A stretch of 64,000 nucleotides of DNA from Desulfuromonadales bacterium (GTDB lineage: Bacteria > Desulfobacterota > Desulfuromonadia > Desulfuromonadales > BM103): assembly GCA_030145205.1 (NCBI GenBank), contig JAQYVZ010000002.1, positions 1-64,000 of the forward strand, read 5' to 3'. The notes below the pieces were generated by a model, which was given only the letters and a program-made list of their open reading frames with translations, did no database searches and had not been told where the DNA came from. Shown here one piece after another: positions 1-64,000 of the stretch (positions are counted from its first letter, which is position 1; every line of letters begins with the position of its first letter). Made by a program: the position numbers and the translations under genes.

Positions 1-758
1 GATGGCGCGACCGTGATGGAATCGCCAGTGTGAACACCCATCGCATCGAAGTTTTCGATCGAACAGATGATGACCACGTTGTCGGCGAGGTCACGCATGA
101 CCTCGAGTTCAAACTCTTTCCAGCCAATCAGCGATTCCTCCACCAGGATTTCATTCGTTGGTGAGGCGTCTATACCGGTGATCGCCATGGTCTTGTATTC
201 TTCAAGATTGTAGGCGATGCCGCCGCCGGTGCCACCCAGCGTAAACGAGGGTCGGATGATGGCAGGAAAACCGACATCTTCAACGACTGCCAGCGCCTCA
301 TCGTAGTTATGCGCCAGCCCGGAACGAGGCACATCGACCCCGATCCTCTCCATGGCTGCCTTGAACAGGGTCCGGTCTTCCGCCATTTCAATAGCTGGGA
401 GTTTTGCACCGATCAACTCGACACCGAATTTATCCAGAGTCCCGTCTTTGGCAACCGCCACGGCGCAATTCAGGGCTGTCTGCCCGCCGAGGGTGGGCAA
501 CAGGGCATCCGGGCGCTCTTTCTCGATAATGCGGGCCAGGGTCTCCGGCTGGACCGGTTCAATGTACGTGCGATCCGCAAAATCGGGATCGGTCATGATT
601 GTCGCCGGATTGGAGTTCAGCAGGACGACCTCATAGCCCTCCTCCTTGAGCGCCTTGCAGGCCTGGGTACCGGAATAATCAAACTCACAGGCCTGGCCGA
701 TAACAATCGGGCCGGCTCCTATGATCAGGATTTTTTTAAGGTCAGTTCTCTTCGGCAT
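1..758 (-). CDS. carB: Carbamoyl-phosphate synthase large subunit, N-terminal part (cut by window edge)
   Basis: This is the first 252 or so codons of the ATP-grasp subunit that makes carbamoyl phosphate from bicarbonate, ATP and the ammonia delivered by CarA, for pyrimidine and arginine synthesis in the cytosol. The N-terminus reads [20 protein letters not shown], followed by the family's [17 protein letters not shown] and [10 protein letters not shown] segments and the [11 protein letters not shown] nucleotide-binding loop, all typical of CarB. The ATG ends at 758 behind an AAGGA site. It lies 33 bases after carA and is the last visible gene of the pyrimidine operon. The C-terminal three quarters, including the second ATP-grasp and the allosteric domain, lie outside the window. 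Confidence 0.97.
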
Positions 759-791
759 AATTTTCCTTCATCTCAATCTTTTTGTAACGCC

Positions 792-1922
792 TTACGCGTT
801 GCGGTTCTGCCAGTTTTCCATCAACTTGATGAACTCGTCAAACAGGTAACGGGCGTCGTGTGGCCCGGGTGATGCCTCCGGGTGATACTGAACGGAGAAG
901 GCAGGCATCTCGGCGTGACATACCCCTTCGACGGTGCCGTCATTCAGGTTGGTATGGGTGATTGCGACCTGATCAGGGATGCTTTCTGCCACGACGGCAA
1001 AACCGTGATTTTGGGACGTAATCTCCACGTTGTGGCCATCGCCGCGCTGCACCGGCTGGTTGCCGCCACGGTGGCCAAACTTGAGCTTGAACGTTTGACC
1101 GCCCAAAGCGATAGAGAGCAACTGGTGGCCCAGACAAATGCCGAACAAGGGCACCTTACCCAACAACTCGCGAATATTGTCCTGGGCATAGGTGATCGGC
1201 TCTGGATCGCCAGGACCGTTGCTGAGGAACACTCCGTCCGGCTGCATCGCTAGAACGTCAGCAGCCGGCGTTGTGGCCGGCACGACGGTGACGTCACAGC
1301 CGCAGGCAACCAGGTTGCGCAGGATATTGCGCTTGATGCCGAAGTCGTAAGCAACAACTTTGAAACGGCTGTCAGCCACTTGTGACGTATAGCCCTCTTC
1401 CAGGACCCAAGGGCCCTCGGTCCAGCCGTATGATTCCTGACAGGTAACCTCCTTGACCAGGTCGAGTCCGACAATCGATGGAGCCTTGCGCGCCTTGGCG
1501 ACCAGGCTGTCAGCGTCAAGATCAAGCGACGAAATAATACCAGTCTGGGCGCCCTTATCACGGATGTGTCGGACCAGGGCGCGGGTATCAATCCCCTGGA
1601 TGCCGATAATGTCGTGTTCTTTCAGATAAGCATCCAGTGTCATCTCCGAGCGCCAGTTGCTCGGTACTTCACTTGCTTCTTTCACCACGAACCCGGCCAG
1701 GTGCGGCTGCCACGATTCGACATCCTCCTGGTTGACACCGTAGTTGCCGATCAATGGGTAGGTCATCGTGACGATTTCGCCGCGATAGGACGGATCGGTC
1801 AGAATTTCCTGGTAGCCGGCCATGCTGGTGTTGAACACCACTTCACCGGTTGTTTCGCCGGTCGCACCAAGCGTCCGGCCATAAAAGACTCTGCCGTCTG
1901 CCAGAGCCAAAGCTGCCTTCAT
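792..1922 (-). CDS. carA: Carbamoyl-phosphate synthase small (glutaminase) subunit
   Basis: CarA hydrolyses glutamine and channels ammonia to CarB. The 376-residue length is normal. Residues 1 to 130 form the CPSase small-chain N-terminal domain ([15 protein letters not shown]); the rest is a class I glutamine amidotransferase with the nucleophile elbow FGICLGHQ (Cys263) and the His-Glu pair in [10 protein letters not shown] near residue 350. The ATG at 1922 follows a GAGGGAG site at good spacing. The gene sits between pyrC and carB with short gaps and should be transcribed from the PyrR-controlled promoter near 5060. Confidence 0.98.
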
Positions 1923-2018
1923 AGTGAGACTCCCTCTTGACCTGCCTCTCTGTTCATGAGGACAGGCCTGTCTTCATCTAGTTGTTTATGTTTATCGTTT
2001 TAAGTCTATGTTCTTCAA

Positions 2019-3293
2019 TTACTTTTTGTAAGCAATTTTTCCATCAACAATCGTACAGAGTGCGGTCCCCTGCAGCTCCCAGCCGTCAAACGGTGTATTT
2101 TTGCTTTTGCTTGCCAGTTCCTGGGCGGTCAGGGTCCACTTCAGGTCCGTATCGATGACAGTCACGTCAGCAGGCGAACCAACCTCCAGAGTGCCGACCG
2201 GCAAGTTGAGAGCATTGGCCGGACCGCAGGTCAGCAGTTCGACCATGCGATTCAGGTCAATCACCCCGTCGCGCACCAGTTGCAGGGAGAGTGGCAGGGC
2301 CGTTTCCAGCCCGACCACACCGTTCATGGCAATATTGAACTCAACGTTTTTTTCATCGAGATGGTGCGGCGCATGATCGGTAGCAATGGCGTCAATGGTT
2401 CCGTCAGCCAGACCGGCCAGAACCGCCTGGCGATCTTCGTCGCTGCGTAGCGGCGGGTTCATTTTGGCGTTGGTGTTGTAGCCGCGGACTGCATCGTCGG
2501 TTAAGCTGAAGTGGTGCGGAGTGGCCTCGCAAGTGACTGGGACACCGCGTTTTTTGGCCTGCCGGACAATATCAACAGAGCCTTTGGTCGAGACATGACA
2601 GACATGCAGGCGACAACCGGTAAATTCAGACAGCATGACGTCGCGCGCCGTTGCTGCGTCCTCTGCGACCCACGGGATGCCTTTCAGCCCGAGTTCCGTA
2701 GCGACCGGACCGTCGTTCATGACGCCGGAGCCAACCAACTCAAGATGTTCAGCATGCGTGGCAATCACCAACCCAAAAGGTCTGGCGTATTCCATGGCAC
2801 GGCGCATCATTTCAGCATTGGCCACCGGCACACCGTCATCCGACAGCGCGTAACAGCCTGCTTCCTTCAATTCGCCCATTTCCGACAGGGTTTCGCCTTT
2901 CATCCCCTTGGTGATGCTGGCAATCGGGAAAACCCGGCAGAAACCTTCCAGGGCAGCCTTATTGAGAATGTATTCGGTCACTGTCAGGTTGTCGTTGACC
3001 GGCTTGGTGTTCGGCATGCAGGCAATTGAGGTGAAGCCGCCATGTACGGCCGCTTTGCTGCCGGAAACAATATCTTCCTTGTATTCGAGACCCGGATCAC
3101 GCAAGTGAACATGGATATCGATCAGGCCAGGTGTGACCAGTTTGCCGGTAGCGTCAATCACTTCGGCATCATCTGCAGAAATTGCGTCGCCAATCGCCGC
3201 AATCTGACCATCTTCGATCAGGATATCACGAACTGCGTCCATCTTCTGGGCGGGGTCGATAACCCGGCCACCCTTGATAATCAGCTTTTTCAT
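2019..3293 (-). CDS. pyrC: Dihydroorotase
   Basis: Dihydroorotase closes N-carbamoyl aspartate to dihydroorotate. The protein carries the metal-binding [10 protein letters not shown] motif near residue 60 and the later IATDHAPHH segment, which place it in the long amidohydrolase-type (class I, about 425 residues) group rather than the short E. coli PyrC type. An upstream in-frame extension beginning at 3323 exists, but the ATG at 3293 ([14 protein letters not shown]) has an AAGG site at correct spacing and matches the family's usual N-terminus, so it is preferred, giving 424 residues. It starts 37 bases after pyrB. Confidence 0.97.
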
Positions 3294-3330
3294 GTTTATT
3301 AACCTTTCCATCCGTATCGTCAAAGGCTGT

Positions 3331-4269
3331 CTACTGGTCCTGCATCGAATCTACACCGCTGACCAGGTACAAAAGAGCCATCCGCACTGCGACGCCGTTT
3401 TCAACCTGGTTGAGGATGACGTTCTGCGGACCATCGGCAACATAAGATGAGATTTCCACACCGCGGTTCATCGGTCCAGGGTGCATCACGATAGCATCCG
3501 GCTTGGCGAGCGTCAGATTCAAGGGGTTGAGACCGTAGAAACGGGCGTACTCGCGCAGGCTGGGCAAGAGCGTCTTGCTCTGACGTTCCATCTGGATACG
3601 CAGCATCATCACCACATCTGCATCCTGAATCGCGTCGCGCAGGTCGTGAAAGACAGAAACATTACCCAGCCTTTCAATCCCCGGCGGCACCATGGTGCCC
3701 GGGCCAGCCAGACGAACATTGGCGCCCATGCGGGTCAGGGCGTAGATGTTGGATCGGACAACCCGACTGTGGGTGATGTCGCCAACAATGGCGACCTCAA
3801 GGCCCTTGAGAGTGCCCTTGTGCTCACGTATGGTCATCAGGTCAAGCAGCGCCTGGCTGGGGTGCTCGTGAGCACCATCGCCGGCGTTGACAATCGAGCA
3901 GCCAACCCGATCAGCCAGGTAGTGGGGAGCACCGGAGTGGCCATGCCGGATCACGATAATGTCCGGGGACATCGCCTCAATATTGCGAGCGGTGTCTTCC
4001 AGGGTTTCTCCTTTGACGACAGAAGACGTCGATCCGGAGATATTAACCGTATCCGCCGAGAGCCGCTTGCCGGCAATCTCGAAAGAAAGTCGGGTCCGGG
4101 TGCTTGCTTCGAAGAACGCATTGATAATCGTCTTGCCGCGTAGCGTCGGCACCTTCTTGATGTCTCGTGAGTTGATCTCTTTGAAGCTGTCGGCTGTATC
4201 GAGAATCAACTGGATGTCTTCAGCAGACAGGGGCTCAATCCCCAGAATGTGTTTATGTCGAAAAGCCAT
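3331..4269 (-). CDS. pyrB: Aspartate carbamoyltransferase catalytic subunit
   Basis: PyrB joins carbamoyl phosphate to aspartate, the committed pyrimidine step. The 312 residues include the carbamoyl-phosphate loop [12 protein letters not shown] (residues about 53 to 64) and the HPGPMNRG aspartate-binding region near residue 265. No pyrI regulatory-chain gene is present, which fits control through PyrR attenuation instead of allosteric CTP feedback through PyrI; that link is inference. The start is an ATG with an overlapping GGAGGAGAGG site. The gap from pyrR is 40 bases. Confidence 0.98.
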
Positions 4270-4309
4270 ACCTCTCCTCCCTGAACGGTCAGCCGGGTCT
4301 GTTCCCGGT

Positions 4310-4846
4310 TTACGATTTAATCAGACGGACTTCTTCAGGTGCACCCTTCTCATCGAAGCGGACTTCCACTTTTTCCTGGGACGCAGTCGGAACGTTGCGG
4401 CCAATGTAGTCGGCCCGGATCGGGAGTTCTCTATGCCCACGGTCGATCAGGACCGACAGCTGGATACACGAAGGTCGACCAAAATCCATGAGCGCATCCA
4501 TCGCGGCGCGGATGGTCCGGCCGGTGTAGAGTACGTCATCGACCAGGACGACTTTTTTGCCGTCCAGGGCAAAGGGGATTTCCGTTTTGCCGACCGGCAA
4601 ACTGCCTCGGGCAGCCAGGTCGTCGCGATACATTGTGATGTCAACAGCGCCAATGGGGACCTCTTCACCCTCTATGTCGACAATCCGCTGACGAATCAAG
4701 GTCGCCAGAAGATCACCTCCAGTGCGGATGCCAACCAGTACCAGGTCCTTGCTCCCCTTGTTGTTCTCCAAAATCTCATGTGCGATTCTGGTCAGAGCTC
4801 GGGTAATCCCGGCCTGGTCCAGAATAACCGTTTCCGTCTGGGCCAT
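4310..4846 (-). CDS. pyrR: PyrR, pyrimidine operon RNA-binding attenuator and uracil phosphoribosyltransferase
   Basis: PyrR binds uridine nucleotides and then the leader RNA of pyr genes, favouring termination; the family often also has uracil phosphoribosyltransferase activity. The PRPP-binding loop [20 protein letters not shown] is intact. The chosen ATG at 4846 ([11 protein letters not shown]) follows an AAGGAG site; six upstream in-frame residues are possible but lack a site. The predicted length of 178 residues is normal. It is the first gene of pyrR-pyrB-pyrC-carA-carB, and its own leader carries the predicted target element, so autoregulation is expected. Confidence 0.96.
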
Positions 4847-4920
4847 ACGCTTGCTCCTTGTCAAAGTTGTGCCTGGGAACGGGGCAACATATTTCGATCC
4901 CCCACCTCCCCTGCAGGCAT

Positions 4921-4957
4921 AAAAAAATACCTCTCCGTCATAGGCGGAAAGGTATCG
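4921..4957 (-). terminator. Intrinsic terminator (attenuator) in the pyr leader
   Basis: On the minus strand an 11-base-pair stem (one G-U pair, seven-base loop) spans about 4928 to 4955 and runs directly into seven U residues at 4921 to 4927. It lies upstream of pyrR's start codon, inside the leader transcribed from the promoter at 5058-5086, so it must be bypassed for operon expression. This is the expected terminator of a PyrR attenuation switch. Confidence 0.88.
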
Positions 4958-4994
4958 TCAGATTTTTTGTGCACGTCACGCGCATTATGATGAG

Positions 4995-5019
4995 CCACCC
5001 TTGCTAATCTCTCTGGATT
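4995..5019 (-). promoter_or_regulatory. PyrR-binding element (anti-antiterminator) in the pyr leader
   Basis: Read on the minus strand the leader contains AATCCAGAGAGATTAGCAAG followed by GGTGGC. This closely follows the conserved PyrR target (ARUCC-N-GNGAGG-like core with GCAAG downstream) described for Bacillus pyr leaders. AUCC can pair with GGGU around the purine-rich loop. It sits about 40 nucleotides upstream of the terminator stem, the right arrangement for uridine-nucleotide-dependent termination. The element is seen directly; function is inferred. Confidence 0.8.
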
Positions 5020-5057
5020 AACTTAAAAGGAGACGTTTACGTCAATTTAGTTCAGAG

Positions 5058-5086
5058 ACTATACCAGCAGTTTTCCTTAGAGTCAA
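5058..5086 (-). promoter_or_regulatory. Sigma-70 promoter of the pyr operon
   Basis: Minus-strand TTGACT (5081-5086), a 17-base spacer and TATAGT (5058-5063). Transcription should begin near 5051, giving a leader of about 205 nucleotides before pyrR that contains the PyrR element and terminator. Confidence 0.85.
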
Positions 5087-5136
5087 TTGGAATTGGCTAC
5101 ACAGGGAGGCATGTGTTTCTCTGTAAAAACAATATG

Positions 5137-5796
5137 TTACTCTATTTTTCTGCCAATGCGGCTCCACCTGGGCCACATTTTCTCATGATCCCATGACCAG
5201 TACTTAATGAATGCCAATCCCTTGACGGCGGTTTTGTCGACAAAGCCCCAGAAGCGACTATCAAACGAGCGGTCACGGTTGTCACCCATCACAAAATATT
5301 TATTGGGCGGCACAGTAATCGTTCGCATATTGTCCCGAGGCCCCTGAGTCGTGTTCGACTCCTTATAAACTTGCTGGTCAATGCGGAAAGGCTTGCCGTT
5401 CAGGTAGACCTGTTTATCGCGAATAGCAACTGTGTCACCGGGGACTCCGATGACGCGCTTGATAAAATCCCTGCGCTTGAAGTAGGACTTGTCATGGTCT
5501 TCCGGAAATTCGAACACAATCACGTCGCCGGTTTTCGGCTCGCGCATCGACAGGTAACGCTCGTCCGAAAAAGGCAGGGTCACTCCGTAGACAAATTTGT
5601 TGACCAACAGATGGTCACCGATCAACAGGGTATCTTCCATCGATCCTGACGGTATTTTGAAAGCCTGCACCACGAAAGATCGGATGATCAGGGCCAGAAC
5701 GGCCGCAATGACCAGAGCCTCAGTCCAATCACGCAGCTTCGATTTTTGCGGTTTGGCTGATACTGGCTTCTCTTTTCTACTGAAAATTGCCGACAT
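5137..5796 (-). CDS. lepB: Signal peptidase I
   Basis: This inner-membrane protease removes signal peptides from exported proteins. One hydrophobic anchor lies at residues about 25 to 45. The catalytic serine is Ser52 in PSGSMEDTL, the general-base lysine is Lys113 in FIKRVIGVPGD, and the box GDNRDRSFDSRFWG follows near residue 195. The 219-residue length fits the single-anchor type. Its ATG overlaps the lepA stop by one base (TAATG), so translation is probably coupled. Confidence 0.97.
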   Translation of the reverse strand: MSAIFSRKEKPVSAKPQKSKLRDWTEALVIAAVLALIIRSFVVQAFKIPSGSMEDTLLIGDHLLVNKFVYGVTLPFSDERYLSMREPKTGDVIVFEFPEDHDKSYFKRRDFIKRVIGVPGDTVAIRDKQVYLNGKPFRIDQQVYKESNTTQGPRDNMRTITVPPNKYFVMGDNRDRSFDSRFWGFVDKTAVKGLAFIKYWSWDHEKMWPRWSRIGRKIE

Positions 5797-7601
5797 TACT
5801 TACTTTCCTTGACTTTAAGAATGGCCAGAAACGCCTCCTGGGGCAGTTCGACGTTGCCGACCTGCTTCATCCGCTTTTTGCCCTCTTTCTGCTTCTCGAG
5901 GAGTTTGCGCTTCCGAGTGATGTCGCCACCGTAGCATTTGGCAGTCACATCCTTACGTAGGGCCTTGACCGTCTCCCGGGCAATAACCTTGCCGCCGATC
6001 GCCGCCTGAATGGCTACTTCAAACTGCTGACGCGGTATAAATTCTTTCATCTTCGCTGCCAGCTCCCGGCCACGGTACTGAGCCTTGTCACGATGGACAA
6101 TCAGTGACAGGGCATCGACCGGGTCACCGTTGATCATGATGTTCAGACGGACCAGACTGCTGGGTCGGTAGTCGAGGTGTTCATAATCGAGCGACGCATA
6201 GCCGCGTGACAAAGTTTTCAATCGATCGTAAAAATCGAGAACGATCTCATTGAGTGGCAGCTCATACACCAACATGACCCGTGATGAAGTCAGATACTTG
6301 ATCTCGCGCTGACGGCCACGTTTCTCCTCGCACAGGGACAGGACGCCGCCCACGAATTCGTTGGGAACGTGAACGCTGGCCAGAATGAAAGGCTCTTCAA
6401 TCTTGTCGATATATTGGACGTCAGGGAGCTTGTTGGCGCTGTCAACGCGGAGAACTTCCCCTTTGACGGACGTCACCCTATAGACAACTGTCGGGGCGGT
6501 CGTGATCAGCTCAACACCGAACTCTCGCTCCAGTCGTTCCTGGATAATTTCCATGTGTAGCAAGCCGAGGAAGCCACACCGGAAGCCGAAGCCGAGGGCG
6601 GCGGAGTTTTCCGGCTCGAACGAAAAGGAGCTGTCGTTGAGGCTCAGTTTTTCCATGGCATCTCGCAGGTCGTCATAATCGCCAGAGTCGACCGGGTAGA
6701 GCCCGGAAAATACCACCGGCTTGACTTCCTGAAAGCCGGGCAACTGCTGCTCGGCGGGACGCTTCACGTGAGTAATGGTATCGCCGACCTTGGCATCCTT
6801 GACAACCTTGATGCTAGCAGTGATAAAGCCGACCTCACCGGCGGAGAGGGAGCCAATATCCTTGAGGTGCGGCGAAAAGACACCAACCTTGAGGACTTCA
6901 TGTTCACTTTTACTGGCCATCAGGCGAATGCGGTCACCCTTGCGGATAACGCCATCGACGAGCCGAATTAGAACAACAACCCCCTGGTAGGAATCATACC
7001 AGGAGTCAAAAATCAACGCCTTGAGGGGAGCCTCGGGGTCGCCAGTCGGCTGCGGAACCTTTTCGACAATCGCCTCAAGGGTATCCTGGACACCCAATCC
7101 TGTTTTTGCGCTGGCTAAGACCGCTTCACTGGCATCAATGCCGATGATTTCTTCGATCTCGTCACGAACCCGTTCCGGCTCGGCACTCGGCAGGTCTATT
7201 TTGTTCAGAACCGGCACAACTTCCAGATCCTGCTCGATGGCAAGGTAGACATTGGCCAGGGTTTGCGCCTCAACCCCCTGAGAGGCATCAACCACCAACA
7301 ACGCTCCTTCGCAGGCCGCCAGAGAACGACTGACTTCGTAGCTGAAATCAACATGCCCCGGGGTGTCGATCAGGTTGAGAACATACTCTTCACCGTTCTG
7401 AGCAGTGTAAAGTAAGCGAACGGCCTGGGCTTTGATAGTAATACCCCGCTCGCGCTCAAGTTCCATTTTGTCGAGAAATTGGTCGGTTCGCTCTCGATCC
7501 GACAGGGTTCCTGTCGCCTCAAGCAAGCGGTCCGCCAGAGTTGACTTGCCATGGTCGATATGGGCGATAATCGAAAAATTTCGGATATGCGATTGCTTCA
7601 T
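5796..7601 (-). CDS. lepA: Elongation factor 4 (LepA), ribosomal back-translocase GTPase
   Basis: LepA binds stalled ribosomes and can reverse translocation. At 601 residues it has the full set: G1 loop AHIDHGKST near residue 14, [17 protein letters not shown]-like domains and the LepA-specific C-terminus rich in lysine ([16 protein letters not shown]). No strong Shine-Dalgarno precedes the ATG at 7601; a 69-codon upstream frame ends in an ATGA overlap with it, which might matter for initiation. Transcription is likely from the promoter at 7638-7666. lepB is downstream and overlapping. Confidence 0.98.
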
Positions 7602-7637
7602 TTATGGGTAACCAATCCTGTTTGCACGTAATTTTTA

Positions 7638-7666
7638 AAAATAGCGAGATCGCTCGAGAATGTAAA
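7638..7666 (-). promoter_or_regulatory. Probable promoter of lepA-lepB
   Basis: Minus-strand TTTACA (7661-7666), 17-base spacer, TATTTT (7638-7643). It lies 37 bases upstream of the lepA ATG. Confidence 0.55.
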
Positions 7667-7815
7667 CATAAAACCTCTCAGGTGAGGTTGTCGGACGCAC
7701 TCATTCATTAAATACGTGTCCAGCTCGATGGCCGAAACGAATGGATGGTTTATTTCTCGCCCTGTCCGGGGTATTATAATCATCGTTTCCAGCTTATATG
7801 CAGACAAGGATATAT

Positions 7816-9678
7816 ATGCGACTGATCACTGAAATGATTGGAGAAAGTTGTGTCAGGTATGCAGATACCTGCGCATTTCGGGTCAAAGCCGCCGGCAAAT
7901 GGCACGACCATAGTTATCGTGAGCTCTGGCAAGAGTCGGACGAGATTGCGGCAGGCTTGCTTGATTGGGGACTGAAACCGGGTGATCGCTGTGCCCTGAT
8001 TGCGCCCTCTTCGCCGGCCTGGGTCAAGGCATATCTGGGCATTCTCAAGGCCGGCGGTATCGCCGTCCCGGTTGACAAAGAACTCAAGCAGGGGGAACTC
8101 CGCCATATCCTCTCCGATTGTAGCGCACGGCTATTATTTACCGAGCAGAAGTACCTGGACACAATCCTGGATATTGTTGCCGATCTGCCCATCCTTAAAA
8201 AAATCATTCAGCTGAACCTTGCAACGCCTCAAAATCATGACCTGACGCCTAAAACTGAAGCGGCGATGACAACTCTCCTGAAAACCTGGCGCGGGCTGAT
8301 AGACCGCTACCAGGTCGCCGAGGAGGATGCTCGTCCACTGGAGGAGCTTGCTGAAGGGATTTACGGCCTGCTTGTCCCTGATAAGGAAAAGTTCGTCAAG
8401 AAAAAGGGCAAAAGTCTGTTGGAACATCTGGATGACAGTCGCCATCGCGCCTTGATGAAACTGCAACCGGAGCCGCTCGCTGAATTCTCGATCAAGGCGA
8501 AGATCCCGAAGGTTGCCTGCACGCCGACCGACACCGCCGTAATTTTATATACTTCTGGAACAACTGGCCGTTCGAAAGGGGCCATGTTGTCCCATCATAA
8601 TATTACCAGCAACATTGACGCAGCCCTTCAGCGCTTCGACTTGGATGACACGGTCAGGATGCTGTCCTTTCTGCCGATTAACCATGTGTTCGAGCAGGTC
8701 TGCGGCATCCTTCTGCCCCTCTCGATCGGCGGCAATGTCGCATTTGCTGAAAGCCTCAAACAGCTGGGGAACAACCTGGCAGAGGTCAAGCCGAATTTCC
8801 TGCTTGGCGTGCCGGCGGTGTTTCGCCTGCTGCTCGACCGGATGACCAAGAATATCCATGGTCAGACGGTTTCCCGCACACTCTTTTCCCTGAAATTGAC
8901 CCGTCCGCTGGTACTGAAGAAAATCAGGGAAGCGCTTGGCGGTTCGCCGGTTTTTGTCAGCGGCGGCGCCGCTCTCGATCCGGCTGTTGCAGCAGGTCTG
9001 CAGCAACTCGGCATCACGGTCTACCAGGGCTACGGTATTACCGAAACTTCTCCGATCATTTCAGTTGAATATCCCGGGGGAACATCTCTGGGGACGGCCG
9101 GCCCTCCCCTGCCCGGCGTCGAGATCAAGATCAACCAACCTGGGAATGAGGGTGTTGGCGAAATCTGGACCAAAGGTCCGCATGTCATGCAGGGGTATTT
9201 CAATAACACACAGGCAACAGACGAAGTTTTGACTGATGGGTGGTATCACACCGGAGACCTGGGTCGTCTGGACGAAGAGGGCATGCTGCGCATCTGTGGC
9301 CGGCAGAAAAATCTGATCGTGACCGCAAACGGCAAAAACGTTTATCCCGAAGAAGTAGAAAACGAGCTACTGCAGAGTCCTCTTATCGCCGAAATCATGA
9401 TTTATGGCCACAAAGTTAATGAAACGGTTGAAGAAGTGCATGCCATGATCTATCCGGATCACGATGCTCTTGACGTTCACTTCCAAAAGCAGAATCAGCC
9501 TGCGGCCAACGAGCGTGATGTGGAGGAGCTTATCCGGCAAGACGTTCTGAATTACGGTAAGAACCTGGCGAACTACAAGCGGGTCCGCCGTTTCACGCTG
9601 CGCGATGATGAATTCCCGAAAACCACCACACGCAAGATCAAGCGTTTCGTGGTTGAAGCAGATATCCGCGCTGAATAA
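7816..9678 (+). CDS. Long-chain acyl-CoA synthetase (AMP-forming)
   Basis: This adenylate-forming enzyme activates fatty acids to acyl-CoA through acyl-AMP at the cytosolic membrane face. The phosphate-binding loop ILYTSGTTGRSKGAMLSHHN lies near residue 245; GYGITETSP and the hinge segment WYHTGDLGRLDEEGMLRICGR follow, then a lysine-containing C-terminal domain ending KTTTRKIKRF. The ATG at 7816 is preferred over an in-frame ATG at 7798 because AAGGA sits five bases before it; this gives 620 residues. Its frame has no operon partner; the next gene, a receiver-PilZ protein, converges. Substrate chain length cannot be read from sequence. Confidence 0.93.
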   Translation: MRLITEMIGESCVRYADTCAFRVKAAGKWHDHSYRELWQESDEIAAGLLDWGLKPGDRCALIAPSSPAWVKAYLGILKAGGIAVPVDKELKQGELRHILSDCSARLLFTEQKYLDTILDIVADLPILKKIIQLNLATPQNHDLTPKTEAAMTTLLKTWRGLIDRYQVAEEDARPLEELAEGIYGLLVPDKEKFVKKKGKSLLEHLDDSRHRALMKLQPEPLAEFSIKAKIPKVACTPTDTAVILYTSGTTGRSKGAMLSHHNITSNIDAALQRFDLDDTVRMLSFLPINHVFEQVCGILLPLSIGGNVAFAESLKQLGNNLAEVKPNFLLGVPAVFRLLLDRMTKNIHGQTVSRTLFSLKLTRPLVLKKIREALGGSPVFVSGGAALDPAVAAGLQQLGITVYQGYGITETSPIISVEYPGGTSLGTAGPPLPGVEIKINQPGNEGVGEIWTKGPHVMQGYFNNTQATDEVLTDGWYHTGDLGRLDEEGMLRICGRQKNLIVTANGKNVYPEEVENELLQSPLIAEIMIYGHKVNETVEEVHAMIYPDHDALDVHFQKQNQPAANERDVEELIRQDVLNYGKNLANYKRVRRFTLRDDEFPKTTTRKIKRFVVEADIRAE

Positions 9679-9683
9679 ACCAC

Positions 9684-9719
9684 AGCCTACCACGACATTC
9701 ATGTCAGGCAGGCTGTTTC
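9684..9719 (+). terminator. Weak hairpin after the acyl-CoA synthetase gene
   Basis: An imperfect stem (AGCCT...GACAT / ATGTC...AGGCT) is followed only by GTTTC, a poor T-tract. It lies six bases after the stop codon and may end transcription or simply stabilise the 3' end. Confidence 0.35.
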
Positions 9720-9747
9720 AAAACATCAAGATCGGCAGAACTTTCTG

Positions 9748-10443
9748 CTAAGATTTATCAGCAAGTCGGCCCAGCATTCTTGACAAATGATCAGAGAGTC
9801 CGACAAATTTAACTCCGAAACCTGTCGGGTAATGGGGCTTCAACAGATTCGGGCGCCGGTTGATCCAGGTTACCAATCCTTTACACTCCACAGGAAGAGG
9901 ATTAGGGCCCGGAAGTTTAAAAGCAACTTCCGCCATCTCGCCGGCAGTCACATTGAAAGGGCTGTCAACAAACATACCGCCACTGCTGATATCCAGCCCC
10001 TTCCCTTTGATTTCTTCACCATTGATCGTGACACTGACCTGAATCAGACAGCTCTGCCGATGCTCGCGGATTGCGCTCAGGAAGCAGCGGCCGACCTGCA
10101 GAAATTGGTGACGATCAAGCGGTTTCACCAGAACGGCATCGCAGGGTGACCTTTCGCAGCGTTCCTCCTGCTCTTTCTGGTTCTGATCGCAAACCAGAAC
10201 AACCGGGATATCAGCCAGTTTTTCATCGGCCTTGATGGCCAGGCAGCAGTCAACCCCATCCAGTGGAAGCAAAGAACAGGACAAATAAATCAGGCTCGGA
10301 GTCTCTTCACGCAATAGGGTTAGCAGTTGGTCGCTGTCTGTTACCTCGAGAATTTCTGCCGGTGAGTTCTGCAGGAACTGTTTTTCGATAGAACGAAAAA
10401 AAGGCGATTCGTCGGCAATCACGATTTTCAGGCGTTCACTCAT
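9748..10443 (-). CDS. Degenerate receiver plus PilZ domain protein
   Basis: Residues 1 to about 120 form a CheY-like receiver; residues about 124 to 225 form a PilZ domain, a cyclic-di-GMP binding module. PilZ features visible are Arg126 and Arg129 and the box DISSGG (D151, S153, G156). In the receiver the acidic pair (Asp11, Glu12) and Lys107 are kept, but the phospho-acceptor position is Ser55 (LSCSLLPLDG) where an Asp is expected, so phosphorylation is doubtful. The ATG at 10443 follows GGAGGGAG and is chosen over an upstream frame extension to 10473. The gene stands alone between the acyl-CoA synthetase and the MBL-fold gene. The output is unknown; motility or biofilm control would be a guess. 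Confidence 0.88.
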   Translation of the reverse strand: MSERLKIVIADESPFFRSIEKQFLQNSPAEILEVTDSDQLLTLLREETPSLIYLSCSLLPLDGVDCCLAIKADEKLADIPVVLVCDQNQKEQEERCERSPCDAVLVKPLDRHQFLQVGRCFLSAIREHRQSCLIQVSVTINGEEIKGKGLDISSGGMFVDSPFNVTAGEMAEVAFKLPGPNPLPVECKGLVTWINRRPNLLKPHYPTGFGVKFVGLSDHLSRMLGRLADKS

Positions 10444-10532
10444 TCTCCCTCCATGCAGGGCAGTTGTTGACATTCAAACGACTGCCATTATGCCTCAAAA
10501 AAGCTTTCCCGACAATCCTGCTCCGCTGTAAA

Positions 10533-11372
10533 TTACTCAACTTCAAGGTGTGCACCGACGGCCGCAAAAAAGACCTTCTTCGGGAAACGGGTATATACTT
10601 GGGCCGCTCGAATTTGACCCGTACAATGTGACAGTCCAAGCCGTTCAACATCCAAGGCTTCCAGAAAGTCCATGGTTTCGGCAAATTGTGCATCACTGGC
10701 CGGCCCAAGGTGTGTCCCGCCGACAATGGCATGCACGGGTTGCTCCCCCAGTCGGTCAAGAAAATGGCGAACCGTATTGATCAAACCGGAATGAGCGCAC
10801 CCCAAAAGAATCACCAGGCCGCGACTCGTCTCAATTGCCAGAGCCGCATCGTCCCTGAAGCCGTCAGGAACCCATTGTCCGGCGCTTCCCCCGCCACAAA
10901 CCAGGTGGGGATCCCCCGTCTCGGCTTGCGTAATGCGCGGGATTTGACCGCTGAAATGCAGGCCCGGGGCAACGGTCCGGAATTCCTTCGAGAGAGAGAA
11001 GTCCGCGCCGGCTTGCTCGAGAGTCGTCCTGGAATGGGGGATTCCGATAGCGCGACGTTCATGCTGTCCTTGCCAAAAGCGCTCCAGAAAGATGTCCGGG
11101 TGGGCATACACCGGCCTCGGTCCAACCAGCTCGAGGAACTCGAGTAGACCGCCGGCATGATCATAGTGCCCGTGGCTCAGGATGACCCCTTCGATGGGTG
11201 CCGGATCAATCTGAAGGGCTTCGAAGTTCCGCAAGAGGGTTTTCCCCTGGCCGGTATCAAACAGCCAGCTACGCCCATCATGCTCAATCAGACAGGCAAA
11301 GCCATGTTCACCAATGGCCGGGATCGGCCGACCGACCGTGTTTTCACAAACAATTCGTAGTTTTGTTCCCAT
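10533..11372 (-). CDS. MBL-fold metal-dependent hydrolase (COG1237 type)
   Basis: The metallo-beta-lactamase fold is shown by FDTGQG, the zinc motif SHGHYDHAGG near residue 68, LLGCAHSGLINT near residue 190 and GGTHLG near residue 220. The pattern matches COG1237, whose archaeal members are linked to a dihydropterin-ribofuranosyl aminobenzene phosphate step; bacterial members have no settled substrate, so none is assigned. The ATG at 11372 has an AGGAG site; six further upstream codons are in frame without support. It is 279 residues, divergent from yhbY, with no signal peptide, so cytosolic. Confidence 0.85.
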   Translation of the reverse strand: MGTKLRIVCENTVGRPIPAIGEHGFACLIEHDGRSWLFDTGQGKTLLRNFEALQIDPAPIEGVILSHGHYDHAGGLLEFLELVGPRPVYAHPDIFLERFWQGQHERRAIGIPHSRTTLEQAGADFSLSKEFRTVAPGLHFSGQIPRITQAETGDPHLVCGGGSAGQWVPDGFRDDAALAIETSRGLVILLGCAHSGLINTVRHFLDRLGEQPVHAIVGGTHLGPASDAQFAETMDFLEALDVERLGLSHCTGQIRAAQVYTRFPKKVFFAAVGAHLEVE

Positions 11373-11484
11373 GTGTGCTCCTGCTGGCATTCCGCAATCT
11401 CGAGTGCTATAGTGGCGCCGTTCAGCGATTTTAGGACGCGCAAACTAGATTATATGAAAATTTAGAGATATGAAAGGTGGAAAC

Positions 11485-11796
11485 ATGAACGCAGACTCAT
11501 CGACCAAAAAACTCACAGGGAAGCAGGCTCGTTTTCTGCGCGGCCTCGGCCACAAATTGCAACCGGTAGTCATGATCGGCAAGCAGGAAGTATCAGACGA
11601 GGTTGTTGCCGCTGTCGATGAGGCTCTGGAAATACACGAACTGATCAAGGTCAAGTTACAGGAAGGTTGTCTGACTGACCGACGCGATGTCGCTGAACAG
11701 TTGGCCGGAGCGACGGGCTCTGCTGTTGCCCAGGTGCTGGGTAAAACCATCCTGCTCTACCGCGCGAGTGAAGAACCAACGATAAAACTGCCTTAA
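11485..11796 (+). CDS. yhbY: YhbY family CRM-domain RNA-binding protein
   Basis: YhbY is a small ribosome-assembly factor that associates with pre-50S particles. The CRM domain spans nearly the whole protein: LTGKQARFLRGLGHKLQPVVMIGK at the start, then the KVKLQ strand and a C-terminal GKTILLYR strand. The GxxG-type loop is present as GKQE. The ATG at 11485 is preferred to one at 11470 because GGTGGA lies directly before it, giving 103 residues. The dgt gene converges from the right. Confidence 0.92.
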   Translation: MNADSSTKKLTGKQARFLRGLGHKLQPVVMIGKQEVSDEVVAAVDEALEIHELIKVKLQEGCLTDRRDVAEQLAGATGSAVAQVLGKTILLYRASEEPTIKLP

Positions 11797-11848
11797 ACGA
11801 GCAGCATCAAGTCAATATTTGCTCACACCCTCGTATGTATCTAACCGC

Positions 11849-12982
11849 TCACACCCGCTCAAACGGCTCGAACAGGCGTTTGTACTCATCCTGGGCGTAG
11901 CGATCCGTCATGCCGGCCACATAGTCGCAGATTACCCGCTCCTTGCCGTACGTTGTAAAGCGTTCCTGGTAACTGAGTGGCAGTAAGGTCGGGTTGTCAC
12001 GGTAGCTTTCAAAAAGGCGGGTCAGGAAGCGCTCAGCCTTGATCCGCATCCGCTCGACCTTATAGTGCCGGTAGAGGCTCTGGTACAGGAAGCGTTTCAA
12101 CTGACGATTTTTTCGGGTCGTGTCTCGACTGAAGCTGACCAGAGCTCCGGCATGTTGACGGACATCCTCCAAACTGTTGATCCGTGCGTCAGACAGCCGA
12201 CCCCGTGTGGTCTCAACCAGATCGAGAATCAAGAAGCCGATCAGGTGACTGATGGTCTGATAAATCAGGCGCTCCCCGGTCAGACCGGGATATTTATTTT
12301 TGACCCTCTCATACGTCTGTTGCCACAGTTCAACCTGCATCAGCTCGTCAGGTTGCAGATAACCTGCCTTCAAGCCGTCGTCGATGTCATGGTTATTGTA
12401 GGCGATCTCATCGGCAAGGTCGATAATTTGCGCCTCAAGGCTGGGGCGTAGCTCCGGCTGATACCTGGGGAGCACTGACGCATCCGGTTTGTCGTAGTCT
12501 GAAGAGTGTTTGATAATCCCTTCCCGGGTTTCCCAAGTCAGGTTCAGACCGTTGAAGGTCGGATAGCGTTCCTCCAGAACTTCTACGATCCGCAAAGATT
12601 GACGATTGTGTTCAAAACCGCCAGCTTCACACATCAGTCGGCTTAGAACTTCTTCCCCAGTGTGTCCGAAAGGGGTGTGTCCCAGGTCGTGCGCCAGTGC
12701 CAAGGCCTCGACGAGATCCTCATTCAGCCTGAGTCGACGGGCGATGCCACGGCTGATCTGAGCGACTTCGAGTGAATGGGTCAACCGTGTTCGATAATAA
12801 TCCCCTTCATGGTTGACGAAAACCTGGGTTTTGTATTCCAGCCGGCGGAATGCCGCGCAGTGAATAATGCGGTCCCGGTCTCTTTCGAACGCAGGACGAT
12901 CATCTTTGAATTCTTCTTCGTGATACCGGCCGCGACTTGTTTCGCTGCGGGCGGCGTAGGTGGCCAGGTCAGGGCGTTCCAT
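11849..12982 (-). CDS. dgt: Deoxyguanosinetriphosphate triphosphohydrolase-like HD protein
   Basis: Dgt-type enzymes cut dNTPs to deoxynucleoside and triphosphate and help set dNTP pools. The HD-domain metal ligands are visible in RLTHSLEVAQ and ALAHDLGHTPFGHTGE (near residues 65 to 125), and EIAYNNHDIDDG gives the last aspartate. It has the long-known short-type architecture of about 375 residues. The ATG at 12982 (MERPDLATYAARSE) has an excellent AAGGAGG site, so the 34-residue longer reading to 13084 is rejected. It is divergent from rsmD. Confidence 0.93.
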   Translation of the reverse strand: MERPDLATYAARSETSRGRYHEEEFKDDRPAFERDRDRIIHCAAFRRLEYKTQVFVNHEGDYYRTRLTHSLEVAQISRGIARRLRLNEDLVEALALAHDLGHTPFGHTGEEVLSRLMCEAGGFEHNRQSLRIVEVLEERYPTFNGLNLTWETREGIIKHSSDYDKPDASVLPRYQPELRPSLEAQIIDLADEIAYNNHDIDDGLKAGYLQPDELMQVELWQQTYERVKNKYPGLTGERLIYQTISHLIGFLILDLVETTRGRLSDARINSLEDVRQHAGALVSFSRDTTRKNRQLKRFLYQSLYRHYKVERMRIKAERFLTRLFESYRDNPTLLPLSYQERFTTYGKERVICDYVAGMTDRYAQDEYKRLFEPFERV

Positions 12983-13095
12983 GAAATCCTCCTTGTCTAA
13001 AGCATTAAAGACGCCTTCTCCGGCAGGTGTCAAGCAGGAGATGTTCAAGCTTGCTAGAGAGGCGTTTTCTCTATCTGCCGGCACAGTCTGTCAAC

Positions 13096-13124
13096 TTGAC
13101 CGCCGGAGATCCATGTGCTAGTTT
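13096..13124 (+). promoter_or_regulatory. Probable promoter of rsmD-coaD
   Basis: TTGACC (13096-13101), 17-base spacer, TAGTTT (13119-13124). A leader of about 55 nucleotides with a GC-rich hairpin at 13143-13158 would follow. Confidence 0.5.
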
Positions 13125-13142
13125 TTCCAGCAGGTTAGCGCA

Positions 13143-13176
13143 CCGGCTGTAGAGCCGGCATAGAGCTTGTTTTTTT
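13143..13176 (+). other. Hairpin and U-tract in the rsmD leader
   Basis: A perfect CCGGCT-GTAG-AGCCGG hairpin is followed ten bases later by seven T residues. The gap between stem and T-tract is too long for a standard intrinsic terminator; it may be an incomplete attenuator, or the end signal of something transcribed from the left. Confidence 0.4.
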
Positions 13177-13185
13177 CAGAGATGA

Positions 13186-13758
13186 ATGATGCGCGTTATC
13201 GGTGGCATTGCCCGCGGCAGAAGACTGACGGCCTTTCAAGGCGACAACATCAGGCCGACCACCGACAGGGTCAGGGAGGCACTGTTCAGTATCCTGACAA
13301 GCCGCCTGGGGTCTCTGGAAGGATCCGCTGTTCTGGACCTGTTCGCCGGTTCCGGCGCTCTGGGGATTGAGGCCCTGAGCCGGGGTGCCGCAAAGGCGTG
13401 TTTTGTTGACCGGGCGCGGCAATCAATTTCAACGATTCGCAAGAATCTCGAGCTTTGCGGCCTTGATGACAGGGCTGAGTTACTGCAGTCGGAGAGTTTG
13501 ACTGCCCTGAATGGGATCTTAAGAGAGAGAGCTTTCGATCTGGTCTTCATGGACCCCCCATACGGCAAACATTCTGTTGCAGGGCTTCTCGACCCCATCG
13601 GCAAGGCCTCACTTCTTACGGAACGCGGCGTGGTGGTTGTAGAAACGGGGCGTCAGGATGATGTGCCGCAGGTTGCCTCCGGACTGCAATGTTTCGATCA
13701 GCGTCGATACGGTTCGACCCTATTATCCTTTTACGACAGGATCTGTCATGAGTCATAA
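13186..13758 (+). CDS. rsmD: 16S rRNA (guanine(966)-N2)-methyltransferase
   Basis: RsmD methylates G966 of 16S rRNA during 30S assembly using S-adenosylmethionine. The N-terminus MRVIGGIARGRRL, the SAM loop VLDLFAGSGALGIEALSRG near residue 47 and the catalytic FMDPPYGKH near residue 122 are all characteristic. Two tandem ATG codons (13186 and 13189) compete; the second gives the family's usual start. The Shine-Dalgarno is weak. Its stop overlaps the coaD start by 11 bases, so the two are translated together. Confidence 0.95.
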   Translation: MMRVIGGIARGRRLTAFQGDNIRPTTDRVREALFSILTSRLGSLEGSAVLDLFAGSGALGIEALSRGAAKACFVDRARQSISTIRKNLELCGLDDRAELLQSESLTALNGILRERAFDLVFMDPPYGKHSVAGLLDPIGKASLLTERGVVVVETGRQDDVPQVASGLQCFDQRRYGSTLLSFYDRICHES

Positions 13759-14236
13759 ATCTGCTGTCTATCCCGGGTCTTTCGACCCGATTACCTTCGG
13801 CCACATGGACATCATCGAACGTGGGCTTGAAGTATTTGATGAGATCATCATTGCCGTCGCTTGCAACTCTGTTAAAAACAGTCTTTTCAGCATCGCCGAG
13901 CGGATCGACCTGATCGGAGAGATTTACCGCGATGATCCCCGTGTACGGGTCGACACCTTTGACGGCCTCCTGGTCAACTATGTTGTCTCACAGGGCTCCC
14001 GGGTGATTCTGCGTGGTTTGAGAGCTGTTTCCGATTTCGAGTACGAATTCCAGATTGCCCAGATGAACTATAACCTGAAGAGCGAAGTTGAGACCCTCTT
14101 CATGATGACATCCGTCCCCTACGGCTACCTCAGTTCTTCTATCGTCAAAGAAGTGGCGTGCCTGCAAGCTCCTGTCGAAACCCTGGTTCCACCACCCGTC
14201 CAGAAAGCACTGAACGAGAAGTTCAAGAAAGACTGA
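13748..14236 (+). CDS. coaD: Phosphopantetheine adenylyltransferase
   Basis: CoaD transfers AMP to 4'-phosphopantetheine, the penultimate step of coenzyme A synthesis. The 162 residues contain the nucleotidyltransferase motif YPGSFDPITFGHMDII (residues 7 to 22, the TxGH variant) and the C-terminal SSSIVKEVA segment. The start at 13748 inside the rsmD end matches the family's length; a longer reading frame starting at 13658 is an overlap artefact. The final coenzyme A gene, coaE, is 37 kb away at 50707-51324. Confidence 0.97.
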   Translation: MSHKSAVYPGSFDPITFGHMDIIERGLEVFDEIIIAVACNSVKNSLFSIAERIDLIGEIYRDDPRVRVDTFDGLLVNYVVSQGSRVILRGLRAVSDFEYEFQIAQMNYNLKSEVETLFMMTSVPYGYLSSSIVKEVACLQAPVETLVPPPVQKALNEKFKKD

Positions 14237-14257
14237 ACCGACCCAGTGGAGGCGTTG

Positions 14258-14452
14258 ATGATTACCAGCGATATGAAAATTGCCGATGTGATGCGCAACC
14301 ACCCGCAGACCATTCAGGTCTTTAGCACCTTCGGTCTGGACTGCAATGCTTGTCAGATTGCCGAATATGAAGAGATCGAGCACGGTGCCGCAGTGCATAA
14401 TGTGGATCTTGAAGGGTTGATGGCGGAGCTTAATCGTGTGGTCGGCACCTGA
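14258..14452 (+). CDS. DUF1858 domain protein
   Basis: This 64-residue protein matches the DUF1858 family, small proteins often found in anaerobes as separate units or fused to hybrid-cluster or redox proteins. The pattern is ITSDMKIADVMRNHPQT, then FGLDCNACQ, with the C-x2-C pair at the predicted helix start. The ATG at 14258 is chosen because GGAGG lies six bases before it; a GTG at 14246 is within the ribosome site itself. It follows coaD by 21 bases and is probably in the same transcript. The function is not known. Confidence 0.85.
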   Translation: MITSDMKIADVMRNHPQTIQVFSTFGLDCNACQIAEYEEIEHGAAVHNVDLEGLMAELNRVVGT

Positions 14453-14464
14453 CGTTCCTTGCTG

Positions 14465-15220
14465 TCAGGCGATTTCGAGGAGCGGGTGGACCTGCGGGAC
14501 GAGGCGTGTCTCCGGATAGATGGCAGACGCCGCAGCCTGCAGTTCCAGCAGGGTCGCGCCATTGACAGTAATTTTCCCTTTTGCCATGCAGGGTTGCAGG
14601 ATCAAAGGACACCCGGCCTGTTGCGCACCAACAAACTCTGCTGCTTGACGCACATGTGCGATACTGGTCTGTTCCCCGATAACCAGTTTGACATGACAAA
14701 GCTTTTGCCCTGCCGCTTTGATGAATTCCGCATGCGCCGTCCAGTCGGTCGGCTGCCCCGTCGTTTCATCCGTTTTTAAATCCATTGAAACCCAGGTCAC
14801 CCAAGGCAGGATTTTTGCCAGCTCGCGAGGCAGGGTCCCGTTGGTCTCAAGGTAGATCGGCCATTTTGCCGACACACTCGGTAGCCATTGGGCCAGGATG
14901 TCTGCGTGTAGCAGCGGCTCGCCACCAGTCAGGCATAAGGAATGATGCAGTCCAGGAGCCTCCGCCTGCCACTCCTGCAGGGTTTCTTCGAGAGCCTGCA
15001 AGTCAGCCGGGTTGGCGCGTTGCCGGGAGCGTCCACTCCCCGGCGCAGTCTCCACGGCAAACTCAGCGCCGGCGTGGAATGGCGTGTCGCAGTACGCGCA
15101 GTTCAGGTTGCAGTCGGCAAAACGGACAAAAACCTGTCTGCAGCCGATCAGTACACCTTCTCCCTGGATTGAGGAGAAGACCTCAATCAGGTCTGCTTCA
15201 ATCGGGGATGTAAGTGGCAC
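14465..15220 (-). CDS. queE: 7-carboxy-7-deazaguanine synthase (radical SAM)
   Basis: QueE rearranges carboxytetrahydropterin into the 7-deazaguanine core of queuosine. The N-terminal IEVFSSIQGEG motif and the radical-SAM cluster motif CNLNCAYC (C-x3-C-x2-C, about residues 37 to 44) are present; LTGGEPLLH supplies the GGE SAM contact. Translation seems to start at a GTG at 15220, preceded by GGAGAAGG, overlapping the end of queD by 23 bases. It is the last gene of yacG-queD-queE and converges on the DUF1858 gene. Confidence 0.95.
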   Translation of the reverse strand: MPLTSPIEADLIEVFSSIQGEGVLIGCRQVFVRFADCNLNCAYCDTPFHAGAEFAVETAPGSGRSRQRANPADLQALEETLQEWQAEAPGLHHSLCLTGGEPLLHADILAQWLPSVSAKWPIYLETNGTLPRELAKILPWVTWVSMDLKTDETTGQPTDWTAHAEFIKAAGQKLCHVKLVIGEQTSIAHVRQAAEFVGAQQAGCPLILQPCMAKGKITVNGATLLELQAAASAIYPETRLVPQVHPLLEIA

Positions 15221-15569
15221 AAGCCTTCTCCGATTCCCAGACAGTCACCTTCTCGACCGTGACATTTTCAGTATTCAGTTGTTTGCTAAGCTCCACATGC
15301 AGGAAACGACTAATATTCTCAGATGACGGACTGATCTCAAGAAAAGGTTCCAGCTTATTGAGATATTTGTGATCAAGCTGATCAAGGAGCTGGTTCGTCT
15401 GCTTTTTCAAGATTTTGAAGTCGATCCCAAGCCCAGCGGTATCGAGTTCGCGGGCGCAAACAGTCACTTCAACCCGCCAGTTGTGGCCATGCAGGTTCTC
15501 GCAATCTCCCTGATAGTTAATCAGATTGTGTGCGGCGGCAAAATCCGTCTTTATCATCAAGTGATACAT
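15198..15569 (-). CDS. queD: 6-carboxytetrahydropterin synthase
   Basis: QueD converts dihydroneopterin triphosphate to 6-carboxytetrahydropterin, the substrate of QueE. The 123 residues show the zinc ligands in FAAAHNL (His14) and LHGHNWRVEV (two His near residues 27 and 29), and the conserved PSSENISRF segment with a glutamate. No queC or queF is visible in this window. The ATG at 15569 follows AGAGG. It starts 26 bases after yacG and overlaps queE. Confidence 0.96.
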   Translation of the reverse strand: MYHLMIKTDFAAAHNLINYQGDCENLHGHNWRVEVTVCARELDTAGLGIDFKILKKQTNQLLDQLDHKYLNKLEPFLEISPSSENISRFLHVELSKQLNTENVTVEKVTVWESEKACATYIPD

Positions 15570-15595
15570 GATCTATATCCTCTCAAAGGTATATT

Positions 15596-15772
15596 TTAAA
15601 AAGTGTTTTCGCTATCGGACTCTTCCTGGTTGGCCCTCTCGTCAGAAGCGATCCGGTAATTTTCAGAGGCCCAGTTGCCCAGATCAAGCAAACGACATCG
15701 CTCGGAACAGAATGGGCGGTTCAGGTTCCCTTCCCAGGCAACCGGCTTTCGACATTGGGGGCACTTTATCAT
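15596..15772 (-). CDS. yacG: YacG family zinc protein (DNA gyrase inhibitor type)
   Basis: This 58-residue protein was read by hand. YacG homologues in E. coli bind the GyrB subunit and inhibit gyrase. The sequence starts [16 protein letters not shown], then [16 protein letters not shown], giving the zinc pairs Cys4/Cys7 and Cys22/Cys26 and the family's LLDLGxW signature, with an acidic tail. The ATG at 15772 has AGGA seven bases upstream. It lies 26 bases before queD on the same strand. Whether it inhibits gyrase here is inferred from family only. Confidence 0.9.
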
Positions 15773-15828
15773 TCCTGCGTCCTATCATTTCAAAGTTTAT
15801 TTGTGTTTTAAAAAGTCCGCACAGACGA

Positions 15829-16002
15829 TCAGAACGGATGTGACAAAAAGATGTTGGCCTTGCCGGAACCGCTGGAGCCACCGGACAGATCACTTTTCTG
15901 GTGGTAGTTGAACGACATGTGCGGTTTAGCCGAACAGCCTGCCAGCCAGGTCATCACAAGGATCAACGTGAAGAGTCTTATTGTCGGGATATGCCATCTC
16001 AT
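15829..16002 (-). CDS. Small putative lipoprotein
   Basis: The 57-residue product has a basic N-terminus, a hydrophobic stretch and a lipobox LAGC with the lipidated Cys at residue 23 (LVMTWLAGCSAKPH), leaving a short mature chain that is Gly/Ser-rich and ends IFLSHPF. No family is recognised. ATG codons exist at 16008 and 16002, neither with a ribosome site; a promoter-like TATAAT lies only a few bases upstream, so the message could be leaderless. It may be transcribed with yacG, 56 bases downstream. Confidence 0.5.
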   Translation of the reverse strand: MRWHIPTIRLFTLILVMTWLAGCSAKPHMSFNYHQKSDLSGGSSGSGKANIFLSHPF

Positions 16003-16009
16003 TCTCATG

Positions 16010-16038
16010 ATTATAACCAAGCAGCGTTGTTCGGGCAA
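16010..16038 (-). promoter_or_regulatory. Promoter-like element upstream of the small lipoprotein
   Basis: Minus-strand TTGCCC (16033-16038), 17-base spacer and perfect TATAAT (16010-16015). The predicted start point falls at or next to the ATG codons at 16008 and 16002. Confidence 0.5.
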
Positions 16039-16188
16039 CGCCTAACCATTCTGAACAAGTCGTGTGTATCAAAACCGAAACCCGACGGAATGACTCGTGA
16101 ATTTTGAGAGTTTTGTGAGAATGGCTTGTTATAGTACGGCCATATTATTGAAACGCCTGTCATTTAATTACTGTCGGAGGGAAATATC

Positions 16189-16542
16189 ATGCTCTATCAA
16201 GCGAACTTACAGATGCAAAGTCAAAGTACAACGCTACATGAAGAAAACATTGAAGTCGCCATCCGTCTTTACGAGGGCTCCAGAACTTTTCGTGAAGAAG
16301 AGCGCTGGTTGGGCCTTTTGGAGACAGCACTGCAATCACTTTTGGTGTTTACCGCAGAGGACCTCCAGGCCGATGTGCGCACGAGACACAAAGATCAGCA
16401 CATCGAGACACTTAATGGTCTGAATGAGCGAATTCAAAAGCGCAAAAACGGCGACATCTCCAAACTTGAACTCGCTCGGGACCTACGGCTGATCTGTGCT
16501 GAAACGCATACGAACCAGGCTCGGTTCAAGCCCCTGCCTTAA
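16189..16542 (+). CDS. Uncharacterised 117-residue protein
   Basis: No family is recognised. The protein is soluble, charged and predicted mostly helical, with no cysteines, signal peptide or membrane segment; residues 15 to 110 are a run of amphipathic helices (for example EERWLGLLETALQSLLVF and HIETLNGLNERIQKRKNG). A strong GGAGGG site precedes the ATG by six bases, and a strong terminator follows at 16600, so a real short gene is likely. It stands alone between the lipoprotein and tRNA-Gly. Confidence 0.75.
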   Translation: MLYQANLQMQSQSTTLHEENIEVAIRLYEGSRTFREEERWLGLLETALQSLLVFTAEDLQADVRTRHKDQHIETLNGLNERIQKRKNGDISKLELARDLRLICAETHTNQARFKPLP

Positions 16543-16599
16543 AAACGTCGTAATTTTATGATATAGACGTTTTCCCTGCACCTCCCAAATTGCAGGATA

Positions 16600-16637
16600 G
16601 CCCCGCATGCCACCTTATGGCTGCGGGGCATTTTTTG
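16600..16637 (+). terminator. Intrinsic terminator after the 117-residue protein gene
   Basis: A stem GCCCCGCA-(T)-GCCA / TGGC-(T)-GCGGGGC with a five-base loop is followed by TTTTTT at 16631-16636. Confidence 0.88.
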
Positions 16638-16662
16638 TTTAATATAACCATTCCTGAGAAAC

Positions 16663-16692
16663 AAAAAGCCCCCGGACAACAATCCGGGGGCT
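16663..16692 (-). terminator. Intrinsic terminator of tRNA-Gly
   Basis: Minus-strand stem AGCCCCCGGAT / (T)TCCGGGGGCT with a short loop followed by five T residues, eight bases after the tRNA CCA end. Confidence 0.85.
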
Positions 16693-16700
16693 GCTTTTCA

Positions 16701-16775
<75 letters not shown>

Positions 16776-16788
16776 ACAACGAATGAAA

Positions 16789-16818
16789 TTTATAGAGTAT
16801 TTACTGCTATCAAGTCAA
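16789..16818 (-). promoter_or_regulatory. Promoter of tRNA-Gly
   Basis: Minus-strand TTGACT (16813-16818), 18-base spacer, TATAAA (16789-16794). The -35 box overlaps the last codons of cca. Confidence 0.75.
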
Positions 16819-18131
16819 TCTTTTTCGTTGCAAAACCCTTGGACGAGGGCTTCTGCCTGGCCACGATTTTCTATCTGACCATAGGCCTCAGCGCGGCGCA
16901 GCTTCGCGATCATCTCTCCAACCTGCCGACCGTCATTCACGTTACAAATCTTCTGTAACTCGTGACCATCAAGCAGATCGTTTACGGACCAGTCATCTTC
17001 CTCAGAAATGATCAGAGACAATGCGGGCAACACTCTCTCGATGGCTTCGGACGGCGTCACGCTCAACGAGAAGGCCATTGCCAGCAACAGGTCAATGGGG
17101 TCAGCGCCCTGCTCTCCAGCCCAGAGAAGTAAAGACCGCCTTCTTGGCGCGACCTGCTCAAAGTCAAGCCAGGTCTCTCCATTCAGGCCTTCGAGGGCCT
17201 CCAGGCGACGTTGGGCATTTCGGCTGAAGCGCCATTGCTGTGCCGTTTCCAGGGCACAACCTGGATAGATGGTTTCAAGCAGGAAGAACCAGTTCAACAG
17301 AGTTGCCCGAGTCACACCGTCTTCAACCCGCTCTTGAAGGCGACTCTGCAAAGAGAGTGACTGGTTCCCCAGAATTTCCTGGAATTGAATACTGCGAAAC
17401 TGAGTCCGGATCAGGGCCTGATCGGAATCGACAAAATGATCTCCCCAGAACAAGCGGCCAACGCCAGTTTCCATCAACAGGCTGACGCAATATCCGGTGT
17501 CACAGGGCGCAGCAAGGATGCGTAGCATTTCATGGCGAATTCGTTCCGCAGCAACCAGGCGCAACTCGGAAACAGCTTGTTTCATGCGCAGCAGGGTGTC
17601 TTCATCAGGCTTGAAGCCGAGCTCAAGACAGTGACGCAACCCTTTCAGGACACGCAAAGGATCGGATCTCAGAACGGCTTCCGAAGTCAAACGAAGCCGC
17701 TGGTGAGACAAATCGAGCCGTCCCCGCATGGGATCAACCAGGTTCTCATTTCGCCATTCATCATTCAGGGCGAAAGCCATGGCGTTGATTGTATAATCAC
17801 GCAAGGCAAGGTCCTCATCCAGCGACATTGCCCGATAGGGTGCAAAATCGAAGGTCAGGCGGGTTTCTGCGAGGTCTGCGACAACACGGACCTGCTTGCG
17901 TTTTTCATCAAGGTAGAACCAGTGCCCGCCAAGTTGCTTTGCAAAGGCTCGGGAAAGGTCGGTGGGGTCGAAGGGGGTTGCGAAATCGAAATCACAGGCG
18001 TTGCAATTGAGCAGCCAGTCACGGATGGCTCCGCCGACCAGAAAACAAGCACGCCCGTCCGCCAGTTCCCTGAGAAGAGGCAGAAAGGTTTGAACCTGTG
18101 CGTTGTCGCTGAGAGAGTTGAGATGTGGCAT
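16815..18131 (-). CDS. cca: CCA tRNA nucleotidyltransferase / poly(A) polymerase family protein
   Basis: This class II nucleotidyltransferase has the head motif FLVGGAIRDWLL (residues about 30 to 41), the metal-binding DFDFAT near residue 48, and the LRRDYTINAMA-like motif here seen as LALRDYTINAMAFAL near residue 108, followed by LRSDPLRVLKGLRHCLEL. These fit the CCA-adding or poly(A) polymerase family; sequence alone does not separate the two, though the encoded CCA on nearby tRNAs suggests repair rather than obligatory addition. The 438-residue length is usual. Its ATG at 18131 follows GACAGG. It ends just before the tRNA-Gly promoter. Confidence 0.88.
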   Translation of the reverse strand: MPHLNSLSDNAQVQTFLPLLRELADGRACFLVGGAIRDWLLNCNACDFDFATPFDPTDLSRAFAKQLGGHWFYLDEKRKQVRVVADLAETRLTFDFAPYRAMSLDEDLALRDYTINAMAFALNDEWRNENLVDPMRGRLDLSHQRLRLTSEAVLRSDPLRVLKGLRHCLELGFKPDEDTLLRMKQAVSELRLVAAERIRHEMLRILAAPCDTGYCVSLLMETGVGRLFWGDHFVDSDQALIRTQFRSIQFQEILGNQSLSLQSRLQERVEDGVTRATLLNWFFLLETIYPGCALETAQQWRFSRNAQRRLEALEGLNGETWLDFEQVAPRRRSLLLWAGEQGADPIDLLLAMAFSLSVTPSEAIERVLPALSLIISEEDDWSVNDLLDGHELQKICNVNDGRQVGEMIAKLRRAEAYGQIENRGQAEALVQGFCNEKD

Positions 18132-18147
18132 CTGCCTGTCTTCTGAA

Positions 18148-18178
18148 GACGCACGACCTCGCAGCGAGGTCGTGCGTC
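18148..18178. repeat. 31-base perfect inverted repeat between aminotransferase and cca
   Basis: Two 14-base arms (GACGCACGACCTCG and its complement) flank a three-base loop. There is no T-tract on either side, so it is not an ordinary intrinsic terminator. It sits between the aminotransferase stop codon and the cca start on the same strand. Confidence 0.85.
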
Positions 18179-18187
18179 AGGAAATCA

Positions 18188-19492
18188 TCAGGCAAGATCC
18201 GTTACGCCGGCGTAAATCGTGTCAAACAGCTCCTGAATGTCTTCCTCGGCAATGCACGAGAAGGCAATCCGCAAGTCTGTTTTGCCGATGGAGATCGCGC
18301 CCACGCCATACTTGTCCAGCAAATGGACTCGCAGTTGCTCGGCGTCAACATTTTTCAGCTTCAGGCACATGAAGTAACCGGAGTTGAAAGGATAGTAATC
18401 CCAGCCTTCCGTGTACTTGCCCGAGTCAAGAACCTCTTTGACTTTCAGGGCACGACCCTTCATGACGTGGAACTTCTCTTCCTTCTGGGCGATAAAATCG
18501 GGGGATTTCAGCGCTTCGACGACAAACGTCTGGGACGGATGGGGGCAGTTTGAAATTGTGGCACGAATGATCCCCATGGTCTTCTTCTCAAGAGCCGTCA
18601 CAACCGGCTCATTCACATAGTCGGAGCCATCGGCAAAAGTGATGAAACCTGTCCGGAAGCCCCAGACATACTCTTCCTTGGTCGCACCATCAAGCTTGAC
18701 AGCCAGGACACGCGGATGCATGTTGGCCAGCTTGCCGTACAGGGATTCCTGCATGGAGTCTTCGTAGAAGAGCCCGAAGTAGGCATCGTCAGTCACCACA
18801 ACAATGTTACAACCATTCTCGGCAACCTCTTTAATTGCCGCGACAATCGCGTCACCCTCTTCAACCGTCGGCGTATAGCCACTCGGATTGTTCGGGAAGT
18901 TGAGCAGAACAATCGCCTTCCCTTTCTCCTCAGCCGTATTCTGCAATTCAGCTTTAAAGGCTGGGACATTGTAGCCACGATCAACGGTGAAGGTCGGGAA
19001 CTTTTTAACGATGCCGCCGCAACGGGTTACGAAGGTCAGGTTATAGTTGCCCCAGAGCATATCAGGCATGACCAGATGGTCGCCTTTATCGACAAACATA
19101 TCGGCCACGATTGACAAGCCATGCGTCAGGGCATTGGTGACCACCGGGTTACCAAAGTATTTCCCCTGCAGGCTCGGGTTCTCCCGCAGCATTTTTTCCC
19201 GCCAGAGAGAGCGTAGCTCAGGCTTGCCTGCCGGCGGAGCGTAGGGGAATATATCCTTAGGGTCAAACTCACTCAGCTTATCCTGGATGCACTGCAGGAA
19301 CATCGGGCCGTTGCCCTCAGTTGCAATGCCGATGGTCGCATTGAACCGATGTGCCTTTTCTTTTGCTTCAGCGGACTGGGTCAAAATCCCCTTCGGGAAG
19401 AACAGGTTCTTGCCGAGATCCGAAAGCATGTCGAGCACATGGGCATTATGTTGTGAAATCTGGTTGTTCAGTTCCTGGGCCAGCGGATTCAT
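18188..19492 (-). CDS. Class I/II aminotransferase
   Basis: A PLP-dependent aminotransferase of fold type I. NFPNNPSGY (near residue 205) and DDAYFGLFY contact the cofactor; the Schiff-base lysine is in KLDGATKEEYVWGFRTGF (near residue 280), where the order DGATKE replaces the more common SKxxxxPG. The final Arg is in DLRIAFS. The 434-residue length and these motifs resemble a Geobacteraceae-type aminotransferase whose substrate I cannot assign; a branched-chain, alanine or aspartate role are possible. The ATG follows GGGAGG. A near-consensus promoter lies at 19540-19569. Confidence 0.82.
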   Translation of the reverse strand: MNPLAQELNNQISQHNAHVLDMLSDLGKNLFFPKGILTQSAEAKEKAHRFNATIGIATEGNGPMFLQCIQDKLSEFDPKDIFPYAPPAGKPELRSLWREKMLRENPSLQGKYFGNPVVTNALTHGLSIVADMFVDKGDHLVMPDMLWGNYNLTFVTRCGGIVKKFPTFTVDRGYNVPAFKAELQNTAEEKGKAIVLLNFPNNPSGYTPTVEEGDAIVAAIKEVAENGCNIVVVTDDAYFGLFYEDSMQESLYGKLANMHPRVLAVKLDGATKEEYVWGFRTGFITFADGSDYVNEPVVTALEKKTMGIIRATISNCPHPSQTFVVEALKSPDFIAQKEEKFHVMKGRALKVKEVLDSGKYTEGWDYYPFNSGYFMCLKLKNVDAEQLRVHLLDKYGVGAISIGKTDLRIAFSCIAEEDIQELFDTIYAGVTDLA

Positions 19493-19539
19493 TGGGTAGC
19501 CTCCCGCAGATCGGTTTGGGTTAACGTGAAAAGCATGTC

Positions 19540-19569
19540 ATTTAAGCAGGATAGCAGAAGGCTTGTCAA
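19540..19569 (-). promoter_or_regulatory. Promoter of the aminotransferase gene
   Basis: Minus-strand TTGACA (19564-19569), 18-base spacer, TTAAAT (19540-19545), about 48 bases before the ATG. Confidence 0.7.
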
Positions 19570-19607
19570 TGGCAATCTGCTGCAAAAAGAACTGTCTGGG
19601 ATAACCG

Positions 19608-20552
19608 TCAGCGGATGATACGATTGGTTACGGAAAGGACCTCAAAGGGGACTTTTATACCGAGTTGATTTGCTGTTTTAAGGTTGATCACCAGGGAGAC
19701 ATTGTGCGGGCGCTCTGGCGGCAGGTCCTCTAAAGTTGCCCCACTCAGGAAGCGCAACAGATAGTCGGCAAGATGCCCCCCCTGTTCGGCAGAATCTGTC
19801 TCAAGAACCATAAATGCGCCCTCTTCCGCCATCCCGGGCATCTGGGAGATGACCGGGAGTTGTTTCTCGCTGGCTTTTTCGACCAACGCTCCTGCCTGCC
19901 GAAGCAAGGTAACACTGTCTGCGCAATAAACAGACTGACTCTGCGCCGGAACCATCGCCATAATTTCGGAAGCGCTCATGGTTGGATTGAAAGGCTTGAT
20001 CAAGACATCCCAACCTTTCCCCTCGGCGATTCGGCGCAGCGATTCCACCTGATTGTCGGCGGACATCTCATTCTTCTGGTAGAGAGCACACAGTTTGTTG
20101 GCACCTGTCGCTGCCTGGAAATGCTTTAAAAGTGTCTGGACGGGGGCGTCACCACGAATCCCGGTGACATTTTTCCCGGGAGTGAAATGGTCGGGGATGA
20201 ACCCCTGAACCATCGGATCGATCACATCGGCGTAGAAGACCGGTGTTGAAAAGGATTCAGCAATGGCAGCCCTGGTTGCCGCCGCTCCATAGGTCAAAAT
20301 CGCGTCGGCGCCGATCGCAACCGCTTTACGGGCACTGTTACGCAAAGACATAATGTCGCCGCTTGGGCGCTGGACATAAAGTTTGACCCCTTGCGGTTGA
20401 GCAAACTTTTCGACAAACACGCCGTGAATGGCCTGATAGCGCGGTATGTCACGAGTCAGGATGACGGCGACTAGGCGCTCGTCGGCGTACGCTTGCCAAG
20501 GCAGCATCAACCCGACAAGCAAACATCCTATGACATACAGAACAAAGCGCAT
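19608..20552 (-). CDS. Orphan ABC-transporter-type substrate-binding protein (PF04392-like)
   Basis: A signal peptide occupies residues 1 to 23 (cleavage after AYA). The mature chain follows the two-lobed periplasmic binding fold of the PF04392 (TrpX-like) family: VAVILTRDIPRYQ, then AIGADAILTYGAAAT near residue 85, FYADVIDP, and NLKTANQLGIKVP close to the C-terminus, a segment characteristic of that family. No ABC permease or ATPase gene of the amino-acid type lies next to it; the neighbouring ABC genes are Mla type. Ligand unknown. The ribosome site (GAGGGG) lies 11 bases before the ATG. It may be separately transcribed from the MCE gene, from which it is 148 bases away. Confidence 0.8.
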   Translation of the reverse strand: MRFVLYVIGCLLVGLMLPWQAYADERLVAVILTRDIPRYQAIHGVFVEKFAQPQGVKLYVQRPSGDIMSLRNSARKAVAIGADAILTYGAAATRAAIAESFSTPVFYADVIDPMVQGFIPDHFTPGKNVTGIRGDAPVQTLLKHFQAATGANKLCALYQKNEMSADNQVESLRRIAEGKGWDVLIKPFNPTMSASEIMAMVPAQSQSVYCADSVTLLRQAGALVEKASEKQLPVISQMPGMAEEGAFMVLETDSAEQGGHLADYLLRFLSGATLEDLPPERPHNVSLVINLKTANQLGIKVPFEVLSVTNRIIR

Positions 20553-20652
20553 GCGAAAATCGGCCCCTCACAATGTCTACCCAAACCTAATTACAGCACA
20601 AAGCGCCGGACAATACGACAATTAAACTTTTTTATTAAATGCAAGAATCATG

Positions 20653-20675
20653 TCAAGTGATCTGGAAACACTTGA
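20653..20675. repeat. Inverted repeat in the gap between MCE gene and binding-protein gene
   Basis: Seven-base arms TCAAGTG / CACTTGA are separated by nine bases. The arms overlap a TTGACA hexamer on the minus strand, so an operator at a promoter of the binding-protein gene is possible, but no good -10 box follows at 16 to 18 bases. Confidence 0.4.
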
Positions 20676-20700
20676 AACCTCAGCACGAACACTGCCACGG

Positions 20701-21789
20701 TCAGAACAGAGTTCCGAGAACGACCCCCAGGGCTGAAACCGGGCCTGTGTCACTCAAGCCGTCAACGGCTTTTTCAACCTTGTGTAAAGTTGCCTGGGCA
20801 TCCCGGTAAAGGGAGTCTTCGTTGACCAGCTTACCGAGAGTCCCGTCTCCATTGTCAATTTTTGCTGCAATACTGTTCAGGCGCCCTATTCCCTCAGACA
20901 GATCCTGGTAAAGCGTATCATCATTGACCAATTGGCCCAGCGTTCCTTGGCCATTATTGACTTTCTCCGTGATATCACGGAGGCCATTCAGCGTAATGAT
21001 CAATTCTTCATAAAGATCCTCTTCAACCAACAGTCTCCCCAAAGTCCCCTCACCCGCATTCAGTCGACCGGAGACAGCGTTAAGATTGTCCATCGTGCCG
21101 CTCAGATTCTCATAAAGGTGCGAATCGGTCAGTAGCTTACCAAGGGTCCCCTCTCCGGATTCAACCTTCGCCAATAGTCGATTCATCCGAGTCGACAAAG
21201 CCAGCAATTCGTCAAACAGTTCGGGCTTATTCACCAGGCGTCCCAGCGTTCCTTCACCGCTGTCGATCTTGTCCATCACACTATCCAGACGCTCGACGAC
21301 CCTGGTCAGCGGTTCCCTGCTGTCCTGGACCATATCACCCAGTGAGCCGAGAACTCTCTCCTGGTTGCGATCAAGGTTGTTAATCAACTGGTCGACATTT
21401 GATGACTCTTCTGTGATGACCACACCACCAGGCGGCAGGACCTGGCTTTGCGGCGTTCCGAAACCGAGACCGAGGAAAACCCCGCCAAGCAGGTTGGTCT
21501 GCCTGATTTTCGCCAAACTATCCTTTTTTACGACGGCAGTTTCGTCCACATAAAAATCGACTTTAACACGACTATCCTCAATTGCGATTCCGCGAATTTT
21601 ACCGACTTCTACACCGGCGACCCGAACCGGATCACCCGCCCTGAGACCAACCGAAGAATCGAAATACGCCACATAATCGAACTGCTTTTCAAATGGCCTC
21701 CAATCCTCCACGAGCTCAATCATAACGCCCAGCATGATCAACGCAAACAGGAAAAACATCCCCACCTTCTGTTCAACAGTCATGGACAT
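20701..21789 (-). CDS. MCE (MlaD-like) protein with five 34-residue C-terminal repeats
   Basis: MlaD-type proteins form periplasmic hexamers that carry phospholipid for the MlaE/MlaF transporter. One N-terminal membrane helix lies at residues about 10 to 26; the MCE domain spans about 38 to 115 (GLRAGDPVRVAGVEVGKI, then LLGGVFLGL). Residues 170 to 335 hold five repeats centred on G-E/Q/D-G-TLG-x-L at residues 178, 212, 246, 280 and 314, an exact 34-residue period, each followed by a LF/LY-x-(D/E)-L helix. Canonical MlaD is about 180 residues and lacks these. The gene follows mlaF by 13 bases; the ATG at 21789 has GAGAGG. The C-terminal tail is hydrophobic (SALGVVLGTLF). Confidence 0.9.
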   Translation of the reverse strand: MSMTVEQKVGMFFLFALIMLGVMIELVEDWRPFEKQFDYVAYFDSSVGLRAGDPVRVAGVEVGKIRGIAIEDSRVKVDFYVDETAVVKKDSLAKIRQTNLLGGVFLGLGFGTPQSQVLPPGGVVITEESSNVDQLINNLDRNQERVLGSLGDMVQDSREPLTRVVERLDSVMDKIDSGEGTLGRLVNKPELFDELLALSTRMNRLLAKVESGEGTLGKLLTDSHLYENLSGTMDNLNAVSGRLNAGEGTLGRLLVEEDLYEELIITLNGLRDITEKVNNGQGTLGQLVNDDTLYQDLSEGIGRLNSIAAKIDNGDGTLGKLVNEDSLYRDAQATLHKVEKAVDGLSDTGPVSALGVVLGTLF

Positions 21790-21802
21790 CTCAAGTATCC
21801 TC

Positions 21803-22693
21803 TCACTTTATTCCCTTGGTGGTCGTGTAAATAAAGTCCCTGATAAGCGGGTTGGTGCTTTTCTTGATCTCCTCGGGCGTCCCGATTTCCACAATCCGCC
21901 CGTCGTGCATCATAGCCACACGATCAGACAGGTAGAGCGCGAAGTTCAGATCATGACTGACAATAATAGTCGTCAGATTCACTTTTTCCTTCAGGCCGGT
22001 GATCACCCGGGCCAGCTCATCCGATGTGACCGGGTCGAGCTCGGCGGTCGGCTCATCGTACAGGATCAAGTCGGGATTCATGGCCAGGGAACGCGCAATC
22101 GCCACCCGCTTCCTCATCCCTCCCGAAAGCTCGTCTGTACGCAGCTCTTCGGTCCCCTCGAGGCCGACCAGTTTGAGCTTATCGCGAATAATTCGGCGAA
22201 TCCGCGCTTCGTTGCAGATGCGCTTTTCCCTAAGCCAGAGACCGACATTCTCGCCAACCGTCAACGAGTTGAACAGGGCGGCCGACTGAAAAACCATACT
22301 ATAGCGATAATTGGTGCCCTCCTCCGAACTTCTCGCGGAATAGAGATCCTGCTCATTAATCCGAATCGTGCCGGAATCGGGCTGTAACAATTTAACCAGA
22401 TGCTTGAGCAGAAGACTCTTCCCGGTTCCAGACGGTCCGATGATGGAGAAGGTTTCCCCGGCAGCGACGTCGAGACAAATATCCTTGAGAACATGATTAT
22501 CATCGAACGACTTGTTCAGATGGTCCACGGTAATCTGGACACCACGCGAATCCTCATAACGGGTCACATGGTTCTCATCTCCGAACATCGATCCGCCGAA
22601 TCCGTGGGCAAGCTTGCCGAACAGGCCGCCGAACGGCGTGACGTTGGCCAGAAATGTCATCAGACCGCTATTGTTTTTATCGTTGAGCCCCAC
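21803..22693 (-). CDS. mlaF: Mla-type phospholipid ABC transporter ATP-binding protein
   Basis: This ATPase powers lipid transfer between outer and inner membrane with MlaE. Walker A (GPSGTGKS), signature LSGGMRKR and Walker B (LILYDEPTAELD) are intact, and the switch His is in IIVSHD. Translation probably starts at the GTG at 22693, five bases after AGGAGG and directly following the mlaE stop. This gives 296 residues with an unusual N-terminal extension of about 45 residues rich in Gly and Phe (FLANVTPFGGLFGKLAHGFG); an even longer open frame to 22828 lies inside mlaE and is not believed. Confidence 0.92.
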   Translation of the reverse strand: MGLNDKNNSGLMTFLANVTPFGGLFGKLAHGFGGSMFGDENHVTRYEDSRGVQITVDHLNKSFDDNHVLKDICLDVAAGETFSIIGPSGTGKSLLLKHLVKLLQPDSGTIRINEQDLYSARSSEEGTNYRYSMVFQSAALFNSLTVGENVGLWLREKRICNEARIRRIIRDKLKLVGLEGTEELRTDELSGGMRKRVAIARSLAMNPDLILYDEPTAELDPVTSDELARVITGLKEKVNLTTIIVSHDLNFALYLSDRVAMMHDGRIVEIGTPEEIKKSTNPLIRDFIYTTTKGIK

Positions 22694-22701
22694 CCTGCCT
22701 C

Positions 22702-23475
22702 CTAGATCATGAATCGGGTCAGGAAGTAGTTGGCAATCATGATCAATAGAAAGGAAATGACCACTGATCGCGTTGTCGACTGGCCGATCCCCCGGGCACC
22801 GCCGCTCGTTTTGAAGCCGACATAACAACCGACATGAGCAATAATACCCCCAAAAAACATCGCCTTGAGTAACCCTTTGAGAATGTCCTTGTACTCCAGC
22901 GAACGCATCAGGTTGTCGTAATAAACACTTTGGGGGACATCAATCATCGGATTGACTTCAGCGACAATGCCGCCACCGAAGATTCCAACGACCATGGTAA
23001 ACACTGTCAATGCCGGCAGGGCAAACAGGCAGCCGAGCAGGCGAGGCATTGCAAGGTAGCGAACCGGACTGATTTCCAAAGTCTTCAAGGCGTCAATCTC
23101 TTCATATACCTTCATGGCACCCACTTCAGCGGCCATAGCCGATCCGATCCGACCAGCGACCAGCAGGCTGGTCATGACCGGGCCTAGCTCTTTGACCATC
23201 GAAAGGCCAACAATCGCCCCGATCGCCTCCTGAGAGCCATACTGGGTCAACTCTGCACCAGTCTGCAGGGCGAGCACCATACCGACAAACAGTGCCATCA
23301 ACATGGCAATCGGCAAGGTTCCGGTACCAATCAGGTGCATCTGTCTGAGAATGCTGTGCCGGTTACGCGGCGCTTCCTTAAAGTAATAAAGCGTCTCGCA
23401 CAGGAGCGTCAGCATCTCGCCAGTGGCTTGCGAGAGACCGAGAACTTTTCGACCTGCGGTTGATAAAAGAGGCAT
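22702..23475 (-). CDS. mlaE: Mla-type phospholipid ABC transporter permease
   Basis: MlaE (DUF140 permease) is the inner-membrane channel of the lipid transporter. The protein has about five or six hydrophobic segments and the family signature VVGLSMVKELGPVMTSLLVAGRIGSAMAAEVGAMKVYEEIDAL near its middle, with LPALTVFTMVVG later. The ATG at 23475 (MPLLSTAGRK) gives 257 residues, the usual length, with AAGG about ten bases before it. It overlaps by intimate spacing the end of the W-P-repeat gene (stop at 23481) and precedes mlaF directly. No mlaB or mlaC gene is nearby. Confidence 0.95.
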   Translation of the reverse strand: MPLLSTAGRKVLGLSQATGEMLTLLCETLYYFKEAPRNRHSILRQMHLIGTGTLPIAMLMALFVGMVLALQTGAELTQYGSQEAIGAIVGLSMVKELGPVMTSLLVAGRIGSAMAAEVGAMKVYEEIDALKTLEISPVRYLAMPRLLGCLFALPALTVFTMVVGIFGGGIVAEVNPMIDVPQSVYYDNLMRSLEYKDILKGLLKAMFFGGIIAHVGCYVGFKTSGGARGIGQSTTRSVVISFLLIMIANYFLTRFMI

Positions 23476-23480
23476 AACTG

Positions 23481-24977
23481 TCACGCCTTGCCGGTTTCGG
23501 CCGGCACGCTCCCCAGAGGCAGCGACCAAGGTAGATAAAAGAGCCGAAGGGAACGTCCATCCGGTCCTGCATGATAATGAAACAACCCCTTCAGGAACCG
23601 CATGTCCCTTTCGCGGATCTCATTCCGTCGATACTCGAAGAGCGGGAAGAGCTCCCAAGCCAGCGCGTCCCCACGTTTTTCCTGCCAGTAGAAATTCCAG
23701 AACAAGCTGACGATCCGGTTGCCCTGGTCATCCCATTTCTGCTGGTAAAAACGCCACAAAGGCGCCCAACTGGCTTCAATGCCACGGTTCTCGGGGAAAA
23801 AGGGCTCCAGCAATGAAAAAAGATGTAGATGACTGACGCCTTGCTTTCTGGAATAGCTGAACAAGGGCCAGAAAGCAATTCTCCTTTTTTCTTCACCCGT
23901 CAACAGCTGTTCTTCCTTAAGGTCGGAATAGAGAAAAAAGAGGACTCTGTGACGACGTCTCTGGAACCTCTCGGTACGGGTCTCCTCGATTTTGTAAAGC
24001 GGCCACCCGAACCAGCGATTGCGATGCGCCGCCGCTGTTTCATCCGCATAAAATGGCAGAAACCGAACACCATGCCGGGTTTCGCCGTTCGTAACACGGA
24101 TCAGCGGCCACAAAAAATTCCATTCGGTGTAAGACTTCCGATAAGCCTGTTTGCGTGAGAAGAAGGGCCAGAGCACCGAATGATAACTCTCTTTGGGTGA
24201 CTCACTGCTGATGTATAGTGGCCATGCGGCCCGTTTGCGGACCGGGGTGTCTGTATTCAAGCCGTTCTCTTCGGAAAAAAAGATCGGCCAAAGAAAAAAA
24301 CGCTTTTTATAAACACCTGTCTTTCGGCTCTGTCCATACAGTGGCCAGACCTTGAAGCCGGCCTCCTCTTCGCCACTGATCCGTGCAAATACAGGCCAGA
24401 GCAGGTTGTCGGTACGCCGTCCCTTCTGGAAAGTCCGGCTGTAGAGCGGGAACAGGGCAAAAGTAATTTCGTCCCGTCCGAACCAACCCTTGATCGTTCC
24501 TCCCAGCGGGAAGAAGCCGAAGTATCCCCCCTGCTCTTTCTCAGAACCGTAAAACAGGAATGGGAAGAGATGAAACCGGTTTGAACTGCCAGATTCTCGA
24601 GACCCGAAATCGCCGCTGAGCAAATGAATGGCGTTAAAGCGGGTGTTGTCAGATGCGGTTCGATACGACCAGAGCGGATAAAGAACATCCAGTTGTGAGG
24701 AACCGTCGGTATCGGATCTCCTGTGAAACAGGGGCCGCAAAGCAGTCACGGCTTCGCCGGCGGCGGTTTCATGCTTCAGAACGGGCCCGAACAGGTGTAG
24801 CGATTGGTAGTGGATCTGTTCATCAGCACGATAATCAAGGACAGGCCAGGCCGTAACGAGTGTGGAACCCACAGCCTGAACCGGCGCGACGGTCAGGCTG
24901 AACAGCAACAGACATGTAAAAATGAACCCTCGCAACACACCTCCACACACGGCGACACTCACTGCATTCCAATTCAC
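23481..24977 (-). CDS. Secreted protein with about 18 W-P aromatic repeats, upstream of mlaE
   Basis: I recognise no named family. An N-terminal signal peptide is clear (GFIFTCLLLFSLTVAPVQA). The rest is built from repeats of the form [L/V/A]WP[L/I/V/F][F/Y]x[R/S], for example LWPVFARISG, VWPLYGQSRK, LWPIFFSEEN, AWPLYISSES, LWPFFSRKQA and FWPLFSYSRK, roughly every 20 to 30 residues, with Arg/Lys-rich linkers. This suggests a beta-strand-rich periplasmic or outer-membrane repeat fold. The start is uncertain: a GTG at 24977 has no site, whereas a GTG at 24938 or TTG at 24935 lies beside GGAGG and would place the signal peptide at the N-terminus. Position before mlaE suggests a role in the same lipid pathway, which is inference. 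Confidence 0.85.
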   Translation of the reverse strand: MNWNAVSVAVCGGVLRGFIFTCLLLFSLTVAPVQAVGSTLVTAWPVLDYRADEQIHYQSLHLFGPVLKHETAAGEAVTALRPLFHRRSDTDGSSQLDVLYPLWSYRTASDNTRFNAIHLLSGDFGSRESGSSNRFHLFPFLFYGSEKEQGGYFGFFPLGGTIKGWFGRDEITFALFPLYSRTFQKGRRTDNLLWPVFARISGEEEAGFKVWPLYGQSRKTGVYKKRFFLWPIFFSEENGLNTDTPVRKRAAWPLYISSESPKESYHSVLWPFFSRKQAYRKSYTEWNFLWPLIRVTNGETRHGVRFLPFYADETAAAHRNRWFGWPLYKIEETRTERFQRRRHRVLFFLYSDLKEEQLLTGEEKRRIAFWPLFSYSRKQGVSHLHLFSLLEPFFPENRGIEASWAPLWRFYQQKWDDQGNRIVSLFWNFYWQEKRGDALAWELFPLFEYRRNEIRERDMRFLKGLFHYHAGPDGRSLRLFYLPWSLPLGSVPAETGKA

Positions 24978-24990
24978 AACAAGGTACAGA

Positions 24991-25131
24991 TCAGGCAGAC
25001 GTCTCGTCTGTTACTTTTCCCTGGGCATCCCGCTTGCGTTGACGCATTCGTGTCACGCTGTACATGATCCCGTGGATCACGCCAAGGATCAGGATAATAA
25101 ACAGGACATCTCCCAAACCGATATCAGACAT
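24991..25131 (-). CDS. 46-residue single-pass membrane protein
   Basis: Found by hand translation. The sequence starts MSDIGLGDVLFIILILGVIH and continues GIMYSVTRMRQRKRDAQGK, a single hydrophobic helix at residues about 8 to 25 followed by a basic cytoplasmic tail and an acidic-polar end. The ATG at 25131 overlaps the TPR gene stop by eight bases (ATGTCTGA) and has GGAG about ten bases upstream. Stop to the next gene is 13 bases. Coupled translation and operon position support a real gene; function unknown. Confidence 0.75.
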   Translation of the reverse strand: MSDIGLGDVLFIILILGVIHGIMYSVTRMRQRKRDAQGKVTDETSA

Positions 25132-26104
25132 CACAGGCAGCTCCGTTCATGAGCGCGTCAAGGGCTTGCCGGGCCGGGTCATACTGGTCGTTCAGGGCAA
25201 GGGAGCGCTCAAGCGCTTTGATGGCTCCCTTCTCTTCCCCATTTTTCTGGCGACACATTCCCAGCAGGTAAAAATATTCCGCAGAAGGCATTTCTTCGGC
25301 AAAGCGGCCCTCTTCTTCGATGCGATCGAGGATGGCAAGTGCAAGGGAGAAGTTGTCGGCCGCATAGAGTTCCATCGCCTTATGAACCGCCTCAAGATTG
25401 TCGATCAGGGTGGTCTCGACCCAAGGTCGACCACTGTAAAACTGTATACGAGCAGCAATCCTCTCCTTGAATGACTCTTCCGCGGCACTCTCCAGAGCCC
25501 GATGCCACTTCATGTCGGCGCCGGGGAAGTCGCCGAGCAGAACATCGATCTCTGCCAGCAGATGCAGCCCATAGGCGTCATCCGAGGCAACCTTGATCAG
25601 CTCCTGGCCGAAGCGCATGGCCTGTAGCAGATGACGTCGGCATTCAGACAGTTCTTCGTATGAAAGGGCCAGTTCATAGTAGCCGCGACACAACTGCAGC
25701 AGCAGGCCAGCGTTCTGCGGCTCAACCAGGGCCAGGATCTTCAAACCGGTCAGCTTGCGCCTGACATGGGTGGTTTCCACATCCTTGGCATCGAGCAGCA
25801 CGGCTTGGGCTGCCAGGTCAGTCAGGTAATGCGGAAAGGCTTCCTGCAGCAGATTCGCGTAGGCGGTATTGTGCGGGCAATCGGGAAACTGGCGCAGGTA
25901 ATCATAGACGCCCTGGCCGATGGCGGCATCTTCTGGATCTCCCTCTTCCAAGTCGGCATTGTTGATCGGGAGAATCAGCTCAGGCAGAGGCATTTCGGCT
26001 TGATCAGCCCCCACAGACAGCATGCGCTGTTCTTCTGGAGACCAGAAGGTGAAACGTTCCGGATTCAGGGTCGGTGGCAAGGTTATGTTACGTGTCAAAC
26101 TCAT
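25124..26104 (-). CDS. TPR-like repeat protein, first gene of the Mla-type operon
   Basis: The 326-residue product has no signal peptide or membrane helix. Residues about 85 to 315 are helical repeats of TPR type: YANLLQEAFPHYL, LLLQLCRGYYELALSYEELSECRRHLLQAM, DAYGLHLLAEIDVLLGDFPGADMKWHRALES, and AEYFYLLGMCRQKNGEEKGAIKALERSLALN. The N-terminus (residues 1 to 70) is Pro- and acid-rich and unassigned. TPR proteins usually scaffold protein complexes; the partner here is unknown. The gene has a strong promoter at 26144-26173, is followed directly by the 46-residue protein, and stands first in a run reaching the MCE gene. Confidence 0.82.
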   Translation of the reverse strand: MSLTRNITLPPTLNPERFTFWSPEEQRMLSVGADQAEMPLPELILPINNADLEEGDPEDAAIGQGVYDYLRQFPDCPHNTAYANLLQEAFPHYLTDLAAQAVLLDAKDVETTHVRRKLTGLKILALVEPQNAGLLLQLCRGYYELALSYEELSECRRHLLQAMRFGQELIKVASDDAYGLHLLAEIDVLLGDFPGADMKWHRALESAAEESFKERIAARIQFYSGRPWVETTLIDNLEAVHKAMELYAADNFSLALAILDRIEEEGRFAEEMPSAEYFYLLGMCRQKNGEEKGAIKALERSLALNDQYDPARQALDALMNGAACDV

Positions 26105-26143
26105 GAAACGAGACTCCAGTCTGGGTTAGGATGTTAACGAATG

Positions 26144-26173
26144 ATTTTACACAGGTAAGAGGGGAAAGGTCAA
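26144..26173 (-). promoter_or_regulatory. Promoter of the TPR-Mla-type operon
   Basis: Minus-strand TTGACC (26168-26173), 18-base spacer, TAAAAT (26144-26149), about 40 bases before the ATG at 26104. Confidence 0.7.
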
Positions 26174-26215
26174 CTGAACAGAGCCTCCTGATTAAGCACA
26201 TTGGCTGCTATCTGA

Positions 26216-26245
26216 TAAAAAAGCGGAGCCTGTTCAGACTCCGCT
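26216..26245 (-). terminator. Intrinsic terminator of the AhpD-like gene
   Basis: Minus-strand stem GCGGAG-T-CTG / CAG-G-CTCCGC with a two-base loop, followed by TTTTTT (26217-26222). Confidence 0.88.
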
Positions 26246-26280
26246 AATCCCCTCCCCCTTAGTCAAACAAGAAATTCAGT

Positions 26281-26622
26281 TTATTCTCCAAGTTGGTCCA
26301 GCGCTTCCAAGGCCTCAGAGCCATAAACAACCGAGGGCCCGCCACCCATCAGTACTGCGACGCCTACAGCTTCGGCGATCTCTTCTGGCGTTGCACCGGC
26401 CTGCAGCGCATCGTGAACATGGAACGTGATGCAACCGTCGCAGCGAACGGTCACGGCGATGGCTAATGAGATCAACTCCTTGGTTTTCGTACTCAAAGCC
26501 CCTTCAGCAATTGTAGCCTTGTGCAGTTGCGCAAACCCTGACATGGGACCGGGTAATGCTTTGCCAAGGCTATTCATGCGATTCTGAATTTGCATATAGT
26601 ATTCTGAATAATTTTTGGACAT
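26281..26622 (-). CDS. Carboxymuconolactone decarboxylase / AhpD-like protein
   Basis: The protein has the alkylhydroperoxidase AhpD fold with the redox pair in TVRCDGCITFHVHDAL (C-x2-C, followed by the conserved His three residues after the second Cys in FHVH), and LSTKTKELISLAIAVT before it. AhpD proteins recycle peroxiredoxin in some species; many orphan copies have unknown substrate. The ATG at 26622 (MSKNYSEYY) gives 113 residues and has GGAGG at the right distance; ATGs further up lie too close to or before the site. It has its own terminator and stands alone. Confidence 0.88.
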   Translation of the reverse strand: MSKNYSEYYMQIQNRMNSLGKALPGPMSGFAQLHKATIAEGALSTKTKELISLAIAVTVRCDGCITFHVHDALQAGATPEEIAEAVGVAVLMGGGPSVVYGSEALEALDQLGE

Positions 26623-26833
26623 TTCCATACCTCCGAGAACGTCTTGTGAGAACAGGCTTATCAACTCAAAGGGTCTCGCCAGCCCGCCTCCTGTGATATA
26701 TATCTAAACCTCGCAAATATAGTATTTACAGCTTCAGAGTACCTCAAAAATACGATGAAGCAAGTCGAAAACCTAGTACGCTAAACTAGACATTTCTTTC
26801 GGAAACAATTAGGCGAGGCGCTGCGAGGACATG

Positions 26834-26860
26834 AAAAAACGGAGTCTGTAAAAACTCCGC
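26834..26860 (-). terminator. Intrinsic terminator after the GGDEF gene
   Basis: Minus-strand GCGGAGT / ACTCCG stem followed by TTTTTT (26834-26839), 70 bases after the stop. Its arms nearly repeat those of the terminator at 26216-26245. Confidence 0.7.
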
Positions 26861-26929
26861 AAAGATCTTCCTTGGAAGGTGTCCTAAAAAAACTTCCGGC
26901 AGCCTGAATTCAGGTCTTTAAGAGAGGAT

Positions 26930-28300
26930 TTACTCCGAAGCGACTACCCTGTTGCGGCCTTGCGCTTTAGCTCGATAGAGGGCTTCATCAGCATTTTTAA
27001 TAACATCATCCAGTTGGATGTTGATATCCGTAGCGGCTGCAAGCCCAATACTGACCGTAAATTTAACGGAATCTCCGTTATCACCGTTCAATTTTAACCT
27101 GGTTAAGCTGCTTCGTAGCCTTTCAGCAACGGCTGCGGCCTGCCGGATATCTGTTTCAGGAAATAAAACAATAAATTCGTCTCCTCCCCACCTTCCAAAC
27201 AGATCAAAATCCCGAAGGATCCCAAGCGATTCTTCCGCCAGGTATTTTAAGACCTTGTCTCCTAAATCATGCCCATAGGAATCGTTGATATTTTTAAAGT
27301 GGTCAATGTCCATCATCAGAAGAGCAAGATGACGATTATGGCGCTTTGACCGTGAAAATTCCTGCTCGAAAGCCTGCACAAATGAGCGCCTGTTTCTTAC
27401 ACCCGTCAGAGGGTCAGTCGTTGCAAGAATTTTTAACTCTTTCTCCATTAATTTGCGATTCGTAACATCTTCGATAATCACGACTGTCCCGGTAAATTTA
27501 CCAGAGACGTCAAGAGAACGAGAGCATGAAACAGAAAAGAATTGTTCTCGATCATCAAATGATTTTTCACATGAAAAGACGGATTGAGAATCTTCGACAA
27601 AGTACTCGTACACATCTTTCATCCAGGGAAACTCTTTTGTAAACAAGAGGTCCCTCTGCTGATTGCTGTAGTATTTTTCTCCAGGGGCTGCATTCATATT
27701 CAAGAGATTAGACGCGGCATGGTTCATATTCTCTATCTTGCCATCTGCATCTACAATAAAAACAGGCACAGACAAGCTCTCAAAGATAGTGAGATATTTA
27801 TTTTTTTCATTCGTCATCTGACGACTTCTAATTTGTAACTCATCAACCAATGGTTCTTGCCCGGAAGACGTCCAAGCTGTGCAAAACCCAATTTCGACAC
27901 GGTCGAAAAATCTTTTTGTAAGGTTGGAATATTGGTGTTTTTCTGAAAGGCTGAAATTTGATTCATTGATGACATCAAGATATGACTGGCAGTAGTATTT
28001 CATCAAACCCAGAAACATATCCAGGCGAATGCCGCGTTCCTTGTGCTTCTGAGCTTCCATAATTCCAAATTGTGTTGCAGGGTCATTCGTGTAGTCCTCG
28101 TCGGGTGACAGCTCTAAATCAGTTCCTTTCATTTGAGCAACTTCGATGAGTGACTTTGACAACCCTGCAATTGAAAGCCGCCAGGCCTCTTTGAGGGTAG
28201 ACGTATACTTCGTATAGTTTCTCCCTTGAGCGTACTCCAAGGCTCTCCCCATGAGCCAATCTTCGTGCGCACCAATAAATTTAGTGAATTTAGAAAACAT
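26930..28300 (-). CDS. PAS-GGDEF diguanylate cyclase
   Basis: Makes cyclic di-GMP from two GTP. The GGDEF domain (residues about 293 to 455) is intact: TTDPLTGVRNRRSF, MDIDHFKNINDSYGHDLGD and RWGGDEFIVLF (GGDEF 372 to 376). A product-inhibition I-site, RDFD, lies exactly five residues before it. Residues about 168 to 285 form a PAS domain. The N-terminal 155 residues (FIGAHEDWLMGRALEYAQGR) are an alpha-helical domain that I do not assign; there is no membrane segment. A near-consensus promoter lies upstream at 28387-28415. No adjacent signalling partner. Confidence 0.93.
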   Translation of the reverse strand: MFSKFTKFIGAHEDWLMGRALEYAQGRNYTKYTSTLKEAWRLSIAGLSKSLIEVAQMKGTDLELSPDEDYTNDPATQFGIMEAQKHKERGIRLDMFLGLMKYYCQSYLDVINESNFSLSEKHQYSNLTKRFFDRVEIGFCTAWTSSGQEPLVDELQIRSRQMTNEKNKYLTIFESLSVPVFIVDADGKIENMNHAASNLLNMNAAPGEKYYSNQQRDLLFTKEFPWMKDVYEYFVEDSQSVFSCEKSFDDREQFFSVSCSRSLDVSGKFTGTVVIIEDVTNRKLMEKELKILATTDPLTGVRNRRSFVQAFEQEFSRSKRHNRHLALLMMDIDHFKNINDSYGHDLGDKVLKYLAEESLGILRDFDLFGRWGGDEFIVLFPETDIRQAAAVAERLRSSLTRLKLNGDNGDSVKFTVSIGLAAATDINIQLDDVIKNADEALYRAKAQGRNRVVASE

Positions 28301-28386
28301 TACGAATGTACCCTCCCAGAAAACATACGACTGTCTATCTGTTCATCCCATGCCCCCCATGGAATACATCAGAACAAGTGGGAGCA

Positions 28387-28415
28387 AATCTAACTTAGGT
28401 TCCTGCTCCGGTCAA
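28387..28415 (-). promoter_or_regulatory. Promoter of the PAS-GGDEF gene
   Basis: Minus-strand TTGACC (28410-28415), 17-base spacer, TAGATT (28387-28392). The rest of the 266-base gap between this gene and the tRNA terminator holds nothing else I can identify. Confidence 0.65.
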
Positions 28416-28526
28416 ACAATTCCTCACTAAAAAACTCCTTGTATTACTTCAGGAAAAGCAAGTTTCACTGCATTAAGATCCGCCCAGGACTTTGTCAGAA
28501 AAGGGTTAGCCACGGAGCACAAAAAA

Positions 28527-28563
28527 CAAAAGCCCCGCAAACATTGCTGTTTGCGGGGCTTTT
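28527..28563 (-). terminator. Intrinsic terminator of the tRNA-Gln/tRNA-Glu unit
   Basis: A perfect stem AGCCCCGCAAAC / GTTTGCGGGGCT (six-base loop) with A/T tracts on both sides, so it can work in both directions. It begins three bases after the tRNA-Glu CCA end. Confidence 0.9.
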
Positions 28564-28566
28564 GAA

Positions 28567-28644
28567 TGGTACGCCCAGGGGGATTCGAACCCCCGTCGCC
28601 GGCGTGAAAGGCCGGTGTCCTAGACCAGGCTAGACGATGAGCGC
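28567..28644 (-). tRNA. tRNA-Glu (anticodon TTC)
   Basis: Acceptor GCGCTCA / TGGGCGT (first pair G-U), anticodon stem CCGGC / GCCGG around CTTTCAC (anticodon TTC, reads GAA), T-arm GGGGG-TTCGAAT-CCCCC. CCA is encoded at 28567-28569. Confidence 0.94.
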
Positions 28645-28688
28645 ATGAAAATCATATGCTCAACGGGGAACTGTGCCCCGATTGTTCG

Positions 28689-28763
28689 TGGCTGGGGTGG
28701 GAGGATTTGAACCCCCGAATGGCGGAATCAGAATCCGCTGCCTTACCACTTGGCGACACCCCA
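28689..28763 (-). tRNA. tRNA-Gln (anticodon CTG)
   Basis: Acceptor TGGGGTG / CACCCCA, anticodon stem GCGGA / TCCGC around TTCTGAT (anticodon CTG, reads CAG), T-arm around GTTCAAAT, discriminator G, encoded CCA. Probably co-transcribed with tRNA-Glu, 44 bases downstream. Confidence 0.94.
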
Positions 28764-28777
28764 AGAACAGGATGTGG

Positions 28778-28806
28778 TTTTTAACAAAGATGCTCTTGGG
28801 AGTCAA
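28778..28806 (-). promoter_or_regulatory. Promoter of the tRNA-Gln/tRNA-Glu unit
   Basis: Minus-strand TTGACT (28801-28806), 17-base spacer, TAAAAA (28778-28783), 15 bases before the mature tRNA-Gln 5' end. Confidence 0.7.
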
Positions 28807-28841
28807 GCTTTTTTGTCGCCGGGAAAAGCATAATATCCATA

Positions 28842-30236
28842 TCAGCCGAGCGATGCAAGCGCCTTTTGCAGTCGAGCCAAAACTTCATCTTTTCCAAGTA
28901 CAGCAACGACCTCGTAAATGCTCGGACTGACAGTGCCGCCAACCAGGGCAACACGTACGGATGGACCGATTTTACCAAACTTGAGTCCGCTCTCTTCCAT
29001 AACATTTTTAAACGCAATTTCAACCTCTTCCAAGGATGATGATGATAATTCACTTAACTTTTTGACCGTAAGTTCAAGGACCTCACGTTTGTCTTCAGTC
29101 AGGAATTTTGCCGCAGCCTTTTCATCGTATGATTGCGGGGCTTCAAAATAGAAACGTGCCCCCTCAGCCATCTCGACCAGGGTCTTGGCGCGATCCTGCA
29201 AGGTTTGAACAACATCCGTCAGGTCTGGTCCTCCAGAGATATCCACGTCCAGCCCTTCGAGAATTTCAGCCACAAGAACAGCCAGGCGAGCCGGGTCGCC
29301 GGTCTTGATGTAGTGTTCATTCAACCAGAGTAATTTGTCCGGATTAAAGACGCCTGCCGAACGGCCGACATTGTCCAGGCTGAATTTCTCTATCAGGTCT
29401 GCCATGGAAAAAATCTCCTCGTCGCCGAACGACCAGCCGAGACGCACCAGGTAATTCACCATAGCTTCCGGCAGGTAGCCCATCTCACGATAAGCCATCA
29501 CGGATGTGGCGCCATGCCGCTTCGAAAGTCGTTTCTTGTCGGAACCGAGGATCATCGGCACATGGGCAAACTCCGGAACCTGATAACCGAGCGCCTGGTA
29601 GATCGGAATCTGGCGCGGTGTGTTGTTGATGTGGTCGTCGCCGCGGATCACCAGGTTAATCCCCATCTCGGCGTCGTCAATGACAACCACAAAGTTGTAG
29701 GTCGGCGTACCGTCGGTGCGCTGAATAATCAGGTCGTCCAACTCGTCATTGTTGAAGCTGATCGTCCCCTTGATACGGTCGTCAAAAGACGTCGCACCCT
29801 CTTGGGGCGACTTGAAACGTACCACGTACGGAAGGTCCGGCTGATCAGTTCGATCACGACAGGTGCCGTCGTAGCGGGGCTTACCACCTTCTTTCATCGC
29901 CTGTTCGCGTTTGGCGTCAAGCTCTTCCTGACTGCAGTAGCAGCGGTAGGCCTGGCCGGACTCTAACAGCTGATCGACCTTCTCTTTGTAAAGGCCGAAA
30001 CGCTCAGACTGGTAAAGAGGCCCTTCATCATAACTGAGACCCAACCACTCCATCGCCTGCAGAATCGCATCGACCGACTCCTGGGTGGAGCGCTCAACAT
30101 CGGTGTCTTCAATCCGCAGGACAAAAGTCCCGCCCTCTTTGCGAGCAAGCAGGTAATTGAACAGGGCCGTTCGTGCCCCACCGATATGCAGATAACCGGT
30201 CGGACTTGGTGCGAACCGAACGCGTAAACCGGACAT
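28842..30236 (-). CDS. gltX: Glutamyl-tRNA synthetase
   Basis: Charges tRNA-Glu (and in many bacteria tRNA-Gln). The class I signature HIGH appears as [16 protein letters not shown] near residue 15 and KMSKS as [10 protein letters not shown] near residue 240. The ATG at 30236 ([14 protein letters not shown]) has GGAGGAA directly upstream and matches family starts; a 32-residue longer frame is rejected. The length of 464 residues is typical. Lying just above tRNA-Gln and tRNA-Glu genes is a neat functional coincidence; the tRNAs have their own promoter. Confidence 0.97.
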
Positions 30237-30386
30237 ATGTTCCTCCAGACAGAATAATCCCGGCCAGACGACCGGGGGGGAAGTATTACGGACGCAGTTG
30301 CAGGATGCCGCGCAGAACAAAATCTGGGGCAATGCGGGTGACAGGTATACACAAATTCAGCGATTGGGGCAAGTCTTGTACACGAA

Positions 30387-31190
30387 TCAGCGGATGCGCA
30401 CCCCGGCGTAACCGACCACGTCCGACTGGTCGCCGGTTACATCTCCTGAATTGCTGTAGGCCACGAGCTCTGCTTCGCTGGCCCCGAGACAATTGAGGGC
30501 CTGCAGCATGACGACTGTCGGGATAACGCCGCACATCGAGATACAATTCGACCGAACCGTATCGTACAGCCCCTCAGGGTCGAGGGCGAGAATCTTTTCA
30601 ATTGCCAGGAAATCCTTATGGTGAGCCACTGCGCCTGATTCAAAATGAGTCATATCGCTACTGGCAACAATCAGTGGTCGTACGGCGCAACTGGCGACTG
30701 CTGAAGCAAGACCTTCTCCCATTTGCAGCAACTCGTCCAGCGACAAACGACTGATGCAGATCGGTGCGATCCTGACCTCCGGCAGCAGGTGCTGCAGAAA
30801 CGGCACCTGCACTTCAAGGGAGTGTTCGTAGCGGTGTGCCACCGTGTCGGCAGCGGTCATCGGACACTCATCGAGAATCATCGCGGTGAGATCCTCGGCA
30901 ATCCGCACTTCACCAAGCGGAGTCAACCAGGAGCCCTGTTCGAAAACAGCAGCCGGATGGCCGACCCCATGGTGGTTGGGACCAAGGATGATCACTTTGT
31001 CAGGGATGGCCGTGCCGGCCAGGGTTTTACCAGCAACCTTCCCGGAGTAGACGTAGCCGGCATGAGGAGACATGACGCCGAAAGCCGCAATTTTTTCATC
31101 GCCGGCGGGCAGCATGTCATCGAGCATTTGGCGCAACGCAGCCTCACGCCCAGGGTAGAATTGCCCGGCGACCGCGGGGGACCGTAACAT
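30387..31190 (-). CDS. MEMO family protein (AmmeMemoRadiSam system protein B)
   Basis: The 267 residues match the Memo-like family, which resembles class III extradiol dioxygenases: RSPAVAGQFYPG at the start, MSPHAGYVYSGKVA, LGPNHHG, HRYEHSLEVQVPFLQHL and ASSDMTHF provide the conserved His positions. In many genomes it sits with an AMMECR1 protein and a radical SAM enzyme; neither is beside it here. The biochemical role is unknown. AGGAG precedes the ATG. It lies between tauE-like and gltX genes on one strand, possibly one transcript. Confidence 0.92.
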   Translation of the reverse strand: MLRSPAVAGQFYPGREAALRQMLDDMLPAGDEKIAAFGVMSPHAGYVYSGKVAGKTLAGTAIPDKVIILGPNHHGVGHPAAVFEQGSWLTPLGEVRIAEDLTAMILDECPMTAADTVAHRYEHSLEVQVPFLQHLLPEVRIAPICISRLSLDELLQMGEGLASAVASCAVRPLIVASSDMTHFESGAVAHHKDFLAIEKILALDPEGLYDTVRSNCISMCGVIPTVVMLQALNCLGASEAELVAYSNSGDVTGDQSDVVGYAGVRIR

Positions 31191-31232
31191 AGAAACGTCT
31201 CCTGAATGGGTACGCGACGCGCTCAGATAAAA

Positions 31233-32057
31233 CTAGCGCATCAGCAATTGTGTAATCATTCGCAAACCAACAAAAATCAGTAAAACAGCAAACGCCTTCA
31301 CAAGTTTATCATGACTTATCCGAGATGCAGCCCTGACACCGAGACGGGCCATACCCATAGTGAAGGGAGCTACCATTGCAATGACCATGAAGTTGACATA
31401 CCCGAGTGAGAAGGCCGGCATATCTGCGTGCCCCTGGCCAAGCATGATGTAGGCGATCGCTCCGAAAAAGGAAGAAACAACGATCAGGGCGCTGGAATTA
31501 CCGACGGCGAGGTGCATCGGAAACCGCAAGGCAATCACCATCAGAGGAACGGCGATAACACCACCACCTACCCCAAAAAATGCGCTGAAGCATCCTCCGG
31601 CCAGCCCAACCAGCAACAATTGCCCTCGCGGTACCGGCTCAAGACGTTCTGGTGGGAGGTGTGGCTGAAAAATCAGTAGTTTGGCCGCGACCAGAATCTG
31701 CATCATTCCAAACAAACCTTTGAGCCAATCACCCGACAGCAAAGACGCCAGCCAGGCCCCGAGCAGCGAGCCGACAATCCCGCCCAGAGCGAGAAACATG
31801 ACTTGGTGCCAGTCGACATTGCCCCGTTTACGGTGACCGAGCGTGCTGCTGAAAGTTGTCAGAATGATGATGCCGAGGCTGGTACCGAATGCGGAGTGCA
31901 CCAACACCTCCGGAGAGAAGCCGATATGTGCAAAAACCCAGAGGAACAGAGGGACCAGGACTATACCGCCGCCGATGCCGAGCAGCCCGGCCAGAAAACC
32001 GGCCAGAGAACCCAGGAAGGCAAAAAGCAGCAAGATGGGCAAGCTGAAGATGTCCAT
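31233..32057 (-). CDS. TauE/SafE family transporter
   Basis: A polytopic inner-membrane protein with about eight hydrophobic segments in two similar halves, each carrying the family's Gly-rich signature: GFLAGLLGIGGGIVLVPLFL (residues 20 to 39) and GGCFSAFFGVGGGVIAVPLM (near residue 155). TauE/SafE members export or import sulfonates, sulfite or related sulfur anions; the substrate here cannot be read. The ATG at 32057 has a modest CAGG site. It is the first gene after the tRNA-Cys terminator and lies 42 bases ahead of the MEMO gene. Confidence 0.9.
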   Translation of the reverse strand: MDIFSLPILLLFAFLGSLAGFLAGLLGIGGGIVLVPLFLWVFAHIGFSPEVLVHSAFGTSLGIIILTTFSSTLGHRKRGNVDWHQVMFLALGGIVGSLLGAWLASLLSGDWLKGLFGMMQILVAAKLLIFQPHLPPERLEPVPRGQLLLVGLAGGCFSAFFGVGGGVIAVPLMVIALRFPMHLAVGNSSALIVVSSFFGAIAYIMLGQGHADMPAFSLGYVNFMVIAMVAPFTMGMARLGVRAASRISHDKLVKAFAVLLIFVGLRMITQLLMR

Positions 32058-32070
32058 GGCGCCTGAAAAA

Positions 32071-32100
32071 CAAAAAGGTCAGCCTTGACAGGCTGACCTT
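32071..32100 (-). terminator. Intrinsic terminator of tRNA-Cys
   Basis: Minus-strand stem AAGGTCAGCC / GGCTGACCTT with a six-base loop, followed by T-rich sequence. It separates tRNA-Cys from the TauE gene. Confidence 0.88.
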
Positions 32101-32107
32101 GATTTCG

Positions 32108-32181
32108 TGGAGGCCCCGACCAGATTCGAACTGGTGATAGAGCTTTTGCAGAGCTCTGCCTTACCACTTGGCGACGGGGCC
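32108..32181 (-). tRNA. tRNA-Cys (anticodon GCA)
   Basis: Acceptor GGCCCCG / CGGGGCC, anticodon stem GAGCT / AGCTC around CTGCAAA (anticodon GCA), T-arm CCAG-TTCGAAT-CTGG, discriminator T, encoded CCA. Confidence 0.95.
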
Positions 32182-32199
32182 AGAAAAAAACAGAGACCT

Positions 32200-32228
32200 T
32201 CAATACCAAACGGGACATTGAGTGTCAA
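32200..32228 (-). promoter_or_regulatory. Promoter of tRNA-Cys
   Basis: Minus-strand TTGACA (32223-32228), 17-base spacer, TATTGA (32200-32205). Confidence 0.7.
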
Positions 32229-32250
32229 GAGAAATTCATCTTTCTGCCCG

Positions 32251-32562
32251 TCAACGATCGGCATTGAGTTTACTGGTCACTGCGTCAATCTTGCCAGCCA
32301 TATCGTGGCGTTGTTCGTCACGTCGATCATCGATTTTGATCAATGAAGAGACCCGCACTGCCCCCTGTCCGAAGGGATGCTCAACCATCTCCCGCAAGAC
32401 CGGAAAGATCTGATCAAGGTCGCCCTCGATCACCGTCCCCATCGGCGTCAACTGGTAGCTCAAGCCGGAGCGGGCAACGATTTCAACACAGCCAGCGACA
32501 AATTCCGAGACGCCTGGCTGGGCGGTTCCCAAGGGTGCGACGCTGATTTCGACAACAGCCAT
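32251..32562 (-). CDS. MTH1187-type thiamine-binding family protein
   Basis: A 103-residue protein of the DUF77/MTH1187 family (ferredoxin-like fold). Typical are MAVVEISVAPLGTA at the start, YQLTPMGTVIEGDLDQIF in the middle, and the VRVSSLIKIDDRRD end. Some homologues bind thiamine or related ligands. The ATG at 32562 has GGAGGG five bases before it; a 15-residue longer frame lacks support. It lies next to the tRNA-Cys promoter. Confidence 0.87.
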   Translation of the reverse strand: MAVVEISVAPLGTAQPGVSEFVAGCVEIVARSGLSYQLTPMGTVIEGDLDQIFPVLREMVEHPFGQGAVRVSSLIKIDDRRDEQRHDMAGKIDAVTSKLNADR

Positions 32563-32664
32563 AAATCCCTCCGTTTCTCTGTGAGTCATGCGATGCAAGT
32601 AGCTCAATTATACACGAATGGTGCGTCTTCGCGTAGTATGTCCATGCTGCACATCAGATTGACT

Positions 32665-32699
32665 AAAAAAGGGCCTCATGTCTCCCATGAGGCCCTTTC
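32665..32699 (-). terminator. Intrinsic terminator of the quinone oxidoreductase gene
   Basis: Minus-strand stem AAAGGGCCTCATG / CATGAGGCCCTTT, five-base loop, followed by TTT. It ends 22 bases past the stop codon. Confidence 0.9.
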
Positions 32700-32720
32700 A
32701 ACTCCTGTGAAGAAACCTGA

Positions 32721-33710
32721 TCAGTCGCTGATCTTCAAGACAATTTTGCCAAAATGCTTATCCTCTTCCATCATGCGATGCGCTTCGACAACATCATCAA
32801 TGGAGAAGACTTTTTCGATAACTGGCACAATGGTCCGATCAGCAAACTTCGGCATGGCGCGCCGCGTAAATTCGGCCACGATATCGGCTTTTTCAGAAAC
32901 AGGCCGGGAGCGCAGAACGGATCCGATAATCTGCTGCCGCTTGACCATCATCAATGCCAAGTTCAACTCCGCCTTGATACCACTGATCACGCCAATCAGC
33001 ACCAACCGGCCCTTGTACGCCAAGGATTTCATGTTCGGGCCGAGATATTTGGCACCAACATGATCCAGGACCAGGTTGACACCCTTCTTCTGAGTGAACT
33101 CTTTGACGGCATCGGCGAAATCGGGCGTCTCCGTATAATCAATGACCAGATCCGCACCCAGTTCACTCACCCGTTCCATCTTTGAAGGATGTGCGGTAAC
33201 GATCAGGCGGGTATCTTCAGTCAGAGCCTTGCAGAGTTGAATGCCGGCCGTATTGACACCGCCGCCGCCGCCATGCAGAATCGCGGTCTGCTTGCTCTGG
33301 AACTCGCCCAGCATAAAAATATTCAGGAACGCTGTGATGTACGATTCGCAGACACAGGCGGCTTCTTCGAAACTCATGCTTTCGGGCATCGGAATCAGGT
33401 GGCTGGCATAAGCCACGGCGTACTCGGCGTAACCACCACCGCCAACCAGAGTGATCACCCGGTCACCAACATTCCAGCCGGTCACACCCGCACCGATCTC
33501 AGCAATGGTGCCCGCCACTTCCAGCCCCAGGATTTCGGAATCACCGGGAGGCGGCGGATATTTGCCTGCACGCTGCACCAGGTCCGGACGATTAATCGAG
33601 GTCGCCACAACCTTGACCAGAACCTCGCCTTCCTTGGGCGAGGGTTTCTCAATCTCACCGACCTTCAAAACCTCCAGGCCACCAAAACCATCCAGCAAAA
33701 CTGCTTTCAT
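32721..33710 (-). CDS. NAD(P)H quinone oxidoreductase, PIG3 type
   Basis: A medium-chain dehydrogenase/reductase of the zeta-crystallin (quinone oxidoreductase) branch. The early SINRPDLVQRAGKYPPPPGDSEILGLEVAG segment is the hallmark of the PIG3 group; the cofactor loop is AILHGGGGGVNTAGIQL near residue 143. Zinc-ligand cysteines of alcohol dehydrogenases are absent. The 329 residues start at an ATG behind AGGAGG. It probably reduces quinones or other electrophiles; the substrate is unknown. Confidence 0.92.
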   Translation of the reverse strand: MKAVLLDGFGGLEVLKVGEIEKPSPKEGEVLVKVVATSINRPDLVQRAGKYPPPPGDSEILGLEVAGTIAEIGAGVTGWNVGDRVITLVGGGGYAEYAVAYASHLIPMPESMSFEEAACVCESYITAFLNIFMLGEFQSKQTAILHGGGGGVNTAGIQLCKALTEDTRLIVTAHPSKMERVSELGADLVIDYTETPDFADAVKEFTQKKGVNLVLDHVGAKYLGPNMKSLAYKGRLVLIGVISGIKAELNLALMMVKRQQIIGSVLRSRPVSEKADIVAEFTRRAMPKFADRTIVPVIEKVFSIDDVVEAHRMMEEDKHFGKIVLKISD

Positions 33711-33798
33711 CTCTCTCCTCCTGCTTCTTAGTGTAAAGGGAATGTCAATTTATACAGGCTTCATGCCCAAAAGGGAAACACCTTTGCATCCAGGCTTA

Positions 33799-34515
33799 TT
33801 ACGTTCCACAACCAACCGGATCTCGCAAGAACCGATAGCCCCGACCTCGCACTGTCTGGAAATGTTGGGGCGAGCTCGGATCTGCTTCAAAATATTTTCG
33901 CAGACGAACAATGAAATTATCGAGAGTCCGGGTTTCCGTGTCTGCAGCAACCCCCCAGACAGACTCGAGCAACTGCGCTCGACTCAGGATCCGGCCTTCA
34001 TTCAGGAAAAATGTCGCCAGCATGCGAGCCTCCAGGTCCGTCAAGTGAACTTCGCCGCGGCCTGTCGTTGCCTGCAACTGCTTGAGATCGACCAGATTCT
34101 CGCCGAAACAGTACTGGCCATTCTCTTCCGAAGAAGGCCGATACCAACCGGAACGTTTCAGGATTCCTTGCACGCGAAGCAGGAATTCATCGAGGCTGAA
34201 CGGTTTGGTGAGGTAATCATCTGCGCCTTCCTGCAATCCGGCGACCCGGTCCTGTTCTTCACAGAGTGCTGTAAGCATCAGGATCGGTAGCTGCGGCTCA
34301 TGCTTGCGGATTTTGCGACAGACATCCAGCCCATGACCATCCGGTAGCATCAGGTCGAGCACAACCAGACTGAGCTGTTCACGCTGGAAACAGGCCAGAG
34401 CATCAGCGCCCGTTTCCACGTGTGTAACCCGGTAGCCCTCACATTCCAGGTTGAAAACCAAGCCTTTTGCGATATTCGGTTCATCTTCGACAAGCAGAAT
34501 GTGAGGCCGGTCCAT
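33799..34515 (-). CDS. OmpR/PhoB-family response regulator
   Basis: The receiver domain (residues 1 to 120) has Glu10/Asp11, phospho-acceptor Asp54 (VVLDLMLPDGHG) and Lys104. Residues about 140 to 235 form a winged-helix DNA-binding domain with the HLTDLEARMLATFFLNEGRILSRAQLLESVWG pattern and the terminal VRGRGYRF hairpin. Its gene follows the histidine kinase by five bases. The Pho-box-like repeat at 35529-35546, upstream of the pair, suggests autoregulation, but the regulon is inference. Confidence 0.95.
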   Translation of the reverse strand: MDRPHILLVEDEPNIAKGLVFNLECEGYRVTHVETGADALACFQREQLSLVVLDLMLPDGHGLDVCRKIRKHEPQLPILMLTALCEEQDRVAGLQEGADDYLTKPFSLDEFLLRVQGILKRSGWYRPSSEENGQYCFGENLVDLKQLQATTGRGEVHLTDLEARMLATFFLNEGRILSRAQLLESVWGVAADTETRTLDNFIVRLRKYFEADPSSPQHFQTVRGRGYRFLRDPVGCGT

Positions 34516-34520
34516 AACCC

Positions 34521-35471
34521 TCAGTCCTTGTTCGCCACAAGTGGCAGATAAAGATGGAAGGTCGTGCCCAGCCCCGGACCGGGGCTGGTAACACGAACCT
34601 TACCATGGTGACGTTTGATCATTGTATTCACAATAAAAAGTCCCAGGCCCGAGCCACGAATATTCTCATCCTTGCGTCTGACTCGGTAAAACACCTTGAA
34701 AACCTTCTTCAGGTGCTGATTGTCAAGACCGCGGCCATTGTCCGTAATGGCGAGATGGCAACGTTCACCGTCGACCTGGTGCAGGGCAATGTCAATCCGT
34801 GGTGAGCCATCGGCATAAAGAACCGCATTTTCAAGAAGATTGCGGAAAACGGTCTCCATTGCCTCCCGGTCAATCGGGACAGTCAGGCCCGGAGCAATAT
34901 CCAGACTCATCTTGCCGGCACGCGGCAGGTCAAACTGGCGAGCCTGAAAATATTTCTCGGTAAACGAAGAAAAATCAGTGTCCTGCAGGTTCAGGGTCCA
35001 ATGCTTCTGCTCGATCCGGCTGGCTGACAACAGATTGTCAATCAGGCCGTTCAGACGATTTGCATCCCCCTGCATGGTATCAAGAAAAACCAGCAGCTGA
35101 TCCGGCGATGGATCCCGCCGACGGATCGTCTCGAGGTGGAGTTGCAAAGACGCCAGGGGAGATTTCAGCTCGTGGGTCACCTGCGACATGAACTGTTTCT
35201 GTTCACGAATCAGTGAGGCCTGGCGCGACCAGTAGACGAAGATGACATAGACGCCAACCAGAATGGCAACCAGTAGCAAAAGTCCTTCCGCCAGGATGAC
35301 CCAGTCCGGACCGGGAAGAAAGAGTTCCGGGCTGTATTCCTCTGCCAGTTCACGCAGTTTACGGTGTTGACCAAGAAACCAGTCGAACCAGATGATGACG
35401 ACCAGCACCCAAGCCAACTGAATACCGATAAAAGCCATCAGCGGGTTAAATATTTTTCTCCATAGCTTCAT
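34521..35471 (-). CDS. Sensor histidine kinase, partner of the OmpR-family regulator
   Basis: An inner-membrane kinase of 316 residues with two helices at about 11 to 33 and 57 to 80, leaving a very short periplasmic loop of about 25 residues. No HAMP or PAS domain follows; the H-box comes straight after (QVTHELKSPLASL, His100). N-box RNLLENAVLYADG, G1 box DNGRGLD and G2 box GSGLGLFIV are intact. With so little periplasmic domain, it may sense membrane state or a partner protein. The ATG at 35471 has no strong ribosome site. Confidence 0.94.
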   Translation of the reverse strand: MKLWRKIFNPLMAFIGIQLAWVLVVIIWFDWFLGQHRKLRELAEEYSPELFLPGPDWVILAEGLLLLVAILVGVYVIFVYWSRQASLIREQKQFMSQVTHELKSPLASLQLHLETIRRRDPSPDQLLVFLDTMQGDANRLNGLIDNLLSASRIEQKHWTLNLQDTDFSSFTEKYFQARQFDLPRAGKMSLDIAPGLTVPIDREAMETVFRNLLENAVLYADGSPRIDIALHQVDGERCHLAITDNGRGLDNQHLKKVFKVFYRVRRKDENIRGSGLGLFIVNTMIKRHHGKVRVTSPGPGLGTTFHLYLPLVANKD

Positions 35472-35528
35472 AGTGCGTTTTTAACATCCAGACCAAAGAA
35501 TCGACAAGTCCTTATCTTCGCAACAGGT

Positions 35529-35546
35529 TTTACAGAACTATTACAG
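35529..35546 (-). promoter_or_regulatory. Pho-box-like direct repeat
   Basis: Minus-strand CTGTAAT-AGTT-CTGTAAA: two seven-base half sites four bases apart, the same spacing as the classic PhoB box. It lies in the 140-base gap between the histidine kinase gene and the divergent nitronate monooxygenase gene. Confidence 0.55.
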
Positions 35547-35611
35547 TAATCCATCAAATGACTTGTTAAAATGTTCGGATTAGAATGAACACACAGCCAC
35601 AAGGAGAAAGA

Positions 35612-36682
35612 ATGCGTATCGGCAAACATGAAGTCACCTACCCCCTGATCCAGGGTGGCATGGGCGTCCGCGTTTCCGGGGCGAGCTTGGCCGGCCACGT
35701 CGCCCGTTGCGGTGGTATCGGCCTGATTGCAACTGCCGGCATCGCCATGAACAGCCCGCGCTACGACGGCAGCAACTATTTTACTGCTGAGCCGCTGGCG
35801 TTGATAGATGAGTTGCGTGAAGCTTACAAAATAGCTCCGGACGGCGTCATTGGGACCAACTGCATGGTTGCTGTCACTGACTACGCTGAACTGGTACGAG
35901 CTTCCTGTGAGGGCGGCGCGAAGCTGATCGTTAGCGGTGCCGGACTGCCGCTCAACCTGCCTGAGCTGACGGCAGATTGGCCTGACGTAGCCTTGGTACC
36001 AATCGTATCCTCGGTCAAAGCCGCCATGTTGATCCTTAAGAAGTGGAACAGAAACTACAATCGGTTGCCGGACGCCATTGTGGTTGAAGACCCTGATACA
36101 GCGGGCGGCCATCTGGGCGAAAAGCTGGAGAATATCGGCACCGGTCAGTACGACCAGTATGCAACAGTACGTGGTGTCAAACAGTTGCTGCGTGACGAAT
36201 ACGAGAGTGATGCACCGGTCATTGCCGCCGGCGGTGTCTGGAGCCGTGCCGATTTCGACGATGCTTTGGAACAGGGTGCGGATGGTGTTCAAATGGGAAC
36301 ACGCTTTGTCACCACCGAAGAATGCGACGCTGACGAAGCCTTCAAACAAGCCTATCTGCAGTGTTCGAAAGAGGATATCGGCCTCATCATGAGTCCGGCT
36401 GGGCTCCCGGGGCGAGCGCTCTACGGCAATGTCGAAGCGATTCGTGCCAGGGACCTGAAGCTGACGCCGAAGTGTCCGACTGGTTGCCTGCGCAAATGCG
36501 CCTATAAAACGGATGGTGAGCGTTTTTGCATTGTTCACGCCCTTGACCGCGCTCAGCGAGGCGATGTGGAGACCGGTCTGATTTTCTGCGGCAGCAACGC
36601 CTGGAAAGCTGACCGGATCGAGACCGTGGCAGGGATTTTTGAAGACCTGTTCGCCTCCTCCAGCAAAGCGATCAACAGCTGA
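35612..36682 (+). CDS. Nitronate monooxygenase-like FMN enzyme with four C-terminal cysteines
   Basis: A TIM-barrel FMN protein of the nitronate monooxygenase / 2-nitropropane dioxygenase family (which also includes FabK). PLIQGGMGVRVSGASLA begins the barrel; EDPDTAGGHLG (near residue 159) carries the conserved His; VIAAGGVWSRADFDDAL and GADGVQMGTRFV bind the FMN phosphate. Unusually, residues 288 to 306 hold Cys288, Cys292, Cys296 and Cys306. The ATG at 35612 has AAGGAG at correct spacing; a nine-codon extension to 35585 is ignored. It is 356 residues, divergent from the two-component pair, and ends in a good terminator. Confidence 0.87.
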   Translation: MRIGKHEVTYPLIQGGMGVRVSGASLAGHVARCGGIGLIATAGIAMNSPRYDGSNYFTAEPLALIDELREAYKIAPDGVIGTNCMVAVTDYAELVRASCEGGAKLIVSGAGLPLNLPELTADWPDVALVPIVSSVKAAMLILKKWNRNYNRLPDAIVVEDPDTAGGHLGEKLENIGTGQYDQYATVRGVKQLLRDEYESDAPVIAAGGVWSRADFDDALEQGADGVQMGTRFVTTEECDADEAFKQAYLQCSKEDIGLIMSPAGLPGRALYGNVEAIRARDLKLTPKCPTGCLRKCAYKTDGERFCIVHALDRAQRGDVETGLIFCGSNAWKADRIETVAGIFEDLFASSSKAINS

Positions 36683-36711
36683 GCTGCCGACATCATCGAC
36701 CGAAACAATCC

Positions 36712-36746
36712 AAAACGCTCCTGCATTTCGTCGGGAGCGTTTTTTT
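36712..36746 (+). terminator. Intrinsic terminator after the nitronate monooxygenase-like gene
   Basis: AACGCTCC / GGAGCGTT stem with a 12-base loop, followed by a seven-base T-tract (36740-36746). Confidence 0.88.
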
Positions 36747-36820
36747 ATGGAAAAACCAAAGTTTTCCAACAGCGCAATTTATGGTTTAATGTTCGCTCAA
36801 TCTGCTGACAGGAGGAAGTT

Positions 36821-37354
36821 ATGGCTAAACGATTTATCATGACGGCATTTGGCAAAGATCGCCCCGGCATTGTCGCTGATGTCACCCGGTTGCTTTACGA
36901 AAATGACTGCAACCTCGAAGACACGACCATGTCAATGCTTGCGGACGAGTTTACCTTGAGTCTTTTGTTTACAAGCACGCAAGAAGAGCTCGAAGAGACA
37001 CTGACCAGAGATTGCCGACGACTTGAGCTGGACCAGGGGATTTCTGCGTTCGTGCGCCCTCTGCTGCCACGCAAAGGCGAAACCCGTAGCAGCGGATACA
37101 AGACCTGTACGTTGCAGATCGAAGGACTGGACCAGGCTGGCATCGTCTACAAAACCAGCCAGTTCCTTGCCGATCATCAGCTCAATATTCTCCAGCTGGA
37201 ATCGACCTCAAGCGCTTCTTCGGAAAGTGGTGCAACGATTTACAGCATGACCATCGATGTTCAGGTGCCTGAAGAAATGCCCTTTGACCAACTTGAGCAA
37301 GAGCTGACGTCTGTTGCAGATGAGTTGCACGTCGACATCCTGCTGGTCCGCTAA
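36821..37354 (+). CDS. Double-ACT-domain protein (GcvR-like)
   Basis: Two ACT domains in tandem: residues 1 to about 78 (KRFIMTAFGKDRPGIVADVTRLLYENDCNLEDT) and about 92 to 177 (YKTCTLQIEGLDQAGIVYKTSQFLADHQLNI). This layout is that of the glycine cleavage repressor GcvR and related amino-acid-sensing regulators; no DNA-binding domain is present. The ATG at 36821 follows AGGAGG. MltA converges on it with a 10-base gap. Exact partner unknown. Confidence 0.88.
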   Translation: MAKRFIMTAFGKDRPGIVADVTRLLYENDCNLEDTTMSMLADEFTLSLLFTSTQEELEETLTRDCRRLELDQGISAFVRPLLPRKGETRSSGYKTCTLQIEGLDQAGIVYKTSQFLADHQLNILQLESTSSASSESGATIYSMTIDVQVPEEMPFDQLEQELTSVADELHVDILLVR

Positions 37355-37364
37355 CAACGGATTT

Positions 37365-38579
37365 CTACTTGCTTGGCAGTAGCACCCAGAGCCGGACATC
37401 CTGTTTCATCCGGCCGGCCTGGGCGCCTGCCTGATCTCCCATCCCCCAGAAGAAATCAGCTCGCACTCTCCCCTTAATGGCACCACCGGTATCTTGCGCC
37501 AGCATCAGCCTGCGCAAGGGCCGGTCGCTATTGGGCCAGGTTGTTGCCAGAAAAACAGGAGCACCTAACGGAACATAGCGTGTGTCTACTGCCAGGCTGC
37601 GTCCTGGAGTCAGGGGAACACCCAAGGCCCCTGGCGGGCTATCGACGCCATTGCCCAGCTCACGGAAGAATACATAACTCGGATTCTGTGCCAGCAGCTC
37701 TGCCGTCCTGGTGGGGTTCTTGCGGGCCCAGGCCCTAATATTCTGCATCGACATCTGGTCGCGGCTCATGATTCCGCGTTCAATCATCCATTTGCCGATG
37801 GAGCGGTAGGGATGACCGTTCTGATCAGCGTAATTGACCATCACCCGGCTACCATCCTCAAATAGAATCTGCCCTGACCCCTGAATCTGCAGAAAAAACA
37901 GTTCCACCGGATCTGCGACCCAGAAAAGCTCCTGCCCGGACAGCGGCTGCTCTGGTCCGTCAATGACGTCCCTGTCCCAGTAAGGCACAACCCGTGTTCC
38001 CTCCAGACGACCACGCAGACGGTAGTTGGCAAGGCTCGGATAAAGATCACTGAGATCAATGGTCAGCAGATCTGCGGGACGTTGATAAAGAGGATAGGCG
38101 TATTCGGAGGTTTTAACGCGACTACCGCGCAAATCGGGAACGTAGTAGCCGGTTACCATGCCGACCGGGCTGCCGTCCTCCTGACGCAGTTGGTGCGGTT
38201 CAAATTCGGTTTCAAAAAAATCCCGGACTTCTTTCGAGGGTGCTCGATCCAAAACTGCAGCCCGTGCACATACCTCCTGCCAGCCATCGCGCCAGCGTAG
38301 CGACACGCAGCTCTGCTGCAGGGCACTCAGGGCGAGCGTTGGATCATCATCAAGCCAGCCATCAACCTCGTCCCAGGTCACGGGCTGCATGGGCGCAACA
38401 ACTTCCGCTGGCGGCACGACCACTTCCGGGACAACTGGCTCAACCGGCGGCGTGACCGGAATTACCGGAACAACCGGTTCTGGTTTGGAAACGCAACCAG
38501 ACACGCTGAACACGCACCATGCCGCCAAGTAAACAACTGCAACGAAGTACAGGTTATATTTCCTAGAAAATAGTTTCAC
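37365..38579 (-). CDS. mltA: Membrane-bound lytic murein transglycosylase A
   Basis: MltA is an outer-membrane lipoprotein that cleaves peptidoglycan to 1,6-anhydromuropeptides. The lipobox is VSGC with Cys29. Residues 33 to 66 are a Pro/Val-rich linker. The MltA domain follows, with GYYVPDLRGSR, the LQIQGSGQI segment and FRELGN; the C-terminal 3D-type domain contains AQDTGGAIKG, with the family's catalytic aspartate. The start is a GTG at 38579 (MKLFSRKYN) with only a weak GGTGA site. The chain is 404 residues, longer than some relatives because of the linker. Confidence 0.95.
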   Translation of the reverse strand: MKLFSRKYNLYFVAVVYLAAWCVFSVSGCVSKPEPVVPVIPVTPPVEPVVPEVVVPPAEVVAPMQPVTWDEVDGWLDDDPTLALSALQQSCVSLRWRDGWQEVCARAAVLDRAPSKEVRDFFETEFEPHQLRQEDGSPVGMVTGYYVPDLRGSRVKTSEYAYPLYQRPADLLTIDLSDLYPSLANYRLRGRLEGTRVVPYWDRDVIDGPEQPLSGQELFWVADPVELFFLQIQGSGQILFEDGSRVMVNYADQNGHPYRSIGKWMIERGIMSRDQMSMQNIRAWARKNPTRTAELLAQNPSYVFFRELGNGVDSPPGALGVPLTPGRSLAVDTRYVPLGAPVFLATTWPNSDRPLRRLMLAQDTGGAIKGRVRADFFWGMGDQAGAQAGRMKQDVRLWVLLPSK

Positions 38580-38678
38580 AAATCACCACAGTATGCCGAA
38601 TTTAAATAAGAATATGCACTTCACACGAAAGGATTTATGTTGCTTCGCCTGGCCAGTTTGGGACTAAGCCTGTCTTTA

Positions 38679-40886
38679 TCAAAACATATCTACTGGATCG
38701 ACATCAACCGTCATGCTGACTCCGGCAGGCAGGCCCTTGCGAACGAGCGGTAAAATATCCAACAGATGGCGCAACATCGGGCGCTGTGGCGCCTTCAAAA
38801 GAATCTGGTAACGGCTTTTGCCACGCAGCCTGGAGAGCAGACAGGGGGCCGGGCCGAGCAACTCCACACCCTGACTGCGTCGCACCAGTTCCTGCGTCAG
38901 CTTCTCTGCCCCGGTTTGAGTCAGTTCCGGATCATTTCCGGCCAAAACCAGGTTGACAAGATGGCCGAAAGGCGGATACCCAAGGGCTTCCCTTTGCGAC
39001 AACTCCTCCTCTGCGAAAGCCTGATAATCATGATGTGATACATATTGCAAGGTGGCATTGTCGGGATCGAAGGTCTGGATCATCACCCGCCCAGGCAATT
39101 CACCGCGACCGGCCCGCCCTGCCATCTGACTGAGGAGAGCAAAAACCCTTTCGGCGCTGCGGAAATCGGGTAAATTGAGAGGACCATCTGCATTCAGGAC
39201 ACCGACCAGGGTGACATTCGCAAAATCGTGTCCCTTGGCAATCATCTGCGTACCGACCAGAATGTCAATCTCCCGAACTGTCATCCGGTCGAGCAGTCGG
39301 GCGTGGGCGCCTTTACGTGACGTGGTGTCGCGGTCCATGCGGGCAATCCGCGCCTCGGGGAAAGTCTGGGTCAACTCTTCTTCCAGGCGCTCCGTACCCG
39401 CCCCCTCCGGCATCATCCGACTGCCATTGCACTTTTCACAGGTTTCTGGCGGGGACAACCGATAATCACAGTAATGACAACGCAGACTCCGTTGCGCCAT
39501 GGAAAAAGTCAGAGTAATTTCACAGTTCGGGCAACGGCAGGTTGCGCCGCAATCGTGACAGAGTAAAAAAGGCGAATAACCGCGACGGTTGAGCAGCAGC
39601 AGGACCTGCTCTTTTGCGTCGAGAGCCTCATGTACCGCGGTTGACAGGGGTTCGCTCAACAAACTGTCGGTTTCTGACTGTTTCAGGTCCACCAGGGTCA
39701 CTGCCGGCAAAGGACGTGCGGCAATCCGTTCAGGCAGTTCAAGGTAGCTCATCTGCCCCAGACGCGCACGACTGTAACTGGTCAAGGCAGGGGTGGCACT
39801 GCCCAGCAACACGGTGGCATCAGACATCTGCCCTTTGAGCTGGGCAAGGTCACGCGCATTGTAACGGAAGCCCTCCGACTGCTTATAGCTTCCATCATGC
39901 TCCTCATCGACAATGATCAAACCGAGCCGCCCCAACGGTGCGAAAACAGCTGAACGGGCACCAATCACAACGTCGATTTCGCCGCGGGCGATCGAGCGCC
40001 AGGCGTCGTACCGTTCACCGTCAGACAAACCGGAATGCAATACCGCCAGGCGAACCTGATGGTTAACGAACCAGCTTCTGAAACGGCCTACCAACTGCGG
40101 TGTCAAGGCGATTTCAGGGACCATGAGCAGGGCCTGCCGGCCTTGTTTCAGACAGCAGTCAACTGACCTGAGGTAAACTTCCGTTTTGCCGCTGCCCGTA
40201 ACGCCGTGCAGCAACAACGTCGAAAAAGTCCCGGCCGTCAAAGAAGCTTCCAGCTCGTCCAGAGCCTGCTGTTGAGCGGCGTTAAGTGCGAGAGGTGTAA
40301 CCACCTGCACCGGTTCCCGTTCAAATGGATCACGCAGCCGCTCAATCTCTGTGACAGCAAGCACACCGAGTTCAACCAAACGCTGCAAGACTTGGTAAGG
40401 TGAGTCAAAAACAGCCTTGAGATCTGACAGTGGTGACTCACCGGCTGCTTTGATATAGGAATAGATTTCTTTTTGTCGTTCGCCTCGTAAAGCAGGCGTG
40501 GGATCGGTCACGCGGTACACCTTGTCGGTCAAAATCGGCGGTGGCGCGCTCCGACCGGACAGGCCTGCAGGCAAGGCTGTTCGGAAAGCTTCTCCAAGCG
40601 GATAGGTGTAATAAGCCGCTGCACGCTGATAAAAACGGCCGGTCAGATCATCAAAGAGCGGGGCATCATCAAGCAGTTCGAGAACTGGTTTGAGCTTATC
40701 AGGAGACCCGTCAAAACAGTCGATGACATATCCGACCACCTGACGGCGCCCGAGAGGGACCTTGACCCGGCTGCCGACCTGTACGCAATCGACCAGCGTT
40801 TCCGGCACAGAGTAATCAAGGGCTTTGTCAAGCGGTGCCACGACAACAATCCTGGCGATCCTGCTAAATGTTGACTGAATGGTCAT
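38679..40886 (-). CDS. priA: Primosomal protein N', replication restart helicase
   Basis: PriA reloads the replisome at stalled forks. The 735 residues contain an N-terminal DNA-binding region, Walker A GVTGSGKTEVYL, DEEH box, and the zinc-binding cysteines CHDCGATCRCPNC and CHYCDYRLSPPETCEKC, then helicase motifs V and VI (GTQMIAKGHDF and QMAGRAGRG). The ATG at 40886 is preceded only by a weak site. It is divergent from the phosphoesterase gene. Confidence 0.97.
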   Translation of the reverse strand: MTIQSTFSRIARIVVVAPLDKALDYSVPETLVDCVQVGSRVKVPLGRRQVVGYVIDCFDGSPDKLKPVLELLDDAPLFDDLTGRFYQRAAAYYTYPLGEAFRTALPAGLSGRSAPPPILTDKVYRVTDPTPALRGERQKEIYSYIKAAGESPLSDLKAVFDSPYQVLQRLVELGVLAVTEIERLRDPFEREPVQVVTPLALNAAQQQALDELEASLTAGTFSTLLLHGVTGSGKTEVYLRSVDCCLKQGRQALLMVPEIALTPQLVGRFRSWFVNHQVRLAVLHSGLSDGERYDAWRSIARGEIDVVIGARSAVFAPLGRLGLIIVDEEHDGSYKQSEGFRYNARDLAQLKGQMSDATVLLGSATPALTSYSRARLGQMSYLELPERIAARPLPAVTLVDLKQSETDSLLSEPLSTAVHEALDAKEQVLLLLNRRGYSPFLLCHDCGATCRCPNCEITLTFSMAQRSLRCHYCDYRLSPPETCEKCNGSRMMPEGAGTERLEEELTQTFPEARIARMDRDTTSRKGAHARLLDRMTVREIDILVGTQMIAKGHDFANVTLVGVLNADGPLNLPDFRSAERVFALLSQMAGRAGRGELPGRVMIQTFDPDNATLQYVSHHDYQAFAEEELSQREALGYPPFGHLVNLVLAGNDPELTQTGAEKLTQELVRRSQGVELLGPAPCLLSRLRGKSRYQILLKAPQRPMLRHLLDILPLVRKGLPAGVSMTVDVDPVDMF

Positions 40887-41043
40887 CGGTAGCGATTATC
40901 TCGGGTTTTAGCAAATGGGCGCCTTGGGCTCCCGACTTGTTCTGGCGACAAGAATAGGATATTTTGCATCAAAAAGCGCTCTACAGCATAATATACGCAG
41001 GACGCTTGATCAACAGTTTGGATCAACATCGAGATGAGGCAAA

Positions 41044-41874
41044 ATGCGAGGTTCCCGCCCGCCCCAAATAACCCGACGACGTTTCCTGACTGGCAGTCTG
41101 GTCACGCTCGGGGCAAGCTTTTTTGTCGACACCCTCTGGTATGAACCGCAGAGCGTCGTCGTGGAGAAGTTGCGCGTCGGGGGGACTCAGGCCGGGCACA
41201 CACTCCGGCTCGTCCAAATCAGCGACCTGCATCTGAAGCATCACGCACCCTTTCATGACAAGGTAGCGAAGACGATCAGCCAGCTGCGCCCTGACATCAT
41301 TTTACTGACCGGCGACTATCTGGAAGAGCAAAGAAATATCCGGGGCGTTCTTGAATTTCTGCGAGACCTAAAGGCACCGCACGGTGTGTTCGCTGTCCAG
41401 GGAAACTGGGAATACTGGTCACGTCTCGAAGGCGAAAACCTGCGCCGCCACTTTGCCGGCGTCGGGGTTCAGTTGCTGATCAACGAACGCGCTGATGTGG
41501 ATGTAAATGGACAGCCTGTCTCGATTTTCGGACTGGACTACCCTTCTTCTGTCGACCAGTTACAAAGGCTACAGAAACAGTTGGACGCGGATCGTTTCAA
41601 CGTGATGCTGTCGCATGTTCCGGCCTTTTCCCATGAAAAACTGCATGCCGGCGTCGATCTAATTCTCTGCGGGCACACCCACGGTGGGCAGGTGCGGCTG
41701 CCCAAACTCCCACCACTCTACCTGCCGCTTTACACGGGTCGTTTTGTGGCTGGACGCTACGAAGTCGGGCCGCACAGTAATCTCCTGTACGTCAATCGCG
41801 GCCTCGGTACCAGCGTTTTGCCGATGCGGCTTCTCTGCCGGCCGGAAATAACCCTGATCGAGGTGAGCAGTTAG
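41044..41874 (+). CDS. Tat-exported metallophosphoesterase (YkuE-like)
   Basis: Calcineurin-like phosphoesterase fold with a twin-arginine signal, TRRRFLTGSLVTLGASFF (residues 10 to 27), so it should be exported folded. Motifs: SDLHL, LTGDY, HVPAF and GHTHGGQ are intact. The usual GNHD/E motif here reads GNWEY (near residue 120), with Trp in place of His. GAGG lies at a good distance from the ATG. Relatives include YkuE and lipid-head-group phosphoesterases; the substrate here is unknown. Divergent from priA. Confidence 0.9.
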   Translation: MRGSRPPQITRRRFLTGSLVTLGASFFVDTLWYEPQSVVVEKLRVGGTQAGHTLRLVQISDLHLKHHAPFHDKVAKTISQLRPDIILLTGDYLEEQRNIRGVLEFLRDLKAPHGVFAVQGNWEYWSRLEGENLRRHFAGVGVQLLINERADVDVNGQPVSIFGLDYPSSVDQLQRLQKQLDADRFNVMLSHVPAFSHEKLHAGVDLILCGHTHGGQVRLPKLPPLYLPLYTGRFVAGRYEVGPHSNLLYVNRGLGTSVLPMRLLCRPEITLIEVSS

Positions 41875-41894
41875 CCTGCACTCTCCGCGCCCTG

Positions 41895-42911
41895 CTAGAG
41901 CGTCCCGCCAAACAATTCCTGAATACTGCGCAGATCGGTCATCAACTCGTCAAAATCATTGCCGGTCAGACTTTGCGCACCGTCGCACAGGGCGCGGTCC
42001 GGGTCCGGGTGAACTTCAACCATAATGCCGTGAGCGCCCACAACCAGGGCGGCCTTGGCCATCGGTGTCACAAGGTTGCGTCGCCCGGTCGCATGACTCG
42101 GGTCGACGATGATCGGCAGATGGCTCATTTCGCGAATCAACGGAACCACCGACAGATCCAGGGTGTTGCGGGTGGCGCGTTCAAAGGTGCGAATACCCCG
42201 TTCGCAAAGAATAATCCGTGGGTTACCCTCTGCCAACAGATACTCGGCGGCAGAAAGAAACTCTTCGATCGTTGCGCTCATGCCCCGTTTCAGAAGAACC
42301 GGATGCATGGTCTTGCCGGCTTCTTTGAGCAGATCGAAGTTCTGCATATTCCTGGCACCGATCTGCAAAACATCAGCATGTTTGCAGACCGTATCCAGCT
42401 GTTCGATGCGCATGACTTCGGTAATCACCGGTAACCCGACTTCATCACCGGCGCTTCTCAGATATTTCAGCCCTTCGGCCCCCAGGCCTTGAAAGCTGTG
42501 CGGTCCGGTGCGCGGTTTGAACGCCCCGCCGCGTAACATGCGTGCACCGGACGCCTTGACCAACCGCGCCGCAGCCACCATCTGCTCCTCACTCTCAATG
42601 GAACAGGGGCCAGCGATCACAACCGGCGGTTGGCCGTCGCCGAAGGTTACCCCACCAGCCTCGACAAGACTTGGCTTCGGGTGAAAATCCCGCGAGACCA
42701 GCTTGTACGGCTTACTGACATGGATGACTTCGCGTACACCGGGCATATCCCGGATAGTGGCATCATCAACATATCCCTGATTGCCCAGAACGCCGATGGC
42801 AGTCCGTTGGCTGCCGGGAATCGGCTCAGCCGTCAACCCCATTGCTTCGACGGCTTCCGTAATCGCCCGAATCTGTTCGTCCGTAGCGGTATGGTGCATA
42901 ACTATCAGCAT
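41895..42911 (-). CDS. aroF: 3-deoxy-7-phosphoheptulonate synthase, type I-beta
   Basis: Catalyses the first shikimate-pathway step from PEP and erythrose 4-phosphate. The N-terminal 75 residues (MLIVMHHTATDEQIRAITEA) are the ferredoxin-like regulatory domain seen in Thermotoga-type DAHP synthases; the barrel carries AGPCSIES, RGGAFKPRTGPHSFQG, QIGARNMQNF and DPSHATGRR. The length of 338 is standard. The ATG has an AGGAG site. The regulatory domain suggests feedback inhibition by Tyr or Phe, as in characterised relatives. Confidence 0.95.
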   Translation of the reverse strand: MLIVMHHTATDEQIRAITEAVEAMGLTAEPIPGSQRTAIGVLGNQGYVDDATIRDMPGVREVIHVSKPYKLVSRDFHPKPSLVEAGGVTFGDGQPPVVIAGPCSIESEEQMVAAARLVKASGARMLRGGAFKPRTGPHSFQGLGAEGLKYLRSAGDEVGLPVITEVMRIEQLDTVCKHADVLQIGARNMQNFDLLKEAGKTMHPVLLKRGMSATIEEFLSAAEYLLAEGNPRIILCERGIRTFERATRNTLDLSVVPLIREMSHLPIIVDPSHATGRRNLVTPMAKAALVVGAHGIMVEVHPDPDRALCDGAQSLTGNDFDELMTDLRSIQELFGGTL

Positions 42912-43069
42912 AATGATCTCTCCTGCCTTCAGTCTGGTTCGTCAGTACCCTTGCCTGCTGTCATAAAACTCATGGGGCATTCAGCCCACATGACAACTTA
43001 AACAGCAGGGTGAAGCGCCTCCACACTAACGACCTCGCGTTCCGAATTCAAGCGATTTCGCGACGGCTC

Positions 43070-43098
43070 TTGGCCTTTGCTGTCTTTTTAGTTATGCT
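43070..43098 (+). promoter_or_regulatory. Promoter of the cytochrome-trmB-truD transcript
   Basis: TTGGCC (43070-43075), 17-base spacer, TATGCT (43093-43098). Confidence 0.5.
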
Positions 43099-43145
43099 GT
43101 GCCATTACAAACTGCCTGACCATAGGAGTTTCAAGAGGTGCCGCA

Positions 43146-43550
43146 TTGCGAGGCCTGACTTTAGCTATTAGTTTATTATGCGTTTTCTCTTTCTCGGGGA
43201 ATGCTTTCGGTCAAGAAACAACCGATCCGGAAGCCCTGGCTCGGCGTCTGCTGAATTCACAGGGATGCAAGGCCTGCCACGCATTCGAAGGCGGCAATAC
43301 AGTGATCGGTCCCAACCTGGCTGAGCTCAGCAAAGGATTGAACCGAACGGAGCTCGCCTTGAGCCTGGTGAACCCCGAACATCGGCACGGCAAGGGAAAG
43401 ATCCCCGACTTCAGTCACCTGAAGGCCGCTGAAATTGACGCCCTGGTCTCCTTTCTGCACGGGCTCTTACCCGAAGGCGAAAAAACTACGCCGAATCTGC
43501 GTTCTGCACCGGAAACGCAGTCGGGTCAACCAAATCGTTCTGAGCCATGA
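43146..43550 (+). CDS. Periplasmic monoheme cytochrome c without an obvious Met ligand
   Basis: A signal peptide covers residues 1 to about 22 (cleavage near AFG-Q). One heme motif CKACH (residues 41 to 45) and the class I cytochrome c shape follow, including GPNLAEL and a C-terminal EIDALVSFLHGLL helix. Where a Met ligand normally sits (MPxF), the chain reads KIPDF (85 to 89), and a His pair lies just before (EHRHGKGK). The probable start is a TTG at 43146 behind AGAGG; a GTG at 43138 is in another frame. The stop overlaps the trmB start (ATGA). The tail is Pro/Gln/Ser-rich. Confidence 0.82.
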   Translation: MRGLTLAISLLCVFSFSGNAFGQETTDPEALARRLLNSQGCKACHAFEGGNTVIGPNLAELSKGLNRTELALSLVNPEHRHGKGKIPDFSHLKAAEIDALVSFLHGLLPEGEKTTPNLRSAPETQSGQPNRSEP

Positions 43551-44254
43551 CCCAACGCGTTATTTACATTAAATCGAACAATTTCATCTCACCCGGCCAG
43601 CTTGAAACAAGTGTCGACTGGGCCAGTCTTTTCGGCAACGCCCGCCCGATTGCCCTGGAAATCGGCTGCGGCACTGGACATTTCGTTGTTGATCGTGCCC
43701 AACAACAACCTGACGTCAATTTTGTTGCGATTGACATCTACAACAAGGGTTGCTGGAAAACCTGTAAAAAAACTGACGCTCTCGGGTTAACCAATATTCG
43801 TGTCGCCCGTGCCGAAGCAGCCTACCTGCTGGAAAAAGCATTTAATCAAACCCCGTTGAGCGCCATCTACATCAATTGTCCCGACCCCTGGCCAAAGAAG
43901 CGTCATAGAAAACGACGCCTGGTCAATCGCGACTTCCTGTTAAAAGCCTGGCATCACCTGACGCCGGGCGGCGATTTCTTTTTCAGCAGTGATGTCTCTG
44001 ACTATGCCCACAATGTCGCGACGCTGCTCGAGCAGAACCCGGCCTACCGGAACTGTCTCGATCAGCCGGTGGTCCACCACCTGCCCGGCTACCCGATCTC
44101 GAAGTACATGCAGCGCTTCCTTGATCTGGGGCAGCCGATCCATTATTTGCAATTTCAGCGTGACCCGGCAAAACAGAGCGAGATACCCACGCAAAGCCCG
44201 GCGACACCACGCACCGGCTTCCGCAGTCGGTGGGCCAGAGTCCACAATGAGTGA
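43547..44254 (+). CDS. trmB: tRNA (guanine-N7)-methyltransferase
   Basis: TrmB methylates G46 of tRNA. LEIGCGTGHFVVDRA (near residue 37) binds SAM; INCPDPWPKKRHRKRRLVN (near residue 108) is the family's catalytic signature. A lysine-containing KYMQRFLDLG region ends the core. The length of 235 residues includes a basic C-terminal tail. It begins four bases inside the cytochrome gene and overlaps truD by eight bases, so the three are co-translated. Confidence 0.95.
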   Translation: MTQRVIYIKSNNFISPGQLETSVDWASLFGNARPIALEIGCGTGHFVVDRAQQQPDVNFVAIDIYNKGCWKTCKKTDALGLTNIRVARAEAAYLLEKAFNQTPLSAIYINCPDPWPKKRHRKRRLVNRDFLLKAWHHLTPGGDFFFSSDVSDYAHNVATLLEQNPAYRNCLDQPVVHHLPGYPISKYMQRFLDLGQPIHYLQFQRDPAKQSEIPTQSPATPRTGFRSRWARVHNE

Positions 44255-45473
44255 TTACCTGACCAGTACCCTGCCTGGTACCGGTGGCATCCTGGGGCCG
44301 AATCCCGACGATTTTTTCGTCGAAGAGATTCCGCTCTATGTGCCTTGCGGCTCTGGTGAGCATCTCTACTTGACCGTTGAAAAGCAGGGGCTGACGACCT
44401 TTGATCTACTCAACCAGGCAGCAAGAAGCTTTAACGTTCCAGAGAGAGACCTTGGCTACGCTGGCCTCAAAGATGCGCGCGCGGTAACTCGTCAGACCAT
44501 CTCCATCCCCGGCGTCACTCGAGAAGACGGCTTAAAACTCGACCTTCCAGGCGTTCAGGTGCTTACAGCGGAGCAGCATACTAACAAGCTGCGGCCCGGA
44601 CACCTCGCCGGCAATCGCTTCCGGATACGCATCTTTGAAACGGGTCAGGATGCCCGGCAGCGCGCCGACGATATCCTGACCGTCCTTGCGGTGAGTGGTG
44701 TCCCAAATCGCTTCGGCAGACAACGCTTCGGAATCCTCGGTAACTCTCATCGGATCGGCCGCGCCATCCTGCAAAAAGATTTCAATGCCGCCGTATACGA
44801 AATTATCGGCGACCCGGCAAAGATTACACACGAAGGCTGGCGTGCCGCCGCATCAGCGTATCGTGCAGGAGATGAACAACAGGCGATTCAGAACTTTCCC
44901 AGGCACTGCCGTAACGAACGGCAGCTGCTCGAACGGATTACTGCTGGCCAGACAGCGAAAAAGGCCGTTCTTGGCATGCCCCGTAAACTCTTGCGGCTTT
45001 ACCTCTCAGCTTATCAATCTGCCCTGTTTGATCGCATCCTGGTGATGCGCATGGACACAATTCGGCAACTTTGGCAGGGAGACATGGCTTACAAGCATGA
45101 AAATGGTGCCTGCTTTATTGTTGAACACCCGGCCGACGAACAGCCACGAGCAGACAGCTTTGCCATCAGCCCCAGCGGCCCGCTCTTCGGTTACAAGGTC
45201 CGTCTTGCCCAGGAGCAGGCGGGGCTGCTGGAACACGCACTGCTCGACAAGGACGGGTTGAAGCCTGAAGACTTCCGTGTCGGCAAGGGATTGTCAATGG
45301 AAGGCGCGCGGCGACCATTGCGCGTTCCTCTGTCAGGAGTCAATGTGCGTACAATTGAAGGTGGTCTGGAACTCGAGTTTCAGCTTCCGAAAGGCAGTTT
45401 CGCGACAGCTGTATTACACGAAGTTATGAAATGCATGTCTGAAGACGATAGGTTGGCAGGAGGCTTGCATTAA
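44247..45473 (+). CDS. truD: tRNA pseudouridine(13) synthase
   Basis: TruD makes pseudouridine 13 in tRNA-Glu. DFFVEEIPLY near the N-terminus, GYAGLKDARAVTRQTISIPG (near residue 75, catalytic Asp in KDAR) and the FGRQRFG motif are the family signatures; the TRUD insertion domain lies between. The ATG at 44247 overlaps the end of trmB by eight bases; the longer frame to 43989 is a shadow of trmB. The chain is 408 residues. Confidence 0.95.
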   Translation: MSDYLTSTLPGTGGILGPNPDDFFVEEIPLYVPCGSGEHLYLTVEKQGLTTFDLLNQAARSFNVPERDLGYAGLKDARAVTRQTISIPGVTREDGLKLDLPGVQVLTAEQHTNKLRPGHLAGNRFRIRIFETGQDARQRADDILTVLAVSGVPNRFGRQRFGILGNSHRIGRAILQKDFNAAVYEIIGDPAKITHEGWRAAASAYRAGDEQQAIQNFPRHCRNERQLLERITAGQTAKKAVLGMPRKLLRLYLSAYQSALFDRILVMRMDTIRQLWQGDMAYKHENGACFIVEHPADEQPRADSFAISPSGPLFGYKVRLAQEQAGLLEHALLDKDGLKPEDFRVGKGLSMEGARRPLRVPLSGVNVRTIEGGLELEFQLPKGSFATAVLHEVMKCMSEDDRLAGGLH

Positions 45474-45535
45474 TTGTTTTAATTAGGGAAAACTTTAGCG
45501 ATCATTATTCTGTTTGAATTTCGGGGAGAACCACC

Positions 45536-45862
45536 ATGCAGCAACCTCAGAACAAATACGAGCCCGAACAGAATCTGCAGATCAATTTCTTCAAACCGCG
45601 GCCCGGCTTTATGCGAAGAGAAGTCACGGTCATCTGCCTCACCCTGTTTGCCTGGGCCACAGTCTCCATCGGCTTTCCTTTCTGCCTCGGGTTGACCGCC
45701 ACTGACCCGACGGCTCTGGTTGAAACCGGCAAGTCACTGTTCGGAATGCCGCTGCATTACTGGTTCAGCGGGCATTTTCTGATTTTCTGGTTTATTTTGA
45801 TCTGTTTCATTTTCAATCTCCTGATCGACTGGCTGACCAAAAGCTACCGTAAACGCCACTAG
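45536..45862 (+). CDS. DUF4212 sodium/solute symporter small subunit
   Basis: A 108-residue protein with two membrane helices (about 32 to 52 and 75 to 98) and a basic C-terminus, of the DUF4212 family that always pairs with an acetate-type solute:sodium symporter. RRPGFMRREV-like PRPGFMRREV leads into helix 1, as in other members. Ribosome site GGGGAG. The large subunit starts eight bases after its stop. Its role in transport is not established. Confidence 0.9.
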   Translation: MQQPQNKYEPEQNLQINFFKPRPGFMRREVTVICLTLFAWATVSIGFPFCLGLTATDPTALVETGKSLFGMPLHYWFSGHFLIFWFILICFIFNLLIDWLTKSYRKRH

Positions 45863-45870
45863 GAGGCATA

Positions 45871-47397
45871 ATGGCTTTCTCCAGTATCAAGTTTCTGCCG
45901 ATTTGCGTCCTGTTCGGAGTCTTGGCCCTTTCCCTGCTTGTCGGACTGGCCAATCGCCGTAATTTCCGCGGCGGCTACGGAATCGACGGCCGACCAATGG
46001 GTCATCCGGGAATCGGTGCCGCAATTGCCTCAAACTGGATGAGCGCCGCATCCTTTCTGGGTATTGCCGGAGTTTTCTTCGTCCAGGGGTATTTTGCTTT
46101 TGCCTATATTCTTGGCTGGACCGGTGGTTATGTTCTCCTGTTGGTCCTGATGGGTGGGCAATTGCGGCGTTTCGGCAAATACACAGCACCGGACTTTGTC
46201 GAGGCGCGCTTCGAATCTTCAGGTGCCCGCATCTGCTCGGCAGCGATTACCATCTTGATCAGCCTGATTTATTGTGTTGCCCAGTACAAGGGCATCGGTC
46301 TGATCTTCGCGTGGATCCTTGGTGTCGACTATACCGGTGCCTTGATCTTTGGTGCCGTGGTTGTCATGTCCTACCTGATCATCGGCGGTGCCCTTGGCGC
46401 GAAAAAGAACCCGCAATTGCACTACCTGCTTCTGATTTTTTCTTTTGTGATTCCACTGATGTTTGTCGCGAAAAAGCTGGGTTATTCATGGCTGGTGCCA
46501 CAATTCAGCTATGGCAGCGCACTGCGCGACCTGCCACCGCAAATGGCTGAGCAATATCTTTTCCCCTGGACTTTTGGTACTCCCTACCAATGGATAGCGC
46601 TCAGCGTGACCTTGATGGTCGGCACCGCCGGTCTGCCGCATGTTCTTTCACGCTTTTACACGGTGTCCAACAATCGCGATGCTCGATGGGGGGTTGTTTG
46701 GGGGCTGTTTTTCATCGGGTTGCTCTACTGGAGTGCTCCAGCTTTCGGCGCCTTCGCCAAAACCTGGCAGGCCCGCACGGGCACCGAACTCGATCCTGAG
46801 CAAGCGCGAGCTGTAGCCGACCTGATCATTGTCAAGGCTGGTGAATGGGTCGGTATCCCGGATTTTCTGGTCGCCCTGCTGGCGGTCGGTGGCATTCTGG
46901 CCGCCTTCAGCACAGTAACCGGTCTGCTTGTCACCGGGGCGGGTGCTTTTGCTTACGACATCTACTTTCGCCTGATCAATCCCCGCGCCAGCGAGAAGCA
47001 TCTGGTCAAGGTCGCCAAGGGGGTCACCCTGATAATGGCATTGCTCATCGTAGTGGTTGCCGCCAACCCACCTGGACTGATTGCGGAAATTACTGCTGTC
47101 GCGTTTGCCTTGGCCGGCAACACCCTCTTTCCGGTCTTCCTGCTGGGCATCTGGTGGGATCGCACCAACAGTCACGGTGTCATCGCCGGTATGATTGTCG
47201 GCATTATCTTGACGTTTCTGCCGGTTCTGTTCGGGCATCTGCTTCCTGTGGCATTCATCAGCTGGCTGCCTCCGACTTCATCTGCGCTGATCGGTGCCCC
47301 CCTGGTCATTCTCGTAATTATAGTTGTCTCGCTCTTTACACCTCCGCCGTCAGAGGCCGTCAGGCGATTCCTGGTTGAAAAGGTACACAGTCCATAA
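45871..47397 (+). CDS. Solute:sodium symporter large subunit (VC_2705 family, acetate-type)
   Basis: A 508-residue sodium symporter of the SSS family with about 13 hydrophobic segments. The early GYGIDGRPMGHPGIGAAIASNWMSAASFLGIAGV segment and the later GTAGLPHVLSRFYTVSNNRDARWG segment define the VC_2705-like, DUF4212-associated group. Substrates of relatives include acetate and other short acids; for an acetate-using Desulfuromonadia-type host that is a reasonable guess. The start follows AGGAGG. Confidence 0.92.
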   Translation: MAFSSIKFLPICVLFGVLALSLLVGLANRRNFRGGYGIDGRPMGHPGIGAAIASNWMSAASFLGIAGVFFVQGYFAFAYILGWTGGYVLLLVLMGGQLRRFGKYTAPDFVEARFESSGARICSAAITILISLIYCVAQYKGIGLIFAWILGVDYTGALIFGAVVVMSYLIIGGALGAKKNPQLHYLLLIFSFVIPLMFVAKKLGYSWLVPQFSYGSALRDLPPQMAEQYLFPWTFGTPYQWIALSVTLMVGTAGLPHVLSRFYTVSNNRDARWGVVWGLFFIGLLYWSAPAFGAFAKTWQARTGTELDPEQARAVADLIIVKAGEWVGIPDFLVALLAVGGILAAFSTVTGLLVTGAGAFAYDIYFRLINPRASEKHLVKVAKGVTLIMALLIVVVAANPPGLIAEITAVAFALAGNTLFPVFLLGIWWDRTNSHGVIAGMIVGIILTFLPVLFGHLLPVAFISWLPPTSSALIGAPLVILVIIVVSLFTPPPSEAVRRFLVEKVHSP

Positions 47398-47456
47398 ATT
47401 AACCATGGGCAACCACAAAATAGAAACCCGTTTTATTTTTTAACTTTTGGTACACG

Positions 47457-48344
47457 ATGAAACTGATTTTATCTGCAGGCAGTCTTTATAATCTACCCGC
47501 CGAGACGGTTTTTGAAATGGCCCGGGATGTCGGCTTCGACGGCATGGAGGTCATCATTAACCATGAGTTTGGCCAGAGGGACAACCTCGACTATCTGCAG
47601 AGTCTCAACAGCATCCTCCCCATCAACTCACTGCACGCACCTTTTTTTGAAATTGACGGTTGGGGCAACAAAATCGATCAGCTCAAAAAATGCGCGGATC
47701 TCGCGATACAGGCCGGCGTCCCCCTGATCAACTTTCACCCACCATCCTGGCTGGCGTTCGAATTCAAATTTTGGTCTTGGCTCAAAAAGGTCAGTGATTT
47801 TCAAGAGGCTATAGGGAACAACCAAGTCATTATCACGATTGAAAACATGCCATGCCTGGTACAACCAAAAATCAACCCCTATATGCTCTCCAAAACGGAA
47901 AAAATGATCCGTTTCATGCGCGATCACAACCTGTACCTGACTTTCGATACGGCACATTCGGGCTCTTTCCGGTCGGATTTTCTGCAGGATTTTCACACAT
48001 TCTATGACTCCAGTCTGATGCGCAACATCCACTTCTCTGACTACAGCAACGGCGTTGAGCATTTAATGCCTGGACACGGAGCACTCCCACTGACCCGTTT
48101 TTTGAATCATCTGAGTGATACGGCTTACGATCACAGCATTGTTTTGGAGTTGTCACCACGGGAATTCCCGGAGGAACCGGAGTTGATTCGGGAGACGCTG
48201 GCTGAAGTATTCAGATATCTGTGCAACGAGACAAAGCGTTTTGACAGCCACATCCAGCAGGAAGAGCCAGGGAATTCATCTACCAGACCACCGACAGACA
48301 ATGTGCAAGAAGGGGATCAGCGAACAATGTATACGGAGCAGTGA
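47457..48344 (+). CDS. Sugar phosphate isomerase/epimerase-like TIM-barrel protein
   Basis: An AP-endonuclease-2/xylose-isomerase-type barrel: KLILSAGSLYN at the start, VGFDGMEVIINHEF, LHAPFF near residue 60, ENMPCL near residue 127, LTFDTAHSG near residue 160 (metal ligands), HFSDYSNG and VLELSP. Substrate unknown. There is no clear ribosome site before the ATG at 47457, 60 bases after the symporter gene. The C-terminal 45 residues are polar and outside the fold; the last 28 bases overlap the convergent universal stress gene. Confidence 0.85.
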   Translation: MKLILSAGSLYNLPAETVFEMARDVGFDGMEVIINHEFGQRDNLDYLQSLNSILPINSLHAPFFEIDGWGNKIDQLKKCADLAIQAGVPLINFHPPSWLAFEFKFWSWLKKVSDFQEAIGNNQVIITIENMPCLVQPKINPYMLSKTEKMIRFMRDHNLYLTFDTAHSGSFRSDFLQDFHTFYDSSLMRNIHFSDYSNGVEHLMPGHGALPLTRFLNHLSDTAYDHSIVLELSPREFPEEPELIRETLAEVFRYLCNETKRFDSHIQQEEPGNSSTRPPTDNVQEGDQRTMYTEQ

Positions 48345-48769
48345 GCGTGCAATGCAACCTTGGTTGAAACACTACCGAGCAGGGTCCGTTTGACTCGTCC
48401 CTTGCCCGAGGAGCCGATTACGATCACATCACACTCGTTTTCCTCGGCAACGGCAATCAGTTCTTCTGCGGGGTCGCCATAAACAACCATTGCTTCGAGC
48501 TCGACCCCAGCATCGGCAGCCACTTTCTCGACCACATAAAACAGACGGTCACGCTTTCCCTGCCAATCAGGTTGTTCGGTAGGAGGTTTGGAAGGCAGAA
48601 AATCGGCAAACGAAGAGGTCTTCATATTCGGCAGGACCAGGATAGCATACACCTTGCTGCGGAACTTGCTGCCAGAGATTGAAGCCAGACGGACAGCCTC
48701 TTCGGCGGCTTTATCCGACTGGGGAGAACCGTCAATAGCAACCAGAATTTTTTTACTGAGTGTCAACAT
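48317..48769 (-). CDS. Universal stress protein family member
   Basis: A 150-residue UspA-fold protein with KKILVAIDGSPQSDKAAEEA at the start and the ATP-binding motif GSSGKGRVKRTLLGSVST (G-x2-G-x9-G-S), so it probably binds nucleotide. The ATG at 48769 follows GGAG. Convergent with the TIM-barrel gene, overlapping it by 28 bases. Role unknown; stress survival is a family-level inference. Confidence 0.93.
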   Translation of the reverse strand: MLTLSKKILVAIDGSPQSDKAAEEAVRLASISGSKFRSKVYAILVLPNMKTSSFADFLPSKPPTEQPDWQGKRDRLFYVVEKVAADAGVELEAMVVYGDPAEELIAVAEENECDVIVIGSSGKGRVKRTLLGSVSTKVALHAHCSVYIVR

Positions 48770-48975
48770 GATCTCTTCTCCGACAGCAACGATTTGTATT
48801 AAAACTACCCTCCGGCAACGGGTGTGTCAACAATTCTAACTGGAATTCTATGATTTAAGTGAGATATCTATTTGACATTTATAAAACGCTATTTTAAAAT
48901 CATGAATAACACCTCTACAAGACACGCTGCAAAAAAAAGAGTTCATTAAATGAAACAGCGACACAGCGTTCTTGC

Positions 48976-49009
48976 TTGACAGGACACGAGGTATCCGATA
49001 GAAAATACC
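48976..49009 (+). promoter_or_regulatory. Promoter and possible operator of the IclR-family gene
   Basis: TTGACA (48976-48981), 17-base spacer, TAGAAA (48999-49004). An inverted repeat GGTAT-N10-ATACC (48990-49009) covers the -10 box, a suitable place for autorepression by an IclR dimer. The rest of the 279-base gap holds nothing I can identify. Confidence 0.6.
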
Positions 49010-49048
49010 AGATTACGCTCCAGATACAATAAAAAGGGGACCACTCAA

Positions 49049-49831
49049 ATGGCCAGAAAAGAGAAATCTGAATATATCATCCAGGCAGTTTCGCACGCTC
49101 TTGATCTACTAGAGCAGTTCCATGAGGACGTTGATGAGTTGGGCGTCACCGAACTCAGCAAACGCCTCAAGCTTCACAAAAACAACGTATTCCGCCTTCT
49201 GGCAACCCTGGAATCGCGCGGCTACATAGAACAGAACAAAGCAACGGAAAACTATCGCCTCGGTCTCAAGTCCCTGGAACTCGGCCAGACGTTCATCAAA
49301 CAGATGGGCCTCTTGCGCCAAGCGAAACCGATCCTGGAGAAGATTGTCGACGAGTGCAATGAAACCTCGTATGTCACCATCTTCAAGGAAGGCCACATTG
49401 TCTACCTTGATGTTGTTGAGACAGACATGACCGTTCGGGTTGTTTCCCGGGTCGGTTCGCGACTGCCTGCTTACTGCACTGCTTCCGGCAAAGTCCACCT
49501 CGCCAACCTGTCGGACGAAGAGATCAACGAAATTCTCCCTGATGAGGAGTTGAAGACTTATTCGCCGACAACATTCGATAGCCGGAGTGCGCTGAAAGAG
49601 CAGCTGAAACAGGTTGCCGAGCAGGGGTTCGCCATTGACGACGAAGAGCTCGATCAGGGCGTCCGTTGTGTCGCAGCCCCGATTCGCGACTATACCCGCC
49701 GGATCGTTGGCGCAATCAGCATCTCTGGCCCTTCAATGCGTCTCAACAACGAGCGCATCCTTGAAGAACTGGTTCCCCTCGTTCAGAAATCGGCCGATGA
49801 GCTGTCGACGCGCCTTGGCTACTACAAGTAG
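49049..49831 (+). CDS. IclR-family transcription regulator
   Basis: Residues 8 to 70 form a winged helix (AVSHALDLLEQF, then LGVTELSKRLKLHKNNVFRLLATLESRGYIEQ) and residues 80 to 260 the IclR effector domain (SYVTIFKEGHIVYLD, GSRLPAYCTASGKVHLA, GVRCVAAPIRDYTRRIVGAISISGP). Such regulators answer small acids or aromatic compounds. There is no obvious target operon adjacent, but it may control itself through the repeat at 48990-49009. Ribosome site GGGGA. A strong terminator follows. Confidence 0.94.
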   Translation: MARKEKSEYIIQAVSHALDLLEQFHEDVDELGVTELSKRLKLHKNNVFRLLATLESRGYIEQNKATENYRLGLKSLELGQTFIKQMGLLRQAKPILEKIVDECNETSYVTIFKEGHIVYLDVVETDMTVRVVSRVGSRLPAYCTASGKVHLANLSDEEINEILPDEELKTYSPTTFDSRSALKEQLKQVAEQGFAIDDEELDQGVRCVAAPIRDYTRRIVGAISISGPSMRLNNERILEELVPLVQKSADELSTRLGYYK

Positions 49832-49852
49832 CGGCAGGACACTCCATGAGTA

Positions 49853-49887
49853 AAAAGCCTCCGCAGATGATGCGGAGGCTTTTTTTA
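49853..49887 (+). terminator. Intrinsic terminator after the IclR-family gene
   Basis: Perfect AAGCCTCCGC / GCGGAGGCTT stem, seven-base loop, then a T-tract to 49887. Confidence 0.92.
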
Positions 49888-49946
49888 TGTCTCATGAATG
49901 TTTACTGCTACAATGTCGTTGAGAGCTGTGTAGCCCGGGAAGCGTG

Positions 49947-50732
49947 ATGGATTTTTCTGACTTCATTCAAGAATCGATCAGTGATGGCGTGACCAGCGAA
50001 GAACACCAGCCTTTCCTTTTAGATTCTTCCTCGCAACACGCCATCTTGCTGGTTCACGGATTTACCGCCAGCCCACTGGAGATGCGGCCCCTCGCCGACT
50101 TTCTCCATCAACAAGGAGCAGCCTGCCTTGGGGTCCGTCTGCCGGGGCACGGCACCACGCCGAACGACTTGGCAGAAAAAAGATGGGAAGAGTGGCTCTC
50201 CGCCGTTGAGCGCGGTTATGTTCTGCTCGCCAGACAGTACGAACAGATTTACGCCGTGGGAATGAGTACCGGCTGCCTGCTACTCCTGGCTCTCGCCCTG
50301 CAACAGCGGCTATCTGGTCTGGTACTTTGTTCTCCCTACCTCAAAGTCAAACATCGCCTGGCCGGTCACGCCGGCTGGTTACGGCACATCCGCCCCTTTC
50401 ACCCCTCCCCGGCAGCCAACAAGGAGCAGAATGGATACTACACAGAACGTCCCGTAGCGGGAGTTCATCAGATCAACCGTCTGGTCAGATACGTCAAAAA
50501 GAGGCTAGACAGGGTAACGTCGCCAGTCCTTGCCATGAACACTGAAGGAGATCAGACGGTCGACATTGAAAGCGGTCGACGCCTTTACGAAAAGCTCGGC
50601 AGCCAGGCAAAAGTCTACCTGCGCTTCGGCCCGGAGACCCCGCACGTACTGACCGACAAGGACAGTCCCCAACAGGAAACTGTCTTCAGGCTGATCGGGG
50701 AATTTATCAAGGAGTTGAGTGACATCCCGTAA
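49947..50732 (+). CDS. Alpha/beta-hydrolase (carboxylesterase type)
   Basis: Cytosolic serine hydrolase of the Est30-like carboxylesterase group. Oxyanion segment LLVHGFTASPLEM, nucleophile elbow GMSTG (Ser near residue 106), acid in EGDQTVD and His in ETPHVLTDKD complete the triad. The chain is about 261 residues. GTG at 49944 and ATG at 49947 are adjacent; the ATG is preferred with the site GGGAAG. The 3' end overlaps the convergent coaE by 26 bases. Substrate unknown. Confidence 0.9.
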   Translation: MDFSDFIQESISDGVTSEEHQPFLLDSSSQHAILLVHGFTASPLEMRPLADFLHQQGAACLGVRLPGHGTTPNDLAEKRWEEWLSAVERGYVLLARQYEQIYAVGMSTGCLLLLALALQQRLSGLVLCSPYLKVKHRLAGHAGWLRHIRPFHPSPAANKEQNGYYTERPVAGVHQINRLVRYVKKRLDRVTSPVLAMNTEGDQTVDIESGRRLYEKLGSQAKVYLRFGPETPHVLTDKDSPQQETVFRLIGEFIKELSDIP

Positions 50733-51324
50733 GGTAGCGACATAAAGCCTCCACCTGTCTGCGGGTGTCAACTGGAGGCCCTGAATTATCGATCACGTAA
50801 TCTGCCCGGGCGATTTTCTTCTGCTGTGACCAGTGCGCATGAATTCGAGACAGGGCGGTATCCCGATCGAGGCCATCGCGAGCACAAAGCCTCTTGATCT
50901 GGATCTCCGGAGCAACGAAAACGACCAAGACTTCATCGACCCGCGCTTCTGCCCCGGCTTCGAACAAAAGTGGCGCCTCATAAACAACCAATTCATGGTC
51001 GCCATCTCTCAGTTCGGACAACCGTCTGGCCGACTCAGCGCCGATAGCGGGATGCATCAGGGCATTCAGCTCCTGCCGCGCCTCGATGTTATTGAACACG
51101 ATTCCCCCAAGAGCCTCCCGGTCGAGATCTCCCGATGGTAACAAAATCTGATCACCGAACGTGCTGACAAGCTGCTTGAGCAGAGACGTGCCGGGTTTGA
51201 TCACATCCCGGGCAATCTGGTCTGCACTTAAAACAGGCCAGCCCATTTCAGCCAGCATTGACGTCACCAGACTTTTGCCGGAAGCAATCCCTCCCGTCAC
51301 GCCAAGAATTTTCCCGGTCACCAT
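50707..51324 (-). CDS. coaE: Dephospho-CoA kinase
   Basis: Last step of coenzyme A synthesis, phosphorylation of the 3'-hydroxyl of dephospho-CoA. P-loop GVTGGIASGKSLV (near residue 8), the LSADQIARDVIKPG lid region and LLFEAGAE substrate segment are typical. The ATG at 51324 (MVTGKILGVTGG) has GGAGAAGGA; a longer frame is rejected. The chain is 205 residues. Converges on the hydrolase gene with overlap. Confidence 0.95.
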   Translation of the reverse strand: MVTGKILGVTGGIASGKSLVTSMLAEMGWPVLSADQIARDVIKPGTSLLKQLVSTFGDQILLPSGDLDREALGGIVFNNIEARQELNALMHPAIGAESARRLSELRDGDHELVVYEAPLLFEAGAEARVDEVLVVFVAPEIQIKRLCARDGLDRDTALSRIHAHWSQQKKIARADYVIDNSGPPVDTRRQVEALCRYLTGCHSTP

Positions 51325-51556
51325 TCCTTCTCCATAAAAACAGTCTTTCCCTGGTCGGCGAACAACACCTGGCATGACCAGAGGTGTTCACTGACTTATT
51401 GTTGCAGCAGCTTATCATACACCCTCGAAAATCCCGAATCGTCCCTTCAAAAACATCCCGGCCCTCCAGGCCCATGAGGTTCAGGCTGGCAAAACGTATT
51501 TAAATCATTTACTATTATAAGCTGTGTTTATTAAGCAGCAATGAGGCTAGGTTCAA

Positions 51557-53119
51557 ATGGATCAGGATATTCACACATTAATAGCCAGCGCATTGACCGG
51601 ACTTGTCAAGCAGATCAAGGCCGTACGCTATTATCCGTCCGGGCATCCTGCCTTGCTGGCAGCCGCGGAGGAAAGCCTGAAGGGGCTTCAGCCCCTCCTT
51701 GCTGGCACACAACAATTCAGTCTGACGGTTCGCAAAGAGGCCTTCCTGTTTGATGATCAGCCGGTCGCGAAAACCCAGCAGGTTTTGACCCAGTTTGCCA
51801 CCTTCTGCTTTGCTCGCAGGATTCAGTACCTGACCCTGCTTCCTGAACTCAGCTCTGAAGAACTGCATCGCTTTATCCATCTTCTGGTTATCGACCCGCA
51901 GGAGGTCCAGAAACTTGGCGGGCTGCAAAGCCTTATGGAAAAGACGCACACGACCAATATTTGGATCAACGAACAGGATTTCGACACCATTCTGGAGAAA
52001 AAAGAGGAGATCGAGGCCCAACCGGAGCCGGATGAAGAGACAATTGCTGCCCTGCTTTCTCAGGAGGCGCCTCCCCAGAAAACCGCCCAGGTTCAGAGTC
52101 AGGACCTGAAAACCGTTCTAAAGAAACTGCAACAGGAACGTGACGACCAGAAGTTCTGGCAACTGCTTCAGGAAATCATCCCTTTGCTACGGTTGAGCCT
52201 GACAGAAGAGAATCGCGGTCTGGTGATGCAGGCGTTTGTGCTGATTTGTCGATTCGCCTCAGCGAAATCTTCTTCAGAAACACGCAGGGAGTATTCTCTG
52301 AATACTCTCCGCCAGCTGGCAACCGATGAAATGATTGACTATCTCGTCGCCTCGCTTCTTTCTCCCAAGGCGGCAGAGAAGTCACGACAGACGCTGACCC
52401 GGGTCCTCGCCTTCCTTGAAGAAAAAGCGACCCGGCGTGTTATGAGTTTGCTCTCTCTTGAGAAATCTGCCGCCAACCGCAAGCTGCTGGCGGCGGTTTT
52501 GATCCTCTCCGGGCCCGCAGCAGTACCGGTCCTGCAAGAGCACTTGCTGGACGAGCGCTGGTATGTGGCCAGAAATGCAATCGCCATCCTTGGAGAGATC
52601 AGACGGCCGGACTGCCTGGTTCACCTGACCCCGCTTTTACAGCATAATGATATTCGGGTCCGTCGGGAGACTGTCCGATCCCTGACAAAAATCGGTGGAC
52701 CACGTGCCATCAACATCCTGCTGCAGACGACTGCTGCAGACGATCAGGAGCTACGGCGTCAGGCGCTGCTCTCCCTGGGAGCGATTCGCGCGGCCAGTGC
52801 GGTCCCGACGCTTATTAAAATTGTCAAGAAACAGGGCTGGAGCCGCGACAGCGTTGACCTTCGAAAAGATGCGATTCGTTCCCTGGGTGAAATCCGGTCA
52901 AGCGATGCAGTCCCGGCACTTGAACAGATTGTTTCCAGACGTCGCCTCTTCAAGCGCCAGCGCTGCAATGAGCTGCGCGTGCTTGCAGCAGCAGCACTTG
53001 GAGACATTGGTGACGATACTGCACGTGCCACCCTTGAAAAAACAACTCTCGACAAATCGCCTGAGGTGGCCCGTGCCGCTAACAAGGCGTTGCAACAGCT
53101 TGACAAGGCAAATTCATGA
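51557..53119 (+). CDS. HEAT-repeat protein with a domain shared with the downstream HD-GYP protein
   Basis: A 520-residue cytosolic protein. Residues 1 to about 145 form a domain (QIKAVRYYPSGHPALLAAAEESLKGLQPLLAG, then FSLTVRKEAFLFDDQPV and LTLLPELSSEELHRFIHLL) that is clearly similar to the N-terminus of the next protein. A Glu-rich linker (145 to 175) and a coiled-coil-prone stretch follow; residues about 270 to 515 are HEAT/PBS-lyase-type repeats (YVARNAIAILGEIRRPDCLVHLTPLL, VRRETVRSLTKIGGPRAINILL, LRKDAIRSLGEIRSSDAVPALEQI). Its stop overlaps the HD-GYP start (ATGA). Function unknown; HEAT repeats imply a scaffold. Confidence 0.88.
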   Translation: MDQDIHTLIASALTGLVKQIKAVRYYPSGHPALLAAAEESLKGLQPLLAGTQQFSLTVRKEAFLFDDQPVAKTQQVLTQFATFCFARRIQYLTLLPELSSEELHRFIHLLVIDPQEVQKLGGLQSLMEKTHTTNIWINEQDFDTILEKKEEIEAQPEPDEETIAALLSQEAPPQKTAQVQSQDLKTVLKKLQQERDDQKFWQLLQEIIPLLRLSLTEENRGLVMQAFVLICRFASAKSSSETRREYSLNTLRQLATDEMIDYLVASLLSPKAAEKSRQTLTRVLAFLEEKATRRVMSLLSLEKSAANRKLLAAVLILSGPAAVPVLQEHLLDERWYVARNAIAILGEIRRPDCLVHLTPLLQHNDIRVRRETVRSLTKIGGPRAINILLQTTAADDQELRRQALLSLGAIRAASAVPTLIKIVKKQGWSRDSVDLRKDAIRSLGEIRSSDAVPALEQIVSRRRLFKRQRCNELRVLAAAALGDIGDDTARATLEKTTLDKSPEVARAANKALQQLDKANS

Positions 53120-54447
53120 ACATCGATGAGATCAAGCAGATTGTTCAGGTTCTGGCCGGAGCCATTAAGGGGCTGCGTCTCTATGCCGTGAACCACCCGG
53201 CGACGGGCAAGCAGGTCCAGACCTTGCACGACGGACTCTTCAACCTGCTGCAACACAAACAGAAAATCAAGATGGGATTATTGGAAGGGACCCTGTTCGT
53301 TGAGGACCACCTGTTCATGCAGGAGTTCCAGGCGGCTGAGGAACTGACCAGGATTCTCGAAGAACGACAGATTGTCGGTATTGAGTTTTTCTCCGGACTG
53401 TCTGCAGCAGAAATCCAGATGCTTCTCGGGGCTCTTTACAGTGGAGAAGAAAAAGGGGAAGACTTTGTAGAAGCCCTGCAGCAGAAGGGGGTTGAGCGCA
53501 TCCGGGCCATCGCCTCACAGGATGACGATGAAGATTCCGGGCAACCGCGCAAGGTTTACCGCAAGGCGTTGAAAGTTGTCGATCAGATTTTCAATGACGT
53601 CCGCATGGGCGAAATCCCCTCCTCTACGGAAGCGCTGAAGGTTGTCAAGAGCATGGCAAAGCTCACCCTGACCGAGCCGCATGCCCTTTTCGCTCTGTCA
53701 ATGCTGAAGGATTACGACAATTATACTTTCACCCACTCTGTCAATGTGTCCGTCCTCTCTCTCGCGGTCGGCAGAGCCTGCAACCTGTCGGAAGAACGAC
53801 TGCGCGTCCTTGGCCTGGGAGGACTTTTACACGATCTGGGGAAACTCAAAATTGATGTCAAAATCATCACCAAACCGGGCCGCCTGACGGAAAGTGAGTT
53901 TGACGAGATCAAGATGCATCCGGGCTTCGGCGCCGAGATTATTACAGAAATGGAAGGCGTCACCCAGGAAGTCATGGATATCGTCCTTTGTCATCACACC
54001 CGGTTTGATCGTACCGGTTATCCCGATATTGAAGATAATCGCCAACTATCAAACCTGGTCGACATGACCGCGATTGCTGATTCCTACGATGCCATGACCA
54101 CCCTGCGCTCTTATCAGCGCCCATTCACACCCCGCGGCGCAATCAATCGTCTCAAGGAGGTTGCCGGCTCCTTCCTCAACCCTGAGTACGTGACGATGTT
54201 CATCGACTCTCTCGGCCCCTACCCAGTCGGTAGTCTGGTCAGGCTTGACAGTAATGAGATCGGCCTGGTCATCAAGGTTGACGCAAAGGATCCAAGTCTG
54301 GCTGACATCAAGCTGATCTTCGATGCCGCCGGCAATCAGGTCCAGGAGCAACAATACTTGGATATTCGACCAGACCAACCACGCCGCATCATCGCGGAAG
54401 TTGACCCGGCGAGCAAGGGGCTGGAAGTAACCGATTTCCTTGACTGA
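53116..54447 (+). CDS. HD-GYP-type protein with the shared N-terminal domain
   Basis: The N-terminal 130 residues (GAIKGLRLYAVNHPATGKQV, then GTLFVEDHLFMQ and SGLSAAEIQMLLGAL) mirror the upstream HEAT protein's N-terminus. Residues about 190 to 350 are an HD-GYP domain, normally a cyclic di-GMP phosphodiesterase: THSVNVSV, LLHDLGKLKI (His239, Asp240), HPGFG, and HHTRFDRTGYP (293 to 303). In the last motif the consensus HHE-x2-DGxGYP is altered (Thr for Glu, Arg for Gly), so activity is uncertain. The C-terminal 60 residues form a beta-rich tail (GSLVRLDSNEIGLVIKVD). Ends at a terminator. Confidence 0.9.
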   Translation: MNIDEIKQIVQVLAGAIKGLRLYAVNHPATGKQVQTLHDGLFNLLQHKQKIKMGLLEGTLFVEDHLFMQEFQAAEELTRILEERQIVGIEFFSGLSAAEIQMLLGALYSGEEKGEDFVEALQQKGVERIRAIASQDDDEDSGQPRKVYRKALKVVDQIFNDVRMGEIPSSTEALKVVKSMAKLTLTEPHALFALSMLKDYDNYTFTHSVNVSVLSLAVGRACNLSEERLRVLGLGGLLHDLGKLKIDVKIITKPGRLTESEFDEIKMHPGFGAEIITEMEGVTQEVMDIVLCHHTRFDRTGYPDIEDNRQLSNLVDMTAIADSYDAMTTLRSYQRPFTPRGAINRLKEVAGSFLNPEYVTMFIDSLGPYPVGSLVRLDSNEIGLVIKVDAKDPSLADIKLIFDAAGNQVQEQQYLDIRPDQPRRIIAEVDPASKGLEVTDFLD

Positions 54448-54473
54448 CCTGCCCGGAAAAGTTCTTTCGAGAC

Positions 54474-54516
54474 AAAAAAACCGCCGTTCCTGCTTCAGGG
54501 ACGGCGGTTTTTTTAT
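54474..54516. terminator. Bidirectional intrinsic terminator
   Basis: Stem AAACCGCCGT-(T)-CC / GG-(G)-ACGGCGGTTT with A and T tracts on both sides. It serves the HD-GYP gene on the plus strand and the convergent HEAT gene on the minus strand. Confidence 0.93.
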
Positions 54517-54535
54517 GAAGAAGAATGGAACCGGA

Positions 54536-55105
54536 CTAGAGTGGGAGCTTCCCCAGGGCTTTGGCTGCGGCGCAACGCACGACGGCACGTGAATCCTTAC
54601 ACAACGCCAGTAGCGGGGGCACCGCCTCGGAGACGTTGATCGTCGCAAGGGAGTTCGCCGCGGCAACCACCAACTGCTCATCCGGGTCTTTCAGAACAGC
54701 GGACAGATACGGAACCAATCGAGTGTCCTTGAAATGGCCAAGTGCGTCAGCAGTGTGAACACGAACAGCCGGAGCCGGGTCCTTGAGATGGCGAACCAGG
54801 TTGTTCAACGACTTCGGATGCGCCTTGACACCCAGAACCTGAATGGCTGCGGAACGGATATCGGGATCAGGATCTTTTAACAGGTTGATCAGGTGCGGAA
54901 AAACATCCGGGCTGAGCACTTTTTCCATAGCAAAAATTGCCTTGACGCGCTCACCCCGCTTCTCGGAACGCAAACTCTCCAGAACCTGCCCCATTTCCTG
55001 GTAGGATTCCAGCATTTCGAGAGCTGCCGCAGCCGCCAGGCGCACTTCTTCGTCGGCATCATTCAGTAATCCGACCAGAAGATTTCGGCGTTGTTCAAGG
55101 GACAT
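54536..55105 (-). CDS. HEAT-repeat protein (189 residues)
   Basis: Made entirely of HEAT/PBS-lyase-type repeats: VRLAAAAALEMLESYQEMG, FPHLINLLKDPDPDIRSAAIQVLG, LNNLVRHLKDPAPAVRVHTADALGHF, LVPYLSAVLKDPDEQLVVAAANSLATI and VPPLLALCKDSRAVVRCAAAKALG, five to six repeats. The ATG at 55105 (MSLEQRRNLLVG) has GAGG at nine bases. It converges on the HD-GYP gene through a shared terminator. Its similarity to the HEAT part of the 51557-53119 protein suggests a common origin. Function unknown. Confidence 0.9.
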   Translation of the reverse strand: MSLEQRRNLLVGLLNDADEEVRLAAAAALEMLESYQEMGQVLESLRSEKRGERVKAIFAMEKVLSPDVFPHLINLLKDPDPDIRSAAIQVLGVKAHPKSLNNLVRHLKDPAPAVRVHTADALGHFKDTRLVPYLSAVLKDPDEQLVVAAANSLATINVSEAVPPLLALCKDSRAVVRCAAAKALGKLPL

Positions 55106-55202
55106 ATAACCGAACCTCACAAAGCCAGCCGCCGGACCTGTAAAGCACGGAACCGGCGGAGTTATTACCTGATAAATTCAACAAAACCTAAAAAGGTCTT
55201 TT

Positions 55203-55637
55203 TCAGAACGGGATGTCATCATCCGGATTGAACGTCGGGCCGCCAGACTCTGCAGCAGCAGGTGCGGCAGCAGGTGCAGCCTGACTGTCTTGATAGCCGC
55301 CGGATTCTCCCGGACGACCCAGCATTTTCATCTCATTGGCAACGATTTCCGTGATGTAGCGCTTATTGCCGTCACGATCATCGTAGCTGCGCGTTTGAAT
55401 CCGGCCTTCAATGTAAACCTGCCGTCCTTTCGCCAGATACTTGCCGCAGATTTCAGCAAGATTTGCCCAGGCGACGATATTATGCCATTCCGTTCTTTCC
55501 TGCTGTTCACCGTTACGATTCTTGAAACGCTCGCTGGTGGCCAGGGAGAACGAGGCAACAGCCGTTCCAGAAGCCGTGTAGCGCAATTCAGGATCTTTAC
55601 CGAGATTCCCGATGAGAATCACCTTGTTTATAGCCAT
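55203..55637 (-). CDS. ssb: Single-stranded DNA-binding protein
   Basis: The OB fold covers residues 1 to about 110 ([38 protein letters not shown], then [18 protein letters not shown]). A linker rich in Ala/Gly/Pro leads to the acidic interaction tip DDDIPF. The ATG at 55637 has GGAGG; a TTG two codons earlier is not needed. The 144-residue chain is of usual length. A promoter is proposed at 55670-55699. Confidence 0.97.
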
Positions 55638-55669
55638 TCGCAAACCTCCATTGCATTTGAATTGTCAGC

Positions 55670-55699
55670 AGTCTATCGCATCTTGGTTCAGGGTGTAAA
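55670..55699 (-). promoter_or_regulatory. Possible promoter of ssb
   Basis: Minus-strand TTTACA (55694-55699), 18-base spacer, TAGACT (55670-55675). The rest of the gap to gltB has no clear promoter for gltB; a TTGCAT-N15-TATAGT arrangement near 55771-55795 is weak. Confidence 0.45.
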
Positions 55700-55894
55700 G
55701 CGCTTTTGATGCGGAATTCTCCCTGATTTACAGTAAGACATCTATAGAAAATCTTGAGACAGACCTCTTGCATTTACACCCTATGAAGTATAGTCTTTTC
55801 ATAAGCTTGCGGCCTGTAGTCTCTCACTATCGAGGAACACAGTGCCCGTGAATTCAGACCATCACCACTCAAAACCGAGTCGAGGGCAGACCGA

Positions 55895-58800
55895 ATGAAT
55901 CTCGCAGAACAGTTCCACGACGCTTGCGGTATGGGGCTTCTGGCCCATTTGCGCAGTGAACCGAGTCACCAACTGCTTCAGGATGCCATCCATGCCTTGT
56001 CTCGCATGATGCACCGCGGTGCTGTCGCAGCAGACGGCAAATCAGGAGACGGTTGCGGGATTCTGAGTTCGATGCCCACGGAGTTCATGCGACGCGTCGC
56101 GGAAGAGAAACAAGTCTTTCTGCCAGATGATTTCGCAATTGCGACACTCTTCCTTTCCGATCCGGAGCAGCAACAGGATGTATTCAGAACAGTTTGTCTC
56201 GCCAACGACCTTGAAGTAGCCCTGTTCCGCGAGGTTCCCGTCAATCAGGATGCGTTGGGTCAATATGCCATCGAGCGCATGCCAACGATCATTCAGGCCT
56301 TCGTGATCCCTGCCCGTCTGACGGCGACCCGCCGTTTTGACGCTCTGGTTTTTCTTGCACGAAAAGAGATTGAACAGCGTCTGTCTGACGAGGGGAATTT
56401 TTATATTGCCTCATTTTCCAGAACCCTGCTTGCGTACAAGGGACTGGTCATGCCGGACTACTTGTGCGCGCTTTATCCCGACTTAAAGCGAGAAGAATTC
56501 AAGTGCAAATTCGTATTGTTTCATCAGCGTTTCTCAACCAACACATTACCTGAATGGCGGCTAGCCCAACCGTTTCGCAGCCTGGCCCACAATGGGGAAA
56601 TCAATTCGATTCGCGGCAATCGCTTCAATGCTCTGGCCAAATCGGTTGCCATGCAGAGTCCGGTTTACAGTACTCCGGAATTTCAGCGTCTCCTGCCGAT
56701 TTTACAGAATGGTGTCAGTGACAGCGCCAACCTCGATAATATGTTTGAGTTTCTGCTGGCCAATGATGTCGACTTTTTCAAAGCTGTCCGCATGTTGATC
56801 CCCCCGGCCCGGCATAATGTCGCCCACATGCCGGCCCGACTGAGATCCTTTTACGAATACACTTCAGCAACCTGGGAGCCCTGGGATGGGCCGGCGGCCG
56901 TCAGCATGACAGATGGCCGTCATGTCGGCTGCGTCCTTGACCGGAACGGTTTGCGTCCCGCCAAATATGTGATCACGACAGATGATCGCCTGCTGCTGAC
57001 CAGCGAGTATGGTGTTTTGGGGACACCGCCTGAGCAAATCCGGGTCCGCGGCCGACTGCAGAGTGGCGAAATGATTGCCGCCGACCTTGAGACCGGCCAG
57101 GTCTTTTTCTCACGCGACATCGATCGTTACCTGATGTCATCTAAACCTTATAGCAACTGGCTGACGGGGCGCACTGCCTACCTGATGGAGTTTATCGAGC
57201 AGCAGTTCGATAAACTGGACGATTATTCGTTCGACAACCTTGCACAGCGGCAGCGCTATCACAACGTCAGTCATGAAACGGTCGAATACTCCATCAAGCC
57301 GATGCTGCGCGAAGGCCGCGAGCCAACCGGTTCAATGGGTGACGATACGCCCATTGCTGCGTTCTCCGAAGTCCAACGGAACTTCACTGACTTCTTCCGT
57401 CAGAAATTCGCCCAGGTCACAAACCCCCCGATCGACCCCTATCGTGAAAAGGTCGTCATGTCGGCAACGATTGGTTTCGGCGAAATTGGCAATCCACTCA
57501 TCGAAACCCCGGAGCGCGGCACGCGGCTGAAGAACATCTCGCCGATCCTGTCACACGACATCCTCGACGCCCTGCTCTCTTTCGGCGACCCGCAACGGCC
57601 TCGCTTTGAGCCCTGTTATCGCCACAAGCGTTTTCCGACCGGTTTCACCTCCGAACTGAAAACATGCCTTGTTTCACTCGGCGATCAGGTGGTCAGTGCT
57701 GTTCGTGACGAGCAAGCCAGAGTGATCATTCTCGACGACAGGGTTCTCGACGCCACCACCCGTTTGATGCCGATGGCGATGGTTGTCGGCCATCTGAACC
57801 AACGCCTTTGCCAGGAAAACTTGCGTCATCTGGTCTCTTTGGTTGCCATTACGGCGGAAGTGACCGACCCGCACCAGGCCAGCGTGCTGCTCGGTTACGG
57901 TGTGACAGCGATTTACCCCTGGTTGCTCTACGCCACCGGCCTGCAGATGTGCCGTGACGATGCACTGTCGGCACGGGAAACCCGCCGAGGCCTGAAAAAC
58001 CTCTATGAAGCCTTGACCAAAGGAATCCTCAAGATCATGTCGAAAATGGGCATCAGCACGGTATCCAGTTACCGCAATGCGGCCCTGTTTGACATCATCG
58101 GTCTCTCCCGGGAGCTTGTCGGAACGTGTTTCCCGGCATCACCACCACTGCTGCCAGGACTAGGCTTTGAACAGCTGGAGCAACGCATCAACAAAACACA
58201 TGACCGGGTGTTTCGGAAAAACCACATGCTGCCGATCTACCCCCTGGAGCTGGGCAGTGCAAATCGGGACAATCCCGGCGGTGAGTACCACGACTTTCAA
58301 TCTCGCTGCATTACCAGCCTGCACCACTTCGCAGAGACACTAGATCGCAAGGACTATCTGACCTTTCAGCAGATGATCGCAAATCGGGGTCAGCGCTATA
58401 TCCGTGACTTTTTGACCTGGAATAGCCCGCAGGCTCCGATCCCGATCGATGAAGTTGAGTCTATTGACGCGATCACCTGCCGATTCGACTCAGCCGCCAT
58501 GTCGCTCGGTTCGATCTCACCAGAAGCCCATGAAGCCCTGGCGGAGGCGATGCGAATCCTTGGCGGCGCATCGAATAGCGGCGAAGGCGGCGAAGCCCCC
58601 GAACGCCTGCAAAGTGAACGAAACAGCCGTATCAAGCAGGTTGCCTCCGGTCGTTTCGGCGTCACCCCGGCTTACTTGCGCAGCGCGGACGAAATTCAGA
58701 TCAAGGTGGCGCAGGGAGCCAAACCGGGCGAAGGCGGCCAGCTGCCCGGCGAAAAGGTTACAGCCCTGATTGCGTCCTTGCGTTATACGATTCCCGGTGT

Positions 58801-60316
58801 GACGTTGATTTCGCCGCCACCACATCACGACATTTACTCCATCGAAGACCTGGCGCAGCTGATTTTCGATCTCAAGCAAATCAACCCGGACGCCCGCATT
58901 TCAGTCAAGCTTGTCTCGAGTGAGGGGGTCGGCACGATCGCGGCCGGCGTCGCCAAAGCCTATGCCGACAAAATCATCATCTCCGGCAGCGACGGCGGAA
59001 CCGGTGCGGCGCCCCAGACTTCCATCAAGTTTGCCGGCAACCCGTGGGAGATTGGACTTGCGGAAGCCAACCAGAGCCTCAAGTTAAACGGTTTGCGCAC
59101 CCTGGTGCAGGTTCAGACAGACGGTGGTCTGAAAATCGGCAAGGACATCGTTAAGGCTGCGATGCTGGGAGCAGAGACCTTCGGTTTCGGGACCACACTA
59201 CTGGTGATGCTCGGCTGCAAACTGCTGCGTGTCTGTCATCTTAACCGCTGCACCGTGGGTGTCGCCACTCAGGACAAGATGTTAAGAGCCCACTATGTCG
59301 GCACCGTCGACAAGGTGGTCACCTATTTACGGAATGTTGCCGAAGATGTCCGTGAGATTCTGGCTCAGCTCGGGTTTCACAGCCTCACAGATGTGATCGG
59401 CAGAACGGACCTGCTGGCACTGATTGACAATGAGGATGCTCGTCAATTCGATTTCAGTACGGTTCTCAATTTTGTTGAGGGTCCAAATCTGCAATCAAGG
59501 GAGAATGAACCGTTTGACAAAAACCCGTATGAAAAAGAACTGCTCGAACAGGTCATGCCTGTCATTCGGGCGCCTCAGAGTAAAATTGTTATCGACCAGG
59601 AAATTTGCAATCTCAATCGGTCTGTCGGGGCCTTGATCAGCGGCGAGATTGCTCGCTATTATGGTGATAAGGGTCTCCCGAAAGAGGCGATCACGCTTAA
59701 TTTGACTGGCGTGGCCGGCCAATCGCTGGGGGCATTTCTGGTGCACGGAGTCAGCATCTTTCTGAAGGGAGTGGCCAACGATTATGTCGGCAAAGGAATG
59801 AATGACGGCAGTATTATCGTTACGCCGCGCGTTTACCAGGAAGGTTCAGCCGCCGTCGGCAACACCTGCCTCTATGGAGCCACTGGCGGCAAGCTATTCG
59901 CTGCCGGCACGGCTGGTGAACGCTTTGCCGTGCGCAACTCAGGGGCCCTGGCAGTCGTCGAAGGAGTCGGCGATCATGCGTGTGAATACATGACCGGTGG
60001 CACGGTCGTTATCCTTGGTGAAACCGGCATTAACTTCGGTGCCGGTATGACGGGCGGAGTGGCTTTTATTTACGACCGCCAGAAGGTCTTCATCGACAAC
60101 CTGAACGGCGAACTAGTCGAAGCACGCCGCATTGACGTTGACGATGACAACGAAGGAAAGCTCTACCTGAAAACGATACTGAACAGTTACCAGGATCGAA
60201 CGGAGAGTCCCCGGGCGAAACAGATCCTCGAGAATTACCGTGAAGAGCTCGCCTACTTCTGGATGGTGACTCCCAAGGACATGAGCTCGCCGCTCAACCC
60301 CAAAGAGAGTGATTGA
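55895..60316 (+). CDS. gltB: Glutamate synthase (NADPH) large subunit
   Basis: GltB and GltD convert glutamine and 2-oxoglutarate to two glutamates for nitrogen assimilation. The 1473 residues follow the full order: a short ten-residue propeptide, then the Ntn glutaminase domain whose nucleophile is Cys11 (DACGMGLL); the central domain; the FMN-binding barrel with GEGGEAPER and the three 3Fe-4S cysteines Cys1108, Cys1114 and Cys1119 (C-x5-C-x4-C in GCKLLRVCHLNRCTVGVATQ); and the Gly-rich beta-helical end (VVILGETGINFGAGMTGG). GAGGG precedes the ATG. Confidence 0.98.
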   Translation: MNLAEQFHDACGMGLLAHLRSEPSHQLLQDAIHALSRMMHRGAVAADGKSGDGCGILSSMPTEFMRRVAEEKQVFLPDDFAIATLFLSDPEQQQDVFRTVCLANDLEVALFREVPVNQDALGQYAIERMPTIIQAFVIPARLTATRRFDALVFLARKEIEQRLSDEGNFYIASFSRTLLAYKGLVMPDYLCALYPDLKREEFKCKFVLFHQRFSTNTLPEWRLAQPFRSLAHNGEINSIRGNRFNALAKSVAMQSPVYSTPEFQRLLPILQNGVSDSANLDNMFEFLLANDVDFFKAVRMLIPPARHNVAHMPARLRSFYEYTSATWEPWDGPAAVSMTDGRHVGCVLDRNGLRPAKYVITTDDRLLLTSEYGVLGTPPEQIRVRGRLQSGEMIAADLETGQVFFSRDIDRYLMSSKPYSNWLTGRTAYLMEFIEQQFDKLDDYSFDNLAQRQRYHNVSHETVEYSIKPMLREGREPTGSMGDDTPIAAFSEVQRNFTDFFRQKFAQVTNPPIDPYREKVVMSATIGFGEIGNPLIETPERGTRLKNISPILSHDILDALLSFGDPQRPRFEPCYRHKRFPTGFTSELKTCLVSLGDQVVSAVRDEQARVIILDDRVLDATTRLMPMAMVVGHLNQRLCQENLRHLVSLVAITAEVTDPHQASVLLGYGVTAIYPWLLYATGLQMCRDDALSARETRRGLKNLYEALTKGILKIMSKMGISTVSSYRNAALFDIIGLSRELVGTCFPASPPLLPGLGFEQLEQRINKTHDRVFRKNHMLPIYPLELGSANRDNPGGEYHDFQSRCITSLHHFAETLDRKDYLTFQQMIANRGQRYIRDFLTWNSPQAPIPIDEVESIDAITCRFDSAAMSLGSISPEAHEALAEAMRILGGASNSGEGGEAPERLQSERNSRIKQVASGRFGVTPAYLRSADEIQIKVAQGAKPGEGGQLPGEKVTALIASLRYTIPGVTLISPPPHHDIYSIEDLAQLIFDLKQINPDARISVKLVSSEGVGTIAAGVAKAYADKIIISGSDGGTGAAPQTSIKFAGNPWEIGLAEANQSLKLNGLRTLVQVQTDGGLKIGKDIVKAAMLGAETFGFGTTLLVMLGCKLLRVCHLNRCTVGVATQDKMLRAHYVGTVDKVVTYLRNVAEDVREILAQLGFHSLTDVIGRTDLLALIDNEDARQFDFSTVLNFVEGPNLQSRENEPFDKNPYEKELLEQVMPVIRAPQSKIVIDQEICNLNRSVGALISGEIARYYGDKGLPKEAITLNLTGVAGQSLGAFLVHGVSIFLKGVANDYVGKGMNDGSIIVTPRVYQEGSAAVGNTCLYGATGGKLFAAGTAGERFAVRNSGALAVVEGVGDHACEYMTGGTVVILGETGINFGAGMTGGVAFIYDRQKVFIDNLNGELVEARRIDVDDDNEGKLYLKTILNSYQDRTESPRAKQILENYREELAYFWMVTPKDMSSPLNPKESD

Positions 60317-60372
60317 GCTGGGGCCGTTTTCAGGAACCGCTGCACACATTTCTTTTTCGATCGGAAAGCATC

Positions 60373-61761
60373 ATGCAAAATTTTGTTGAGACTTATCGGG
60401 AAGACCTGCGGAAGGAGGATGCCAGCAAACGCATCCAGCATTTCAAGGAAATCTATAAAATCTACACCGAACGCAAAGTGGCCCGCCAGGCGGAACGCTG
60501 CGTCCAGTGCGGTGACCCTTTCTGCACAACCATTGGTTGCCCGCTGAACAACGCGATCCCTCAGTGGCTCGAAGCCGTTGCGGAGCAGAATCTCGAAAAG
60601 GCCTTCCGCCTCTCGAATGAGACCTCCCCCTTCCCCGAGATTCTGGGCCGGGTTTGCCCCCACAACCTGCTGTGCGAGGGGGCTTGCACTCTGGAGGACG
60701 GCTACGGTGCAATCACCATCGGTCCAATTGAAGCCTCAATCACCGACCTCGCCTTCGAGGCTGGCATCACACTGGATTTCCCGACAAACAAGCATGAGAA
60801 GCGCGTCGCTGTGATCGGTTCTGGCCCCGCCGGCATGAGCTGCGCCCATTTCCTGCTAAGAGCAGGCATCCAGGTCGACATGTTTGAACGTGCTGACCAA
60901 CCAGGTGGTCTGCTCACCTACGGGATTCCAGGTTTCAAGCTGGAGAAGCACACCGTTGCGCGGCGTTTCACCCTGCTTGAACAGACGGGGATGAAACTCC
61001 ATCTGAACACTGAAATCGGCCATGGTAATGATCTGAACAAGCTGATTGATCAGTATGATGCCGTATTTCTTGGCCTTGGAGCTACTGACGGCAAGCTTCC
61101 GGAATTACCCAACCAGGAGCTGTCTCAGGTCTTTCTCGCAATGGAATTCCTGACCAACATCCAGCGGCGCCTTTCGGACAGAGCCTGGATGGAGCGCTTC
61201 GGCGTTCTCGGTAAGCGCGTGGTTGTGATCGGCGGCGGTGATACCGCAATGGACTGCGTTCGGACCGCCGTACGCGAAGGTGCTGAATCGGTGACTTGTC
61301 TTTATCGCAGGGACGACGCTAGCATGCCAGGCAGTCGCAAAGAGTATTTGAACGCTGCCGAAGAGGGGGTCACTTTCATGTTCACAACTTCCCCCCAGCG
61401 ATTTGTCGTCAATGACGCCGGAGATCTGGCTGGAGTTGATATGATTTCAACCCGTCTCACCGAACCGGACGAAAATAAACGTCGAAGCATTGAAGCCGTT
61501 CCGGGCAGCGAACATTGTGTTCCTGCGGACATTGTCATTATGGCGCTAGGTTTTGATGTTGAGGGTTTGGGTTGGTTAACAGAGTCAGAAATCCAACTGG
61601 GCCAATGGGGTGAGGTTACCATCACACCGGACAGCGGCAGAACCTCCCACCCCAAGGTCTTTGCCGGCGGCGACTGCCACCGAGGCGCAGATCTGGTTGT
61701 AACAGCTGCAGCCGATGGTCGCCGTGCAGCCTTCAGCATCATGAATGAACTTCTAGAGTAA
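60373..61761 (+). CDS. gltD: Glutamate synthase small subunit
   Basis: GltD passes electrons from NADPH through FAD and two 4Fe-4S clusters to GltB. N-terminal cysteines RCVQCGDPFCTTIGCPLNN and RVCPHNLLCEGACTLED supply the clusters; GSGPAGMSCAHFLLRAG binds FAD and GGGDTAMDCVRTA binds NADPH; ALGFDVEG and GGDCHRGADLVV follow. The ATG at 60373 (MQNFVETYRED) has GGAAAG and is preferred over a TTG-initiated frame overlapping gltB's stop. The chain is 462 residues, 56 bases after gltB. Confidence 0.96.
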   Translation: MQNFVETYREDLRKEDASKRIQHFKEIYKIYTERKVARQAERCVQCGDPFCTTIGCPLNNAIPQWLEAVAEQNLEKAFRLSNETSPFPEILGRVCPHNLLCEGACTLEDGYGAITIGPIEASITDLAFEAGITLDFPTNKHEKRVAVIGSGPAGMSCAHFLLRAGIQVDMFERADQPGGLLTYGIPGFKLEKHTVARRFTLLEQTGMKLHLNTEIGHGNDLNKLIDQYDAVFLGLGATDGKLPELPNQELSQVFLAMEFLTNIQRRLSDRAWMERFGVLGKRVVVIGGGDTAMDCVRTAVREGAESVTCLYRRDDASMPGSRKEYLNAAEEGVTFMFTTSPQRFVVNDAGDLAGVDMISTRLTEPDENKRRSIEAVPGSEHCVPADIVIMALGFDVEGLGWLTESEIQLGQWGEVTITPDSGRTSHPKVFAGGDCHRGADLVVTAAADGRRAAFSIMNELLE

Positions 61762-61847
61762 CAAAAGGTCAGAAATACCAAACAAAAAAGCCGCAAAATC
61801 AAGGGTTTTTCCTCAAAAAACGGCGTGACGCTGTCTCAAAAACTACA

Positions 61848-61876
61848 CGGGATATTTTTCAGGAAAAAATATCCCG
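61848..61876. repeat. Inverted repeat after gltD
   Basis: Twelve-base perfect arms CGGGATATTTTT / AAAAATATCCCG with a five-base loop. No T-tract follows in either direction beyond the stem itself. It may end gltD transcription or be a regulatory palindrome. Confidence 0.6.
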
Positions 61877-61960
61877 CTGCACTCCCGATTATTCTGCAGT
61901 CATTTCCCAACGATACAATCATTTCCCTTTTAAAAACAGTATGTTACAAAAACTGAGCTC

Positions 61961-61990
61961 TTGACAGGCCTCAAGATCTGCTCATACCAT
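61961..61990 (+). promoter_or_regulatory. Promoter of the 67-residue protein gene
   Basis: TTGACA (61961-61966), 18-base spacer, TACCAT (61985-61990), about 60 bases upstream of the ATG at 62057. Confidence 0.55.
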
Positions 61991-62056
61991 ATTGCTAAAC
62001 AATAACCCTAAGTCGCACAACCTAACGTTCAACACCACGAACACTGGAGTCCCCCC

Positions 62057-62260
62057 ATGATCTCAGTCCATGCCACAGTTGCTGACGTGGCCAACAACAT
62101 GAAAAGCTGGGTTCGACATTACGCATTTCATGAAATGAAACAGATTGCGTCCGGTTGGGGTCTGAATAACACCTACCCTGCACCTGACGCTGACCGTCCC
62201 TCAGCCATTCAGATTCACGTCTCAACTCGTAGCCGCCGCACCTTGCTCAAATTCCATTAA
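62057..62260 (+). CDS. Uncharacterised 67-residue protein
   Basis: No family recognised. The protein begins MISVHATVADVANNMKSWV and contains a YAFHEMKQIASGWGL stretch, then a polar and basic end (STRSRRTLLKFH). GGAG lies eight bases ahead of the ATG and a promoter with a perfect -35 box lies upstream, so expression is plausible. The opposite strand has no better candidate here. It converges on the receiver gene 23 bases further on. Confidence 0.5.
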   Translation: MISVHATVADVANNMKSWVRHYAFHEMKQIASGWGLNNTYPAPDADRPSAIQIHVSTRSRRTLLKFH

Positions 62261-62283
62261 GCCACCGAAGATTAAGCCATCCC

Positions 62284-62694
62284 TCAGTGAGAAGAAGGTC
62301 CTTTTTGAGCTGAGGACTGCGACAAAACGTCAACCTCAGCGGCGGGGATGCGTGCCCGGCTGAGCAACCGAGCCAGGCACTGCAGCAGGGCACGATCCGA
62401 CGTTGATTTATGCAGAACCTGATCGAAAATCCCTTCAATCAAGTTGTGTTTATCTGTAAAAGCCACAATCGGCAGGTCTGAACGAACCAGTCCGATATAG
62501 TTCGCCAGATCGTAGCCATCGAAATCAGGTAACGCAACCTCTGTCACGACTAAATCAATCGACGCACCATACAACTGGCCCATGGCCGAATGCCCGCCAG
62601 TCGCTGTCAATACGGCAAAGCCATGCTGCTCGAGAAGCCTTCTGGATTGCGCAAGTTTTTCCGCATCGACATCAACAACAAGGATTCTGTACAT
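62284..62694 (-). CDS. Single-domain receiver protein with Glu in place of the phospho-Asp
   Basis: A CheY-like receiver of about 120 residues plus a 17-residue Ser/Gln tail. Asp8 and Asp10 are in the acidic cleft and Lys96 is kept (LHKSTSD). At the phospho-acceptor position the chain has Glu52 (VVTEVALPDFDGYDL), so it cannot be phosphorylated in the usual way and may mimic the active state; this is inference. AAGGA is at correct spacing. The upstream partner gene ends 38 bases before it. Confidence 0.85.
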   Translation of the reverse strand: MYRILVVDVDAEKLAQSRRLLEQHGFAVLTATGGHSAMGQLYGASIDLVVTEVALPDFDGYDLANYIGLVRSDLPIVAFTDKHNLIEGIFDQVLHKSTSDRALLQCLARLLSRARIPAAEVDVLSQSSAQKGPSSH

Positions 62695-62732
62695 CGAACC
62701 GATCCTTTCTCACGCTCCCAGCCGGAACGAAG

Positions 62733-63032
62733 TCATCGCTGCAATGTCGAATCAACCGGGACATGTCGCATCATTTCGAGGATATAGCCGAACATCCAGC
62801 CATCTTCGGCGCCGAAGATGTCGCGTCCGAGCTCATCTAAAACAATCTGTTCCTTCAACAGGGAGCTTTCAAGCTGCCTGAACAACCGAAGCAATTTCTG
62901 TCTGGCGGAGGGCAGCTGTTCCAGAGACAGGCCCCCCAGATATTCTTCAATTTCATGCAAGCAGCAGAGAGTCCCACTGCACCTGTCTGCATCGAAAACC
63001 GGCAGCCGAGAAACGCGCGTCACCTCACACAC
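62733..63032 (-). CDS. Uncharacterised 99-residue protein upstream of the receiver gene
   Basis: No family recognised. The sequence includes LPVFDADRCSGTLCCLHEIEEYLGGLSLEQ and helices with EQIVLDELGRDIFGAEDGWM; the cysteines at about residues 18 and 23 to 24 are notable. A GTG start at 63032 follows AGGA by seven bases; an ATG at 63056 has no site. It lies 38 bases upstream of the receiver gene on the same strand, so the two are probably one unit. Confidence 0.6.
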   Translation of the reverse strand: MCEVTRVSRLPVFDADRCSGTLCCLHEIEEYLGGLSLEQLPSARQKLLRLFRQLESSLLKEQIVLDELGRDIFGAEDGWMFGYILEMMRHVPVDSTLQR

Positions 63033-63197
63033 TGGAGAGTCCTTTCCTTTGAGCATATTGGATACAATAATCTGTAAACATGCATGAAATGTGGAAGAAA
63101 TAAGGAAATCAAACCGATGAAGAGGATTCTACTGGTCTTCAATAAAAAACTTATGTTAGGAACGTAAACAGGTCGTTTCCACAGGGAAAACTCATTT

Positions 63198-64000
63198 ATG
63201 CGCGTCAGCCTCAAATATAAATTCACACTGGCCCTGCTTGGCGGCATCAGCACTGTCGTCCTCTGTATGCACCTGTTCGGCCAATGGAGTTTTGATCGCG
63301 GGTTTCTGCGTTATGTCAACACGGTTGAAAGGTCACGTTTCGAGCTGCTAGCCAACACGCTTGAGAATGTCTACGAAGACCAGCAAAATTGGGACTTCCT
63401 TCGTGACAACCCGGTTGTCTGGCTGAAGATTCTGGCTTCAACCCTGCCAGGCAAGCAGACAAATCCGGAGTTTATCGAACGCCTCAGCAGGAGCTTCAAG
63501 GATGGCAAGTTTCCACCTCAGCATGGCCTATCGCCAGAAGCGGAACGCTTCTTTGAAACACGGGTACTGCTCTTTGATGCCGACCGCAAACTCCTGTTCG
63601 GCCTCCGAAAATTCGAAGAAAATGCCCAGATCGACCCCATCGAAGTGAATGATCAAACGGTTGGCTATCTCGGCCTCGCTCCCCAGATTCATCTCTCGGA
63701 TATTCATCAACTGGAATTCGTCAAGCGTCAGAAACTCGCCTTCTTCCTTATTGCCGTCGGCATGCTGATGGCTGCAGCCTTCATAGCCATCCCACTGGCA
63801 GACCGCCTGATCAGACCTGTACGCCAGCTGACAGAAGCAACCCGGGAACTGGCTGCCGGGCGTTACGACATCCGGACACAGCGGAAGTCACAAGACGAAC
63901 TCGGTCAGCTGTCACGCGACTTCAATATCCTGGCAGCAACCCTGGAGCAGAACGAAAAAGCCCGGCGGCAATGGACTGCCGACATCTCTCACGAACTGCG
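63198..64000 (+). CDS. Sensor histidine kinase, N-terminal part (cut by window edge)
   Basis: About 267 codons are visible. A first membrane helix lies at residues 8 to 26, then a periplasmic sensor region of about 150 residues, a second helix near 179 to 200 (AFFLIAVGMLMAAAFIAIPLA), a HAMP domain (LIRPVRQLTEATRELAAGRYDI) and the start of the H-box DISHEL (His265), where the window ends. The arrangement resembles BaeS-type kinases. The ATG at 63198 has AGGG about 11 bases upstream. The response regulator is probably downstream, outside the window. Confidence 0.93.
   Translation, partial: MRVSLKYKFTLALLGGISTVVLCMHLFGQWSFDRGFLRYVNTVERSRFELLANTLENVYEDQQNWDFLRDNPVVWLKILASTLPGKQTNPEFIERLSRSFKDGKFPPQHGLSPEAERFFETRVLLFDADRKLLFGLRKFEENAQIDPIEVNDQTVGYLGLAPQIHLSDIHQLEFVKRQKLAFFLIAVGMLMAAAFIAIPLADRLIRPVRQLTEATRELAAGRYDIRTQRKSQDELGQLSRDFNILAATLEQNEKARRQWTADISHEL

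Follow-up and report, generated by a model that had tools for sequence, protein, structure and literature searches.

An exported W-P-repeat protein is the obligate companion of an MlaE permease subtype in Desulfuromonadia and a probable component of a four-part MCE lipid transporter

The Mla system of Escherichia coli is made up of MlaFEDB, MlaC and MlaA, and in the PqiABC system the MCE protein PqiB is paired with the outer-membrane lipoprotein PqiC, a small domain that forms an octameric ring (PMC10897342). A minimal arrangement, MlaEFD, has been described in Veillonella parvula, where the C-terminus of a long MlaD is an outer-membrane β-barrel, and the same study raised as yet unidentified partner proteins for long forms of MlaD that are devoid of a barrel (PMC10665443). 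Many bacterial MlaD proteins are of this long, barrel-less kind, and the way in which they pass lipid on to the outer membrane is an open question in the field.

The locus described here lies in a window of 64,000 nucleotides, the whole stretch of DNA that was analysed, from a Desulfuromonadales bacterium (assembly GCA_030145205.1, contig JAQYVZ010000002.1, positions 1 to 64,000). The six tightly spaced or overlapping genes reported in a first-pass annotation of this DNA were borne out by open reading frames, spacing and Pfam matches, and all are close-packed on the minus strand, as are the other features given below. They encode a TPR protein (26104-25124; 326 aa, with a weak Pfam TPR match), a small membrane protein (25131-24991; 46 aa from an ATG, overlapping the TPR gene by 8 bases), the W-P-repeat protein, referred to below as the W-P protein (24977-23481; 498 aa from a GTG start, with a signal peptide, 13 bases past the small gene), the ABC permease MlaE of the W-P-linked subtype (23475-22702; 5 bases past the W-P gene), the ABC ATPase MlaF (22693-21803; GTG start, 8 bases past mlaE) and a long MCE protein of the MlaD type (21789-20701; 13 bases past mlaF). 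An ABC substrate-binding protein (SBP; 20552-19608; PF04392) is encoded 148 bases past the MCE gene.

The gene upstream of this cluster ends in an intrinsic terminator (26245-26222; a 10-pair stem with a T-run), and a promoter-like site, TTGACC-18-TAAAAT (26173-26144; 10 of 12 positions match), is sensibly placed 3' of it. The one strong promoter proposed earlier at this position is plausible, with the count of such sites in the region no higher than chance (6 found, with 5.6 expected from shuffled DNA). At the other end, no clear terminator was found in the 148-base gap between the MCE and SBP genes, and in the majority of relatives from the same family MCE is directly followed by SBP, so that the transcript could continue through the SBP gene. 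Several relatives carry a PF09699 multihaem c-type cytochrome lipoprotein together with an unnamed protein some 700 aa long (L161:1131-4286, L249:2297-5478) between MCE or mlaF and SBP, both of which are absent from the window. Among Geobacterales (L061-L065, L069), leuCD-like genes often precede a W-P-mlaE-MCE cluster, with a Caroten_synth-family membrane protein (PF04240) after it.

The permease is a member of the MlaE family (PF02405, E 1e-75), and the ATPase (PF00005 ABC_tran, 3e-32) is cognate to mlaE by position. As the ATPase matched the NCBIfam MlaF equivalog below cut-off (165 of 441 bits), it is MlaF-like rather than of the E. coli type; the mlaF product also has an N-terminal extension of about 50 aa. 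Clusters in Geobacterales that have no mlaF were considered as incomplete transporters, and this was rejected on finding mlaF orthologues, 67-69% identical, encoded elsewhere in the genome. The MCE protein (PF02470 MlaD, E 1.7e-18) carries GxGTLGxL helical repeats, in agreement with its first description as repeat-bearing. Its AlphaFold model (pLDDT 63 overall) contains a transmembrane helix (residues 5-29) and an MCE domain, both well scored, and then helices only; no C-terminal β-barrel was seen in the model, which is helical after residue 130 with low confidence there. As modelled, the protein would correspond to the long MlaD forms devoid of a barrel that are distinguished in PMC10665443.

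The distribution of the W-P protein was analysed in a class sample of 194 genomes from 68 genera, whose named genomes include Geobacter, Geomonas, Geotalea, Citrifermentans, Geoalkalibacter and Desulfuromonas, together with many unnamed Desulfuromonadales assemblies. A full-length W-P protein was present in 91 of these genomes, in about 40 of the genera; genome G039 was excluded from the 91, as its weak match is a different protein that is longer, carries W-P repeats and is not accompanied by mla genes. The profile for the MlaE subtype (A5), built on the W-P-linked MlaE proteins and used with a cut-off of 1e-85, detected 92 of the 194 genomes, all with E values of 1e-115 or lower, and gave no hits between that value and the cut-off. 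The two sets were identical except for G055, which was considered as having this MlaE but no W-P gene and rejected as such, since its contig stops 97 bases beyond mlaE, at the place expected for the W-P gene. The W-P gene and mlaE were neighbours in 86 of the 91 genomes, and in the remaining 5, all from one genus, they lay on different contigs; within that genus, the same 5 of 27 species carried both the W-P protein and the MlaE subtype. With the two genes apart in these five species, inheritance or loss of an operon as a single DNA segment hardly accounts for the joint occurrence. The W-P protein is thus an obligate exported companion of the MlaE subtype to which it is linked.

A broader search covered one phylum (395 genomes) and found a member of the W-P family in 114 of them. 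The W-P gene lay beside MCE and/or mlaE/mlaF in 37 of the 40 phylum loci examined, most commonly in the order mlaE-mlaF-MCE-W-P, which places it at the opposite end of the cluster from that in the window, and elsewhere upstream of mlaE. The W-P gene has thus stayed adjacent to the mla genes through rearrangement. The remaining three loci (L223, L226, L229) come from a single family (f50), in genomes that hold one MCE protein each; in the two of these genomes that were inspected, G256 and G220, this MCE protein is encoded in one mlaE-mlaF-MCE set elsewhere (L262, L263). In another family (f54; L240, L241), a TPR protein of 521-536 aa, MCE and W-P follow one another with no mlaE/mlaF adjoining.

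The first-pass annotation had taken the six genes as one functional unit, with the TPR protein and the 46-aa protein as further parts of a bridge between the membranes. In favour of this, the arrangement TPR-(small)-W-P-mlaE-mlaF-MCE is retained across almost all genomes of the order that carry W-P, and a residual TPR-mlaF link was seen in five Geobacterales genomes with mlaF outside the cluster (L245-L249), where the distance between mlaF and TPR is 0.6-1.7 kb. In those of the five that were read closely, a membrane-protein gene lies between mlaF and TPR, and mlaE is elsewhere. In contrast, the TPR protein was found in 148 of the 194 class genomes, 63 of which have no W-P gene, the TPR-small gene pair also occurs at loci devoid of mla genes, distant W-P clusters are without this TPR protein, and the TPR protein has no signal sequence. 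Moreover, genome G018, a close relative, retains the TPR, small and SBP genes, while the W-P-mlaE-mlaF-MCE block is cleanly absent and a 220-base gap is found instead; the SBP kept there is 77% identical to that of the congeners G089 and G126, which carry the block. As the four genes are present or absent as a block, the proposed six-gene unit splits into a conserved four-gene module, consisting of W-P, mlaE, mlaF and MCE, and its neighbours. The TPR gene is thus not specific to the transporter; the six-gene reading is largely refuted, and we consider it very improbable.

Neither MlaC nor MlaA is encoded at the window locus. The earlier statement that mlaB and mlaC are missing is correct for this locus only and fails genome-wide, since contig C110 of the same genome carries mlaE, mlaF, mlaD, mlaA and mlaC. 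With this canonical set on C110, the window locus represents a paralogous system. Within the class, MlaC was missing in 42 of the 91 W-P-positive genomes and in 8 of the 103 W-P-negative genomes, counts that ignore descent. Many W-P-positive genomes, that of the window included, also have MlaA/MlaC, and thus replacement of MlaC by the W-P protein is not general. Some MCE systems import other lipids, and, with a canonical Mla set already in the genome, the four-part system could be envisaged to move another hydrophobic substrate, for instance in the uptake of sterol-like or aromatic compounds, instead of phospholipid. However, no catabolic genes were seen consistently alongside, and most Geomonas-like genomes (g56) have no mlaE other than the W-P-linked one. 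We regard a substrate other than phospholipid as unlikely. These Geomonas-like genomes, with a single mlaE system, also make the role of the W-P protein testable.

No Pfam family was found for the window W-P protein at E 10 or for 58 members at 0.01, MORN repeats being absent at the same thresholds, and there was no NCBIfam match for the window protein and no PDB relative found by sequence. Literature on MCE proteins with Geobacter or Desulfuromonads, or on bacterial MORN repeats, yielded nothing describing the W-P family, which is a previously unnamed family of exported proteins. Alignments of 34 and of 58 members contain about 40 invariant residues, chiefly P, W and G, and aromatic residues (F+W+Y) make up 18% of the W-P protein. 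The repeat itself defines a wider superfamily, as longer W-P-repeat proteins of 721-924 aa are encoded away from mla genes (L264:484-2649, L265:5428-8202, L266:4678-7071), one of which adjoins NfeD-like and stomatin-like genes. What looked like a fusion of MCE and W-P, about 800 aa long (L221), was discounted, the gene boundary being hidden by runs of N. Signal peptides are found in W-P members of the class; that of the window protein is a plain signal peptide, not a lipobox, and a simple pattern search revealed clear lipoboxes in distant members (L205-L207, L209, L210, L216, L224), which would fit a W-P protein on the outer-membrane side. The W-P protein as part of the transporter on its periplasmic or outer-membrane side, as first suggested, is thus strongly supported by adjacency to mlaE in 86/91 class genomes and to MCE/mla genes in 37/40 phylum loci, together with the signal peptide and, in some members, the lipobox.

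The AlphaFold model of the W-P protein, obtained with 58 homologues (pLDDT 90.7, pTM 0.77), is a single-layer ribbon in which about 46 antiparallel six-residue strands recur with a 10-residue period, and its turns alternate strictly between the two edges of the predicted ribbon. The 23 turns on the W-P/F-P edge are hydrophobic (fraction 0.66) and conserved (0.85), 19 of them with proline in 90% or more of the sequences, while the 22 turns on the opposite edge are polar (hydrophobic fraction 0.08) and variable (conservation 0.50), with such a proline in 1. The best structural matches of the model were TCP10 (Z 12.7), MORN1 (11.6), junctophilin (10.1) and OspA (9.8). The ribbon matches (Z 9-12) span 120-200 residues and are all open single-layer sheets; as repeats of such a kind reach these Z values through common arrangement alone, the likeness of the model suggests a shared architecture rather than a family. 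No global Foldseek match was found in the PDB, with TM-scores of at most 0.2 for the query length among the matches listed, and PqiC was absent from the fold matches listed.

Two other roles for the W-P protein could be weighed against this model. As an exported, all-β and aromatic-rich protein that matches porins and LptD, albeit with low scores (Z 6-7), it might be a classical outer-membrane β-barrel. However, its predicted strands average 6 residues, which is too short for membrane crossing, no good global barrel match was obtained and the best matches are open ribbons, which weakens the barrel reading to the point that we find it hard to credit. It might otherwise be an accessory envelope protein, for example one that scaffolds the MCE tube or aids its assembly, with no lipid contact. 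An open single-layer ribbon as in the scaffold-like proteins MORN1, TCP10 and OspA would agree with this, as would strand faces that are not significantly amphipathic, with 123 of 2000 shuffles alternating at least as strongly. The hydrophobicity and conservation of one whole edge argue in the opposite direction and fit contact with a membrane or lipid, and an accessory role, while possible, seems to us rather unlikely.

The tools used gave direct results on which genes are present, on how they are conserved and lost together, on the export signals and on the predicted fold. The reading that we favour, and hold to be probable, is that of a four-part MCE lipid transporter in which the W-P protein completes the MCE tube at the outer-membrane side. 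MlaF would drive the permease MlaE, which would be capped by a hexamer of the MCE protein, as in other MCE proteins, and the helical repeats of the long MCE protein would extend into the periplasm. The exported W-P protein would act as a dedicated periplasmic or outer-membrane-side component, docking at the distal tips of the MCE helices, which it would join to the outer membrane, and would thus do the job of MlaC and MlaA in E. coli, of PqiC for PqiB, and of the fused β-barrel in Veillonella MlaD. We infer the W-P-MCE contact, the outer-membrane side, the lipid cargo and the direction of transport by analogy with MlaC/MlaA, PqiC (PMC10897342) and Veillonella MlaD (PMC10665443). Counted against this four-part transporter are the predicted W-P ribbon, which is not a closed barrel, and the window W-P protein, which has no lipobox as an outer-membrane anchor.

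A bolder proposal, which we put forward as unlikely, is that W-P proteins represent a novel type of ribbon for lipid transfer. By arithmetic only (46 strands spaced 4.8 Å apart) such a ribbon would be roughly 220 Å in length, about the width of the periplasm, and its unbroken W-P/F-P edge would serve as a rail or seam for lipids on their way from the MCE tube to the outer membrane. If true, this would be a fourth way across the periplasm, besides shuttles, tubes and β-groove bridges. For the long, barrel-less MlaD proteins, the W-P family offers a specific, phylum-wide candidate partner, with a matched MlaE subtype and a confident and unusual predicted fold.

In comparison with described proteins and systems, the W-P protein resembles the single-layer β sheets of the MORN-repeat and OspA type in its predicted open antiparallel ribbon (Z 9-12), while it has no sequence relation to them, is longer (about 46 strands) and has conserved W-P/F-P turns on one edge. 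As in E. coli Mla, the window encodes an MlaE permease, an MlaF-like ATPase and an MlaD-type MCE protein; in contrast to E. coli, its MCE protein is long with helical repeats, mlaB, mlaC and mlaA are absent from the locus, and a W-P protein is present. The locus shares with Veillonella parvula (PMC10665443) a minimal MlaEFD, a long MCE protein and the absence of MlaC at the locus, but the C-terminus of the Veillonella MlaD is an outer-membrane barrel, while the window MCE model is without one and the locus encodes a separate exported β protein, W-P. Finally, PqiA is not an ABC permease, and no similarity to W-P was found for the octameric ring protein PqiC (PMC10897342), from which W-P appears to differ in its predicted fold; nevertheless, as in PqiABC, the operon pairs an MCE protein with an exported partner, which is lipid-anchored in some members.
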